64,000 nt of DNA from Sordariomycetes sp. S80-01Y (lineage: Eukaryota > Ascomycota > Sordariomycetes), in assembly GCA_037042185.1 (NCBI GenBank), contig JAXQJY010000028.1:62001-126000 (forward strand), given 5' to 3'. Within the stretch, counting starts at the first letter, position 1; every line of letters begins with the position of its first letter. Under the pieces are notes generated by a model. That model had not been told where the DNA came from. It saw nothing but the letters and a program-made list of their open reading frames with translations, and did not search any database. The translations under genes were made by a program, and so were the position numbers. Shown in pieces: positions 1-64,000 of this stretch.

Positions 1-1303
1 CTTACTAGTTGGGGTTGGCACCCAGGTTGCGGTTCATGGCCATGGCGCCGTCGCGCTGGAAGGGGTTGAAGGCGTTGAGGGGCTTGTTGACCTCGATCTG
101 CTGGTAGTTCACGCCGAGACGGTGACGGTGGGTGTCGGGGTAGGAGAAGAGGCGCGACTGCAGGACTGGGTCGTTTGAGGGCTCGACGCCGGGTACGAGG
201 TGGGAGGGCGAGAAGGCGGCCTGCTCGATCTCGGCGAAGTAGTTCTCGGGGTTCTTGTTGAGGGTGAACTTGCCGAAGGGTCGGAGCGGCACCTCTCCCT
301 GGGGCCAGACCTTGGTCAGGTCGAAGATGTTCCACTTGAACTTCTCGGCTTGCTCGGGAGTGAGGACCTGGACGTAGCAGGTCCAGCTGGGGTAGTCGCC
401 CTTCTCGATGGACTCGAACAGGTCCTGGGTGTTCCAGTCGGGGTTGCTGCCGGCCATCTCACCGGCCTCGGCGTTGGTGAAGGTCTTGTTGCCCTGGTCC
501 GTCTTCATGTGAATCTGGACGTAGACAAAGGAGCCGTCCTCCTTCACCCACTTAAAGGTGTGGCCCGAGTAGCCGTTCATGTGGCGGTACGAGTAGGGGG
601 TGCCCCTGTCGGAGAAGAGGTGCATGATCTGGTGGATGCACTCCTGGTTCTGGCTCAGGTAGTCCCAGAACATGGTGGCGTCCTTGAGGTTGGTCTGCGG
701 GTTGCGCTTCTGGGTGTGGATGAAGACGGGGAACTTGCTGGGGTCGCGGATGAAGAAGACGGGCGTGTTGTTGAAGACCCAGTCATGGTTGCCCTCGTCC
801 GTGTAGAACTTGACTGAGAAGCCGCGCGGGTCGCGGGCCGTGTCAGGGGAGCCCTTCTCGCCGCCGACGGTTGAGAAGCGCGCGACGCAGGGCGTCTTCT
901 TGCCCACCGACGAGAGCATGTCCATGCAAGTCAGGTCCGAGACGTCGTGGGTGACCTCGAAGGTTCCGTAAGCGCCGGCTCCCTTGGCGTGGACGACGCG
1001 CTCGGGGATGCGCTCGCCTGAGGGGGTGAGTGTGTCAGATGAGGAACTTGGCCTGCTATTTCAGAGGAACTTACGGTCAAAGTGGGAGAGCAGGTCGATG
1101 AGGTGGAAGTCCTGGAGCAGCAGGGGACCCGACTGGCCCTGGCGTTGCCAACCTGGGAGCTGTCAGCGTGAGGGTCACGAAACGGCCTGATACGTGGTGA
1201 GCAACTCACCCAGAGGGTTGTTGATGGGCGCGCCATTGGAGGTGGTGTAGACGGGCTTCTCGTTGTATCGGAAGGCCGAAGGCGGCGTGTCGTTGATGGC
1301 CAT
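1..1303 (-). CDS. Catalase (small-subunit, clade 3 type), 3' end outside window
   Basis: Haem catalase that breaks down hydrogen peroxide. Exons on the minus strand: 1303-1210, 1152-1075, 1017-6. Exon 1 encodes [20 protein letters not shown] and further residues. Later exons carry the clade-wide stretches [25 protein letters not shown], the [11 protein letters not shown] region and the haem-proximal [14 protein letters not shown]. About 395 residues are visible; the family usually has about 500. The apparent TAG stop at 7-5 is not the end of the protein. The sequence reads AAC TA|GTAAG, so a tyrosine codon (NPN-Y, typical of catalases) is split by a GTAAG donor and the gene continues left of the window. 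The C-terminus, and so any peroxisomal signal, cannot be seen. Confidence 0.95.
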
Positions 1304-3531
1304 GATGACTGCGAGTTATGTATCCGGTCGTGATACGTGTAGAGCAAAATCTCAAGTCGGTTGATATCAAGAAGGGGGAGAAAGGGCGGCCGGTGCTCAC
1401 GATGGATGGGATATATGAGGGCGGCGGCCTGGCCTCGGCGTGCGCCATCAGGAACCACAGCCAAGCCTCCCGATTTTGCGGCAGCGGGGCGCAAAGAACT
1501 TCATCTGGCAGCGCGGCCAATTAGCAGCAGCGTAAATCCAACCTATGCTGCCTCAATCCGTGATCCCGCTGAGGGGCATCAAAGGCCGTCTCCATCTCGA
1601 TCGTGCGCAGGACGGTGCCGGAAGCGGCGACGTCATCACTGGAACGCAGATGGGCTGTTGGGGTGACGACTGTGCCCTATCAGCTCGGATGGGTGACCCC
1701 CTCTCGCAAGACAGACTCCCCTTCTCTCTTCCGTTCATTCCGGCGTCGTGTGGTTGAAAGGGCCAACTCTATTCCGCGTCGCGCACGGAGTTCTCCTTGT
1801 CGTCGTATGTCGGTCGTATTTTTGAATCGGAGCAACGGGGTCGGCTCCGAGTGCCGAGTGGATACGGCAGAACACACCGCATCGACTATTGAAGCTGAGG
1901 CTCCTCAACAGAATTGAGCGAAACGAAGACTATCCAGATTCTGCAGCCGTAAAATCATACGATTGAGCCCGTGCAGACGCTCATTAGTGCCTCTGTCTGC
2001 GCAGCGCCGTGCGGACCGCAGAGTACCTGTTAAGGTGGGATTACCCAATCGGGCAACCACCCCATATCCTGGTTGGTTGTCCGTGTAAGCGTCGATCAAG
2101 GTCCTCTCCTGAGTCCTCCTCCGAGGTCGCCCTTCGTTTTGTGGATTAACCATGGATTGATCACGTCAGCGACTCATCGAGAGTCCGTCATCATCTCTGA
2201 CTCAGTACAGCCTCGCTCCGCCCAAGAGCCTTGTGGCTCTCCTGCAGACAAGTAGGAAACATTGTGTACCCGGGTTGCCTCCGCCACGTCCAGCCCCTGC
2301 GGCAGCTGGTTGAGATATCTACTTCGCCTCCTTACCAGAAACGCTCGCTGCTGCCTGGGCGCGTGCAAAATCAGCTAGTCTCACGCGCACCTCGCACGAA
2401 AAGACTCCTCTCTGCCGGTCCTCCTTGGTATGAGCGCCGCAGCCGCCCCATCCTTGATCCTCGAGGCAGGATTCGTAACACACGACGCGTTCGGCGCCGA
2501 TGTATATCTTTTGACATTGCAAGGATGGATATATACGCAACACTTCTCGTGGTTATGGAATTCTTGAATTACGCCGTATTCGTCTCGAATGCACGAAGAA
2601 TGGACAGGGCTGGAATTGCAGGTTGGAATTCCCCTACTGTCGAGTTGACAAATCTAGGGATGGAATCACTGAATCATCCAGTGATAGGGCATCTTGGTGA
2701 AGAGACTTCTTTCACAGTCATATATCTCGCGTCTATAGGGTCTGTTTATGTTCACGTGCACATTGTTTGCTTGTTCTACATTCCTTGCGGGCCATTGAGC
2801 AACGGAGTCCTAACAAGTATAAATCCAGCTACTACCTCGAGGGCGCGAGCATCAGGCAAAGACAACCCCAAATACAGATCGAAGACTTGTTTGAGTTATC
2901 CCAACTCTTATCCCTATTTCAGAAACTGCTCTGCTGTTGTGTCATTTCCATAAGGAACATATGTGGCCTTCCTGGAGGTGTATTGTAACCGACGTTCACT
3001 ATCGACTATCAAACAGCTCTTTCAAACTTCTGTTGCTTTCTTTGAGTAGTTTATTTGTGCAGTGACCTTGGAACAGGCCTTAGCTTTGACTCAGGCAGTG
3101 TAGACTGCAGGGAAAAGTGAAGAAAGTCAGGGTTACGTTCACTGCGGAGCTACATGGGCACCGGGCAAAGATGGCCATCACATTTCAGGGAAGTATCACA
3201 AGTCACGGGGATTTAGATTTCAATTATGAGTGCCATTTATGGTCGAAATAAGAGCAATAAAGTTCCATAGCAACTATGCATTTTTTCCTTTTTGGTCGGG
3301 GGAAGGGGCGCTCATCGTCTCTCGCACACAAGACCAGCACACAGCTGTCGGTCAAGTCAGGGTCTAGCTTAGCGACAAAGTCTGCACAACCAGGGACTAG
3401 CTTTCTTGTTCTGTTTTCAGGGTCTAGGAGTACTGGTCATCCTTCTCACGCACGGCCAGCATAAATGTCCATTGGCTAGGAGCTGACTGGGCGTCAAAGC
3501 TCCATGGGGAGTAGAACCAGACCAGATAAGC
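1304..3531. other. Intergenic, no supported gene
   Basis: Catalase promoter side plus the 3' side of the first small cysteine protein. The longest open frame (2231-2953, plus) begins at TTG, resembles no family I know and has no typical fungal coding character. A single TTCACGTGCAC element lies near 2752. I see no RNA gene or repeat. Confidence 0.5.
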
Positions 3532-3813
3532 CTAGCAGTAGTGCTTGGACTGCTTCTTCTGCTTACGCTCCTCGCGGTCACGGCGCTTGTACTCCTTCTC
3601 CCACGCCTTCTCGATCTTCTTCTCGCAGTCCTTGCACACGTAGTGGCCGACGGGGACCATGACGTCGTTTCGCGAGTCGCTCGGGATCTTACCGCAGTTC
3701 CAGAGCCCGCCGTAGTTGTAGGCGGTCTGGCAGCCCTTGGTGTTGGTGTCGATGAGGCGAGGGGCGTCCTCGCAGTGGACGCACTGCTCGTAGAGGAGCT
3801 CGTTCTTGCACAT
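3532..3813 (-). CDS. Small six-cysteine CxxC protein, copy A (93 aa)
   Basis: I do not recognise a named family. Single exon starting MCKNELLYEQC. Cysteines lie at 2, 11, 14, 28, 40, 60, 63 and 93, with a GHYVCKDC motif at 57-63 followed by a strongly charged K/R/E tail. There is no signal peptide, so zinc binding is more likely than disulfides (inference). It is the first of three same-strand genes at 3.5-5.4 kb that align from residue 1 (M-[CR]-[KQ]-[NK]-x3-[YF]-x2-C) and end in an aromatic-x-CxxC motif at 60/61-63/64. Confidence 0.75.
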   Translation of the reverse strand: MCKNELLYEQCVHCEDAPRLIDTNTKGCQTAYNYGGLWNCGKIPSDSRNDVMVPVGHYVCKDCEKKIEKAWEKEYKRRDREERKQKKQSKHYC

Positions 3814-4283
3814 GGTCGCTTCTGGAGAAGGGTGGCCAAAGGGAGAGTTGAGGATGTACGAGGTTTGGTTTTGCTGATGGTGAGAATGGGTTGGCAGGAG
3901 AGAGTTCAGAATAAAGACAGACGTCTATTAATACTCGCGTTTGCCGTCGCGGGCAGCAAATGTTATGCTTGGTGAATATAATCGAGAGCATTGTTCATTG
4001 AGTTGTCCCGGAACACACCTAGTAAACTCTTCTTCGTTTTGAAGATGTTCCTCTGGAAGTTCATTGGTCATGTTGCGCTTGTTCATGCTTGTTCCAGGAA
4101 TTTCCCTACCAAGGATCCATCTCAAACAGAACATCCATTTTGTTCGTTTAGAAAAGGACTGCTGCCTCCTTCGCTACTCAACTGCTCTAGAATAAGCTTG
4201 ATATCTGCCCCAGACATCTGCCACAGCCAGCTTAGCTTGAAGGCCAAAGCCTTAGCAAGGACGGCCTCAGTTCCTCGTGGAAG
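3814..4283. other. Intergenic spacer between small cysteine genes
   Basis: Upstream region of copy A and downstream region of copy B. I see no other gene or repeat. Confidence 0.5.
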
Positions 4284-4517
4284 CTAATCCAGCCCGTTCT
4301 CAAGCTCATACGCGGATAGCTCGTAACAGTGGTCACATTGATATTTGCCCTGTTTCTTTGTTTGGTGTTCCAATATCTGAGGGCAGCCTAGTATCCCAGT
4401 GCCATTCTCCCTGGCAACTGCACACTCGAGGGCTTGTATCCCTATCCATCTAATCTCCTGACACTCGGTATTGAATGGGCCCACGCAGAGCTGGAAGAAA
4501 TCAACCTTTTGACGCAT
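4284..4517 (-). CDS. Small six-cysteine CxxC protein, copy B (77 aa)
   Basis: Unrecognised family; paralogue of the neighbours. It starts MRQKVDFFQLC, so the second residue is Arg where the other copies have Cys. Cysteines fall at 11, 19, 32, 45, 61 and 64, almost identical to copy C (11, 18, 31, 44, 61, 64). It has the same GKYQCDHC motif near the C-terminus and a shorter acidic tail. No intron is needed and no signal peptide is seen. Read alone this would be dismissed as a chance open frame; the cysteine register shared with the flanking genes is what supports it. Confidence 0.6.
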   Translation of the reverse strand: MRQKVDFFQLCVGPFNTECQEIRWIGIQALECAVARENGTGILGCPQILEHQTKKQGKYQCDHCYELSAYELENGLD

Positions 4518-5166
4518 CGTGCAAGAGACTTGGTCCGCGAGTATTCGGGGTCGTCCAGGTTATGGTTGATGAGCGGGCGTGTAAGTTCTCAGGTCCTGAG
4601 AGGGGCTCCATGTGATGCAAATCAGGAGAATTCTGCCAGCTGAAATATGAGTGGCCAGATCGGGCGTGACTCAGTTGATTCACTACTGTTGGTTGCTCAT
4701 GGCCACGAAGTTTCTAACGCATAGAAGAAAAGCCGGCCTTGGGACTCAGACGTACGAGCAATGAAAATTGCTTCGAAGGACAACAGATCGTGACTAAGAT
4801 ATACCTCCTTGGGAAACCTCATAAACTTCGCCGCATGTCGGTGCATGATGAGTTCAGCAGGGTAAATAGATTGTTCTCTGGATATGGTATCTTCGATGGT
4901 CGCAAAATCTGGGATTGCTGGACTTCCCCTTTGTGAGCTGGAACACAGCCTGGCCTTGAGTCTACATAGCTCATACCTCTGGGAGAGCTTTTAATCCACA
5001 AGTGAGAGCGGATTTTGCATTTGTATTCTTACGTGATAATAAACCCCGGGTCACACACTTCAACCCCTCGATTCTCAATTACGGCAGCTCCGCAGTCTCG
5101 CGCCAAAGCTCGACGACAGGCATCAACCAACATGAATCAGCCATGATTCCGCCATCTACTCTAGGC
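4518..5166. other. Intergenic spacer between small cysteine genes
   Basis: No coding frame or repeat that I can support. Confidence 0.5.
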
Positions 5167-5412
5167 CTAGTCCCGACGTTCAACCTCCTCACGCTGCTGG
5201 TCCTGCTCACGGAAAACCGTGCAAAACGCGCAGAGCCACAGGTCGGCCCCGACCTGGCGAGTCTCCGTGGTGACGTCTCGGCAAGCCCCAAAGGACTTGT
5301 TCGTGCGAAGGATATATTCACATCTTTCGTAGGACGTCCCGGCATTCTGGGTACGGGAGCAGATCTCCTTGTAGCCGCGGCAGACGCGGAAGCAGTCGAA
5401 GTTCTTGCACAT
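5167..5412 (-). CDS. Small six-cysteine CxxC protein, copy C (81 aa)
   Basis: Third member of the local family, starting MCKNFDCFRVC. Cysteines lie at 2, 7, 11, 18, 31, 44, 61 and 64, then a WLCAFC motif and a charged tail. The frame is open for 12 codons further upstream (an ATG at 5448), but the start at 5412 is preferred because it aligns with the MCKN start of copy A. No signal peptide, no intron. Function unknown. Confidence 0.7.
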   Translation of the reverse strand: MCKNFDCFRVCRGYKEICSRTQNAGTSYERCEYILRTNKSFGACRDVTTETRQVGADLWLCAFCTVFREQDQQREEVERRD

Positions 5413-6123
5413 GGTGACGCGTAGGGGAGCTGGTGTTTCGGATTGCAATTTTGGTGTCGGTTGTGTGGTTGGACTGGTGGAACGCGGGCTCGGTTATGGA
5501 TTGGGACATGAAGGCGGTCGTGGCGCTGGAACTCTTATGTAGGGAGGCAGTTGAGTATGCTTCACAGCACTTGAGGGCACCATCCCATTCACAGTCGCTT
5601 AGTTGTCGTCAGCTTACGAAAGCCCACGAGTTGACGGTAGAGCTCGGCTTGACGAGGTCGCGAGACTAGCAGCGACCAAGACGAAAAGGGATGACCACCG
5701 CACCCGACGGGACATGACAGAGACACTACCTCAGCAAGCCGACTGCTTCCTGGGTGAGCGGACTCGCACTGACACAAGCGTCCAATATACGAGTGTGAGT
5801 CTCCCCAGAATCAAACATTCAGGAACGAACTCCCGAATCTATCATTAAAAGCTTACTGCTGAAGTCGTTCGCGCGTTGAGAGGTCTCTGGGCACGACAGG
5901 GCAGCTACCGTGCCGTCAAATCACAAAGCTAAAGCCCGCCTCTCCCCTCGCCTCCCGTTCCCAGTGACGCCAAGCTATATATGCTCCGCCGCGGCGTACC
6001 GTCTACCCAGTTGCGATGCAGTCACAAGCGTGTCGCTGTGTATGTCTCCGTCCGCCATGTGTTTGTAGTGATCGTTATTTCGTTTGGATGTTGTACAAGA
6101 GTCGTTCGCTGGTTGACGACTGC
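5413..6123. other. Intergenic, nothing recognised
   Basis: Upstream side of copy C and 3' side of ARL1. Short open frames only; no RNA gene or repeat seen. Confidence 0.5.
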
Positions 6124-6772
6124 TTATTCTTGGTTGACGGTTTGCTATGATGCAAATCAGAGACAGTTCAAACGTCAGGGAACCCGCGAGACTTACCACG
6201 AGCCAGTCCATGCCCTCGTTCACACCACTGCCGTCGACCGCCGAGCAAGCCATGATGCTCCAGTTACGGTCCCGCAGCTCACCTAGCCGCAAAGCCTCTG
6301 AAATCTCACCGGCACCCTTAGCCCCTGGCTGATCCTGCTTGTTGGCAAACACCAACAGCGACGCGTCCTTCAGCTCCTCTTCGTTGAGCATAGCTGCCAG
6401 CTCGTCCGACGCGGTCTGGAGACGCTCGATATCGGTGGAATCGACGACGAAGATGACGGCTGCGGTGTTGGCGTAGTAGCACCGCCAGTAGGGCCGGATG
6501 CTTGTCTGGCCACCAAGATCCCAGACGTTGAAGTTCAGGTTCTTGTAGGTCACCGACTCGACATTGAAACCAATAGTCGGTATCGTGGTCACGACCTCGC
6601 CAACCTTTAGGCGGTAGAGCAGTGTGGTCTTTCCAGCATTATCCTGGGGGTGCATTAGCATGCCGTCTCGACACCCCCGGGTTTGGGGTCATCATACCAG
6701 TCCTAGAATCAAGATTCTGATCTCCTTCTTTGACCAGAGCAAGCCCGAAATCCATGACATGGATTGACCCAT
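6124..6772 (-). CDS. arl1: ARF-like GTPase ARL1
   Basis: Small GTPase that recruits tethers and the flippase system to the trans-Golgi. Exons 6772-6698, 6643-6197, 6144-6124 encode 180 aa, the normal size. It starts [13 protein letters not shown], with Gly2 for myristoylation and an amphipathic helix. P-loop GLDNAGKT is at 24-31; then come switch I TIGFNV, switch [19 protein letters not shown] and CSAVDGSG. The last exon is only 21 nt and encodes QTVNQE and the stop. Without it the frame would run on into unrelated sequence. The [17 protein letters not shown] block and the GMDWLV ending favour ARL1 over ARF1. Confidence 0.95.
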
Positions 6773-7752
6773 CTTGTTTAGTGTTTACGCGTACAACGCG
6801 TTGATGGTTGCTCTCCTCGGTCCTCCCGGTTGTACTTCGCCTCCCCTATCTCAGAGGGAACCTGTCGCTGATGACGTTGAGAGCTTGATCGCCAGGGCTC
6901 GGGCTTCGGGTTTCAAAATCGCAAGAATCGTTAACCAGACGAGGAGAGGGATCGTTTGCTTCGGTTGTCAGGGATGGCAGTCGTCGCTGCGTTACTCGGG
7001 GGGTTGTCTTTGTTGAAGTCGGGGCAAAGATTAGAAATCGTACTGTCCCCTATTCTGGACCTCGAATCGCCCGCGCTTCCAGGCCAAGCCAAGCTGCTTT
7101 TTTGGCGGGTCCAGCCCGGCTTTGACGTCCGCACTCTTACGGCGGGCTGTGGTTGGTCAGGAGGCCGAGAGGCAGGAGATGCAAGTCATCTCGGCATGGG
7201 GAGGGCATAAAGGAGGAACTGTTCATCAAAATAGACTTGAAGGGCGCGCAATCAGCGAAATATCGGGCGATTCGCCTGACATCGGGCTCGACTGATACGC
7301 ATCCCCATGACACCCCCAGACATTGGTCTCGTGACGTTGTTGAGCACCCTGTCACAAGCGTCCTACGCTACTCTCCGTCTGCAATCAAAGGCACGAGAGA
7401 ATCGGTCCAGAAGTAATCATCTCACAAACGCCATCTCGCTTGTCAGAAGAGCAGAGCCTGCAGAGCCTGAGGAGTTTTGGGAGCACTCGCGGTGCAATGG
7501 CTCGCAACGGGTCGAGCTGCAGTCTTGAATCTGTCACCCATCAGCCACAGCAAGCCTCAGCAAGCCCCATTCTGCAGCTGACCGTCGCCACACTTCAGCC
7601 ACAGTCCGCCGGATAGCCCTCATGTGCTGACTCATTCATACATCCCACAGATTCTGACCCCCCGCTCGCCAAAATTCTCATACCCGGCGATTCCACCTCG
7701 ACGATTGAACATCAACACTACGCACAACCCGACTCGACATAACGCCAACAAA
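6773..7752. other. Divergent promoter region ARL1 / RPL39
   Basis: Shared upstream region of two divergent genes. No supported gene. The last 130 bases before RPL39 are pyrimidine- and A/C-rich, as fungal ribosomal protein leaders often are. Confidence 0.5.
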
Positions 7753-8145
7753 ATGCCGGTACGACATCCCCATTTTCCTTTCGTCGCGCCTAACGAACGC
7801 AACGCTCGCTGCGATCCCGAATTCCCTTTTCCGACCGCGAGATGCCGACGTTGGGCGCAATGACGATTCGATGATTGAAGATTTTGGAACAGGAGGCTGA
7901 CAATGATGCCCTCACAGAGCCACAAGTCGTTCCGCACCAAGCAGAAGCTTGCCAAGGCGCAGAAGCAGAACCGCCCTGTGCCCCAGTGGATTCGCCTCCG
8001 TACTGGCAACACGATCCGGTACGACTCCCTCGCTCATCCAGCCCAGCAGCTCGACACCTTTCCTCCTGAAGGACACTCATACTAACGTCGCAACAGCTAC
8101 AACGCCAAGCGTAGGCACTGGCGCAAGACCCGCATCGGTATCTAA
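7753..8145 (+). CDS. rpl39: 60S ribosomal protein eL39 (RPL39)
   Basis: Lines the peptide exit tunnel of the large ribosomal subunit. Exons 7753-7758 (ATGCCG only), 7918-8018 and 8097-8145 give 51 aa, exactly the family size, starting [15 protein letters not shown] and ending [11 protein letters not shown]. The first exon is six bases. Intron 1 holds a second in-frame start (ATGATGCCC at 7903-7911) that reads straight through the acceptor into exon 2, giving MPSQSHKSF. The protein could therefore also be made from an unspliced first intron with two extra residues. The spliced form matches other eL39 proteins better. Confidence 0.95.
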
Positions 8146-9052
8146 GTGCCTCGCACCTTGCCTTCTCTCCGGACGACAACAAGCGATCGACTACACAGCC
8201 AACACCTCCCCCCTACCGAGAGACAATGGACACGCCAGCTAGCAAGCGGCGATAAGTGGGGAGACTGGGGAGGGGACGAGCAGGTGAAGGATACACTTAG
8301 ATATGAGAGGTGGTTCCCTTTGTTCACTTTGCGGGCGTGAGATGAAGCTACGACCTTTGGCATGGGCAAGGAAGCCCGGGTTCTCGATTTCTACATTGAA
8401 GGTCGGTCTTAGGGAAAGGAATGCAAAAACATTGATGCCTCTACGTAATTCTAAACGATGTTGGCGGGTCTATGATGTGAAGTGATTTCTCCTAGTTAAG
8501 GCACGTTCTTCGAAAGCCAAAACACTTGCCGCTCATACCAACGACCACCATTGGCTCTGAACTAATCCCGTATCATTAGCTATGTCAGTCTACCTTCGAT
8601 TGCAGTTGAGAGTGACAGTCCCAACAACGGCGGCAATTTAAACACAACCTAAGAGCATGTTCCGGATCTTTGCGGCACAGCACGAGGCAAGTCCTTGGCC
8701 GACGACTTGGACCTCGCTACGTGATTGCGTAGAAGAACACATTTTGAGGTGGCATCAGCATAGTAATTTCACACACGGCCAAGAGTCTTGAGAAAACGTA
8801 TGAATGCTTGTTGTGCTCCTGATTGTACCAAGAGAGGTTCGAGTATGGCAGCCCTACCACCTGCGACGAAGCCTAGTACGGGTTGTAAAGACAAGGAGCA
8901 AAGAGTCTGTAGCCCAGAAGCGCCCAATAACATCGAAATCCCCGCTTCATCGAGGTCGAGCAGGCCACCATCTCGCATGCAGAAAGCCAATTAACGCCGT
9001 GTACCCTTGGTCATTAAAGCATACTCTTCCCCGCCCTCATGTCGCCGTCTGC
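8146..9052. other. Convergent 3' region RPL39 / SKP1
   Basis: About 900 bases between converging genes. I found no coding frame of quality and no repeat. A GGTTCGAGT match near 8836 has no tRNA around it. Confidence 0.5.
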
Positions 9053-9728
9053 TTATCTATCTTCAGCCCACTCGTTCTCGCGGCGGATCTGCTCCTCCTC
9101 CTCGGGGGTGAAGTCGTTGGTGATGTTGAAGGTCTTGCGGATCTCCTCCGGTGACTTGCCCTTGATCATGTTGGCGACGGTCTTGCAGCCTACGTCGAGG
9201 AGAGGCTTGATATCAAGGTAGTTGGCAGCCTATTTCAGTGAGTCAATATATCTCGCGGCAGGGTTGTGGGACAACGTACGAGGATGATCTCAAAGAGCAT
9301 CTCCTGGTCAACCTGCATGAACTTCTGGTCCCACTCCTCGATCTCGGTAGTCTTTTTGCGGGCATCGGACTCGTCGTCGGCGGTCTGGAGGGGGTCGTTG
9401 CGGTGGTGCTCGCACCACTCGATGACCTTGCGCAGGACAGACTCGTTGACCTGGGCTTGCATTAGTACCTGTTGGCCGTGCAAGGGCGGTGGACCGGTGG
9501 CTTACGTTCTGGACGGGGATGGCGTTGCTCTGGCTGATGGCGTCAGAACCAAGATCGTCGAGGAGGTTCTTGATGAGCATGGAGCGCTCGGCGACGGCGC
9601 GATCTGGCGAAGAGTCAGAATCATGTTGCGCAATGATGCGGCGAGGCGAGGGATGATTACTCACCGACTTCAATGGTCGCCATGTCGCTGGACTGCAGCC
9701 AGACCTTGGTGTTGGTAGCCTCAGCCAT
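9053..9728 (-). CDS. skp1: SKP1, core subunit of SCF ubiquitin ligase
   Basis: Adaptor that links F-box proteins to cullin-1; also in kinetochore and other F-box complexes. Exons 9728-9665, 9603-9506, 9450-9280, 9229-9053 give 169 aa, the standard size. It starts [20 protein letters not shown]. The BTB/POZ-like part contains [11 protein letters not shown] and [16 protein letters not shown], with a short acidic insert. The F-box-binding C-terminus carries [20 protein letters not shown] and ends ENEWAEDR. Intron 2 has a clear TACTAATG branch region before its CCCAG acceptor; the third exon must start at VNESVL to keep the family alignment. Confidence 0.96.
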
Positions 9729-11896
9729 TGTGATTGAGTGTGTGGGTTGAAGATGGTCTGCGATGCGATTAGAGGAGGGTTCGCAAAGTGCGGCGTGGCG
9801 TGGTTGGAAAGAAGAGGTGAAGGTGCACGAGTGTAGAGAAGCTAGCGGGGTGAGGGGCGACTGGGTCAGAGAGCGCGGAGCGACGTACAGGTTTGGTGTG
9901 TGACTTCAGTTCTAGTTCGAAGATATTGGGTCGAGGATGCCGAATTGACAGTTGCAACAAATGATGATAGCCGGTATTTAAGTAACACCGAAGATGAGCA
10001 GGCAACCTGATGCGGCGGTGGATCTTATTGGACGTAAAGTTCAAGTTTTGCACGAGAGAGCTGCGAGTCTTTGTTTCTATGCGCAAGTTCACGGTCGCTG
10101 CCCTTCTGGTGCGTCATGCTGCCTGGCCACAGCTGCCTACAGTCCCTAACAGGCAAGGGGAGGAGGTGGGCTGCTTTGTCCTCTCCGTTCGAGACTGGAA
10201 GGCAAACTTAGACTCGAGACTGATTCTTCTATTTTTATCTCCATCATCTCTCATGTTTATACTTTAACGCGAGGGCTCGTGCTGTCAAGGAGGATTGATC
10301 CGAGAATGACCATTTGTTCGAACGCTCCAGACCTACCCTGGAAGACAGTTGCAATCAAGACGTCCCCTCTGTCAAGCTCCGCGAAGCTTTCCAAGCTGGG
10401 TGTTCAGGGCCAATTTGAGCATGAAGATGATCTATCGAAGATATTATTTGGGGTTATGTGGTTTGTACCGGTTGGATGATTTGCCTTGAAAAGGTCGACG
10501 TACACGTTGGGTGAATCAAAACCAACCTCAACTCATCCTGGGCACGCGCGGACCACGCGACAAACCCCAACGAGACACCGTGACTTGCCAATATTGAGTG
10601 GTTCCTGGAGGAACGAATAAGTGTAAACCATCACTCCACAGCGTGCTTCTGCATTCTTCAAGAGGCACCGACCTTGCGGTAGCTTGACGGAAGCTGACAC
10701 CAAGATGAATTCATGGGAAAGCAAGGGGTAATTGTAGTCCAACTCCGGGGCCAAGGCTCCCTCGGGAAGTATAAGTGTTGCGGGCTGACGATCGCATTCC
10801 GGGGTCCCAGGAGCCTTTACAGTTTAGTAACGTAGGGCAACGCATGTAGCTGAGCGCCCGAGGTAACTGGCGAGACCGCAAAGCATTAAATTATACGAGT
10901 AAGCACATACGAATGGCGGACTCCACCAAGCCCGAAGAAAAGGGATGCCGACAGGGGTCGCCGGGCTAGCTCCCACCCCTTCCGAAGGCAGCTCCTTGTC
11001 GCGAAGACAAGAGGGCATCGGGTAAAAGATCGAAAGTCGGAAGTCGAAAGTCGAAGCCCAACGCCCCGAGAAGGGTTACCTGCTCGGAGATATCTACAAG
11101 CGATGCTGCGAGCCCTCGACTTCGGCACGTGGAGGAAACGCAGCCACTGCCGGCAGATCGTTGCATCACGCTGCTGCTTCTAGCGTTGGTTCTGGATGGC
11201 CTCGTGCAAGCTCTCAGCTGTCAGATTCGCGAAACGTGCTGGGGGTGGCGCTCTGCAGCTGCCTCCAATGGGACGCACACGACGAGTCTGATCGGTAGCC
11301 TGGCCAGATGCCCGTTATGTGGGATGGGATTTGTTGGGGACTCGGTAAACAGAAGGGCGTCTCACAGCGACAGCATAAACAAAAAGCAAAGATGAGGTCA
11401 TCCTGGGCGCAATAGCTGCTGGAGCCAATCTCAGGGGACCACGCGCCAAGACTGCCAGTGGCCTGCCAGTGCCAGCGCCCGGGAGCTGCAATTAATTAAC
11501 ACGCAGCAGCATCTTGCCGTCCGTTCCCTTTGACTCCCACATCCTCTTCCGTGGCCTGTTGACCTGTATTAATCCTGTGTTTACCTATTACCTCTTACCC
11601 TAATACCTAATTCCTGCTCACCTGTCGTGGCGTCGCCATTCATCTGCTGTTTCCGGCCCTACGGCGCACCGCATTCCTCCCACCTCAACGAGCAGCCTCG
11701 AGCTCTACCACCTTTTGTCGCCACCGGAAGCAGGTGAAACGCGCCGAGTTGCGCGCATCGCGCCAGGAGCTACCAACGGCCCGGCTCGACTCTGTCGCCT
11801 CACCCAGCCTTGCGTACAAATATATTCTCGACCAACATCAGCTCGGCGCCCATGAGCTTCGCCTTGTTGACGTCCACATAATTCTGCCGTCCGAAT
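9729..11896. other. Long divergent intergenic region SKP1 / SMP3
   Basis: About 2.2 kb without a supportable gene. It holds a short GAAAGTCG-type repeat at about 11031-11056 and several GCCAGTG motifs at 11452-11476. The 350 bases before SMP3 are C/T-rich, like a fungal 5' leader. Short open frames look like chance. Confidence 0.5.
11031..11056 (+). repeat. Short tandem repeat, GAAAGTCG/GGAAGTCG units
   Basis: Three imperfect units of about 8 bases (GAAAGTCG GAAGTCG AAAGTCG). No known role. Confidence 0.6.
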
Positions 11897-13577
11897 ATGT
11901 GGCGGCGCACGTACTTGCTGCTGGTTCTCGTTCGGCTGTGGTTCGCCCTGTCGCCCAGCTATTTACATCCCGATGAGAACTTCCAGGGGCCAGAGGTGAT
12001 TGCTGGTAAGTTGAATACGCCATCTGCAGCTATGCGACACGGAATTTTGCGCGCTGTGGTAAACTCTTGCTGACTGGTCTTCCTCGCAGGCGAAATCTTC
12101 AGCTACCCAGTCCGTAGGACATGGGAGTTCACGAGCGACGATCCGATCCGAAGCGTTTTCCCACTATGGCCCGTCTACGGCCTGCCGATGTTGTTGCTGC
12201 GATGGCTATGGATCGGCAATGGGCAAGATGGCGAGATCCCCCCTATCGCCGTTTTCTGGACGCTGCGGGTTCTCATGTTCCTTATCAGCTTTGTGTTGGA
12301 AGACTGGGCGCTCCACGAGCTGATTCACTCGCCGAGGCATCGTCGCGTTGCTGTTCTACTGGTTGCATCGTCATATGTTACCTGGACCTACCAGACGCAT
12401 ACCTTTTCGAATTCGATCGAGACTCTTGTTGTTGCTTGGAGTATGGTCTTGATACAGCGCATCGTGGACGAGCGGGTACGTTGGCCTCGTTGTTGGCAGG
12501 AGGACTTAGCTAACCTTTGCGCAGCAACCTACTTCTTTGCTGTCCTCTGCAGTCCTGGGGATTGTCGGCGTCTTCGGCCTGTTCAACCGCATCACTTTCC
12601 CAGCATTCTTATTGATCCCCGGCTTTCGCCTGATAGCTCATTTCTGGAAGAAGCCCCTATCGCTCGCTGCCTTGTTACTGGCCGCGCTGGTGACGACTGG
12701 GGTCGCAATCACGCTGGATACCGCCTTCTATCTTCCGGAGCCCATCACCTGGGCCGACTTGATCAACCGACCCGTCATCACCCCACTCAACAACTTCAAG
12801 TATAACTCCGACACGGCGAATCTGAGCGATCATGGCCTACATCCGTGGTACCAGCATATACTTGCGAACTTGCCACTGCTTCTGGGCCCGGCCACGCTTC
12901 TCCTCTTCCTAAGGCCGCACTTCTCTTTGCGACTTTACTCGGCCTTCTCAGGCATCTTTGTGCTGTCGATATTCAAGCATCAGGAAGCGCGTTTCCTCTT
13001 GCCAGCCGTGCCTCTGATCCTTTCGTCGGTGCAGTTGCCCAAAAACCAGACTTCGATGCGCATCTGGGCTGGTTCATGGATCGTCTTCAATCTCTTCTTT
13101 GGAATTCTAATGGGTATCTATCACCAAGGAGGCATTGTCCCCGGTCAAGTCTTCATGGCGAGCCAGCCGGATGCCACCACTGCCGTGTGGTGGAAGACCT
13201 ACACGCCCCCTATCTGGCTTCTGAATGGCAAGAACGAGGTCCTCCAGACAAGAGATGTCATGGGCATGAAGGGCAACTCCCTGTATGAACAGCTTTCCGA
13301 GCTGGCGACCTGCGACATACCCGCGGACAGGCGGAACAAGGAGTACCTTAAAGAGAAGAACGGAACTTATTTGATGGCGCCAGCCTCAGCAAACTGGCTG
13401 GACCCTTACCTTCAAAACAAGGGCCACGATGGTTTGAGGTTTCGAGAGGTTTGGCGGCATAGCAGACACTTGAACTTGGATGATTTGGACTTTGCCGAGG
13501 ACGGTGTCTGGAACACACTTTCGAGGGTGGTGGGACGGAGGGGCCTGGTTGCCTGGAGGATCACAAAGACTTGTTAG
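11897..13577 (+). CDS. smp3: GPI mannosyltransferase 4 (SMP3, GT22 family)
   Basis: ER membrane enzyme that adds the fourth mannose to the GPI anchor precursor, essential in yeasts. Exons 11897-12005, 12090-12475, 12525-13577 give 515 aa, close to the yeast protein. Signal-anchor-like start [16 protein letters not shown] is followed at 24-33 by [10 protein letters not shown], the luminal acidic motif of this GT22 branch. Many hydrophobic segments follow, and [14 protein letters not shown] and [13 protein letters not shown] (the family HKE/HQEARF motif) are conserved. The start is the first ATG after the pyrimidine-rich leader and gives a clean membrane start. Confidence 0.95.
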
Positions 13578-13821
13578 ATATACCCCACCATAGAGCGATC
13601 TTGGACTTTGGACTTGGAAGCGAAATAGACTTGCGTCTAGCATTCACATTCTCACTACGCTTCACTGATGTTGAGTTTGTGCAAGGGAATTGTAGTGTTG
13701 TTCGAAGCACCAAGTGGTCTTAAGTGTATTGATCCTAGCTCAAACCATTCCAAGCTCGTGCTACTGGGGACCATTGACTACAAAAGCCCAAGGCAACTCC
13801 TACGACCCTGAAGCGACCCGC

Positions 13822-14589
13822 TTAGTAGAGACGGTGGGGAGGAGACATGGAAGCCTTGATGACAAGGCTGCCGACGTTCTGCCAGCCCTTCTTCAGGAGG
13901 GAAACAAGGTAGTTGATAGACATCATGATGTTGGCAATCAGCTGCTCCTGCTCCATCTCGACGTTGCCGACGGCGACACCCATGCAGAGGACCTTCTTCA
14001 GCTGGAACTTGATGGTGGACTTGACGTCGGTGATCTTGCCGCTGAGGTCGTCGGCGTGGGAGACCGGGGTGGGGAACTTGCCGGCTGCGAATGAAGTTAG
14101 CCATCGTTCCGTTCACAGGATATTCACATTCTGGGGCAACTTACCCTTGGACAGACCAGGACCCAAGAGACGGGGGATCTGCTTGATGAGAGCCTCGGAA
14201 GCGATGAAGGCATCGTACTTGCGAGCAAGCTTCTTGATGAGCTTCTTGTTCTTGTTGAGCTTCTTCAAGTCGTCGGTGGACATGGCGTCGACACCGCCGT
14301 GCTTGGCACGGTCAAGATCGTGCTGGTCACCGAGGATGCAGATGCTCATGTTGGGGCGGGGCACCGAAGGCAGCTTGATGGTTCCGGAGAAACGCTTGTC
14401 ACGCTGGGGGTCGTAGTTCTTGAGGCCGATCTGGAGCTCGACGGTCTCGAGGAAGTTGCGCTTCTTGGTCTCATTGGAGTACTCCAAGAGCTGGCCGACT
14501 TGCGTCCGGACATTAGCTGCGGGCAGAGTCAGCGAGAGCGTTCAATCCGTTAGAAAAAATTGCGACTGACCGACTGTGATTTTCGACAT
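13822..14589 (-). CDS. rpl10a: 60S ribosomal protein uL1 (RPL10a/RPL1)
   Basis: L1-stalk protein of the large ribosomal subunit. Exons 14589-14571 (19 nt), 14516-14145, 14084-13822 give 217 aa, exactly the family length. It starts [20 protein letters not shown]; the middle has [20 protein letters not shown] and [16 protein letters not shown], and the end is [11 protein letters not shown]. The tiny first exon is needed: without it the long central frame lacks the N-terminus. It is divergent from TRM732 over a 371-base shared promoter that contains two CACGTG boxes. Confidence 0.96.
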
Positions 14590-14960
14590 GATGGCGACAG
14601 TCTCCCAATAGAGGTGATCTAATGGTGGTCAGGACGGTCGGGAGGATCGAAATTTTTGGTGATGAAGTTGCAAGAAATTGGCGGATTTCGCGCCCGTGAG
14701 AGACTGAAAGTGTGGGCCTTCAATGGTGGGGTCGAGGGCAGAAAATCTTGGCATATTTCACGTGAGTTTGCCGCCCCACGTGACTACCTCAGCAGCAACT
14801 TCTCATGATGAATGGGGTGAATTTTCAAAGGATGGATTGATATTGAGATTGGAGCCATCTTATGAGGAAATGAATACTCGTATTTGACTAGCAGAAGTCG
14901 GGTTGCACAACTGCCCCCTGCCTGCTTCGGTAATTCGATATCTCACGGCCATCAGACGCG
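14590..14960. promoter_or_regulatory. Bidirectional promoter uL1 / TRM732 with two E-boxes
   Basis: The 371-base gap separates two divergent starts. A perfect palindrome TCACGTGA lies at 14758-14765 and a second CACGTG (CCACGTGA) at 14777-14782, both roughly midway and about 170-200 bases from either start codon. CACGTG is the classical bHLH (Cbf1-type) site; in some non-Saccharomyces fungi Cbf1-like proteins act on ribosomal protein genes. Linking that role to this site is inference. Confidence 0.55.
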
Positions 14961-17900
14961 ATGCAGGTTGAGCAGGAGTCGATGGCTACCCAGGCCCTCA
15001 GCAAGCCGCAAGAGGTTGTCACGTGGCTCGAAAGTCTACCAAAGGAGCAGCAGTCAGTGTTAGTGATTTTCAGATCAGATGGTGTGGATTTGAATACTGA
15101 TATCCTATTCTAGGCATGCACAATATGCTCTTGACCGTGCGTTCCAGGAGGCATCTCGGCCCGAGCAGGCAATCAGCAACCCCGTCTCAAAGTTGAGTAG
15201 CTTCGTGACGATATGCTCCAAGTCGGAAGCGGCGTCCCTTCAGTGCTGGGCTTCATCGGAAGCTGTAGTTACACAACTGTTCGAAAGCTACATTGAGTGG
15301 GATGAGTCGGACCAACGGCGATCTGCCAAGGCACTGCTTGACCTTGTTGTTCAACTGCTCAAAGACAGCCAGAAACAAATCGGACGGGAGACCACGATGA
15401 TGGTCATCCTGGGGGATCTGATCTCCGTCATCCGGGGGACGTCAACGAAGCCCATCATCAAGGCTGCGATCAAAGCCTGCGAGAGCTTCTTGGCCAAGGG
15501 AGTCATGTCTGTGCGCAGTTTTGGGGATATCTACCTGAACTCAATGCCTCACGGCTCGGCGCTGAAAGAGCAAGAAATGTGGTCGAAGATCTTTGCTGAG
15601 CTTTTGCAATGGACACGGGTGCACACAGTCTGTCCAATTGCCGGCAAATTCGTGGTTTCTCTGTACCGTGCACTCCGTGAAAGGAGGAGCGAGGAGTTCT
15701 TCCTCGAGGTCGGAGTTTTCAAGCAGTGGTTGCTCGAGTTGCTGTCACAGGACCCTACAATGCTCGAGCCTATGAGAAACTACATCTTTGGGCCCCTTTT
15801 CAAAGGGGACCGGCAGGAGGCGATGAGCTTCCTCCACAGTCTCGATATGAGTAACCTCCAAACTGAAGGCGATCAAGACTTGCACTTACCACAGTTATTT
15901 CAGCTGGCTGCCTTTGAGGCAGGGAAACGCGTCGGACTTGTAGAAGAACCAGGTATGGCCCCAGAAATCCTCACTGCAGCTGTTATCCTAACGCTTTCTA
16001 GGCTTGGACAAGGCCTCAGAAAATACCAATGAGACTCCGACTGTTGTGCTGCCAGAGAGCATCCTGACAAGTGTCTTGTCCCATCCCTCGTTGGAGGTTC
16101 GGTCTCTCGCCTTCTCCTTGCTTATAACTTCTCCCTCAACCACCCGACCGTACTCCACGATAGCTTTAGGTCTGCTCCGACGATACCTTGGGACATACGT
16201 CGCGGACACGGATGCAAAGTTCCGTGTTGATGTCATGGCCAGATCTCGTGAGATGTTCAAGCGAATTAGGGGGTCAATATGCGTCTTGAAGCGCAGTATC
16301 TCCCGAGCGAAGGCGAAATCCCGGAAGCAAGACAAATATCAAGTGAAGCAGCCGACTATGCGCCATACTACGCTTCTAGATCTTTCTGAAAGTCACTTGG
16401 AGTCCGCCCTCGAGGATCATGTGCAATTTCTGAGATGGTACATCTTGTTCCTTCGGGACGAACTTGTTCCCACAGCTTCATACCAACGGCACGTTGGCTC
16501 CTTAAAGGCACTCTCCAATGTTCTCCGGATGGAAGAGGATCCATCAAAGCCGTGGGAAACTCCTGAAGACCAGGAGCTCTTCTTCGATCTTTTTGATGCT
16601 AGCTGGGCCCGCGCATTGTACGACCTGGTCATGGATCCGTTTGAAGACGTGAGAGAGATGTCAGCGGCCGCTCTCAGGATCATGTCGAGTCATTCGAGAT
16701 TCAGATGTTTCATCGTGGATGCAACAGTAACTCCGACTGAGGAGCTTCGCAACCTCGAAGATCGGTGCGACGCACAGGCAAAGCGAACCGCCCGAGCTGA
16801 TGACTCCGACGGAGCAGCTAGGGCAGCTCAGGTCGTGTTCAAATCTCAAGGCTCAACGGCCGAGCGCCTTGCCATCCTCACCCGTCTGCTCCACGACCTG
16901 AAGGAGAGGTTGGCAGTGGCAGAGAGTGACCTAGGACGCGCAGTACTGGATGCTCCCGTACACGGAAAGCTTGCAGCTCTGCGTCTTGTCTGGCAGATTG
17001 TCTCCGAATCAAATTTCGGCGTGGAGGAGCTAGAGTCCCTACAGAAGATTCAAGATGGTATCGTAGAGTGCTGCGAGCGTGTATGGGCGGCTGTACGAGG
17101 CGTCCTGTGCATCGACTCGCCAGAGGGCCACCTACCGCAAGAGATGGAGGAGATGGAAGGGCTCACAACCAGGGATGTGCTTAGCTACAGCTTCCGATCC
17201 ACCCACGAATCCAGGTATTCCATCCAGGAGAGATGTGGCCGACTTTTGCTGATCCTCGCAGCAACCTAATGAGAGCGATCGCTCTGACACTCCGTCACAG
17301 GGGTCGCGCAGCCACCATAAGTCCCTCTATGGGTAACTTCAAGACGATAGGCAACCTCACCTTCGAGCAGTTGTCGACACTGCGACACCGTGGCGCTTTC
17401 TCGACCGTCACACAGACCTTTGCCACTTGCTGTCAGCAGGCAAAGTACTTGGATAGCGAGGGTGAGGGCGGGCGCAGTCTCCTGAACATCTGGTACAAGG
17501 TCAGTCGTTGATGAGAATCTAGTTTGAGGGTACTATTTTGAGACCTCCTTCTTCCCCACATGACTGGTTACTCCGTGCAGGGCTAACGGTGAACAGGGGA
17601 CCTTGGACGCAATCTACGCTCAAGCTTCGACGACACGACGATCTGCAGGCATACCAGCTTTGATGACCGGCATTTTATCAGCCAATGCCACTTCGCCATC
17701 TTTTGACGAAGCGATGCAAAAGCTCATCGAGATAGCTGGTGTCGAGGCCTACGTACGAGAGACGGACGGATCCAACCTACCCCAGGTCCATGCTTTCAAC
17801 TGCCTGAAGGACATCTTCAAAAACTCCTTCCTCACGTCAATGGGGAACAAGTCCGAGGCATACACTACGCAATGTCTTCAGCTGGCAGCCACCGGCCTCA

Positions 17901-19996
17901 AGTCGGAAGTATGGGCGATTCGTAACTGCAGTCTCATCTTGCTTCGCAGCCTAATCGACAGCCTTTTCGGTTCCAACGAGACGAAGAACATGATCGAGGC
18001 AGGATGGGATGGCAAAGCGAATCGCATCGCCTACTATAGATACCCTACGCTTCCAGACCTTCTAGTCAACTTGCTTGAGTCAGGCCAGCAAATGATGGGT
18101 CCTACAGCCATAGGCACTGCTGGGGCTGAATCAGTATTTCCTGCTCTCGACATCATACGACGAGCAGGCCCCCCTGACACTCATCGCGATAAGCTTCAGG
18201 GACATATCATCAAGTATCTCGCCAGCCCTGTCTGGCATGTTCGAGAGATGGCCGCTCGAACTCTGTGCTCTTGTCTTCTGCACGACGGGTGGCTCGGGGT
18301 TCTCAGACTGATACTAGGCGAAGCCATGGAGGACCGCACAAAAAGTTCTCAGAACTACATTCACGGCGCTCTTTTGACGCTTCAATTTGTGTTCGAAAGG
18401 TTGTGTGAAGTCTCGCCAGACCGAATACTTGGTAAGTCATCTCTTATCAGACAGCCTGGGTAGCTACTAATCGAAATTAGGTTCGTTGCCAGAGTTGCAG
18501 ACCTTTCTCAGTGAGCTCCGCATCGTCGAAACATGGCCTCAATGCAAGGACCTGGGCGCGGCATACCTCGCCGTCTGCAACCGAGTTCTAGCTTTCGGTC
18601 TAGAGCACTCGGTCCCCATATGGCACAGCCCCCCTTTACCCAGTCTGCGTCAGTGCGGCGCTCTGCACAAAGTGCAAGCCGCGATCTGTGCAGTCTATCA
18701 GGCACGGGACAGCGAAACACCCGTTCAATCCATGAGAGATGTACTTCTCGGGAAGTATATTGGAGACGAGGCTCTCTCTGCTGCTTTGGAGATCATCCCG
18801 ACCGTATTCAGGGTGCCTTCAGTTTCACACAGCGTTTGTGCCGACCTTTCAAGGCTATACATTCATAGCTGCCTTCAGAAGAGAAGCCCTGAAGTGCAAT
18901 CCATTGCCCTACGGAATCTCTCGGGAATCCTGGATCACTACATTATCGATCTGGATAAGAAGCCCCAGCTGCTCGGGTGCGATGAGTTAGACGAGCTCTG
19001 GACAACGCTGGTATGGAACCCAGCCAATCCAACGTTATCAGACGCTGTACTTCGAATCAGTGGATGCATTGTGGCAATGCGCACTCTCTACGGAAGAAAA
19101 CATGCAGGGCCTAATGCGGAAGAGTCTCGCGCCAGCGTACGGGCATGGGGCCTCATGGTAGCTGACGCCGTCCTAGATGACAAGGTTCGAAACCCCCCTT
19201 TCCTATTCCTATACTTTGTTAGACCGTGATGCTAAGATCTGCCCAGCCTTTCGACACCCGCTTCGCGGCGGTAGAGACTCTGAAATCATTCTTCTCCATT
19301 TCACTCAACGGCAGCCTCGGCATCAGCTTCGAATCGGAAGAATACCTCCCAGCGCTCGCTGCGCTCTACGATGCTCTGAACGATGACGATGACGAGGTCC
19401 GTGACGCTGCTGCTGCGGCCGCGAGACACGTCCTTGGCCAAACTGCAGTGCCCCTCGAAGCAGCAAACCGACTGCTTGCTTTCCTTGCGGTTGCTTTCAA
19501 GCACTCTGCTCAGCTCAGGGAGGCGGTAGTAGCGCGCCTCGTTGGATCGCGCCAGCGCTGGACGCCGGCTTCTGAGCAGATCGATGCTGCGCTCAAGGTC
19601 GACGACTCGCTCTTCGCCGTCGAGGAGCAGAATCTCTTCATCGACGAGATCAGGGAAGTCAGGAGGTGGATCAGCGTCTTTGAGGCATTGGAGCCGGCCG
19701 CCTCGGACCCGTCCCTCCTGCTGCTGGACAGCTGGCTTCAAGGCGGCTTGGATCGACTGCAGCTTTTGTTCGCGCAGGAAGACGGTCCTCTGGGCTGGGC
19801 ATCGACGCCGCAGGCTTTTGCAGTGGCCTCAGCGGTCATTCTCTGCTCTGTATCCTTGGTGGGAGGTCAGCGCGCCAGCCCGCAGCTGGAGAAGAAGCTT
19901 CGACAGGCGAAGGACACGCTTCACGCGAATATGGATAAGCATATCTCAGGGTTGCTTGTTCAGCCCCTGAAGGAGCTTCATATGGGACAGGCGTGA
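14961..19996 (+). CDS. trm732: TRM732 / THADA-like tRNA methylation subunit (DUF2428)
   Basis: Large HEAT/ARM-like repeat protein; in yeast Trm732 partners Trm7 for 2'-O-methylation of tRNA position 32, and human THADA is the homologue. Exons 14961-15058, about 15114-15952, 16002-17214, 17262-17499, 17597-18431, 18481-19184, 19247-19996 sum to 4677 nt, 1558 aa. The conserved DUF2428 core runs from about residue 600 to 900, with RDVLSYSFRSTHESSNLMRA, then RRSAGIPALMTGIL and EVWAIRNCSLILLRSLI. The rest is divergent helical repeats. The exon 6 donor (GTTCGA) is weak but its use joins DDK to PFDTRF in frame. It converges on the DUF3074 gene 146 bases away. Confidence 0.9.
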
Positions 19997-20142
19997 TCAG
20001 AAATGAAGTCAATTCGTTCGAAGCCATTCGTTTGTCGCTCCTGCAAAAACGCCATGCCACCCAAACATCGCTATGTGTCAAGAGAATGGTACCACATGAA
20101 AGAAGAAAAAGATAAAAGCCCAAATTCCAATACACGGCATCA

Positions 20143-22140
20143 TCAAGACTTCTGCGACTTGCTCGTCGACGTGCGCGGGAGCTTGCCCGACGAGATAGAC
20201 GCCGAGTCACTGCGGTCCAAGGCCCCAGCCTTACCCAGCCTCGCAACGAGCGCCGTGTTCTCTTTCTGCAGCTCCCCAACCTGCATCTGCAGAAGCTCGA
20301 CCTGCTTCAAAGCCAAGTCCCTCTCCGTCCTGACCTTCTCTAGCTCCAGCGTCAGGTTGGACCTCTCCTCCCTCTCCGCAGCCTTCTTCTTCCTCTCCTC
20401 GGCCTTGCGTTCCTCCATCTCACGCTTCTCTTCAATCTTCTTGAGCTCGCGCTGGTACTTGGCTTCCTGCTTTGCGATCTCCTTCTCGTGCTTCTCGCGG
20501 ACCTTGGCCAGCGCGGCGGCGTCCTTCTCCTTGTCGCCCTGCCGTCTGCTCTGGAGACGCTCCTGCATCTTGGCGGCCTTTTCGTCGAGCTTGCGGCGGC
20601 GTTCCTGCAGGCGGCGGAGTTCTTTCTGCTGAGGAGTGTTGTTGTTATCCTGGGATCTTTCTTCGGATCGGGTGGCGTCCTCTGACCCCCTCTCTTGTTC
20701 CTGAGTGAGGCTGCGCTCAAGGGCAGAGGCGAAGCTGTGGACAGAGGACGTCTCACTGGCCGATGAGTCGCCGGCCTTCTCGTTATGAGGGGCCTCTGAG
20801 CTGTCGGAGTGGTCTGCTACCTCCTCGCCGCCCGTACCAGCTCCACGCAGCCCGCCAGCAACCATGGAGGTAGCGACGCCGAAAGCTCCTGTTATCATGC
20901 CGTAAAGACCGTTATTACTCCATGCACCACTATCGTTTGAACCATCAGGGTTTGCACTGGTTGCGTGCGTGACAACGTGGGTAGTATCTCCAGGGAGCTC
21001 GGCGTGGCTGGCGGCCTTTTCGTCAGTACCAGAAGTGGCACTAGCAACTGCTTGGGCTCCTGTATCTTCCGTGGGCTCTCCATTGTCTTCCTTGGTCTTC
21101 TTGGTCACCCAGTCGAGGAACTTGCCGGCATCGTTTACGATCCCCGGCGGGGTGCCCTTCTCAATCATGAAACGGGGCACCGAGCCGCCTGGATCGCTCC
21201 TTGTCACCATTAGCCATTCTATGGCCGTCGAGGTCTCGCCATCAACAGGCTTGGACGATGCGGCGGTCTTCTCGCTGCCAAGGTCAACCGCCGAGACGGA
21301 GCGTTTAGCTACAGGATTGGGGGCCGGCACCTCCCTGATCACCTCGACAGACTCGTAGTTACCTCGGATGATGCCCTGGCGTGGCGGACATTCCGGGTGG
21401 TCACAGGGTTTCGAGACGATGACGTACTGCCTCAGGGGTTGCGGGTGTCCCGGAGTTATCTTGGCGAAGTCGCTGGTGAGGAGGAGGGTGATGAAGTCGC
21501 GAGGGGACGTCGGCCCGGGGAATTGTGCGGAAAGTTGGAAGACTGGAGCCATGTCAGTACAGTTGAATCGATGCGATCAACTCTTCCTGGGGTACTCACC
21601 CTGCACTCGCCCAGATTCACCAACACTGTGATCCTCGACTCTCTTCTCCGCCCCAATACCTCTGATGCTCCCGCTCCCAGGGCCGCCCTGGACCTTCATG
21701 GTCTCAGCAAACTCCCTGTCCAGGCCGGCCTTCCACTGGTCAAATGTCAAGCCCTCGTGCACGCTCCTCCTCGCGAACCAGGCCCCCTTGCCATCCTTGG
21801 CACCCAGCTTCCAGACCTTGACGTCGAGCGGATTGTCCCTGGCATTGAGCTTGATCTCCTTCCACTCGCCCTTCAGCTTGGAGCTTTGCTCGAGCGCTGC
21901 GGGCGATTGTGTCTGTAGAGGTGAGGTCCCGTTGGGCAGAACGGCCGAGTCTGTCTTGGAGCGAGCTCGACCAGCGGTGGGGGTCGAGGTTGCCGAGGAG
22001 GGGGAGGGCACGGATTCGACGATGGTGTTCGCTTCGAGGAAGATGCCGGAGAGGAAGGTCTCTAGGTCGTCACGCGGGACCTCGTCCCAAGCGACTGGGG
22101 CGAGAGATTGGAACGGCTCGTGGTGCGCTGGTCCGCCCAT
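20143..22140 (-). CDS. DUF3074 START-like protein with C-terminal coiled coil
   Basis: Conserved fungal protein of unknown function. Exons 22140-21600 and 21542-20143 give 646 aa. The START-like DUF3074 part spans roughly residues 100-290, with AWFARRSVHEGLTFDQWKAG, KVQGGPGSGSIRGIGAEKRV, VFQLSAQFPGPTSPRDF and the cysteine-containing VSKPCDHPECPPR. A low-complexity linker contains a small hydrophobic glycine-rich segment (GLYGMITGAFGVATSMVAGG) that could touch membrane. The last 200 residues are a long charged coiled coil (KELRRLQERRRKLDEKAAKM and onward). The start at 22140 (MGGPAHHEPFQSL) is preferred over an upstream in-frame ATG at 22269, whose extra residues look like leader. A role in lipid binding is inference from the fold. 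Confidence 0.85.
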
Positions 22141-22872
22141 GGTGACGACGGGGCTCCGGCGAGCTGGAGAGGATGTTGATGGAGGCGAATGCACCAAGAC
22201 GTGATGTGGTGGCACGAGGACAAAAGGCAATAGTGATGCGGGTAACCAAAAGTACGGCCAGTAGAGCAAAGTTAATAAAGAGGTGAGGAATACGCGGACC
22301 TCAAGAAGGTCGCCTCAAAGCGCCGGACCAGGCGGGAGGAAAGCTGGAGACGTGCGCGGGCAGAGCCATGGCAGTTGACGTCAACATCGGGACTTTTGGC
22401 CCCGCGTCACGCCTGTGCAGTGGTGTGCCAGTGGTGTGCCAGTGGGACCCCTGCCCAGGCTTTTCAAGTTCTGCGGCCCCAGACTGTCAGTAGCCGCCTT
22501 GTTTCCAGGCCTAATTACTCTGTTGGTAGTTACTCCGTGCGGTTACCGAGCCACGAGTTGCGGGCACGATGCTCCGCCGCGCGTCAGCCTCTGGCAGATA
22601 GTCGTGATAGATGCCATAAGAGGAAAAATAACAACGGTCAACTTTGAGACATCGATTCAAGTTATCACCTTGTCATGATTGGGCCACGACGACTGCACTC
22701 TGACCAAGCTCTGCCTTGCTTGATGTGCGTGTATTCCAGGGTGCCGATGCAGCTATGTGCAACTATGATGCTCCAGCACCTACGGTTTCAACAAGTTATG
22801 GTATGTGCGCTCGCTATGTATGTGAAGGGGGGTACGCAAGCCCTCCCGAGACCGAACGCCCTGCAAGAAATC
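22141..22872. other. Intergenic DUF3074 / SIP3
   Basis: Promoter side of the DUF3074 gene and 3' side of SIP3. Contains a direct repeat of the 11-mer AGTGGTGTGCC at 22419-22440. No gene seen. Confidence 0.5.
22419..22440 (+). repeat. 11-bp direct repeat, two copies
   Basis: AGTGGTGTGCC occurs twice head to tail, and a third partial copy (AGTGG) follows. Located about 280 bases upstream of the DUF3074 start. Role unknown. Confidence 0.7.
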
Positions 22873-25800
22873 TCAGAGACCCATCGTCCTTCTCTCCGCC
22901 ATGACTCCATCGTAGTCGACCCGACAGCTGCCGCAGTGCTTTGCCTTCCATTCCTCCAACGCTCCCCTCTTACCCGAGGACATGGCGCTCAGGACCTTCT
23001 GCGCCGATTCATCTTGAGGCGCTCGATCCTTGCCCTTGCCCTTGCGATCCTTGGTGTCGCCCTTGAGCGTCATATCCAGGATCTCGCAGAGCGAGACCTC
23101 GTTCGCTAGCCAGTTCTCCCATTCAGACTGCAGCATCTCCCGCTCGATGCTGTTCACCACTCTCATCGAGACTATCAAATCGTGTCTGTAGGTTCCCAGT
23201 CGCTGTCGTGTCCGTCTCAGGCGCTTGGCGATGGACTTGGTCGAGGGTGAGGAGAGCATCATGCCCGCATCCTCCCACGGCGCGTCCATATCTGTCGCTT
23301 CAAGGACTTCCTGGAAGCTGGAAAAGCAGGTGCTGTTCTGCGGGAACTCGAGTTGCTTGCTGGGACCCGCGGCATCGGCCAGGTCTGACATGTAGATGGC
23401 CTTGCTCATGACCGTGTTCGGCCCAACGCCGAGGCTGCGCATGAAGCCTGCCGCTCGTCTCTCCCGCCACCAAGTCGCCGTCTCGGTCGACGTCAACAGG
23501 AAGTTGGTCAGCATGCTGAAGCCAAGAACAGCCAGCAGTAGCCTTTGCGCTGTGGCGATGGCGAATATCTTCCTGATGCCCGCAAAGGTCCACATGATGA
23601 GCGACGACACGGCGCTCTCGCCAAATGATCTGACCGTCTCCCACACCAAGGCCGTCAGTGTGCGGGCTTTGGTCGCCTGCTTCTTGCTCGCGTCGGTAGC
23701 AGCCGGGGAGAATATGGTGACTTGCTTCTGATGACCGACCTGCCCGTACACCTGAATGGCCCTGTTCGTCCTGCTGCGTGCACCGAGCTTCCGGACCTGA
23801 TCCGTAGCCAGCTCAGCCAGTTCCTGGCCGTCACTAGCAATGTCGTGCAATGCCTGCCGCTCAACAAGGCCCTTTGAAAGAGTAGGAATCTTTGACCAAT
23901 CCACTCGGGTGTAAATTGCCAGTCGGCACTTGGACTTGGCGATGAAGGTAATGACAATCTTGGTGACAAGCTTGAAATTCTGCGAGTGCGGAAGATGCCA
24001 GGCCGTCTTGACGTGTGTCACCACGTACGTCACATGCTCGCTGTGCAGGTCAATGGTTTGGTAATCTGTCACCTCCATCGTCTTTGTCCTCCCAAGCAGG
24101 TCAGTGTGATCCACTTTGAACTTGAATTCACGGCGCATCCGTCCGTTGTCGACATGGAGCCACGGTCCCTGAGCAATCTGCTGCGCTCTGTGCTCAAAGT
24201 ATAGCTTTGGGAACACAAAGCTTTTATCTCCAAACAGGACATGGAAGCACGACTTGGCGCTGATTTCAAAGTGTCGCTCTGCCGCCATCTGATGCATGTC
24301 CTCCGGCTCGTACACAACGGGATGGGTAGGTAAGTGGAGTTTGGGTGGCACCGTCAGCCGCGAGCTTGATGGTTGAAGTGACGGCACGCTATCGGTAAGT
24401 TGCCGTCTACCGGCAGGTGTGCCGTCGTCGTAGGGCGTGTTCTGCGACACTTCCTCCCAGCTTTCTGCAAGCGGGCTCGGCTTTTCCGCCTCGTCCCTCT
24501 CAATGCTGATCAGTGCAGAGACAATCTCCTCCGTTTCCATAGGGACCTCTGCTTGTAGATCGTCGATAAGCAGATTCAAACGACTATGGAGCAGGCTGAG
24601 GTCATCGAGGAAGGTTTTGATGGTGATCTTCGAGTAGCCGGTGTCGTTGGTATCTTGGCCGAGGTGCAAAAAGATGAAATCATTCTCCTTGCCAGCATCG
24701 GCTGTAACCTCTGAAATCATGTCGAGGGGCAGAGTATACGCGGTGACCAAGCCCATCTGCTGGCCATAGAAATACATGTGGTCAGGGGTAACGTAGATCC
24801 GGCCGTCTCCAGCAAGGACCTGGTTGACGCTAGACTCAGGGTTGGACGACGTACTAGACCATGCCGCGCGGAACACAAGAACCAACTTCTCTTCCACAGG
24901 CGCTTGCGGGAATAGCAGGCGGAACTGACCATGCTGAGCACGCAGTTCAGGAGGGTAATTAGAGGGCAGGGTATCTTGAGTCTGTCTCTGGTGGAGAGAC
25001 TCAGCGAGGGGCGTAGTTGTGTTGTCCGGCGATACAACGACTCCCACCGGGTCGTCATCACTGAACCGTGGCAAAATAGGCTCAGGAGGCGGCGTGTGCA
25101 TGTTTCCCCAGGTATTTGTTCCCCAATAATTCGCAAGCACCGAGGCTGGGATTTTCTTGTCACTCGAGCTCGCGTCGCGCTGGGCCGCAGTAAGGACAGC
25201 TGTACGATTCAGATTCGTGACGACGGGCGGCTTGGCCAATGTCAGGGGCGCCAAAGTCCCCGGATGAGTGTCCACAGGCGGGAGCAGGCTTTTACCATGC
25301 CTGGAGCCGAGGGCAGAATTCGGATGCCCAGGCAACAGGCTGTTGCTCGCAGAGATCAGGCTGGCGATACCACCCGCGGACCCTGACGAGCCGCCCAAGG
25401 CCGCCTCAGCGCCGGCTCCGAATGTAGCTTTGCGGTGAAGATCGAGCTTCTGGATGATCCGTGCCGCATGCTCGCGACCAGACTCGCCTTCCTCTCGTAC
25501 GAGGTCGCGACCTAGTGCCGTGATGGACCGGCGAGATACGCTGCCATTAACATCGAAGCTTGTCCTGGAGGCAAGATCACCTCCAGGCACGGCCAATGTA
25601 CTGCTCCGCTCCACCGCAGGTGGTTCCTCTGATGATCCCACACCTAACTGAGCGTCGAGGGCTCGCGCCGAAAACTCTGGGAAGCTCGGAGGGGATATCG
25701 AAAAAGCCGGGTCTTGGCTTGCGCCCGCGATAGAGTCCCTGTCCATGGTCGCCTCGAAAGCCTTCTTCTTGATGACCTCAAACACCTCGAGCCATTCGGT

Positions 25801-26976
25801 AAGCTCAGTCTGCGTCTCGGCTTGCAGCATGAGGGTTTGGCTCTTGGTTTTGACCTCGAAACAAAAGCGCCTATCCTCGCCGGGTGCTGGTTTCGCGTTG
25901 CAAAGAAGAACACCTATCTCGTCACCCTGCAACACGCCCTGTGGTCCCGGGACAAGCCATCCAAACACGCGGTCTCGACAGTAATACCAGCGTCGCACCC
26001 AGTTGTGTCTAGATGGCTTCCCTGACAGTGTCCGCAAGTACAGCCAACCCTGCTTCTCCGAGATAACTGCTCCTTCATCCTTGAGCTTTAGGTTCATGGG
26101 GCCCCTCGATCCTAGGTATGGTACCGTAGATGTGCTGTAATCCTCGAGCTCCCTGGACGGCTTGCACCCCGTAAGCGCAGTATCACCCAGATCCCTCCTT
26201 GCGATCTGAAGTTCCCTGCGGAAAATGCTCTCTGAGTTTTCCATCTCCCTCGCCCAACCCCGAACACGGTCCATCTCCTGCTCGTAACGCGTGGCGCTGG
26301 TCGCTGCATCCCGTGACCGCTTCATCTCTTTCCAGACCTCCCCTGATACCTTCACCAACAGTTTATCCATTGTGTATCGGACTTGCGGGGCGAGCTGGCA
26401 GTAGTCCATAGAGGCTTGGAGGTAGGCTTTTCGGGTCTCGTATACAGAGAAGGCGTCTTCGCGCAGATGTGAGGGCTCCTTGGTCTTGGACTGGGAGACA
26501 TAGCGTGCTAATGTCGTGTCGAAGGTCCTCTGGGCCTGCTCTAGTACTTTGCGGATCTCCTTGAAGTTGCGCATATCGCCAACAAGGAACGACCGCACAG
26601 GCTCGACAACAGTACTGTCCATCCGCTTCATACTGCCCAGCAGCTGCGTCCAGCACTCTCTCGAGCCATCGCCCGCGCGTTTCAGCGCAAGAAAGGTATA
26701 GTCGTTGTCGATGACGCCGTCGGTCGCCGAGGGGACGGTCTTGGTCAGGTAGGAGTTGATGGTCTCTTCGAGCGCGAGGATGTCGTGCAGCAGCTTCGAG
26801 GTCGAGTTGACGTAGCCATTGAGCCACTTCTCTACAGCATCGATCTGTTCGGCAAAATGCGAAACGGTGGCGCGGAAAGTCGGCGAGTCGAGAGCAGCCT
26901 CGTGAAGTCCTACCGCGACGGCACGATGCGTCGGCTTCAAAGCCGCTGCCGGCGTGGCTATCGTGGCTTCAGCCAT
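22873..26976 (-). CDS. sip3: SIP3/LAM-type sterol transfer protein (BAR-PH-GRAM-VASt-TM)
   Basis: Membrane-contact-site protein of the yeast Sip3/Lam family, which moves sterols between ER and plasma membrane. Single exon, 1367 aa. Order: BAR-like helices about 20-270; PH domain about 308-415 (EKQGWLYLRTLSGK to LTEWLEVFEVIKKK); a long disordered linker; GRAM-like segment near 690-790 (FRLLFPQAPVEEKL to FIFLHLGQ); VASt START-like domain about 890-1060 (FFGDKSFVFPKLYFE-type region, with FKFKVDHTDLLGRTKTMEVT); one membrane segment about 1134-1163; and a 204-residue tail ending with a small CGSC motif. Absence of introns over 4.1 kb is unusual beside its intron-rich neighbours. Confidence 0.93.
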   Translation of the reverse strand: MAEATIATPAAALKPTHRAVAVGLHEAALDSPTFRATVSHFAEQIDAVEKWLNGYVNSTSKLLHDILALEETINSYLTKTVPSATDGVIDNDYTFLALKRAGDGSRECWTQLLGSMKRMDSTVVEPVRSFLVGDMRNFKEIRKVLEQAQRTFDTTLARYVSQSKTKEPSHLREDAFSVYETRKAYLQASMDYCQLAPQVRYTMDKLLVKVSGEVWKEMKRSRDAATSATRYEQEMDRVRGWAREMENSESIFRRELQIARRDLGDTALTGCKPSRELEDYSTSTVPYLGSRGPMNLKLKDEGAVISEKQGWLYLRTLSGKPSRHNWVRRWYYCRDRVFGWLVPGPQGVLQGDEIGVLLCNAKPAPGEDRRFCFEVKTKSQTLMLQAETQTELTEWLEVFEVIKKKAFEATMDRDSIAGASQDPAFSISPPSFPEFSARALDAQLGVGSSEEPPAVERSSTLAVPGGDLASRTSFDVNGSVSRRSITALGRDLVREEGESGREHAARIIQKLDLHRKATFGAGAEAALGGSSGSAGGIASLISASNSLLPGHPNSALGSRHGKSLLPPVDTHPGTLAPLTLAKPPVVTNLNRTAVLTAAQRDASSSDKKIPASVLANYWGTNTWGNMHTPPPEPILPRFSDDDPVGVVVSPDNTTTPLAESLHQRQTQDTLPSNYPPELRAQHGQFRLLFPQAPVEEKLVLVFRAAWSSTSSNPESSVNQVLAGDGRIYVTPDHMYFYGQQMGLVTAYTLPLDMISEVTADAGKENDFIFLHLGQDTNDTGYSKITIKTFLDDLSLLHSRLNLLIDDLQAEVPMETEEIVSALISIERDEAEKPSPLAESWEEVSQNTPYDDGTPAGRRQLTDSVPSLQPSSSRLTVPPKLHLPTHPVVYEPEDMHQMAAERHFEISAKSCFHVLFGDKSFVFPKLYFEHRAQQIAQGPWLHVDNGRMRREFKFKVDHTDLLGRTKTMEVTDYQTIDLHSEHVTYVVTHVKTAWHLPHSQNFKLVTKIVITFIAKSKCRLAIYTRVDWSKIPTLSKGLVERQALHDIASDGQELAELATDQVRKLGARSRTNRAIQVYGQVGHQKQVTIFSPAATDASKKQATKARTLTALVWETVRSFGESAVSSLIMWTFAGIRKIFAIATAQRLLLAVLGFSMLTNFLLTSTETATWWRERRAAGFMRSLGVGPNTVMSKAIYMSDLADAAGPSKQLEFPQNSTCFSSFQEVLEATDMDAPWEDAGMMLSSPSTKSIAKRLRRTRQRLGTYRHDLIVSMRVVNSIEREMLQSEWENWLANEVSLCEILDMTLKGDTKDRKGKGKDRAPQDESAQKVLSAMSSGKRGALEEWKAKHCGSCRVDYDGVMAERRTMGL

Positions 26977-27797
26977 GATGACGGACGGGATGAGGTAGCC
27001 GTCTCTTCGTTAGGATTGCGATCTGAGCGACATGTGGCAAAGGGTCGATGGTCAAACGGGGAACCAAGGTGTGTGAGGGAATCGTACGGCGTATTGATAA
27101 GGTAGTGCAAGATAGAGGCCGTTGGGGTTGGGGAACGTGTGGGGATGAGGTTCTCTAGCTAAGGTACGCAGGACGTCTGGAACAGGATGACGATTGATCC
27201 CCGAACCTGCGTCCCCACCGAGCCAGACAGGCACCCACCGCCACTGGCAGCCAACCGCGTGGGATTCTCTGCTCGGGTCCGTAACTAAGCTACCCGAGAT
27301 CTCGGATTCGGCCCCCCTTTGCGTTGTTCGCAACTAACCTCATTTGCGAGTTTCTGATCGCTTTCCAATGGCGGACCACGTATTCAATGCGAGTATCAAT
27401 TTCAATACGACATGTCACTCTGCGTTCACGGGCAAAGGAGGCTGTGGCTATGTTGGTCTCATAACAGTCCACTTAAGCCCGGCAGTGCTTCATGGTCCAG
27501 TTAACAGGACGCAAGCCGCTTGGATTCAACAGGTCAAACGAGCGTGTAGTATTCACTTCGCTGGCTAGTGTATACATTGGAATCCATCAGCTGCCGCCGT
27601 GCGGTCTCGGCGTCCAAAACAGCCGCATCCAACCCGCGAAGCGGCCTCAGCCACCTTGGGTTGATCTTGGCAAATGCTCTCTAATCGTGATTCCACCGGC
27701 AACAATCTAACGCGGTAAGCCTTGAAGTTGTCAGCCGGCTATGCTCTTGGAGAACGAAGTCCAGAAGAGATGCACCTTTACTTCCGCAGTCATCAAC
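26977..27797. other. SIP3 promoter and eRF1 downstream region
   Basis: No gene seen. The right part lies downstream of eRF1 and includes a possible 3'-UTR intron at 27707-27775, listed separately. Confidence 0.45.
27707..27775 (-). other. Candidate 3'-UTR intron of eRF1
   Basis: On the minus strand AAAG|GTGCAT (27775) starts a 69-base stretch. It contains a perfect fungal branch motif GCTGAC and ends CGCGTTAG (27707). It lies about 245 bases after the predicted eRF1 UGA and just after the end of the in-frame extension. The donor is weak, so this is only a candidate. Spliced 3'-UTR introns in eRF1 transcripts are known from Neurospora crassa. Confidence 0.3.
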
Positions 27798-28019
27798 TCA
27801 ATTGGCCGTCATCGTTGTGTGGAGTGGGCTCGGTCGCGACACCTGGGTACCCGGCTGGAGGGCAGCTCTGGAGCTGCCTGGACCCATGAGCTTTCTTTGA
27901 GCATAGGACATGGGCGCGGCGTCGCTCAACCTTGGCGCAGCATTTGGCGCATCGTAGTTGACGCGCGCGGACGGTTGATCTTGAGTTGGTCCCTCGTCGG
28001 CGACGAAGGAATCCACAGG
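27798..28019 (-). other. In-frame extension after the eRF1 UGA (possible read-through)
   Basis: Directly after the eRF1 UGA stop the same frame stays open for 73 codons (first residues PVDSFVADEGPT, last TTMTAN) to another TGA at 27800-27798. The stop context is UGA-C, a leaky context in many eukaryotes. The extension has no ATG for its first 36 codons, so it is not an obvious separate gene. With this base composition an open run of this length is not rare by chance (my estimate is several percent), so read-through is a hypothesis. Confidence 0.35.
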
Positions 28020-29539
28020 TCAATCTGCTCACGTTAGCACCATTCATCAGAATCAAGGACATGGCTACCTACCGTCGTAGTAGTCGTCATCGTCGCTGAG
28101 CTCAGCCAACTGCTCAAAGTTGACCTTGTAGCGAAGGATACCGCCAATACCGCCGAAGCCCTTGACGAATTGGTTGCCCTCAGTGGAACGGTCCGAGACG
28201 AATTCTAGCGTAGTACCGAACTGGCGGTAGTTCTCGGCGATCCACTCCAGGAAGCTATCCTGCGAGACGATATCCATCTCCTGTCCAGTGGCGCTATCCA
28301 GGAACTTGTCGCGGTTGGCGTCCTCTTGAGCTTTGGTCAGGTGGATGTGGTGCTCGCTTCCCTCGCTGTCCCGGAGGACCCAGCGCGTGATCTCGAGGTT
28401 CTCGAACACAATGAGCGTCTCGACAGCACCGAGCTCAAGAGCCTTGAGCGTGTCATCGATACCGTAGCAAACCTTGCCAGTGTCCTGGCTAATCTCCTCG
28501 AAGTATTTGCCAATGAGCTTCTTCTCCTGAATGAATTTGACGTTGCCCAGGGTTTCCGAGGACAGTTCAATTGCCTGGTTGAATCCGTTCTCTCCACCGT
28601 AGGACACATCGACAACCTTGATGACCTTGGTCTGCAAACGGTTGTCGAACAAGTCGGAAGCGTTGAGATCATTCTTGAAATCGGCGGATCCAGCAAGAAT
28701 AATACCAGCGACGTTGACCTTGTCGTTGGTGATGAAGTTTTGGACGGCAAGTTCGGCAACCTTGCGGACGTAGTTGTGGCGCTTCTCCTCACGAAGACGG
28801 GCGAAACGCAGGGCAGACTGACCACCACGACCGTGCTTCTTGGGAAGATCCACAGAGAACTTATGGACAACTTCGCGGGTGTTGCCGCTGAGTGTACCGA
28901 AAAGGGCGCCGTTACCATCCATGATGATGAAGCCAAACTTCTGGTCGGACTCGAGGAGTTCGGCCAAGGCCTCGGTATGGAATTTGTTGTCGCAAAGGTA
29001 CAGCGAGGTGTTGATGGGCTTGAAAGGCTCGAAGTCGATGTTGACCTTCCTCTCCTTGCCTTCTTGTGTCAAAATTTCACCACAGTACACCACCAGACCG
29101 TTCGGTGGAACCTTGTTGTACAGCTTGAGGCGTTGCTGGGTGGAGGTAATGGCAGACAGGACGGACTGTCGGTTGACTCGCGACTTGATGTTGGAGGCGG
29201 TACCGTACTCTTCAGCCAACATCTTGGCTGCGCGGGACACCTGATCCTTGGGAGCTGAGGGGCATCGTCAGCGCAAGCTGCAGGTGGTGTTCGAGGGTTC
29301 GGTGGGGCTTACGAATGATGAGCGAGATCATGGAGGTTCCATTTCCTCTGGCGGCTTCGAGACGCTTGATCAGCTTCTTGACCTTCCAGATCTCAATCTA
29401 CAAGACATGTCTTGTTAGTCTGCATCTTCTTCGTCGGGCTGCGCTTCGTGCGATGTCGAGATCGCGGGGCACAGGAGGAGGGGGTCCAGGAGGCACTACT
29501 TACGTTCTTCTCCGCCTCATTTGCCTGGGCGTCGCTCAT
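28020..29539 (-). CDS. sup45: Translation release factor eRF1 (SUP45)
   Basis: Recognises all three stop codons and releases the peptide with eRF3. Exons 29539-29504, 29397-29313, 29254-28073, 28024-28020 give 435 aa, the family length. It starts [12 protein letters not shown], followed by [20 protein letters not shown]. Key motifs are TASNIKS (stop recognition), YLCDNKF (YxCxxxF) and GRGGQ (peptide release). The final intron (28072-28025, 48 nt; GTAGGT donor, GCTAAC branch, AGCAG acceptor) splits the last Asp codon, so the last exon is only ATTGA and the protein ends DDDDYYDD. Without that splice the frame ends two codons later at a TAG (28067-28065) with GlyArg. A GAGCAG tandem acceptor could add one Ala in the same frame. 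The exon sum is a whole number of codons only with this last exon. Confidence 0.95.
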
Positions 29540-29993
29540 CTTGACGACTCTCTGCGGGGTATCGCGAACAAAATGTGCGGCGGGCCTCGAAAAGGAGGGA
29601 CTTTGAAAAGAAGAAGAGGACGCGGTGTGGGAAAAATGGAGGAGGTCGCAGGTGCGGTGTTAAAGCAATGAGTGGTTCCAGGTTGCAGCCCAGCGAGTGA
29701 CGGACGGCGGTGGTTGGTGCCGTTGATTTTTATTTTGTGCAAATGTCTTGCATTGTTGATGACCTAACAGGCACCCGACGGCGTCATACCCGACTAGTTC
29801 TAGTGGGGCGCGGTCCCGGTCCGTCGCTGGCAACCTCACCCGAGGACATTGCTCGCCGAAGGACTCGATGACTCGACACACCGACCGGCAGCACCACCCT
29901 GTAACATTCAACACCAACACTGCTTAGCAGGCACACCGAGAACGACAGGAATTCAACCAATATCAAAGTTCGGACCAGGTCAGAGCCTCCAAC
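29540..29993. other. Divergent promoter eRF1 / DUF1770 gene
   Basis: 454-base shared upstream region; no CACGTG box and no gene seen. Confidence 0.5.
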
Positions 29994-30517
29994 ATGTCAG
30001 ACCTCCCCATTGAGATCGCCGAGACGATCCAAACGGCACACATCGACCATCACCCCGACCCATTACGCGACAACGCGCCAGAGACTGCTGCAGACAAGAG
30101 GGAAATCGTCGTACCCAAGCGCGAGTACGATGATATCGAGTCCGATGACGACGACGTGCCCTATAGCGTCTTGCGGCCGATGCCACCAAAACAGAAGCTA
30201 CCCCCGTTGCCAGACCTGCGCTTTGAACAAAGCTATCTGAACAGCATTGCCAATGCCGATACGTGGTGGAAGGTGGCATTGATAACGGCGAGAGATCAGG
30301 TATTGTGCTCCTCTGGTCCTTGCATGGCATGTGCACTGACAGGCTTTTGCAGGTTATGATGCCCTTGGCTCAAGGCTTAATTTACAACCTGCTCTTGTGT
30401 GGGTGGCAGCAATGGAACCGAAATGCGAAGTTGCATGGGAATACATATGGAGCTCGTTTGCGCAGATGGTGGTACGGTGTGAATAACTGGAAACTACCCG
30501 CGAAGGCAAAGGCATAG
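29994..30517 (+). CDS. DUF1770 family protein (156 aa)
   Basis: Small fungal protein of unknown function. Exons 29994-30299 and 30353-30517. The first exon has an acidic patch (YDDIESDDDDVPYS) and then the conserved core KLPPLPDLRFEQSYL and ADTWWKVALITARDQ. The second exon gives VMMPLAQGLIYNLLLCGWQQ, a hydrophobic helix possibly touching membrane, and the arginine/tryptophan-rich RLRRWWYGVNNW ending. These are the conserved blocks I associate with DUF1770. The intron junction DQ|VMMP is needed to keep both halves. Confidence 0.85.
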
Positions 30518-30991
30518 TGCCATGCCATGACCAATGGCCGACCTGAGGCCGCTTGTACAATTCAGTATAACGTAGCGATTGATTTGTTCAACTATGTAAC
30601 CCTCGCCTCATCGTCGCTGGCGAGACTGATGAAAGTGTTCGGCGAACATTGTCTACGTTGCAGGTTGTGCGCTCTGGCCTTCTTCTCTACTCTGGATCAC
30701 AAATCAAGTCAAGGGCAAGATGATCAGAGTGTTGCGGACTAGCACTCCGTGGCACGATAAATGATGGTTGAATTCATTACCAAACGCCAAACCGTCTTGT
30801 TAAAGGCGTCCTTGCCTTTCTGGTTTTCCGTTCACTAAGAGTAGGCCATACACAGCCACGGCCCCGAAACCTGGTAGTAGCCCCCCGGTATTTCAAACCA
30901 ACCTATCTATAAAACCATGCAGTTACCCTCGCCTTAATGCACCTAACTCCGGCCAAACAGATTATTGGTGAAGGGCATTGGACGTCTTGCC
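30518..30991. other. Convergent 3' region
   Basis: Between converging genes; nothing recognised. Confidence 0.5.
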
Positions 30992-33334
30992 CTAACGCTG
31001 CTCAGCGGTCCCGTATCTGGAGTCCGAGGCACTGTCCTGCGCCTTCTCCTGACTTCCTCTATAAGCAAGAGGTGTAGCAGACGCAGGCGGAAGTTCACTG
31101 GACTTTCGAAGACTGCCGTTGACCCCAGTAAGCTCTGGTGTTTGAGCTCTGTTTGCTGGAGGGAGCTCTTTGTTTGCTGGGGGGAGCTCCTGCACGGCCC
31201 TTTCTTCTTTCGGTTTCTCGTAGGTTGCAGCCGTTGCTAAGATCTTGGGTGCGGGAGCTGACGCAGGCGTAGGCGTTGGCGTCGACTCCGGTGCAGGAGT
31301 CTCGGCTGGCGCAGATGCCACTGGTGCCGGCAGGTCCTTCTCAGCTTCGGCGATATCATGGCGCGACTCCTCGGTGGGCGCGTCCTTGATGTCGACGGCC
31401 GGGGCATCGGGCATCGGAGCATCCTTGTCTCCATCTACCGGTAGATCCGCCACCGTCGCATTTTCCTTGCCTTCCTCTGGCGCTGGCTCGAATGACTCTT
31501 CAATACCCGGGGCACCTGGGAAATCACCGCGAGGCTGGGGTAGCGGCGCAAGAGCATTCCTCAGCTTTGGCGGCGTAACCGACAGCTTGACGACCAGACT
31601 CTGGGGCGTGTCGTCGAGATCATTAATATCTTCCATGAGCTCGTTCTCTTCAACGTCATCCTCTTCCTCTGACTCCTCGGGTTGAGCATCGGCGTCCTCC
31701 TCATCGTCGCCAAAATCAGCCTCACTTTCCTCATCTGTCTCATCATACGAGTTGCGACGTGATCGCCTCTCCGGAGCCCAGCCGTTCGTGCCGTGGTTCG
31801 TTGCAGCCGACCTCCTTGGCCGTCCAGTAGGCCCAAGGGAGCCTCCCCTCTCGTATTCAGGGGATTCGCCCTTCACGCTATTTGGTGCGCTCTCACCGGT
31901 TGCCACATTCAAACGACTAGGAGCCTTGATCTGACGGCCACTGGCGGTCATGGTAGGTCCCATATCGACGGGCGTGCTAGCACCAGTGTTACGTGCAGAG
32001 CGGCGGTTGGTCGAGTCCGAGAAGCCCATATCCTCATCATCTGAGTATGTGTACTTCATGCGCTTGCCTCGAGTCCGGCCCTCATACATGGAGAAGCCCG
32101 GGTCAGGACGCTTGAAACGCTCTTTTTGGGCTTGCCGGTATTCGCGGCGCTTTCGCTTGTCTTCACCAGCCTCGAAACGTGGTACCGCAGCTAGAATCCT
32201 CTGAGCAAACTTCTTCGCCTTTGGGCCGCCGTCCTTGGTCTCCAGCTTCTCTGCCAAGAGCTTCAATTCGTCTATCGAGCCAGCTACGCTCCACCAAGTT
32301 CGATGGGTGGCGGCCGGGTTACTCTCTCGGTAGACCCTGAAAGCAGTGTCATCTTGACCTTCGATCAAAAAATATCGACGTTTATCGCCGTCTGATCCCC
32401 AAGGTTGTACGGAACGCGGTTGGTTGAGATCGTCTTCGTGTCGGTTTTGCTTGTACGATTGGTTGATGAGATTCTTCACGACGTCGGAGGATGCGAGTGT
32501 CCAGAGGATGAGCGTCTTGAGCAGGGTCAACTGTGATGCGCAAATATTAGCTTAGTCCCAATGTATCAACAGAGACCAACTCTTACCCTTTCAGTGGGAT
32601 CCATGGTGTTGAATGTCTTGTTCCCAGACAAGGGGTTCTTGCCCTCCCAACGTGGAGCCCATTGGGACTTGTGAGACGAGATCGCATCTTCGAGGGCGCG
32701 TCCATAGTGACCGGGCCTAGCAAGAACATCGGTCAGCTCACCCATTCGTTTTGTCAATTCGCGTGTTGTGGCGTTCTCACTTGACATCTTGCTTGCGGTT
32801 CAGCAGCAGGCCAAGTACGGCGCAAAGCATGCTCTCCGCCCGATCGCCGGGGACGGTTGAAACAACAGCCTGCTCGAGCTCCTGTGGACCAAAATGCGCC
32901 ATCGATTTGGGGAAAGCATCGCTGAATCGGCTCCTGAACATGACAATGAACTGTGATTGCGGGCGATTAGCAAATTGCCCTATGACGTTGGTACGCGAAG
33001 TTTCGCGTCGCACTGGCGCACGACGCGACCAGCTCCTCAAGAAACCCCCGAGCGGCTAAAAAGCGACAAGAATGGAGCGAGCAGAAGAAGAACAACGTAC
33101 TGCAATATCAGGGTTGTCGGCGAGAACATATTCGTGCGGCGGCGAGGGTGACCGTTTGCGCGGTGGCGGCGAGGGCTCCTTGTTCGGCTGCTCCGATGCC
33201 TTGGAGAAGTACTTCTGGATTCCCTTCCTAGGCGGCTCCTCGACATCGCTAGTCGCCTCGAGCTCGTCCTCACTAGGCGCTGGAGATAGCGACGATAGCG
33301 ACGAGAGATCTGATGAATCGTCGCCCGGTGCCAT
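30992..33334 (-). CDS. WHIM/DDT-type chromatin protein (ISWI-partner-like)
   Basis: Likely nuclear chromatin-remodelling accessory protein. Exons 33334-33101, 32950-32781, 32716-32587, 32530-30992 give 690 aa. N-terminus: serine/acidic-rich, with PPRKGIQKYFSK. Then a helical DDT-like region (FIVMFRSRFSDAFPKSMAHF to LLNRKQDVK) and WHIM1-like helices (PTERLTLLKTLILWTLASSD). The WHIM-type block DKRRYFLIEGQDDTAFRVYR continues to WWSVAGSIDEL. The remaining half is disordered, acidic and then proline-rich, with two ELPPAN units. These features occur in ISWI partner subunits (Rsf1, Itc1, Acf1 type), but I cannot say which complex this belongs to. The ORF alone would miss three upstream exons. Confidence 0.8.
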
Positions 33335-35248
33335 GCTGGGCAGATTCGCGCGCTGGTGGTGTTGTGTTTGGTGGTTTGAGTTGGACGAGGGAGGTCCGAA
33401 TTGGGGTGGAGAATGAAGGGACGACGAGCACGTCCGATGCTCCTATACATTGGATTTCCTAGCCGCGATTCTGCCTGGCTGATTTTACTGGCTAGGAATC
33501 CTTCTAGTCTGACAGCCATGGACACGTCGATGCGCCAACACTGGGGATTGCTTCTACGCTCATGCTCGGCTCCAACTCGAGTAGTCCTGCTGGACAGCCA
33601 ACTTCCGGTCCGAAGTGACTTGTCAACGTCATGCTCTTTGTGACCGGATCTCATGTATTAAACGGCACCTTCACCCCAGGATCCATGCACCCCCATATCT
33701 CGCCTCCAACAACGATCAAACTTCTCCCGCATAAGGCACCGCCAGCAGAGAGTCCAGTTTGGCCCGTGATCACTCGATCCAAGCCATCCATATCATCGCG
33801 TTCCGACCTGATACTCCAAGGATATGTTGGTCCGCACCAAAAAAAACCCCACTCTGCTCACCAAACCCCAGAGAACAACACCACAGCGAGCCACAGACTC
33901 TGCGCAGCGAAGCTTACCACGGCGGGTTACTTCACGCGCTACTGGCATTGTGATGCAATTGCGAACACTAGTTCATCGCATCATGCCGTTCGCCCCGTTG
34001 TGGACTGTCCTCAGCACAAGAGCTGGCAGACGACGGCCTTCTCAAACCGCGCCCAGGTCTACTGGCCCAGGGCAGATCTGCCGCCTGAATTGATCCAACG
34101 TAGATACTAGCCTTCTCAATGTTGATGCCGAAATGACGGAATGCTGGACCATCGCGTTTGTCAGGCCCAGCCTGACCGATTGAGTTGTTCAAAATCCACG
34201 ACCTTGTCAATGGCTAGACGTGCCAGTATCGAACGTGCAGGCAGCGAGCAAAGTCGCTTGTGAACTAGGCTCGGCCCCGACCCTTCGTTGACGAGAATGC
34301 GACGCTTCAGAGGTGTTTTCCCACTGGTACTGGCTCCCAGCTGCCGGTGATACACGGCCCCGGGATCCGCTAAGCGCAAGTGTCGCTTTGTCTCGCCCAC
34401 ATCATGGACGCAACCGCATTCGTATTGCGTCTCTATCGCGCGGCGCGTCTGCTCAGAGAGCCATAACCCAACGCTCCTGACTTCGACTCATCATCTGGAA
34501 TCGTGAGTCTTCGACACGGTCAATCGACCGCCTACCGGGAAGAATCTCTCATCTGCGTGACACATGCCGTGAACGGTAAAGTTAAGTTCGGTAAAGACTA
34601 TGAAGTCCTTGCATGATCGATCGTTCTGCGACGGGAAATGACGCGGGTCGCGATGACAATGAGTGAGGTCGTGAGCAAGGACGAGAGATTAGGCGTGCTC
34701 GAGCGTTGGATTGGCCAAAGTTGGATGCGAGATCCACAATGGGTGACAGAATTGCTGCAGTTCCATTACGCTTATTGCTGAGAGCTTGTCGACAAGTAGA
34801 CGTTGGCCTCCCTCCTAACGGGATCGGATCGTAAATACCTTGATGAGTCCACAGGAGCAATCCGTTGAACAATAGGTTTATGACCCTTTCCGCATCCTTA
34901 ACAATCCCTTTCAACTGTGTGCAACGTGAGTCCATGGTGCTTATTGCTAGTGCTAGTGGCGATGATGCCCACAATGACCTACCCACGTTGCTCGCCGATT
35001 TTGTCGCCAAGTCCCACTTCCAATTTTCACCCTGAAGGGCGCTCGGTCAGGTGACAGGTGGGCCACACGCATCTTGTTCATTGGGTGGCCGGTCCCAGGG
35101 CAAGCGCCTTCCACACAACTTTTACCCGTTTTTTCGCCAGATTACTTCAACAACTCAACACCACGCGCAAGTAAGCCAAACCTCACCCACCACGGCGCTC
35201 TGCCATACTAACCTCCTCAACAGCATCGTCGAGTGAACACTAGCCGCC
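33335..35248. other. Long divergent intergenic region
   Basis: About 1.9 kb between the WHIM gene and uL2. The open frame at 34582-35010 (minus) and others look like chance. The 120 bases before uL2 are C/A-rich leader-like sequence. No tRNA or repeat found. Confidence 0.5.
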
Positions 35249-36275
35249 ATGGGTCGTGTCATTCGCAACCAGCGCAAGGGCCGTGGCTCCATCTTCAGTC
35301 AGTTCCCTCCAACCGTACCGTCGAACCCCTCGATACCGACTTCGACTTCGATATCGAACCCGACGACCACGATGCAGACAATTGGGATTTATGCTGACCT
35401 GGAACGATAGCTGCCAACACGCGCCTGAACAAGGCTCCTGCCAAGTTCCGCAACCTCGACTACTCCGAGCGTCATGGCTACCTCCGTGGTGTCGTGAAGG
35501 AGATCATCCACGATGCTGGCAAGTCCACCCCGATACGATGCAATGGAAGCCTCATGGCATCGAAATGCAGGAACAGCACAGGAACAGAGGGCTAACGATG
35601 GATTCTTTGCAGGTCGCGGTGCTCCCCTCGCCCGTGTGCAGTTCCGCCACCCCTACCAGTACAAGCTGGTGACCGAGACTTTCATCGCCAACGAGGGCAT
35701 GTACACCGGCCAGTTCATCTACGTCGGCAAGCGTGCTGCTCTTACCGTCGGCAACGTCCTGCCCGTCGGCGAGATGCCCGAGGGTACCGTCGTCACGAAC
35801 GTCGAGGAGAAGGTTGGCGACCGTGGAACCCTCGGCCGTACCTCCGGCAACTACATCACCATTGTCGGCCACAACCCTGACGAGGGCAAGACCCGTGTCA
35901 AGCTCCCCTCTGGTGCCAAGAAGGTTATTAAGTCTGGCTCCCGTGGTATGATTGGTATCGTCGCTGGTGGCGGCCGTACCGATAAGCCCCTCCTTAGTAC
36001 GTATTTTCACGCCTATGAAGTATGGTTAATGGAATACTGACTGTACAACAGAGGCCTCGCGTGCCAAGCACAAGTTCGCTGTCAAGCGCAACAACTGGCC
36101 CAAGACCCGTGGTGTTGCCATGAACCCCGTCGATCACCCTCACGGTGGTGGTAACCACCAGCATATCGGTAAGGCGTCTACCATCTCGCGGTACGCCGTC
36201 CAGGGACAGAAGGCCGGTCTCATTGCCGCCAGGAGGACGGGTCTGTTGCGTGGTACTCAGAAGACGAAGGAATAG
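35249..36275 (+). CDS. rpl8: 60S ribosomal protein uL2 (RPL8/RPL2)
   Basis: Conserved large-subunit protein next to the peptidyl-transferase centre. Exons 35249-35297, 35411-35518, 35613-35996, 36052-36275 give 254 aa, exactly the family size. It starts [16 protein letters not shown]; the universal [16 protein letters not shown] loop lies in the last exon. Intron 2 (35519-35612) begins GCAAGT, not GT. The reading frame ([12 protein letters not shown]) and family alignment need this GC-AG junction; the nearby GT in the same bases would break the frame. Confidence 0.97.
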
Positions 36276-36711
36276 AGCGGTCACTGATTCATGGTCTCAT
36301 TGGGATGGTGTTTTACTGGCTGGCTTGCGACTTTTGAGGATACTTCTGAGAGCAGGGCTTAGAAGTGGGTTAGCTCATAGGGCCAGTTTGGCATTTGGCG
36401 CATAAAATGTCTGATGATCACCTGCAACTCCCATCCCGTGTTCGTGAACATCCTGTACGACCTCATTCATTATAGGTGCTCACGCAGCCTCTTTGATCTG
36501 AAACACTGAACCCGACCTTTGGGAACGAACCTGGTGTGATTGATTCTAGCTATCAATGAGGTCACTCAAAAAATTAAGAGCCAGATTGGATCACACGTAT
36601 GTGGGTGTCCAGATCTAATATACTTTCGCTGGCATGAGATCACAGTTCCCGGCTTTGCTACTTGGCGTCAAGTTGCCCCTCGACCATCGCTGTTAGAGAT
36701 CTGCGAACGCT
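36276..36711. other. Convergent 3' region
   Basis: Nothing recognised. Confidence 0.5.
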
Positions 36712-37032
36712 TCACTTTCGAAACAATTCTTTGCTCGCTCCTCCCTTGCTATCGAAATCTGGGACCACTACTGTTCCATACCCTTTCAGCGCATGTGCTC
36801 GTAAGGCTTCTAGCTTCTTCCCCTTCTTAGTCGTCGGCATCTCATCAAGCTCAGAATGACTTTCGACTTGTCTGCGCATGAATTCAATTATTCTATCTTC
36901 CTCAAACTTTTGTCCGGCCGAGATACTGGCTCCCAGAAAACTAGCATCGTGGTTGGTGACCAAGGCAGGTTTGAGACCTTTGAACCCGACAGTCCAGGTG
37001 TCTACCTCGGCAGGGGCTTGCTCCCCAGTCAT
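36712..37032 (-). CDS. Orphan small protein (106 aa), hypothetical
   Basis: I do not recognise it. Single exon starting MTGEQAPAEVDTW. It is balanced, charged and soluble-looking, with a helical stretch KFEEDRIIEFMRRQVESHSE and a basic PTTKKGKKLEALRAHALKG segment; it ends GGASKELFRK. No signal peptide or membrane segment. The composition looks coding and not random, but no intron, neighbour or domain supports it. Confidence 0.4.
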   Translation of the reverse strand: MTGEQAPAEVDTWTVGFKGLKPALVTNHDASFLGASISAGQKFEEDRIIEFMRRQVESHSELDEMPTTKKGKKLEALRAHALKGYGTVVVPDFDSKGGASKELFRK

Positions 37033-38835
37033 GTAAGGTATATTAAGAGTTGTTCTGGGTGCTGAATAAAGGTGATGGGTTCGTGGTCGCGGAGTGAGAT
37101 ATTGATTGAGGGTGATCTCAGAATATGGTGCTGTCACTAGTAGTAGTATACGAAGATATATACCGTGGAAATAGAAAGCTATGAGAATCGGTCTCGTGGC
37201 GGAAGCCTTGCCCCTTTGCACTACTCTATAGGCGCGATCTTCGATACAAACTTAAAGTCAGACGAAGAAAGTCAAAAGTCAGCCAGATGTAGTCTCACCG
37301 ACCGGTCAGACGGTCAGAAACAGTGCACGATTTGTTCTGATACATTGTGTCTTTTCTGGTGCATCCACACACCCCCAGCCGCATACTCTTCCGTGCACCT
37401 TAAAAGATCGAATCACACATATCAGCACTGTCCAATCACCGCATAACAGCGTGGGCTGTGCTGATTCACGCTATGACAAAAGCCAAAAACAGTCATAGTC
37501 GATAATCGAAGACCGTCTCGGTACAAGCCGCTACTGCACGATTGCCACGAGGGTGGTAAAAAAAACGTTGTGTGAATAGAATTGCTAATTGCGAAGATCC
37601 AAACCACACAGCCGCTTGTGATGAGCACTGGAAGTTGTTCGAAGAACGCTTATGCCCCTGCTGCGCATGTCTCTTTGACGAGGGTTTCATGTATGAATCA
37701 GTTCAAGAACTCGAGTTGAGGTCTACAGCTACGAATGAGCCCGGCCCAAGACAGAAGAAGAACGGAACGGGAAGGTTGAAGAGAGAAGAGAGCAGGGCAA
37801 AGAAGAGTATAGCAAAGAGAGATCTTGACTCGGAAAAGGCACCTCCGCGAACTACTTTGGCGGCAACTCAGATCAACAGGCAAATGTTCTGTTTGCAACT
37901 TCTCGTCAAGTTTGCTCAGCTGAAGCTGAAAGTAGGCTCTGGTCAGGAGTAGCATTGCAAGGCATAAGCTTGTGCTGCTGCACGATCCAGATCAACAAGA
38001 CTCGAGCCAAGACTTGCAGCCTGCCCGGAGCAGGTCAGCTTTGCTTCCTCATCCTCTCAGTATCCGGATCAGATCAGAATCATTCGGGCAGCAGCTAGAG
38101 AGTGGGAGGATGGGAACGTCGAAGGACATTGATATTTGGCGTAGAGTTTCCTGGAGGCGAGGGGGCCCTCAAAATATTGTAAGTCTCGTCGTGGCAGATT
38201 CAATTGCGGCGCTCACAAAGTCACAGGACGTGAGAGAGCGGAGATCTGGATGCTGTTTCTGGGAGAGGAAAAGGGACTAGGTCTCTAACGGATAGGGGGA
38301 GTAGGGCAGCAGCTGCTGATGACATGCCAGGGTTCTGGTAGGTGTTGGAGGGCTGAATTACCGTGTACAAACGCCAACAGAAACCACCAATTGTGGCGGC
38401 TGAGACAACGCTAAATTCTCTCTTGATGCGTCGCCCATTATCGAGAGGAGGTATCTGCTCGGGGCGCAATATTGAATCAAATCCGAGAGGTGGCTGCGGC
38501 AAAGGAAACGCAGAGCTAGGCACGAAAACAGTGATGATATGGTCGTTCTTAGACTCGGTGCATACCATACAGCGCCCTACGGTGATCGGGTTAGAAGATT
38601 AGGGGCTTCCGGGACTTCTATGACCGCTCGAGGATCCTCACGAGACTTTTAGCCGGTATAAAGTGGCCTTTTCGTGTATCCCCACTCCGGGGATGCGACG
38701 CACGATGCCACTGATATAGACTGGCAGTCATGGTTATACGTTTAATAGTAAAGGCCCTTGTATGCTCGCTTCTTAATTCACAGGGTATTGTGTAATTTGG
38801 ACCTTTTGGAGAACGGCGTTCATCCCATTGCTCAT
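37033..38835. other. Intergenic with a possible cysteine-rich gene fragment
   Basis: About 1.8 kb. One frame (37572-37952, listed separately) has a cysteine-rich start. Otherwise nothing recognised. Confidence 0.4.
37572..37952 (+). pseudogene. Cysteine-rich open frame without an ATG start (fragment or second exon)
   Basis: The frame is open for 126 codons but has no ATG until codon 45. It opens with NCEDPNHTAACDEHWK and ERLCPCCACLF, then turns highly charged (RLKREESRAKKSIAKRD). This resembles in style, but not in exact spacing, the small cysteine proteins at 3.5-5.4 kb. It could be the 3' exon of a small gene whose first exon I could not find, a decayed copy, or chance. Confidence 0.2.
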
Positions 38836-40140
38836 CTAAAGGCCGTCTGGGTATATTGTCTCGAGAAGTCCGAGAAACTCTCCCCTATTGACAGCGGTCA
38901 CCCAAGTCTCGATCTGCGGCAAAGCGAAGCCCTCAGCGCAGCGAAGAACAGCCCCTAGAAAAGCCGTCCTCAACGTGCTATCAGCAACTGTCTCATCCCA
39001 TCCAGCCCAGAGTCTCGACATGTTTTCGGAGTAGACCTTCCTAAGCTGTGTTTGCTCATACTCCATGAGATGGATCCAGTATAGGTCACATTTACCTTCA
39101 TTGTCGAGGTCATCGAAGCCCTCAGATGAAATTTCCTTTTCTGCGTGCTCGTCGCCGTACTCGTCCCGACGCGGTTCCCGCTCCCGATCTACTCCGCGTA
39201 AAAATTCGGGCATCTGCGTAGCTACCCAGAGAGGCATTGTCGACACGCACTCCCAATCTATCACGGCCGTGATGGCACCTTTCTCGTCTACCATGATGTT
39301 CTGCAACGAGAGGTCGTCATGCCACAAAACTGTTCGCTCTGGGGGGTGCTGGACGCTGGGAAAGATCTTGGGTAGTAGATCGTCGAGCATCTGAGCTACT
39401 CGCAGATGCTCTTCGGCATCTTCTTTGTCATCTTCGTCCTCGGCCTCATTCAAAGCTCTTGTCTGCTCTTGTACAATGATAGAAATATAGGACTTCAGCC
39501 AATCGTGAGTGGAACGGAACGGTCCACGATGGATGTCATAGTCGAAGTGTTGGCCCCAGAAAAAATGAAGGGCGGCGATCCGCCCAGGCGTGAACTGCGT
39601 ATCGGGAGTCGCTGCGTGTATGCCTTCCCTTAGAGTGCCGATGGCGCGAAATTTGATACTGTTGAAGAGTTGGGCTTGGTATTCTGCAACATTCTTGACC
39701 AAGCCTTCCTTTACCTCCATGCTCAGCTTACGCCATTGTCGACGCGCAGGAGTGCCAGGGACAAGCTCCATGAGGATCCATTCTAGCTTCAGTTCGTTGT
39801 TGGTCGAGTCCTCAAAGGCTACGACTCCAGGAACAGGAATCTTCGAGTGACGGCTGAGCCAACGAAGAGTTGCTACTTCGCCAGCGGTCTTGTGATGGGG
39901 GTCGACGGGGAGGGAAACTCGCAGAACGTGTTTTTGCTGAATGTGATCTTCCACGATATACAGCCTATGGAATGCACCAGAAGCCAGAAAAGACACTGCG
40001 ATGCCGTCTGTCGATTTCAGTTGAAGTGCTCGCTGGCACACCTTCTTGACTGCGTCTAAGCTCAGCTCTGGCTCCAAGCGTGGCTCAAGACCGAGTCCGT
40101 TGTCGTCCCAGACGAGCCCTGTTCGGGCAGACTTGGGCAT
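38836..40140 (-). CDS. APH-fold phosphotransferase family protein (434 aa)
   Basis: Aminoglycoside-phosphotransferase/choline-kinase-like fold, much expanded in filamentous fungi; substrates are mostly unknown. Single exon starting MPKSARTGLVWDD. Nucleotide loop-like LASGAFHRLY is at 52-61. VLRVSLP at 72-78 has Arg where kinases have the ATP-binding Lys. GEVATLRWL carries the helix-C Glu. The Brenner-like catalytic motif WHDDLSLQN is at 273-281 (Asp276, Asn281) and the metal motif VIDWE at 293-297 (Asp295). An acidic insert lies at about 231-245. The catalytic Asp residues are present, so it may be active, but nothing here supports drug resistance as its role. Confidence 0.85.
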   Translation of the reverse strand: MPKSARTGLVWDDNGLGLEPRLEPELSLDAVKKVCQRALQLKSTDGIAVSFLASGAFHRLYIVEDHIQQKHVLRVSLPVDPHHKTAGEVATLRWLSRHSKIPVPGVVAFEDSTNNELKLEWILMELVPGTPARRQWRKLSMEVKEGLVKNVAEYQAQLFNSIKFRAIGTLREGIHAATPDTQFTPGRIAALHFFWGQHFDYDIHRGPFRSTHDWLKSYISIIVQEQTRALNEAEDEDDKEDAEEHLRVAQMLDDLLPKIFPSVQHPPERTVLWHDDLSLQNIMVDEKGAITAVIDWECVSTMPLWVATQMPEFLRGVDREREPRRDEYGDEHAEKEISSEGFDDLDNEGKCDLYWIHLMEYEQTQLRKVYSENMSRLWAGWDETVADSTLRTAFLGAVLRCAEGFALPQIETWVTAVNRGEFLGLLETIYPDGL

Positions 40141-40899
40141 TTTGCAGTGGGCTAGATGAAGATGATTATGTGTGAAGTCGTAGACAAAGGTTACAAGCGC
40201 GTTGGGGCCAGGTAGGTATGATTATCCCAGCCATTTCCCCAATATGCACCAATAATGCGGGGTCACAATAAGCGCCAGGATCAGGAGGTTGTTGTCCCCT
40301 AGCTCAGAGTGATGGCGCTATGTCCACAAGCTCATAGTTCGAGAGCGGCTTCTGAAATTACGTGAAAGCTGGAATCACAGAGAATTCAGTAGAGGGGAGC
40401 ATGGTTAGGTTCTATGAGGAACAGAGGGCAAAACCCAGCTACAGAAGACATTGCTAAACAACAATTCACAATGAAATTCGACATAAGGTTTGAACCAACT
40501 CCCTGTACAAACCCCGATTTTGGAATCACTTCTCCATGAAGAGTCGAAATAGCGGAGACTTCATAGGCGATAGGCATAACTACAGAGGGGATCTATCGGA
40601 GAGGTAGCAATTCGTAGCCGTGAGGAGGATCGAGGCTTCGCCGAGGGCGCGGAATATCTTTGGGCGTATTCGTCTATTCACAACATTAATTATAGCCTTT
40701 CCCCTTTTGCATGATTCTGGAGATAAATGAAGCTGTCCTTCAAAGGTGACATCTTCAACCTAGCTTAGGGGAGCTTCTATCGTGTTTGGCTAGACAGTTC
40801 GCCGACCAGTCCAGCAAGATGCATCGTAAGGATGAAAGGGCAAGACCGCCATTTGAAAAAGAAGGCCCCACAAAGATTGACTATTTGACACAGTAAATA
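40141..40899. other. Intergenic, nothing recognised
   Basis: Promoter side of the APH gene and 3' side of the HET gene. Confidence 0.5.
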
Positions 40900-43800
40900 T
40901 CAGACCAATGTGATCTTCACTGTGTCCAGCCTTTGTAACCAGGGTACCGCACCCTGCTCGTCCTTTAGCCTGTCCAGTACGTCGTCGAACTGATACAAGG
41001 CTTCTGACGGCGGCAAATGACTTCCGTATGCTTTGGTCTCTGAAATCCAATCTTGTGCCTCTTTTATCACCCGCACTTCGTCTTCTTCGTTGTTTAACCT
41101 CAGAATGCCGCATGAGGGGTGTTGCCAGATTTGGGTAACCAGTTCGTTGAAAGGAATGCGCCGAAGATTATTCAAGATGTCGTATTTCTCATGTATATCA
41201 GAATCATCAGAACCATCAGAAATTTCTGAGGGCTTCGAAGTCTCTCCTGAATTGCGTCCATTGTCGGAGTCGCCCACGTTGGCTTCGTCAGGGCTTGCAC
41301 GAAGAGGCTCACCGCCGTCCGAATCGCCAGCTGACAAGTACGCTTGATCCAAATCCTCCTGGTCTTGGTCTTCTTCTTCTTCTTCTTCCTGTTCTTGTTG
41401 TTGTTGAGACTTCTCAAAACTCCCTGGGGCATCGCTTTCACAGTTCTCCTGTTTCTTTTCGGCTTCTCTTTTCGCCGACTTGTCCTTGTCTTTGGCCCAC
41501 CAGATGACTGCCCAGCGATTGCGTCTGATGAACTCAGAAAGAAGATCCCAGGTGCTGGGAGGCGAGGCTTTCGTCGGAGATGCAGTGAGGGGGTTTGCGC
41601 GATCTGGAGGCCCCTGATAGCCAATAGAGTTCTCGACGAACAGGGACCGAGGTAATCCTGCTTCGGCATTCTCAATCCCTGGCGCGACAGTATACCGCAT
41701 TTTGAAGCTGTACTCGTCAGAAATCTTGTCCATCGTGCCAATTCTTCTGAAGGCGTTTTCCCTATCCTCCACAGCTTCTAGTAGAATGCATGTAGCTTTC
41801 CTGCCGCAAGTCAAGAGGTTTTGAGCCCACTCCGCGATGGTTGTGAAGAAAGCGTAGCATTCGAACTCTTGCCCATCTAAGCAGAGTGTAGCGTCGAGCG
41901 TGAGCTGACAAACGTGACCATCATACTCATTCCAATCGGGACCAATGAGACGTAGTCGATCACCACCCTTGCCGTCCTCTTCGATGACGCTGATGATGAA
42001 GCGGCCAGGGGTTACGAAGTGAAAATGCAGTCTCCTCAGATGCCCGGTCATATGCAGCTCGCCTTTAGTCACAGCTCCGTAGGGATCCTCAGATTCAAGC
42101 TCGATATCGATATCGAGGACCTCTGCCACGGGGATCTTATTGTCGTGGAGGCTCTGCAAGGCCAGCTTCACCGGACAGGCGGTATTGAGCCACGACCACG
42201 ATGGCGCTATGACGTCCAGCCCATCTGGTCTGACACCATCTGTACACCAAGCAAGGCTATGAGGCAAGGTTGATCTCCATAACCCGCAGGCATAACTATC
42301 GTCGGGAATCATGCGGTGCATCTCCTTCGCCACGCTGGACAGGATGACGGGCATGTCCGACGCGTAGGTTACCGACTTCTTGGACAGCCCTTCGCACGTC
42401 GAGTTCCATAGCTGGTGGACTTTCACTAACCGGGCTTCGGCACTTATCTCGCTCGGATCATCAGCCTCGGACCACTCGATCTGGAACTTGGTCTCGCCAT
42501 CGAACAGCTGGTCGAATGGCGCGCCTCCAGGCATGGTCTCGCTTGCGAATCCAGCTTTGCCGAGTCCGCAGCATTCCCACACAAGCTCGTTCTCCGTGAA
42601 ATGAAGAATGCGCCTGGACAGCTGTCTTTCCCGGTGTATCCAGGCTCTGGAGAGGGAGGTTGTCGACCCCATCCAACCAAAAGCATTCTCTGTCGTCGCC
42701 AGCCAAGAACCCTTGGCTCCTTGATGTGCGACTTCCAAAGGTGTGATGTCCTCCTTTGTGCGTTTCGAGAAGCACCCAGCGCGACTATCCTCCCCCAGGT
42801 CCGCTGAGATGTTGATCTGGGCGTTCTGATAGACTTTATCCATCATTGCGGCTTCGGCTCTCCAGTCTGACTGCGAATCTTGGATGATGCACAGCGAGTC
42901 TATCCAGAGCCAATCCCATCCGAACCATGAGGCTACCTTGAAAGCGTCCTGGAAAGTCTGCGGAAGTAGGTCCCACGCCAACCCCTCAGTCTGCCTGGCG
43001 TGTAAGTTTGCCGTCAAAAGGACCGGGTTGTTCTTGGCACCCCATGCGCCCCAACAGTGACTTAAGGTCACATAGTCTCTAGAGCCATCGTCTTTGAAGA
43101 GGCGTGGCTGCTCGGCTGGAAGTACGAGCCGGACTTTGCCATCCTGCAGAGCTGCCCGAACATCCAACAGCCGAGTTGGGAGGAAATTTCGATCCTGCCT
43201 GTTGCAGAGAGCATGTTGCCCGCTGGTATTATTCCTGCATCTTTCAAACCAACCGAGTGCTAGACCGCGAGTAGGCAGACCGTCGTTCGTACCATCATCA
43301 GCGCAATCGTCCCAGGGACCCCGGATGGGGACGATTCTCGCCGCGGTGCTGCGGCTGTCAAATTGTTGACCAAAGTGGTCCTTTGGCCACAAAGCAAGTC
43401 GCAAAATGAGCTGCCAATTCCACAGGGGCTCTTTTTCGAAAGATGGATTGACCATGACGAACCACATCTTCTGTTCACCATGCTCCTCCACGAGATTCAT
43501 CCAGCAGCATTCAATCCGATAGTCAGAGAAGCGAGAAGAGCTCAGCTTGGGATAGATTGCCTTCACTTTGCTCCAAATATCAGAGCATATGAGACACTTC
43601 TCCTGTATTACTTCCCCGAATGCATACAATGAGTACAGCGAGGCGTGGTGGACAACGTTATTCTGTAAGAGGCCCGCATCATGACTGTCAACTGGTGATT
43701 CGTCTTTCCGCTTTGGTTTGTTAGCGCAACTGTCTGTTCCTCCCGGTACTAAATATTACCTTCTTGGGGTTTCGCATGTACTGAAAATAGTAGTTGAGAA

Positions 43801-44161
43801 CATCTTTGCAAGCCACGCACAACGGGTGGCCAGTGCGTACATCCAAATAATTCAGAGCATATTCGGCCCGCTCGGTTGGGGGATCAATCGACATATAACA
43901 AGTCAATCCGTCTTCGTTGTAGCCAACTTCTATACCGGTGTCTTCCATAGGTCGGATTTGGTGCGGCTCACCCGGCACAAATAGTAACCCATCGCCCCAA
44001 CCACGCGCACCGTCGAAGGAATTGTCGTGGAGCATATGCGAGTGGTACTTGTGAGTCTTTCCCCGCCGAAGGATCTGTTCGTTTATTTGTTGATGCACAA
44101 CGGCATTGTGCCGCCCGTCGTCATCTTGTCTCGGGCCTGGAAGTTGCGGTCGACGGAGCAT
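40900..44161 (-). CDS. HET-domain protein (1054 aa)
   Basis: Heterokaryon-incompatibility (HET) domain family, fungal innate-recognition proteins that can trigger cell death. Exons 44161-43760 and 43662-40900. The intron starts GTAATA, ends TTACAG and keeps phase 0, so the 134-residue upstream frame is the true N-terminus. That exon ends with CVACKDVLNYYFQYM and the next has CLICSDIW, two CxxC pairs that may bind one zinc (inference). HET core: YVTLSHCWGAWG at about 331-342, WLWIDSLCIIQDS at about 385-397, then the LSRAWIHRERQLSRRIL block. The C-terminal part has a Gln/Glu/Asp repeat near residue 890 and then an acidic tail. No NLR partner domain is visible. Confidence 0.9.
41370..41404 (+). 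repeat. Microsatellite (CTT/GTT)n inside HET coding sequence
   Basis: TTCTTCTTCTTCTTCTTC followed by a GTT run; on the coding strand it makes poly-Gln and poly-Glu. In-frame length change would alter the acidic linker without breaking the gene. Confidence 0.8.
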
Positions 44162-44851
44162 GATATGTGAACACTCCAGACAGACAGCTCACTGCCAAAT
44201 CCAAACCTTTCGCCTATGAGCTCCGGAGACTCCCTAGAGTGGCTACAATTGGCTTGATACAATACGAGAAAGAAAGGAAGGAAAGGCTCCTGTGTAAACC
44301 ATATTGACTATTGTCCCCTTTGTGTGCATAGGCTGAGCGGCACGGCGAGACTTGGCGATCTGTCACCCCAGGTAGGCTGACTGCCGGGCGTTCAAGAAGG
44401 ATCCGGTCCAAGACCAGGCTGACCCACATATCACCAGGACCAAGATCAATCTGACCTCGCAGCATTACCAAACTACCATATACATGATAATAGCGTCCTT
44501 GGCCGCTTCATTATCGATCAAAGCTGGTCTGTGTAGGTTCGACATAGACCCTTGGGTGCGGAGAACCCCAGTCCTGCTGAAGGCGATAAAAGGGGGCCTC
44601 AGACTAGCTACGCAGGCCTGTATCTTGTATACAAGGCTAGATCCAATCGTCCGATGGGAAATTCTATTGGAAATTGGAAGAGTTATAACTTAAACGTTTA
44701 CCTGAGCGCAAGGTAAAGACACGATGCGACCCCATACCCTAGTCTACACAGGAGTGAGGCCAGTGTTTGATGTCACCACCATTTAATATAAAACAAAGAA
44801 TCTCTCCGTCCGCTTATACACCCACATTGTCTTGAATGCTCAAATTTCCGC
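44162..44851. other. Intergenic, nothing recognised
   Basis: Upstream of the HET gene, 3' side of the phosphatase gene. Confidence 0.5.
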
Positions 44852-46258
44852 CTATAACTCGTCCTCTCGGTCGCCATTACCACAGACCCCATCGAAATCG
44901 CCATACCGCTCTGCTCCCTCCTTCACGATGCTCTGAAATTCTTCCCAGGGGCAGCTCGCACCAGGACCACTCTGACACAGAGGCAACGGCCGGGGGGCAG
45001 TATTGGCAATGAATCTGATGTACTCATTTTCCTCCTCATGGACCTCGCCATCCTCCTTGACGCTTGGTTGCTTACACGTCATCTTCTCCATGCCGACATG
45101 ACCTAGGAAGGGAATGAGATCCGCCATCTTCCACGCACGGGCGTGGTTGACATGCGTGGTGGGAAACTCATCATAGCCCTCGTGGGACGATGAGTTGAAG
45201 ATGCCTAAGGCGGTAGCGACAAAGGGGGGAACCTCGCGGTGAGTAAAGTAGAAGAAGAGACGTTGGTCGCGAGGCCACCCAAGCCCTTCATCGAGTTCCG
45301 TTGTCTCGTTCCCGTGAGCGGCAGCCAAGATCTTCGTCTGAGACAACAACCACGGGAAGCCCAGATACTTGGAGAGCGGATTCAAAGGTCCGACCATGTG
45401 CGCGTACTTCATGTCCCAGGCATACTCGTAGGACAGCCACTCCGTGTCCGTAAACGCAGGGCAGATCGGCGACCGCTTGCCTCGAATGGCAGACTCGTAC
45501 CCGCAAAGAGACTGCAGTGCGAGCACGTCCTCCGGATCGAGCTTGTAGCCAGTTGGCGTGAACGGACTCAGCCGGCGCGACGCATCCTTGCCGTACCTTT
45601 CGAGGAACGCACGTTGCTGGTCCGTGCCGGGTGCCTTGGAGAACTTGTCGCAGGCCTTATGCGGGAGCAACGCCCGGGAACCATTGTTCAGGTTCTTCTT
45701 ATCGAAACGTTCAATTTCAATGTCGCCGTCGTGGGGGAATGGCTTGGTGAATGCTATGGCGGTGTCGTAGGTTCTTGCCTTGGTGTCGGCAACGACCTTT
45801 TGGAGAGAGGAGGCGAGGTGTTGATAGCGACGGGCGAGATGTTTACCAACTTTGGTAGCATCACGTTTGCCCGAGGGCGTGATGTCTTCTAGATGGTCCT
45901 CATCTATGGGCGAGCGCCAATCGTTCAGAAACTCGAGGGGACCTGAGAAGCCGCCGCGGTGCTTGTCCAGCTTTTGCAAGAAGGGCTTGATGTATTCCTC
46001 GTACTCGGCGTCATTGGCATAGATGGCACCGTGGCGAATGAGGTAGGATGCGGCGGTGACATTGCAGCCGTCTGGCGCAGCGTGTTCGAGGCCGAAGCCG
46101 ACGGCATCGAAGTATGGCGACGTCCCTGGGAGGTGGTAGAGAGGATCGAAGTGATAGCTCTGGGAGTGGGAGGCCGAGACGACGCTGGAGAGACAAAGTG
46201 AGGGTAGAAGACCAGTGAGCGCAAGCAACATGACGCTGTCAGGTGACGCAGGCAACAC
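44852..46258 (-). CDS. Secretory-pathway histidine acid phosphatase-like protein (468 aa)
   Basis: Branch-2 histidine phosphatase superfamily. Single exon with a hydrophobic signal peptide (MLLALTGLLPSLCLSSVVSA, if Met10 at 46231 is the start; Met1 is at 46258). The nucleophile motif is YLIRHGAIYAND at 72-83. Arg75 and His76 are present, but the second Arg of RHGxRxP is missing. The proton-donor region is FTHRE at 338-342, an H-x-E pattern as in inositol-polyphosphate phosphatases (HAE), not the HD of phytases. Several N-glycosylation sites and paired cysteines fit a luminal protein. It ends REDEL, close to the ER-retrieval signals HDEL/KDEL. Activity and substrate cannot be told. Confidence 0.85.
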   Translation of the reverse strand: MLPASPDSVMLLALTGLLPSLCLSSVVSASHSQSYHFDPLYHLPGTSPYFDAVGFGLEHAAPDGCNVTAASYLIRHGAIYANDAEYEEYIKPFLQKLDKHRGGFSGPLEFLNDWRSPIDEDHLEDITPSGKRDATKVGKHLARRYQHLASSLQKVVADTKARTYDTAIAFTKPFPHDGDIEIERFDKKNLNNGSRALLPHKACDKFSKAPGTDQQRAFLERYGKDASRRLSPFTPTGYKLDPEDVLALQSLCGYESAIRGKRSPICPAFTDTEWLSYEYAWDMKYAHMVGPLNPLSKYLGFPWLLSQTKILAAAHGNETTELDEGLGWPRDQRLFFYFTHREVPPFVATALGIFNSSSHEGYDEFPTTHVNHARAWKMADLIPFLGHVGMEKMTCKQPSVKEDGEVHEEENEYIRFIANTAPRPLPLCQSGPGASCPWEEFQSIVKEGAERYGDFDGVCGNGDREDEL

Positions 46259-46601
46259 TAGGGAAGCCGGAATTACTGATTTAGGGCATTAATTAGGTGC
46301 TGTGGTAGCACCGCAGAGTAGATACTATAGTAAAGGTCGCAAATACGTAGAAAGGGAACCCGAGAATGGTTTACTTGCCCTTCGATGACGTACTGATAAG
46401 GTGGTGCTAGAGTAGGACCACTATTTTTGGAAACTCCCAAAGTTTAGTGCTGTGGTGCCCTGCAGCGGGACCTTGCGCTAGCGCTGCCAAACCCCCCCAG
46501 AGCCGCTGGCAGATCACTTCATCCAGTCCAGAAGATCATTTCAATTCAATTCCTGTGGGACACATCAGTCAATCATGTTCACCAGACATAAGGGGACAAA
46601 C
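46259..46601. other. Intergenic, nothing recognised
   Basis: Promoter side of the phosphatase gene; no feature seen. Confidence 0.5.
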
Positions 46602-46718
46602 TCACAGTAGCGTAAGCGTCAAGTCGCCGTGGATCCGGGCCTTGAGCTGAATCTCAATCTCGAGGTTCAAGTCGAGACGCAGCCCGAGCGCACTATCCCC
46701 GCCCTTCTTCTTCTTCTC

Positions 46719-46751
<33 letters not shown>

Positions 46752-47107
46752 TCGTTGCTGCATTGCCTGTTGTGCCTTTCCCGGGGTCTCGAACATGGTC
46801 ATCTTTCCCCAGCCACCGCTCTCGCTCTCGTCATCATCATCTTCGTCGTCGTTGTTGAAATTGATCTTCTTCTTCTCTCTCTTGGACCTGACCTTGGTCT
46901 TGGTCTTGGTCTTGGGCTTGGTTGACGTTCCTGAAGACTTTTCTGGCGTTGGTGTCTCGAAGCCAGCATCCTCGTCCTGCTGGACAGAGCTCGCGTCGTC
47001 GTCCTGTCGTTCCGATGTCGCCTGTTGCAGCTAACGTCAGTCCAAGCACCGTTTCCTCTTGTGCTGGGTCGTGCGCGTACCTTCGCCGTGGATGAGGGAG
47101 TCGACAT
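46602..47107 (-). CDS. Small conserved-looking fungal protein with KT and Q repeats (148 aa)
   Basis: Function unknown. Exons 47107-47081 and 47021-46602; the 59-base intron joins MSTPSSTAK to ATSERQDDDASS. The order is an acidic start, FETPTPEKSSG, a Lys-Thr repeat (KPKTKTKTKVRSKREKKK), an acidic patch, GGWGKMTMFETPGKAQ, a poly-Gln run and a hydrophobic-patterned end DLNLEIEIQLKARIHGDLTL. The alternating pattern of the end suggests an amphipathic strand or lipid-contacting segment (inference). I recall similar small proteins in other filamentous ascomycetes but know no name. Confidence 0.75.
46724..46760 (+). repeat. CTG/CAG microsatellite (poly-Gln)
   Basis: Run of CTG triplets with a few TTG/TCG interruptions, coding for glutamine on the minus strand in the 148-aa protein. 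Confidence 0.85.
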
Positions 47108-48119
47108 GATGAAAGAGAAGCCTATTGTCTTTCCGACGATAGTGTGTAAGAAGTTGAAATCACGCCCTTCACGACATGCGAATTGGAATCAAGTTGTCGA
47201 CGACTCCATGTCTTCCCATCAGTTCGACCATCGTCATGCGCTAGTGTTCTTTCGGCGCTCGCGAAAACCGGTTTTCATCCCCCCGGCAGATGCATCTCCA
47301 CGCCGCCAACACGCTTCCACCCCGGTGTCATAATTGATGGTGATAAGTAGTGAATACGGGAAACGCACCCATTGCGGACACGAGCGACCTAACCTAAACC
47401 TGAACCTGAACCATGGCCTTGCTTGTTCAATAATAGTGACAGAACAAGCATTTGGTCAGCCTCGAGACTGCGTCACCGAAGGGGTCTGTCAATTTCCATG
47501 TTCGAGTCGGCGGCGATCAAACACGAATCGTGCGAACTGTCGTGATCGGCCTTCCACATTCCGACGCCTAGAACCTCGCAAGATCACGTTAGGTTATAAC
47601 AGCATACTTCTGCTTTTGATCTCACGATATATTGACAAAAGAACGCACTGACTTTGTGGGATTTGAACTTGATGACTCAGAAGCCCATGGCGTCACAAGA
47701 CGCTGAATATAGTCTTTGTGCTGATTTCCTTTCATCAAAGACCGCATTTGAGGCATTCGAAGAGCACGGCTTCGGGGGCAGATATATTTTGTTTATTTTT
47801 GGAGTTCACTGACCCTTTGTATTTCCTAACGAGGCCGACCGCGTCAGCTCATGTGGAAGTCTCTTCTTTTCAATGGCGCTGTTGGCCACCACTGGCTCCG
47901 GAAAAGTGGCCATGGGCGAGCTTAGGCGGACTTTGCGAAAATGCCGTGGTGACCGACACGGATCTCCAGAAGCCAACGAAGCAAAATAAATATGACTAGG
48001 CTCTTCACCCGAAACCGTCATTCTCTCATACCATATGCCACTGCTGTTTTTCTCAGATCTTACGGGAGACTGCGAATTTGCACTCATATTGAAAATCACA
48101 ATTTCCAGTCATAATCAAC
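47108..48119. other. Divergent intergenic region
   Basis: About 1 kb. A degenerate AACCTAAACCTGAACCTGAACC stretch at about 47390-47413 recalls telomere units but is too imperfect to call. No gene seen. Confidence 0.5.
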
Positions 48120-48656
48120 ATGGATACCCTCCTTGACCCTTCCTTCCTCAACCCTTTCGCGGCCGTCAACATAGCCGTTATCTTCACAATTACCGGCGGA
48201 GCCCTAGGCATGTATCTCATCAGCATGCCTCTAATCCAATCTGCACACCCGTTCCCCTCCGCCGTTCTCCTTAACCAGTTCCACCAACTCATTACCTTGG
48301 GAGGGCGCTACATGCAAACTTCCGCGCGGATTCAAGCGGCCATGCTAGCAGCACTGACCTTGCTGTCTTACATGTCTGAGGCTGAGGAATGCCATGCAAG
48401 GTGGCTCTGGTTTGCTGGGGCGTTGGGTACGCTGGTGCAGACTGCTTGGTACGAGATCGTCTTCGTTTTCCCAACGAATGACCGGCTCGTTGAGATGAAG
48501 GAAATTTTGGAAGGGGTTAGCAACAACGCCAAGGCGGACACAGAAATGAAGCCCGAGGCTTTGCGGTTGTTGGAAACGTGGAACAACAGACATATTCCCA
48601 GGATCCTTCTGCCGTTCGCAGCTGGAGTCTTGCTGATCAAGGGGATTCTACTTTAG
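48120..48656 (+). CDS. DUF1772 family membrane protein (anthrone-oxygenase-like, 178 aa)
   Basis: Single exon starting MDTLLDPSFLNPFAAVNIAV. Four hydrophobic helices (about 16-40, 72-86, 95-115, 160-176) and the family-type WYEIVFVFPTNDRLVEM segment with NDRL. The DUF1772 family includes anthrone oxygenases of aromatic polyketide pathways, but many members have other or unknown jobs. It converges on the EthD gene, with the VOC gene 2.1 kb further on. No polyketide synthase is in the window. Confidence 0.85.
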   Translation: MDTLLDPSFLNPFAAVNIAVIFTITGGALGMYLISMPLIQSAHPFPSAVLLNQFHQLITLGGRYMQTSARIQAAMLAALTLLSYMSEAEECHARWLWFAGALGTLVQTAWYEIVFVFPTNDRLVEMKEILEGVSNNAKADTEMKPEALRLLETWNNRHIPRILLPFAAGVLLIKGILL

Positions 48657-48951
48657 AGATCTACGCCTTGGGCTGGTCAAAACCGGGAAAAGGGCTTGGA
48701 CAAACACAATCAAAACATGAAGACTCTTTGCTGAGTGCGTTCGGGTGTTGGTTCGAGTCTTGTTTGAGTTGTCAACGGCAGATGCCCCTTCAATTGCACG
48801 GATGTCCTTTCCCCACGATATTGGAATCTCCGAGACGGAGTGAATGTAAAAAGAACACCGAAGGATTTAATATAATGAACACAAGCTGTATGTGCGAAAA
48901 GACGGCCCCTGACCACCGAGCCACTTTTCTAAGCTGACTGGACACGTTCTA
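48657..48951. other. Convergent 3' region
   Basis: A GGTTCGAGTCT match at about 48752 has no tRNA cloverleaf around it. Confidence 0.5.
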
Positions 48952-49627
48952 TCAATGGAAAGTCCGCCCATGCTCCCCAACAGCGTTCTGACCATCCAAG
49001 ACAATGTAGTCCACGCCGATAATCATTCTTATAGAATTCTGGTCTATAAAGTTGGCCTCGTCGGGTTGTATGGCGTTCAGATACTCTGGATCGCTTCCCA
49101 TCGCCTGGAACGTCTCCAACCTATGCACCCAGAACTCCGCAGCTCCGTCGTACTCGAGGATCTGCAGCGCGCCCTCGACTCGTCCTAGATCACGGAAGTC
49201 CGGCGTAGAGTGGTACTGTGTTAGCAGATGAGAAGTTAGCCTCCGTTGGCTTCAAGGCATGAAAGGCTGCGGGGCAACGAACCTGGGAGTACTTCACGAC
49301 GCCTAGGCGCAAGAGGAAGGGTGTTGTAAGGGCCGCGTGCTCGTTGGCCCAGTAGCTGTTGAACTCTTCCGGCGAGATACCCTGCTTGCGGTTATAGAAT
49401 AGCTTGATGTGAAACATTCGCTCCGTGTTCATGGTGCAGGCGGCCTTGTAGGTCATGCAGCAACACTCGTCAGGGCCTGGCCAAGTAGGATGGCTCGGTG
49501 GAAGCGCTGAAGAGGTCGGGATGGTTTTAGTGCCCGAGCAATCCACAGCGAGTGAAGTAGCTGCAAACAAGGTAAAAAGAGGAACCAAGGCTATGAGTCT
49601 CATTGTGAGTGATGTCAGGCGGGTCAA
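48952..49627 (-). CDS. Secreted EthD-domain protein (202 aa)
   Basis: Dimeric alpha/beta-barrel (EthD) family, which includes cofactor-free enzymes acting on aromatic polyketides. Exons 49627-49283 and 49215-48952. A signal peptide follows Met9 (MRLIALVPLFTLFAATSLAV). Next comes a short linker with an unusual triple cysteine (DECCCMTYKAAC), then the EthD core FYNRKQGISPEEFNSYWANE. The second exon supplies YHSTPDFRDLGRVEGA and DGAAEFWVHRLETF. Joining KYSQ to YHST in phase 0 restores the full domain. An export signal on an EthD protein is uncommon. Confidence 0.85.
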
Positions 49628-49987
49628 GTCGCTCTTGGCGAGGTTTTATGATGAATCTTGTGGGCGTGCAGGCGGCACCATCTTATCCACTTCGTCAAAA
49701 GGACACCATGACGGATAGCCAATCCATTGGATGTCCGTTTTTAGACTCTATTAGTTCAATGGTCTATGCCTCTAAGATCGTATCTCACTTCGACAGCATC
49801 GCGACGCCCCTTCTCTGGAAGGTCCCCCGTTCACTAGATGTACGAGTCACCAAGTCGGCTCTGTCTACAGCGCATGCCACGGGAATAGAAAAAGAGTCTT
49901 GTAAGGCTGACACACCATGTCATCGCCTACTCCTCTCGAAAGCTGCAGGGAATCCTGCTGGAGCCGTTTATGTGCTTTGCTGAGGCT

Positions 49988-50006
49988 TCGCGCGAATTTC
50001 GCGCGA
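49988..50006. promoter_or_regulatory. Palindrome: two TCGCGCGA sites spaced by ATT
   Basis: TCGCGCGAATTTCGCGCGA is a perfect inverted repeat of 9+1+9 bases. It is also two copies of the 8-base palindrome TCGCGCGA. It lies between the divergent EthD and VOC genes, 361 bases from one start and 751 from the other. A dimeric regulator site is inferred. Confidence 0.4.
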
Positions 50007-50620
50007 CCTCGCTTCGCTTTCGCACTCTTTCAACGGCACTGTATTTTACGATATTTTCAACAGTAGTGTCTGAGAGTTGTATCTACGAGCCACAGAAGTT
50101 TCAAATATTCTATTAAGATAGCTTCCGCTTCTCAAGTGGCTGTCATAGTCGCATTTCGCGAGCTTCATGCTGGATGTCGCCGTCTCAGCACCGTTACGAG
50201 CCTCCATTGAACCATTTTGCCATCAGAAGACTCGAAAGATTAGAATGATTTTCTCCTACAGATAAAGCCCTTTCACTTTTGACTGTCTATGAAAATGCAG
50301 GGTCTTGCCAAAGGGATGGCTGGGTCACGGCCGTCATTTGGCTGACATTTCTATCATGGCCACAATTACGCCTCATTACCGCAGAACTTGATCTTACAAC
50401 CGGATTTACCAGGAATGTAACTAGCTACGCCCCTTTCATAGCCACGCGCGAGACAACTCCGAGAAGGACGAAAGCAGTTGTTCGTCCCTGGTTCGGTCTT
50501 GTAGCTGTCATGGAATGATGGCTGTGAGACCGTAGGCATTGCAGCTCAGGCGCCTTCTCCATGTATCTATTTCCATTGAACGAGGAGTGAGACAGCCCGA
50601 AGGTGCCTGGCAGGCATACA

Positions 50621-50630
50621 TATAAGTATA
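50621..50630 (+). promoter_or_regulatory. TATA-like element of the VOC gene
   Basis: TATAAGTATA about 127 bases before the ATG, followed by a C/T-rich leader. Position and sequence fit a fungal TATA element. Confidence 0.4.
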
Positions 50631-50756
50631 GGTCAAGAAGACATCAAAGTCATACACTGCTCATTAGATACTTCTGTCTCATTACAAGGTCAACATCCCT
50701 TTTATCGACAACTTCTGACTAGAGGAGCTTTCCTATTGTTCACAAATAAACCGAAC

Positions 50757-51455
50757 ATGCTTTTAAAGGTCTTTGTGGCGTTGACGGCCCTTCCGGCGGT
50801 GTGGTCTTGCAATCCACGGAGCACGAATTCGTCCATGGACGTTCCCGAAACCATCCTAGGCCCTGATACGCCCGCCGACCCTGAAACCCTTGGTTACTTC
50901 ATCAATCACTTCTCTCTCAACGTCAACAACCTCACCCGAAGCATCGAGTTCTACAGAGACATCTTTGGCATGCGTCACATGTTCACCCACTACTTGACAC
51001 CCCACATCACCGTCACCTACATGAGCCACAGCCAAGGTGGTAGGAACGGCACTGGCTATCAGAGCACAGAAGAAATGCTACGCTACAAGAACAACAACGG
51101 TGGCCATCTCGAGTTCGTCCATCTTAACACGACGGGCGAGGACATCCCCGGCCCATCGGAGCAGACGAGCACCTTCAGCCACGTTGGCATCATTGTCCCA
51201 GACGTGGAAGCCATTCAAGAGCGACTGGAAGACTACGGTGTGACGATCTACAAGAGGGTTGGGGAGCCTATGCCTGCAGATGGTTATCTCTCCAGACCAA
51301 GCTCGCTTGGGGATGCGTCGAATCTGAGCAGCGAAGAATTCGCTGCATTCCAGGAAGCAATGACGCAATTGAACCAGCTAAACGTTTTCGCGGCGGACCC
51401 CGACGGTAATCTTTTGGAAATTTTGCCCCTGAATGAGCCAAACTTGTTCGGCTAG
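50757..51455 (+). CDS. Secreted VOC/glyoxalase-fold protein (232 aa)
   Basis: Vicinal-oxygen-chelate family, glyoxalase I-like. Signal peptide MLLKVFVALTALPAVWSC. The four metal-ligand positions are intact: His51 (FINHFSLNV), Glu119 (GGHLEFVHL), His142 (FSHVGIIVPD) and Glu221 (GNLLEILP). Also present are SIEFYRDIFGMRHMFT and ADPDGN. Glyoxalase I is normally cytosolic, so the signal peptide and N-glycosylation sites suggest an extracellular or luminal substrate (inference). The start is the first ATG at 50757; the frame is open a little further upstream without an ATG. Confidence 0.88.
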   Translation: MLLKVFVALTALPAVWSCNPRSTNSSMDVPETILGPDTPADPETLGYFINHFSLNVNNLTRSIEFYRDIFGMRHMFTHYLTPHITVTYMSHSQGGRNGTGYQSTEEMLRYKNNNGGHLEFVHLNTTGEDIPGPSEQTSTFSHVGIIVPDVEAIQERLEDYGVTIYKRVGEPMPADGYLSRPSSLGDASNLSSEEFAAFQEAMTQLNQLNVFAADPDGNLLEILPLNEPNLFG

Positions 51456-52337
51456 GTTGTCTCGATAGGCTCCATTTGTACGGGCCCTCTTTGAGACAAT
51501 CTCTCATGCCAACAGCCGAGGGCATGGACAAGACCTTTACAGGACGATGAGAATATTATGTCTTTTTTAGACTAGAACTGGAGGATCAACTCAACTTTCT
51601 CGCTCTCTTTCTTTAACTTAGTCCGGAACTTAGAACAAATATGCATTGTAAAATATATTCGACTAGTGCCACGCATCTGGGCGTATGAAAATACATGTAC
51701 ATGATTGTAGGCTACTGTGTGAGGCTGTACTCTCATTAATCTCGCAAGACCGATGGTGCTGCTTCTGTTCATTAATCGAATCTTTTCTTTACCATTTGTG
51801 AAGTACTGCTGATAGTCCCTTCATGTATCGCGCCTGGCAGCGTAGGCAACATTAGGTCTCCCCAAGGACTCTCGCCCTTGAATGACTCTACCAATTTCAA
51901 AGACTGTGGCATGGAGCTTCCGGGAATTCATTGCTCATCATCTTAAGCCGCTGCCGTCCAGTTTCCCTTGTTGGTCTTGCACACATTGACTCCACTTAGA
52001 AGTCTTGGAGTCGGAGTAGCCAACAGCCAAGCGCTTGCAACGCTCTGGCATCGGCCAATTGTGCAGCACAACACTCGCCCGAAGATCGACAAGTACATAA
52101 CGCCAAGATTTAGTTTGGTTAAGAAGGTATACGCCTGGTTTTGCGGGCACGGAGATACTTGGAACCGGGGAGCCGTCTACACCAAGGCGTAGTCCGCGTC
52201 GTTTGCGTTGGTCTCAAGCTTCGATGTCTTACCAACATTCTCCTTCGCGCACTCTTCTGAGGTTCTGTTCTTGTGAGAATACGATAAACGCACGCGACCA
52301 CCTTCTCTGGAACTTTCAATCTTCCGCACTGTTCAGC
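51456..52337. other. Intergenic, nothing recognised
   Basis: About 880 bases, A/T-rich at 51540-51800. No gene or repeat. Confidence 0.5.
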
Positions 52338-52784
52338 ATGGCCCGGCAACACAGCTCCGTCGATGAACAGCCCTTCAGCCCTGGGATCTTCTTGGGCGGC
52401 CTCGTCGCCGCCTTCGGCCTCTGGATCATCACCGGCGCCCTCGCCTACAACGACAGCAACCACCCCACGGCCAATACAGAAGATTTCGGATTTGCTCTCT
52501 GCATTGTAGTCGTTCCTCTTGCCTTCTGTCTCATTGTTGGGAACGTCACACCGGAATATGAACGCTTGGCAAGCCCACCTCGAAAAGCTTCCATGGCGGC
52601 CATCACCATCGTACTTGTTTTTTGCGCCTGCACTTCGATCGCGTTTTGCATCGTGACCGCGGGCCAGAGAAGGTTTCAGATGCATGTTTTCCTCATTCTG
52701 ACCAGTACGTACGCGGGTATACTGCTGGAGGTGGCTTCTGGCTGGACGACGAGCGGGTTGCAACGGCTTCAAAGGTCGCAATGA
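52338..52784 (+). CDS. Small four-helix membrane protein, hypothetical (148 aa)
   Basis: Single exon from MARQHSSVDEQPFSPGIFLG. Hydrophobic segments lie at about 15-35, 51-68, 84-104 and 112-128; the last is interrupted by RRFQMHVFLILTSTYAG. The C-terminus is SGLQRLQRSQ. The frame extends upstream to 52203 but without a convincing start. Family not recognised. It converges on the beta-galactosidase gene 204 bases away. Confidence 0.6.
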   Translation: MARQHSSVDEQPFSPGIFLGGLVAAFGLWIITGALAYNDSNHPTANTEDFGFALCIVVVPLAFCLIVGNVTPEYERLASPPRKASMAAITIVLVFCACTSIAFCIVTAGQRRFQMHVFLILTSTYAGILLEVASGWTTSGLQRLQRSQ

Positions 52785-52988
52785 TGGATCAGCTCCAACC
52801 CGAAAGGTTGCGTTCTCTACACGAGCTATTTGAAACATTTACATTTCACGATGGCTGTAGAGAGAGGCTGCCTGTTGAGAAATAAGATTTACATAAGGCG
52901 CATTTGGGTTTTTGAAACGGATTTCTATATTGAAATGGTAGGGTGCAAACCGCCCACCGTCAACGATCTCACCTTCGAAGTGATACCC

Positions 52989-55900
52989 TTATGCGTACTC
53001 AGAGCGATCCTCGTACTCGGGCTGCAAATAACTCCAATCGCGGTTGAACTTGAAGTCGGTATGGTACTTCCCATACGTGAACAGCTCAACCTTGTCCAAG
53101 CTCGCGCCTTCATCGGTCTGCGCCCACAAGCTCAACCCGAGTGTGTTTTTACCCCGGTTGTTGATGATGCCTGGAGGAATGGAGAACCTAGTCTGCGGTC
53201 CGATGTGAGGGACGTATTTCCCGTACTGGTAGCCGTTGACCCAGATCATAACTCGCGCCACAGTGCCCTCGGGGACACCGAGCTCAAGGCCGAGAGGCAC
53301 GTCAAGATCAGAGTCAATGTTGAGGTGGAAGGAAGTGAGATAGTACCGAATGCCAGCGGATTTGATACCCTCAAAAGGATCGGTGCCACGGGTCCAGCTC
53401 TTGGGGTCAAACTCGGGGAGATGCCAGCCTAGACGCTCGGGATGAAGACCGCCTTCGTTCATAGGACCACGGACGGGATCAATGTTAGCTGAGCCACCGG
53501 CGTTGCCCTGGACTTTCCAGGTCTTGAAGCCAGTATCGGTCTTGGTGCCGTCAGGGAGGAGCTTGGCTGCGAGGAGGCCGCGGGGGTTGTTGATGCCTCT
53601 GCCTTGGGAGTCCTGATCATGGCCATGGTAGTCAACTATGACGGTGATGACATTGTCCTCGTCCTTCAAGTCGTCCTTTGGCAGATCCAAAGTGGCGCTT
53701 GTGGTGTCGTCAAGATCCTCACCACTGTCGCCGCCAATGAGCTTGCCGTTAAGCCACGCATTCCACCCAAAGGCCGCACCGCCGGAAGCCGTCATGCTTA
53801 CCGAGGTAGCGTTCTTCCCGTCGAAGTAGCCTCGGTAGATCTTGGTACCGGCGTAGTATCCGTAGTCAGAGCTGAAGAGAACAGGTAAGGTCTCAGGTTC
53901 AAAGAAGGGATTCATGGTCTCTTGGTGGTCGCACTCAACCCAAGCCGAGTCATCGTACTCGGGGTCGATCTCGGGGGCACCATCTTCGGACTTCCAATCC
54001 TTGAGAGGGGGAAGTTTGATGTCGCGGTCTTCCGCTCCAGGGATCTCAATCGTGACAGAGCCGTACTTGGTCTTCTTTGCTGGCGTACGGAGCCCATTCC
54101 AAACGACAGTTTTGATGTCTCGGCCGACGTAGGCTTCAAGTGTGGTCGCCACATCGTTGTCGCCAGATACGTGAAGGACCTTGTTCGATACGCGCGCTGA
54201 TCGGACCAGGTAGGGCCCCATGACGAATAGGTGCTCGTCAGCTTGGACGATAGGGGTCTTGACAGTGGGTGGCGCCCAGAAGTTCCATGCTGTCTCTCGC
54301 TCGAGTAGGTAGACTACAAGACCGTTGGAGAACTTGACGGCTGACTTGCCGGAAGTCTGCTCGTAAGAGTACGATAGCTTGCCTCCAATTTCACCTTTTT
54401 CGAGTTCAACATCCCCGAAGACCTCGAAGTCCAAGTCGTCATCATCGACGAAAGCGAAATGCCCCGTTTGACCCTTGTTCATGTACAAGACGAGAACCTC
54501 GGTATCAAAAAGGCCATACGTCAGGATCTCGGCAGTCGAAAAGAGTAATTTGTGTTCACCAACAGGGTAGTCGGTGACGAAAATCTTGCTTTGGCGACCA
54601 CCGATGGTAGTGTCAACATCGACCTCACCCTTTGATGTGTCCAGCTTGACCGAGAAGTCCGTGTGCTCTCGTGACTGCGTGTTGTTATGCGCAACTACAG
54701 TGAAGGTCGAGTCATCGTCAATGTTCCTCAACTTCCATGTCCAGATTTTGTCGGAAGAGACCTTGTAGCCGGTTCCGTTTCCGTGCATGACTGTTTTGGT
54801 CAGACCCTTGGATACTCGGGTGAAGAGGCCCAGGAGCTTAGTCTCCTTCATCTTGTTCCAGATCTGTCGCGTCTCTCTCAAGGGAGCACTTCGAGGGTTA
54901 GATCTATGATACTTTCCATATGCCACTATACAAACTCACCTGTAGTCATAGCTTGAGTAAACAACAGGCGCGGCGGCTGTGGAAATGTCAGCATGATACG
55001 ACCATGTGCCGAGGAGCTGCGCTTACAATGACCCCAGTTGGTTCCTCCATAGGTCATGTAGATACCCAGAAGGGTTACACGCTGGCCTATGTTGTTCTTG
55101 TAGTACACATCCGCGAATTCAGGGCTGTGCTCCGTATAGCACTCGTCGTAAAAGACATCAGCTCCCCAAGCAGAGAACCAGCCACCCTCAAATTCGGCCA
55201 GATACTCAGGTTGGGTCCAGCTCGTCTTTTGGAACCACTGATAGTATTGGCGGTTTACAACGAAGCCGGTCTCGTTGTTTGTGCAAGATAGCGCCCCTGG
55301 ATAGTGATCGAGGGCGTACATGTCGACTGATCCACCAACGTCCTTGTAGTCAGTCGACCAGCTCTGCTCATACATGCCCTTCTCGTTGTGGGTCAACGGC
55401 ACGACTATGCCAGCCTCCCTGAATGCGTCGTTCAGCTCTTGCATGTAGACAACAAGAGGGTCATCGGGCACACGTGGGCCGGTCTGGCGAAGTTCGTTCT
55501 CGACCTGAACAAGGACAACAGGACCTCCTTCGGTAATCTGGTTTTTCGCAATCACCTGCATGATCTCCTGGACATATGGCGCCCACGCGTCATGGTAGGT
55601 CTCGTCATTCGTTCTGATCTTTCCCATTCGCCCATCGGAACCCCAAAGCGCCAGGCCTCCAGCATTGGCTTCGGCGTTGCAGTAAGGTCCAGGTCGAGCG
55701 ATGATGTACAGTCCAGCTTCTTGCGCCGCATCGAAAAGCGCCTGCAGGTTCTTTCCCGAGGTCTCGAAGTCGTAGTCTCCCTCTTCCGCAGAGTGGTAAG
55801 ACCAAAAGAAGTAAAGGCTGTGCAGCCGTTAGCTTATCTTGCTGAGTAGAGAGATTTGGCAGAAGTACCCTAAGGCATTGAAGCCATTGGCTTTATATTT

Positions 55901-56200
55901 CTGGAAGATGTCCTTTGTAGTCGTCAGTACTGGAGCCTTCTTCGACAGGATCACGAGTACTCACCGTCCACAGTTCCGGAACGGGCAATCGTTGGTAGTG
56001 AAATTCGCCGCCCCTGAAGACGTGTTAGCTTCCAGGCTAGGTTCCCTTTCCATATGTACTGACAAGACGAAGAGTCGCGTGCCATTGATGGTAAGACTGT
56101 GCTCATCCCACTCGACCAAATCTGTGAAACCATTGTTTGTCGTAATGACTGTGACCACCAAAGACCAAAGGGCCGCCAGCACGGCAAAGGGTGCTCTCAT
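52989..56200 (-). CDS. Secreted GH35 beta-galactosidase (985 aa)
   Basis: Large fungal beta-galactosidase that removes galactose from plant polysaccharides. Exons 56200-56064, 56013-55965, 55912-55869, 55817-55027, 54976-54940, 54888-52989 sum to 2958 nt. Signal peptide MRAPFAVLAALWSLVVTVIT. The family start GGEFHYQRLPVPELW is at 47-61; ARPGPYCNAEANAGG at 117-131; acid/base Glu185 in VQVENEL; nucleophile Glu285 in AEFEGGW. NWGHSAAPVVYSSYDY and SAPLRETRQIW link exons 4-6. Exon 1 uses a GTCAGT donor. The C-terminal half holds the jelly-roll domains (MIWVNGYQYGKYVPHIGPQT). Confidence 0.93.
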
Positions 56201-57947
56201 CTTGCTCGGTTTGACTCGGCGAATCGATGTGGATTTTTCAAAAATATCAAAACATCACTTTCTTGCCACTTATATACGCTCGCGATTGTCGCCATATCAT
56301 TGCACCGCTCGGTGCAATGGACCGAGAGAGAATCCAGATATTGCCTAGGGGCGAATGTCGGTTGATTAATACTTCCAGCAATCAGCGGATAAAGTCGATT
56401 CTTCCAAGCGCAGTATCCCACTTCTTCCCCCGCAGGAACAGGCTTAGGGTCCTCGCCATGGTTGCGATGCTGCAGGTGTTTGGATTGGAGTGCGGGGAAG
56501 ATGGGGAGCTGGCCGAAGCGCACTGCTCAGAGCCCGCAAAGCACCCAAGAGCTAGTGATCCTGCCATGTACGTGCGATGTGGTGCATATCAGCCATCGCT
56601 ACAATGTGCGAAGCAACCGATGTGGCGTTACGGGAGTCAAGATCACTGCGCAACGGCACCTCCAACACTCTCACCACTCTCGAACCCTAGTAAACTACAG
56701 CTCTCCCTAGGATGACTACAGCTGATTGGCCTACCCTGCGTTCACAGCGATTAGAGCCCAATTGCACTGTTGATTACTTCATGATCGACTGGAACTAACG
56801 TGGGTAGTCATGGCCGCTACCCAGGCTGCTCTAGATGTCTGAGTTTCTCATAATTCATCATTCGAGTCTGGCGCAGCTGGGAGCCTTGAGGAAGTGCCGA
56901 ATCTTACTGACTCGTGACCATCTGCTAACTTTGATACGCAGATGGAGGGCTGAAGCGGCCGGCCCGTGCCGCCATGGTTCAAAACGGGAGCTGTTTAAGG
57001 ACGAAGTTCACCGTGACTCGCGGTGAAGATTAGACGAACTTGGCTTGTTTCAAACGACTGAAGGAGCCTGCGAAGCTTCGAGGTCAACAGCTCAGCCTCG
57101 TCGTGACGCAGAGGAGCACCGTTGCAGACTCGACGTAACGAGATCATCAAAGCGAACTCGTAAATTCCGTCATTGAGTTGCAAGCGTCAGAATGATCTCA
57201 ATGGGCTGCGGCGCGTGTCTGCGCCGACCTCAGCATCACTTGTCGAGGACGCTGCTACCCAACAGGCAATCTCGCGATGGGGCCGCATCTGCGCTGGTGG
57301 CCGAACCCTCCGTGTCTGGAGTTTTCAGGCTGACTGAGCAATAAACAAAAGCAGCAATGCTTCGGCCCCAACAGGCGCGGCGTATCATCCTTCCTGGCGG
57401 ATGAGGCCACGGGGTACGCTTACGGAGTAGAAGCAAAGCCCTAGCCCTCCCGCTGCCCTGGCCCTAAGCTGTCATCCTGAGCCGGCAAGTCAAGGCAAGT
57501 TGTCGTGTCGCCCTTCTCGAAAAACAAAAGGAAGCAAAATGTGGTGCGGGAAATTTGGTCGACTCCCCGATGCAACGGTCCATGAGTCGCGAGCAAAGCT
57601 GAGACACTGGCGCACCCGGTTTCAATGCAAGGGTTAGAGACAGCGGGGCGGAGCGGGCTCCTCCTTTGGGGAAAGAGAGAAAGAGAGACTTTTCTGCGAT
57701 CGCATCGCATCGCACTGCGAAATCTTCACGATCATGATCATCGGGTCTCTTGATCCCATTAATCGTGCAGCTGTTTGATTGAAGAGAGGAACATGCAGGT
57801 GTCTCCCCAAGACGCGTCCCGTACGCGTGCACGGGACGAGGGACGCGTCGATGCAAGGCAAAACCTGCTGTTGATAGCCGACATACTGTAATATCGATCT
57901 GCCTCATGGAAAGAGGCCAAGAAGGATCGAGGATCGAGGAACGAGGA

Positions 57948-57959
57948 GGGGGGGGGGGG
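57948..57959 (+). repeat. Poly-G run (12 bases)
   Basis: GAGGAG followed by twelve G. Likely length-variable; could form G-rich structure in DNA. Confidence 0.85.
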
Positions 57960-58070
57960 AGATTTGCCGTGCATCACAATCATGGTCAGCCTAGCCCAGC
58001 TTTCCGTCGTCCCTCGCCTTGAGGTTGCCCTGCAAATTCTGCTCGGGGAGTCCCTGGCTGCGACGCGGAG

Positions 58071-58096
58071 CCTGAGGGGCCTGAGGGGCCTGAGGG
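58071..58096 (+). repeat. 9-bp tandem repeat CCTGAGGGG, about three copies
   Basis: Two perfect units and one of eight bases, ending in GGGCCCC. Confidence 0.85.
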
Positions 58097-58210
58097 CCCC
58101 GGCAGTGACGAACAAGAGAAGAAAAGAACCAGAGGTCCAGAGGTTTCACAGATGCTCCACCATCCCCAGTTTGGGCCCATCCACGGAATTTTCTTTTTCG
58201 TGCCGCGGAG

Positions 58211-58236
58211 CTGATGCGCAGTGCTGATGCGCAGTG
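58211..58236 (+). repeat. 13-bp tandem repeat CTGATGCGCAGTG, two copies
   Basis: Two perfect head-to-tail copies followed by degenerate CTGCTGAGGCTGATG. Confidence 0.85.
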
Positions 58237-59151
58237 CTGCTGAGGCTGATGCTCGCCCATCACTCGCAGCAGGGCGCGGTGCACAGGCGCGGTGCGCAGA
58301 CCCCGGGATCCCTGCTCGCTACTGACAGACCGGGCCATTGGGCTCTCGCGACTTCGACTCGGGCGGAGGCATAAAACCTGGCTGCTAAGTAATTAGTCTG
58401 CCCGGGCAGCCTATAACAGGAAAGTTGGAGCTGCCATGTGTGTGGCTCGGGCATCTCTCCCGCTTTGGCCACGAGGTGTTGTTCAATATTAGACATCCTC
58501 CTCCTCCTCGTCCGGCCACCGGTCCAACACCCTTCGTCCCTCACTTACACCCACCAGTCGCTCATTTACCCACGCTTCCAGGCCCTCACAGATCAATCTC
58601 TCCAGCCGTCGAATAGATCTGCTGAACACACTCTTTTGCCTGCAGAATCTCATTTGAACAGCAGACTAGACCTCTGCTCGTGTCTTATTGCTCCCCACAT
58701 TGTCTCTCTCTCAGCAGCCTCAGCATCATTGCTGTCCGCAAGATACCCGATCTTCTACCTTGATCGGAGCGGGCCAAGCCTCAGACATCTCACTGAGCTT
58801 CGAGACCTCGGGCGTCATTGTGCCACCCAGCTTCGGGTCTCTTAGCATTCCTTTCGCTTGAAAGTCTTCCGGCCGGCCCCATTGTCACTTTGAGCCTCTG
58901 ACCTCTTGGACGACCACTGCCGGACGACTATAACCTCGCTCGTTACCGCTCAGGAGCCGACTCAGCTTGAACCCATTCTACTCAATTTAAAGACCGGCTG
59001 TTCACATTCGTCTTTTTGCTCTCGAGTATATCCGAAACCGCCTCTTGTGGCACGGCGAGCGAGCCACCGCTGCACACACAGCAACATTCGTTTCATAAAC
59101 ATCCCCAACAACCCGACAACCACAACACACCCAGAGGAGCTGTTCGGCACG

Positions 59152-60531
59152 ATGAAAAGAGCACTCCCTGTTGGCCTTGGGCTCATGGCCCTCGCAATGA
59201 CCATCGCACTCATCAGCGACGGCATCGCCCTCGCCATCCAAATCTCGGACAACTCTACGGTGCGGACAACGTCCATTATTCTGGCCGCTCTGGAAGCCAT
59301 CGTCTGGGCTATGCTCGCTTGGTTTGTTTCGACCGCGGTTTTTGACTCCATGTCATCGCTCTTGAGACGCTCATCCACACATCGCCTCTTTCTGTCGTTT
59401 GGTTGCGCTGGACTGGCGTGTCTGCTCGCTGCCATCTTGTCCATAGTCAACATCGTTTGCCTCGCGAACCTGGGCGACTCAGATAGGTCCAGCGATGCGA
59501 AGCAGAGCCATCTCCTCACATCTTCCGTCATTCTCCCCGTCACTGTCGCCTGCCAGCTCAGCTTCCTGGGCGTCTACTTCCTCAGCTGTCGCCGCAACAA
59601 GGACGAAGGCGCTGAGTCGCTGTACACCAACGACGAGTATCGGCCCTCGCCCAAATTCCACGTCAAATCTGTTCCATATAGCAAGACTCGTCCCTCGCTG
59701 GCCGAGTCGCGGCCTGGAACCTCCCAAGAGTCATTCGAGATGACGTTGGAGAGCAAGAAGTCGTTCCAGGTCAGCGCCTCGCCTCGGTCGTCCATGTCTC
59801 AGTCCATTCGCTCGATGCCGTCCAAGAGCCGCCTGGAGGCTATCAAAGAGAAGCAACGCCTGCCGTCGCTCGATTCGAATGCATGCAGACCAAGCACCGA
59901 TGAACACGACGAATGGGATGCGCAGAAATCATCATCGCCAAGTTTTCCCGCCCTTCCCAAGCCTCGTCTTTTGGAAACGATCCCGGCAAGCCCCGTTGTG
60001 CCCGAGCGCATGAACCTGACGGATCTCCGGCCTCCCCCACCCATCAGACAGCGGAGTCGCAGCTACAGCCCTGTCGCCTCCAGGTCTCGCTCGAGGACAT
60101 CGTCGCCTACGCCCAGCTGCTCGACCGAAGAGCTCAACATCCACCCTCTTTTTCGTTCAGACTCACCCACGCCCCCGCCTGTCGCTTCAGCAGGCACCAG
60201 CGTGATGGCGTCGCCTGATGCCGGCAAGGTCCTCCCTCATCGCCCGAGTAACCAATCTCTCCGTCGCTTGAGGAGCAGCAGCGCATGCTCCAGCGCCAGC
60301 CCCTTGAGTCGAAGGACTTCCTTCGAGACTCCGAGTCTGAAAAAGCCCTGCGATGAACAGGATAGCATCTTGGAGGTCGATGAGGACGATGATTCAGCCA
60401 CTGTAACTGAGGAGGAGCTGATACCCCCAATCCCCGAGTTCGTCATGGGCGCTGGCTGCCGGTCGAGCTTGACGCGCTACAACAGCAAACGCTCAGATCA
60501 TCAGTCTGAGCCTCAACAAAAGTCATCATGA
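59152..60531 (+). CDS. Four-TM protein with long Ser/Pro-rich tail (459 aa)
   Basis: Function unknown. Single exon from MKRALPVGLGLMALAMTIAL. Four hydrophobic segments lie in the first 160 residues, the last ending in FLGVYFLSCRRNKDEGAE. About 290 residues of disordered, Ser/Pro/Arg-rich tail follow (RQRSRSYSPVASRSRSRTSS), many of them likely kinase sites, ending in an acidic VDEDDDSATVTEEELIPPIP patch. The layout suggests a plasma-membrane or cell-cortex protein with a cytoplasmic regulatory tail (inference). The frame continues upstream to 58906 only from a TTG, so 59152 is the start, after a long leader. Confidence 0.75.
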   Translation: MKRALPVGLGLMALAMTIALISDGIALAIQISDNSTVRTTSIILAALEAIVWAMLAWFVSTAVFDSMSSLLRRSSTHRLFLSFGCAGLACLLAAILSIVNIVCLANLGDSDRSSDAKQSHLLTSSVILPVTVACQLSFLGVYFLSCRRNKDEGAESLYTNDEYRPSPKFHVKSVPYSKTRPSLAESRPGTSQESFEMTLESKKSFQVSASPRSSMSQSIRSMPSKSRLEAIKEKQRLPSLDSNACRPSTDEHDEWDAQKSSSPSFPALPKPRLLETIPASPVVPERMNLTDLRPPPPIRQRSRSYSPVASRSRSRTSSPTPSCSTEELNIHPLFRSDSPTPPPVASAGTSVMASPDAGKVLPHRPSNQSLRRLRSSSACSSASPLSRRTSFETPSLKKPCDEQDSILEVDEDDDSATVTEEELIPPIPEFVMGAGCRSSLTRYNSKRSDHQSEPQQKSS

Positions 60532-61110
60532 CATTTCCTTCCCTCGATGTGGAAAGCTGCGTCCAAGAGGACGCATGTCTGTTTCGTTTCCCTGTTCATA
60601 GTGGAACCTTTTTGATATCTTAGCGAAGCGTTATGACGATAATGAAACAAACCCAAATAGACATAGAATTGAATCAAATATGATCACGCAGAGCCATGAC
60701 AGTGACCCAGTAGATTTGTGGTGATTGCATAATTCAGGTGCCTGGGTAAAACGTCAAGATGAATGACGGGATGTCACGGTGAAATTACTGAGAGCGAGCC
60801 CTCCGGGTCCCTTTGGATCGAAGCTTCAGTTGCTGAGCCACGCGTGGCACTGAGCCTGAGGTACGAATACAGTACAGTGACCGTGACCCGACCCAGAACT
60901 TGAACCCCACCTTTCAAGTTCCCACCCACCTCAAGCGCAACTTACCTCGCAGGCTGAACTTCGCCTTCGTCATCCGTTGCCTTTCCTATTTGCTCCTTTC
61001 ACAAGCTGTCTCTCTCTCAAGATTTCCACGTCAACTCTTCCCCTTTCAACTTTCCACACCAGACAGCATATATCCGACATCCTCGCAGTTCGCGCTGCTT
61101 GTTGCCCGTC
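60532..61110. other. RAD23 promoter region
   Basis: Nothing recognised; C/T-rich before the ATG. Confidence 0.5.
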
Positions 61111-62620
61111 ATGAAGATCACCTTCAAGGTACGACGTCACTTCCAGAACCGCCACCTGCCTGTCGGTTGAACAGATAGCTAATGCCGGACCTCTGCAGGA
61201 TCTCAAGCAGCAAAAGTTCACCCTCGATGCTGAGCCATCCGAGACCGTGCGTACCCCGACCTTCCCTCGACCTTGCGCAGCTTCCGCGACACTTGCCAGG
61301 GCTTGTTTCCCGAGCGTCGACGAGCCCCGCAGCTAACGCCGCTGATAGATTTCCGCGCTGAAGGAGAAGATCAAAGAAGAGAAGGGATGGGAACCTAGCC
61401 TTCAGAAACTCATTTACTCTGGTACGGCGCTCTGAAGGTCAACAACTACGATGGAGGACGGCGCGGCTAATATCGGGCAGGAAAAATCTTGAAAGATGAC
61501 GAGACTGTTGGCTCATACAACATCGAGGAGAAGGGCTACGTCGTCTGCATGGTGAACAAGGTGCGTAGGCTTATCTTGGGACGCAGGCGAACAGTTGTAC
61601 TAACTGCTCCTACAGCCCAAGGCAGAGAAACCTGCGCCTGCCGCAGCCCCTCCTGCTACACCAGCCCAGCCCTCGACCTCTACACCCGCCGTCCCTCCTG
61701 CTCCTGCGGCTAGCACTGGCTCTGGTGCCACCGCCCCTCAGACGCCGACCCCCGCTAGGGCGACCGATGCTTCGAGTGGGGGTGAAGGCACTGGCTCTGG
61801 CCTGGCCATGGGCAGGGAGCGCACCGAGGCTATCGCGAACCTGGAGGCCATGGGCTTTGAGCGGACTCAAATTGAAGCTGCCATGCGTGCCGCTTTCAAT
61901 AATGCCGACCGTGCCGTCGAATATCTTCTGACTGGTATCCCCGAGAACATCCAGCAAGAGCAACAGCAAAGGCAAGCTGCTGCCGCCGCCCCTGCACCAT
62001 CTGCGCCTGCTCCTGAAGCCGCTGCTCCGGGTGGCGGTGACGGAGGCGATGATAACATCAACCTTTTCGATCTCGCTGCCCAGCAAGGAGGAGGTGGCCG
62101 TGGAGGTTCCCGCGGCGGAGCTGGCGGCGGTGCAGCTGCCAGCGCTGGTGCAGCTGCCGCTGCTCTTGGTGGTCAGGGTGGCGACTTGGGTAACCTGGAC
62201 TTCTTGCGCAACAATGCGCAGTTCCAGCAGCTCCGCCAGGTCGTTCAGCAGCAACCTCAGATGTTGGATCCCATTCTGCAGCAGCTCGCATCGGGCAACC
62301 CTCAGCTGGCTCAGCTGATAGCCACACATCAGGATCAATTTTTGCAGCTTTTGGGTGAGGATGCCGACGATGATGTTCCTCTGCCCCCAGGGGCCCAGGC
62401 TATCAGTGTGACCGAAGAGGAGCGCGATGCTATTGAACGGGTGGGTTCCTTCAGAGTCGTTCAAAAGAACCAAGCTAACAGAACATAGTTATGTCGCCTC
62501 GGCTTCGACCGCGACCAAGCCATCCAGGCTTACTTCGCATGCGACAAGAACGAGGAATTGGCGGCCAATTTCCTCTTCGACCAGCCCGATGATGATGACC
62601 AACCCCCGGCGGCCCAGTAG
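61111..62620 (+). CDS. rad23: RAD23, UV excision repair and proteasome shuttle protein
   Basis: Carries polyubiquitinated proteins to the proteasome and stabilises Rad4/XPC in nucleotide excision repair. Exons 61111-61128, 61199-61246, 61349-61421, 61481-61560, 61616-62440, 62489-62620 give 391 aa. The UBL domain at 1-73 starts [20 protein letters not shown] and is split over four short exons. After a Pro/Ala linker comes UBA1 at about 139-180 ([20 protein letters not shown]). A Gly/Ala-rich linker follows, then the XPC-binding domain at about 265-320 ([20 protein letters not shown]), and UBA2 at about 343-385 ([20 protein letters not shown]). The final exon is needed for UBA2. Confidence 0.97.
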
Positions 62621-63055
62621 AGTATACACATTTGTCGGCTAGGAGGCTGCTTTGCTAGTTATGATGACGAAACGAAACTGAGGGCTTGGACTCTGGCGTC
62701 GTGGAGGGCATGATCTTCTGAGTTGCGCCGCACACACGAGGCGACTCTTCTCTTTCCAATAGTTAGCTACGACGTACCGGCAAAAGCTCAGGCCACGCAT
62801 GAGCAATGAATGTGACATTTCTGAATGGCTCGAAAACCTTTCGTAAAATGGAGAATGTTGCTCATGAACGCAAGCTGATAACTTGTGCGTTTGAAACTTT
62901 GCATTTGCAACCTGTTGCTAGGCGCTCGCCCTGTATGCTACGGCGCGAGGCGTAAATGGCTTCAAGCCCATTGTATCCGAGATCCTGGGTATCAACGACC
63001 ACTCAACCCTTGCCGAACGCCATTTAAACCTCATAGTCCTGTCCGATGCCGAGCC
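62621..63055. other. Convergent 3' region
   Basis: Nothing recognised. Confidence 0.5.
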
Positions 63056-64000
63056 TTATTCCACGATAACCTCCTCGTCACCGTAAAGTCCCTGATCTTG
63101 AGCCAGTTGCTTCTTGCTCTTCTTTTTCTTCTTCTTCCCCGCCTGCCCTTCGCCGTCGCCCTCACCCTTGTCGTCCGCGAACAGCGCCTCCCTCTTCTTC
63201 CGCATGACCTCCGCCTGCTCGTCCGCTATCCTCTGCCTCTCAGCCTCGTAGTCTTCCTGGATCTTCCTCTGCTCGGCCTCGATGCTCTCCACGCTCTCGA
63301 AGTTGCTACTAGACAGCTTCTTGTACTCGTCAATGTCCATCTTGACCGACTTCTCCCCAATCAGGGCTGCGTCGATGGCTTTGGGGTTGTGCCGCTCTTC
63401 GCGGTTGAACTTAAGCTTGACCTCGCGCCGGACCTTGTTCTTGAACATCTTGGAAATCATTTCGAAATCTGTGCCGAACATGCGCAGTCCGCGGTAGAAC
63501 ATCTCCGTGTCCGCCTCGTTCCAGTTGTTTCCCTTGCGCAGCTTGCTCGTATTCATGTAAGAATTGGAGGTTATCTGACGCGAAAAGTCGTTTTCTTCGA
63601 TGATTTCCATGTCTTCCTGTTCGGCGGCGGCACGGGCGTGACGATCCATTACGAGAGAGGACTGGTCGAGGACAATCTGGCCGTCGACGATGCGGAACTG
63701 AGGGCCTGCGGCCGATGCTTCGTCTTGGTTGCTTGAGGGAGTGCCATTCCGAGAGGTCTTCTGCCCGCTAGGCCTTTGTTCCTCGTTCTCTTCCTCATCT
63801 TCTTCCAGCAGCCCCTTCTTTCGTAGCTGGGCCTTGATCTTCTTCTGATGTTCTCGTTCGCGTAGCTCGTCGTGTCGGCTGAACTTCTTCCCTATCCGAA
63901 GATCACGTGTGAGGTCCGCCATCTTCAGCTGCTGCAGATCCACGGTCTGGTCCTCTGCATCTTCGGGTGTTGCCGAGCGCGTCCTTCGCGACCGCGCCAT
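63056..64000 (-). CDS. bdp1: TFIIIB subunit BDP1 (B''), partial at window edge
   Basis: RNA polymerase III initiation factor. 314 residues are visible. MADLTRDLRIGKKFSRHDEL leads into an acidic linker and then the SANT domain (GNNWNEADTEMFYRGLRMFG, then KFNREERHNPKAIDAALIG). The C-terminus is a long Glu/Lys-rich helix and KKKKKKSKKQ. The frame is open to the right edge, where the last codon happens to be ATG (64000-63998). Fungal BDP1 proteins have long N-terminal regions, so this Met is probably internal and the gene starts outside the window. No intron is seen in the visible part. Confidence 0.93.
   Translation of the reverse strand: MARSRRTRSATPEDAEDQTVDLQQLKMADLTRDLRIGKKFSRHDELREREHQKKIKAQLRKKGLLEEDEEENEEQRPSGQKTSRNGTPSSNQDEASAAGPQFRIVDGQIVLDQSSLVMDRHARAAAEQEDMEIIEENDFSRQITSNSYMNTSKLRKGNNWNEADTEMFYRGLRMFGTDFEMISKMFKNKVRREVKLKFNREERHNPKAIDAALIGEKSVKMDIDEYKKLSSSNFESVESIEAEQRKIQEDYEAERQRIADEQAEVMRKKREALFADDKGEGDGEGQAGKKKKKKSKKQLAQDQGLYGDEEVIVE

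Follow-up and report, generated by a model that had tools for sequence, protein, structure and literature searches.

The minus strand of the window, by which we mean the whole 64,000-nt stretch of DNA from Sordariomycetes sp. S80-01Y analysed here, encodes an intact eRF1. All three Pfam domains of this family (eRF1_1, eRF1_2 and eRF1_3) were matched by the gene, its large exon matched solved eRF1 structures with an E-value of 5.6e-194 (phmmer), and a self-trained gene finder recovered it at 29539..28020 without any prior hint, predicting three introns of 106, 58 and 48 nt (Table 1). The gene finder was trained on 264 kb of the host genome (the window plus 200 kb; the assembly comprises 30.9 Mb in 16 contigs) and arrived at GTRAGT, RCTRAC and YAG as the intron consensus of the host. 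All intron figures given below derive from its stricter intron model, which converged on 82 genes and 132 introns. A first intron model was dropped after it had diverged to 2519 "introns", and a plain consensus intron pattern was of no use, as it gave 283 matches where three rounds of shuffling gave 285 on average. The best matches of the uL3 exon of the host were the chains 7r81 and 7olc, which we take to be those of Neurospora crassa and Chaetomium thermophilum, respectively; these matches fit a Sordariomycete, and the genes and introns of the host are those of a filamentous fungus. Relatives were also sought in other contigs: six stretches in viral contigs fitted a pattern, none of which was confirmed, and in the genome contigs searched, an archaeal release factor was the one candidate confirmed out of 32.

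Downstream of eRF1 and on the same strand, the next gene (22873-26976, minus strand) has no predicted introns and encodes a protein of 1367 residues, in which BAR, PH and VASt domains are joined by a GRAM match slightly below the cut-off. Such a combination is typical of membrane-contact lipid-transfer proteins.

Table 1. Features at the 3' end of the eRF1 gene (positions within the window).
Feature	Position	Strand	Remarks
eRF1 coding part	28020..29539	-	exons 29539-29504, 29397-29313, 29254-28073 and 28024-28020; 435 codons + stop
Last intron, 48 nt	28025..28072	-	donor GTAGGT, branch TGCTAAC, acceptor GCAG; predicted, score 19.49
eRF1 stop UGA, then C (UGA CCU GUG)	28020..28022	-	TGAC in 3/80 predicted genes
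Perfect 9-bp hairpin UCCUUCGUC-GCC-GACGAGGGA	27990..28010	-	predicted fold, -11.9 kcal/mol; candidate readthrough stimulator
73-codon frame past UGA	27801..28019	-	coding-like in readthrough phase only; putative C-terminal extension
Second in-frame stop, UGA G, closing the readthrough frame	27798..27800	-	
Candidate 3'-UTR intron, 55 nt	27721..27775	-	GTGCAT .. GGCTGAC .. AAG; score 13.6; unproven

The 48-nt last intron is a convincing prediction, as judged from its splice signals. It scores highest among the three introns of eRF1 and above 107 of the 129 other predicted introns, while its branch-to-acceptor distance (10 by the measure used) is an ordinary value, being 10 or less in 23 of these 129. 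Splicing would remove an in-frame TAG, formed by intron bases 6-8, and is predicted to leave a coding end of only five bases, ATTGA, so that the protein terminates in ...DDDDYYDD*. A coding end a few bases past an intron is not rare in this genome, since a last coding piece of at most 7 nt, including the stop, occurs in three of the 61 intron-containing genes (eRF1 counted). The donor of this intron is part of a tandem, GTAGGTAG, at 28065-28072 (minus strand), the second GT of which lies 4 nt further, scores 14.2 vs 19.5, and would splice into another phase that stays open for 77 codons.

After splicing, the reading frame closes with UGA followed by C, a stop context that is weak evidence when taken alone, being shared by three of the 80 predicted genes if eRF1 itself is counted. 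According to a study in yeast, C at position +4 modestly hinders eRF1 and is accompanied by the highest readthrough (PMC6614816). Exactly 73 codons are then open between this UGA at 28022..28020 and a TGA at 27800..27798. The initial annotation had named the 48-nt intron with its donor, branch and acceptor, the removed TAG, the ATTGA exon, the UGA-C and the 73-codon open frame, and each of these was recovered in the sequence, the intron at 28072..28025 with a score of 19.49. The length of the open frame by itself is unremarkable and weak evidence, because eight of the 80 genes (eRF1 counted) are open for at least 73 codons past their stop, because 322 of 5000 sequences obtained by monoshuffling the 600-nt flank are open that long, and because a 91-codon frame runs through the same region in another phase. 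The latter, an open stretch from stop to stop at 27793-28068 (minus strand), crosses both the last intron and the extension in a phase unlike that of eRF1 or of the extension. When the 219 nt alone were monoshuffled, 630 of 5000 sequences stayed open.

Composition is better evidence than the length of the open frame. The coding score of the extension was +4.1 in the readthrough phase vs -6.6 and -17.5 in the other two phases, and lay between -11.4 and -22.5 on the opposite strand; furthermore, six overlapping sub-windows were all positive in the readthrough phase (0.6 to 3.0). Among the 80 flanks, an in-phase score of +4.1 was reached by eRF1 only, and the open stretches of the other 14 genes with at least 40 open codons scored between -19.7 and +0.9. 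Once the window was excluded from training, the score of the extension came to +2.3, a value that was equalled or exceeded by 30 of the 761 stop-free windows taken from outside predicted genes and by 43 of 817 wrong-frame windows (windows lying partly inside predicted genes were left out of these control counts), whereas 75 of 545 coding windows scored below it. A codon-only test still placed the readthrough phase first (-1.17 vs -11.94 and -11.15 in the other phases), but it separated the extension more poorly from the controls, as 83 of the 761 stop-free windows and 186 of the 817 wrong-frame windows performed equally well or better, and this weakens the coding signal. Stop-free monoshuffles did as well as the extension or better in seven of 408 cases with the full model and in 25 of 408 with codons. 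Taken with the openness of the frame as given, the composition of the extension is thus a modest coding signal, of the order of one in four to one in twenty-five depending on the test and the control. As to the identity of the putative tail, Pfam yielded no match up to an E-value of 1 and solved structures none up to an E-value of 10, and a search of the host genome for a second copy returned a chance-level match only (E 0.64).

A further element, absent from the initial annotation, is a predicted hairpin right behind the stop, the first base pair of which lies 9 nt past the UGA, with a loop of three bases and a 3' arm at 27998..27990. In a comparison of single stems starting 6 to 14 nt past the stop, it ranked top of 81 genes with -11.9 vs -6.4 kcal/mol for the next. 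Of 2000 dinucleotide-shuffled sequences, eight had an equally stable stem, as had 21 of 4888 60-mers of matched GC content and three of 2344 TGAC sites, figures that are optimistic as estimates of chance, because several features had been inspected before the stem emerged; the single-stem test itself came after a scan of multi-part folds. When multi-part folds are allowed, the 60 nt past the eRF1 stop rank second of 81, and 22 of 100 shuffles fold equally well. Folded within five different contexts of the spliced mRNA, the hairpin had a mean pairing probability of 0.966 to 0.994. The 80 nt from the UGA fold with -30 kcal/mol (z -3.39; equalled by one of 200 shuffles); over 222 nt from the UGA, the advantage over shuffles is slight (z -1.79). 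Rfam gave a sub-threshold match only (20.7 vs 58.7 bits).

Three other predicted structures were noted in the window. Within the extension, a perfect 7-bp stem with a loop of four bases (GGCAGCT CCAG AGCTGCC) lies at 27861-27878 (minus strand), and the 51 nt round it fold like shuffles (z 0.18). A predicted gene at 59152-60531 (plus strand) also ends in UGA-C (TGACATT) and has the most stable multi-part fold past its stop among the 81 genes (-15.1 kcal/mol), its single stem being weaker (7 bp, -5.2). The lowest folding z of the 81 genes, calculated over 80 nt from the stop, was -4.02 and belongs to a predicted gene at 50835-51455 (plus strand).

The spacing of the eRF1 hairpin is close to that of described readthrough signals, in which, as stated in a review (PMC3542737), 3' structures typically start about 8 nt past the stop. 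The same source lists UGA-CGG and UGA-CUA among the Type II viral readthrough signals, several of them with a 3' stem-loop. As far as this description goes, eRF1 resembles them in combining UGA-C with a predicted stem-loop at 9 nt, but differs in having CU instead of GG or UA after the C (UGA CCU) and in its predicted stem, a short, simple one of 9 bp instead of an extended one. In Drosophila, a structure element at +10 to +58 served as a guide in a study in which 1012 genes qualified under its stem-loop criteria (PMC13170385), and by that count stem-loops are no rarity past the stops of that animal.

The evidence is different for the second splicing event proposed for this mRNA. The initial annotation had placed a 3'-UTR intron at 27775..27707, but this version scores 7.92, below all of the 129 other introns. 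With the acceptor AAG at 27721 instead, the score rises to 13.6, above ten of the 129, and 27775..27721 becomes the top candidate among donors within 600 nt past the stop. Its donor lacks G at +5, as is the case in eight of 129 introns, and an acceptor AAG is found in seven; both traits occur together in one. Equally good candidates, however, were found in 59 of 400 shuffles, eight of 80 gene flanks (its own counted) and 16 of 80 antisense flanks, and in none of 71 exon stretches. Since it is matched at chance level in shuffles and flanks, the candidate intron is no evidence by itself. Its donor lies 244 nt past the UGA and 22 nt past the readthrough stop, and these distances would suit an autoregulatory circuit if the candidate were spliced.

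Considering these features together, our preferred reading, which we hold at no better than even odds, is that the 3' end of eRF1 carries a programmed readthrough signal that senses the termination capacity of the cell, as in the Neurospora circuit. In such a scheme, splicing of the 48-nt intron would create a UGA-C stop with a stable predicted hairpin that starts 9 nt further on. At high levels of eRF1, ribosomes would halt at the UGA, leaving at least 244 nt untranslated together with any exon junction further downstream, and this untranslated stretch or junction would expose the mRNA to nonsense-mediated decay (NMD). When eRF1 is scarce, some ribosomes would instead decode the UGA as an amino acid and read 73 more codons, so that the UTR would be cleared up to the second stop and the mRNA spared. 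Decay might be triggered either by the weak candidate intron, located 22 nt beyond the second stop, or by the long 3' UTR alone. That the stop leaks, that the leakage depends on eRF1 and that it spares the mRNA from decay are steps we infer by leaning on precedent. Domains of UPF1, UPF2, UPF3 and Mago are encoded in the host genome, each with a match above the curated cut-off. The same circuit had been put forward in the initial annotation, and its two halves fared differently: the readthrough half gains from the UGA-C, the predicted hairpin and the coding-like phase, whereas the decay half is only a proposal, since chance alone yields equally good intron candidates in such a flank. A more elaborate version, which we consider rather unlikely, would be a cellular recoding cassette on eRF1, in which UGA-C plus the 9-bp predicted hairpin makes readthrough steeply dependent on eRF1, while the 73-codon extension ends 22 nt before the weak 3'-UTR intron, such that reading through once would suffice to remove the exon-junction mark; in this cassette, the hairpin would serve as the tuning part.

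The strongest competitor, a realistic possibility although we lean against it, is that of an ordinary eRF1 3' end, at which nothing connects the stop-near intron with the UGA-C, the open frame or the hairpin, all of them having met by chance in GC-rich sequence, with eRF1 being regulated otherwise or not at all. Most of the features are indeed common when taken singly (8/80 for an open frame of at least 73 codons, 3/61 for a last coding piece of at most 7 nt), the 3'-UTR intron stands at chance level, the extension is without a Pfam or solved-structure match and its genome match is again at chance level, and the codon-only coding test is weak. An ordinary 3' end fits less well, however, with a hairpin that is rare at that very place (8/2000 shuffles), with a coding-like composition confined to the readthrough phase, and with the existence of such a circuit on the eRF1 of Neurospora, as announced by the title of the respective paper.

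It appears improbable that the last intron itself is the regulated step. Its retention would end the protein at UAG-C (...YYDGR) and its removal at UGA-C (...YYDD), giving near-identical proteins with another stop and another UTR. Both the in-frame TAG at intron bases 6-8 and the tandem donor GTAGGTAG would be in line with such a switch, but with a score higher than that of 107 of 129 others, the intron is expected to be spliced efficiently. Least probable of all, and only a slight possibility in our view, is that alternative splicing from the donor 28072 to an in-phase acceptor at 27980 or 27878 reaches the 73 codons and provides eRF1 with a longer tail: both acceptors retain the coding-like phase and skip the UGA, but the normal acceptor scores 19.49 as compared with 8.11 (27980) and 11.23 (27878), introns of 93 and 195 nt would result, and 27980 has a low branch score (1.26 vs 8.53).

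The readthrough circuit proposed for the eRF1 described here has close precedents. In Neurospora crassa, eRF1 is autoregulated by readthrough together with NMD elicited by a 3'-UTR intron, going by the title of Kurilla et al. 2020 (FEBS Lett 594:3504; cited in PMC10578600 and PMC9809470), and factors of the exon junction complex (EJC) are required in this fungus for NMD via spliced 3'-UTR introns, as stated in PMC10578600. The initial annotation had named the 3'-UTR intron of Neurospora and the readthrough circuit of plants, and omitted the readthrough in Neurospora. As far as these sources allow a comparison, the present case is alike in the gene concerned, in a stop that looks leaky and is followed by an open frame, and in a genome encoding NMD and EJC factors, but it is unlike in that its 3'-UTR intron is without sequence support and in that a predicted hairpin is added 9 nt past the stop. 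The circuit itself is already known, and the eRF1 case presented here is at most a new member of it; the abstract of the Neurospora study is said to propose similar circuits for many fungi. Readthrough and NMD also underlie the autoregulation of eRF1 in plants (Nyiko et al. 2017, cited after the summary in the review PMC11062462). The proposed logic is alike, as far as that summary goes, since high eRF1 leads to decay whereas low eRF1 leads to readthrough and spares the mRNA; in the plant mRNA, however, a long 3' UTR is combined with a distant intron, which is only a candidate in the present case. A hairpin on eRF1 was not described in the fungal or Neurospora literature on eRF1 readthrough among the matches listed, as represented by their titles and the openings of their abstracts, and it may thus be a new detail of the eRF1 circuit.

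If the hairpin is idle, the gene would be an ordinary relative of the Neurospora case. If instead the proposed readthrough signal is real, the self-sensing circuit of eRF1 would reach another filamentous fungus, and a hairpin at the classical readthrough distance would be added to it. A simple signature, namely UGA-C, a hairpin at 8-10 nt and an open phase, could then be sought at the eRF1 genes of other fungi, and a question would arise: do fungi tune the set point of their termination capacity by RNA structure?
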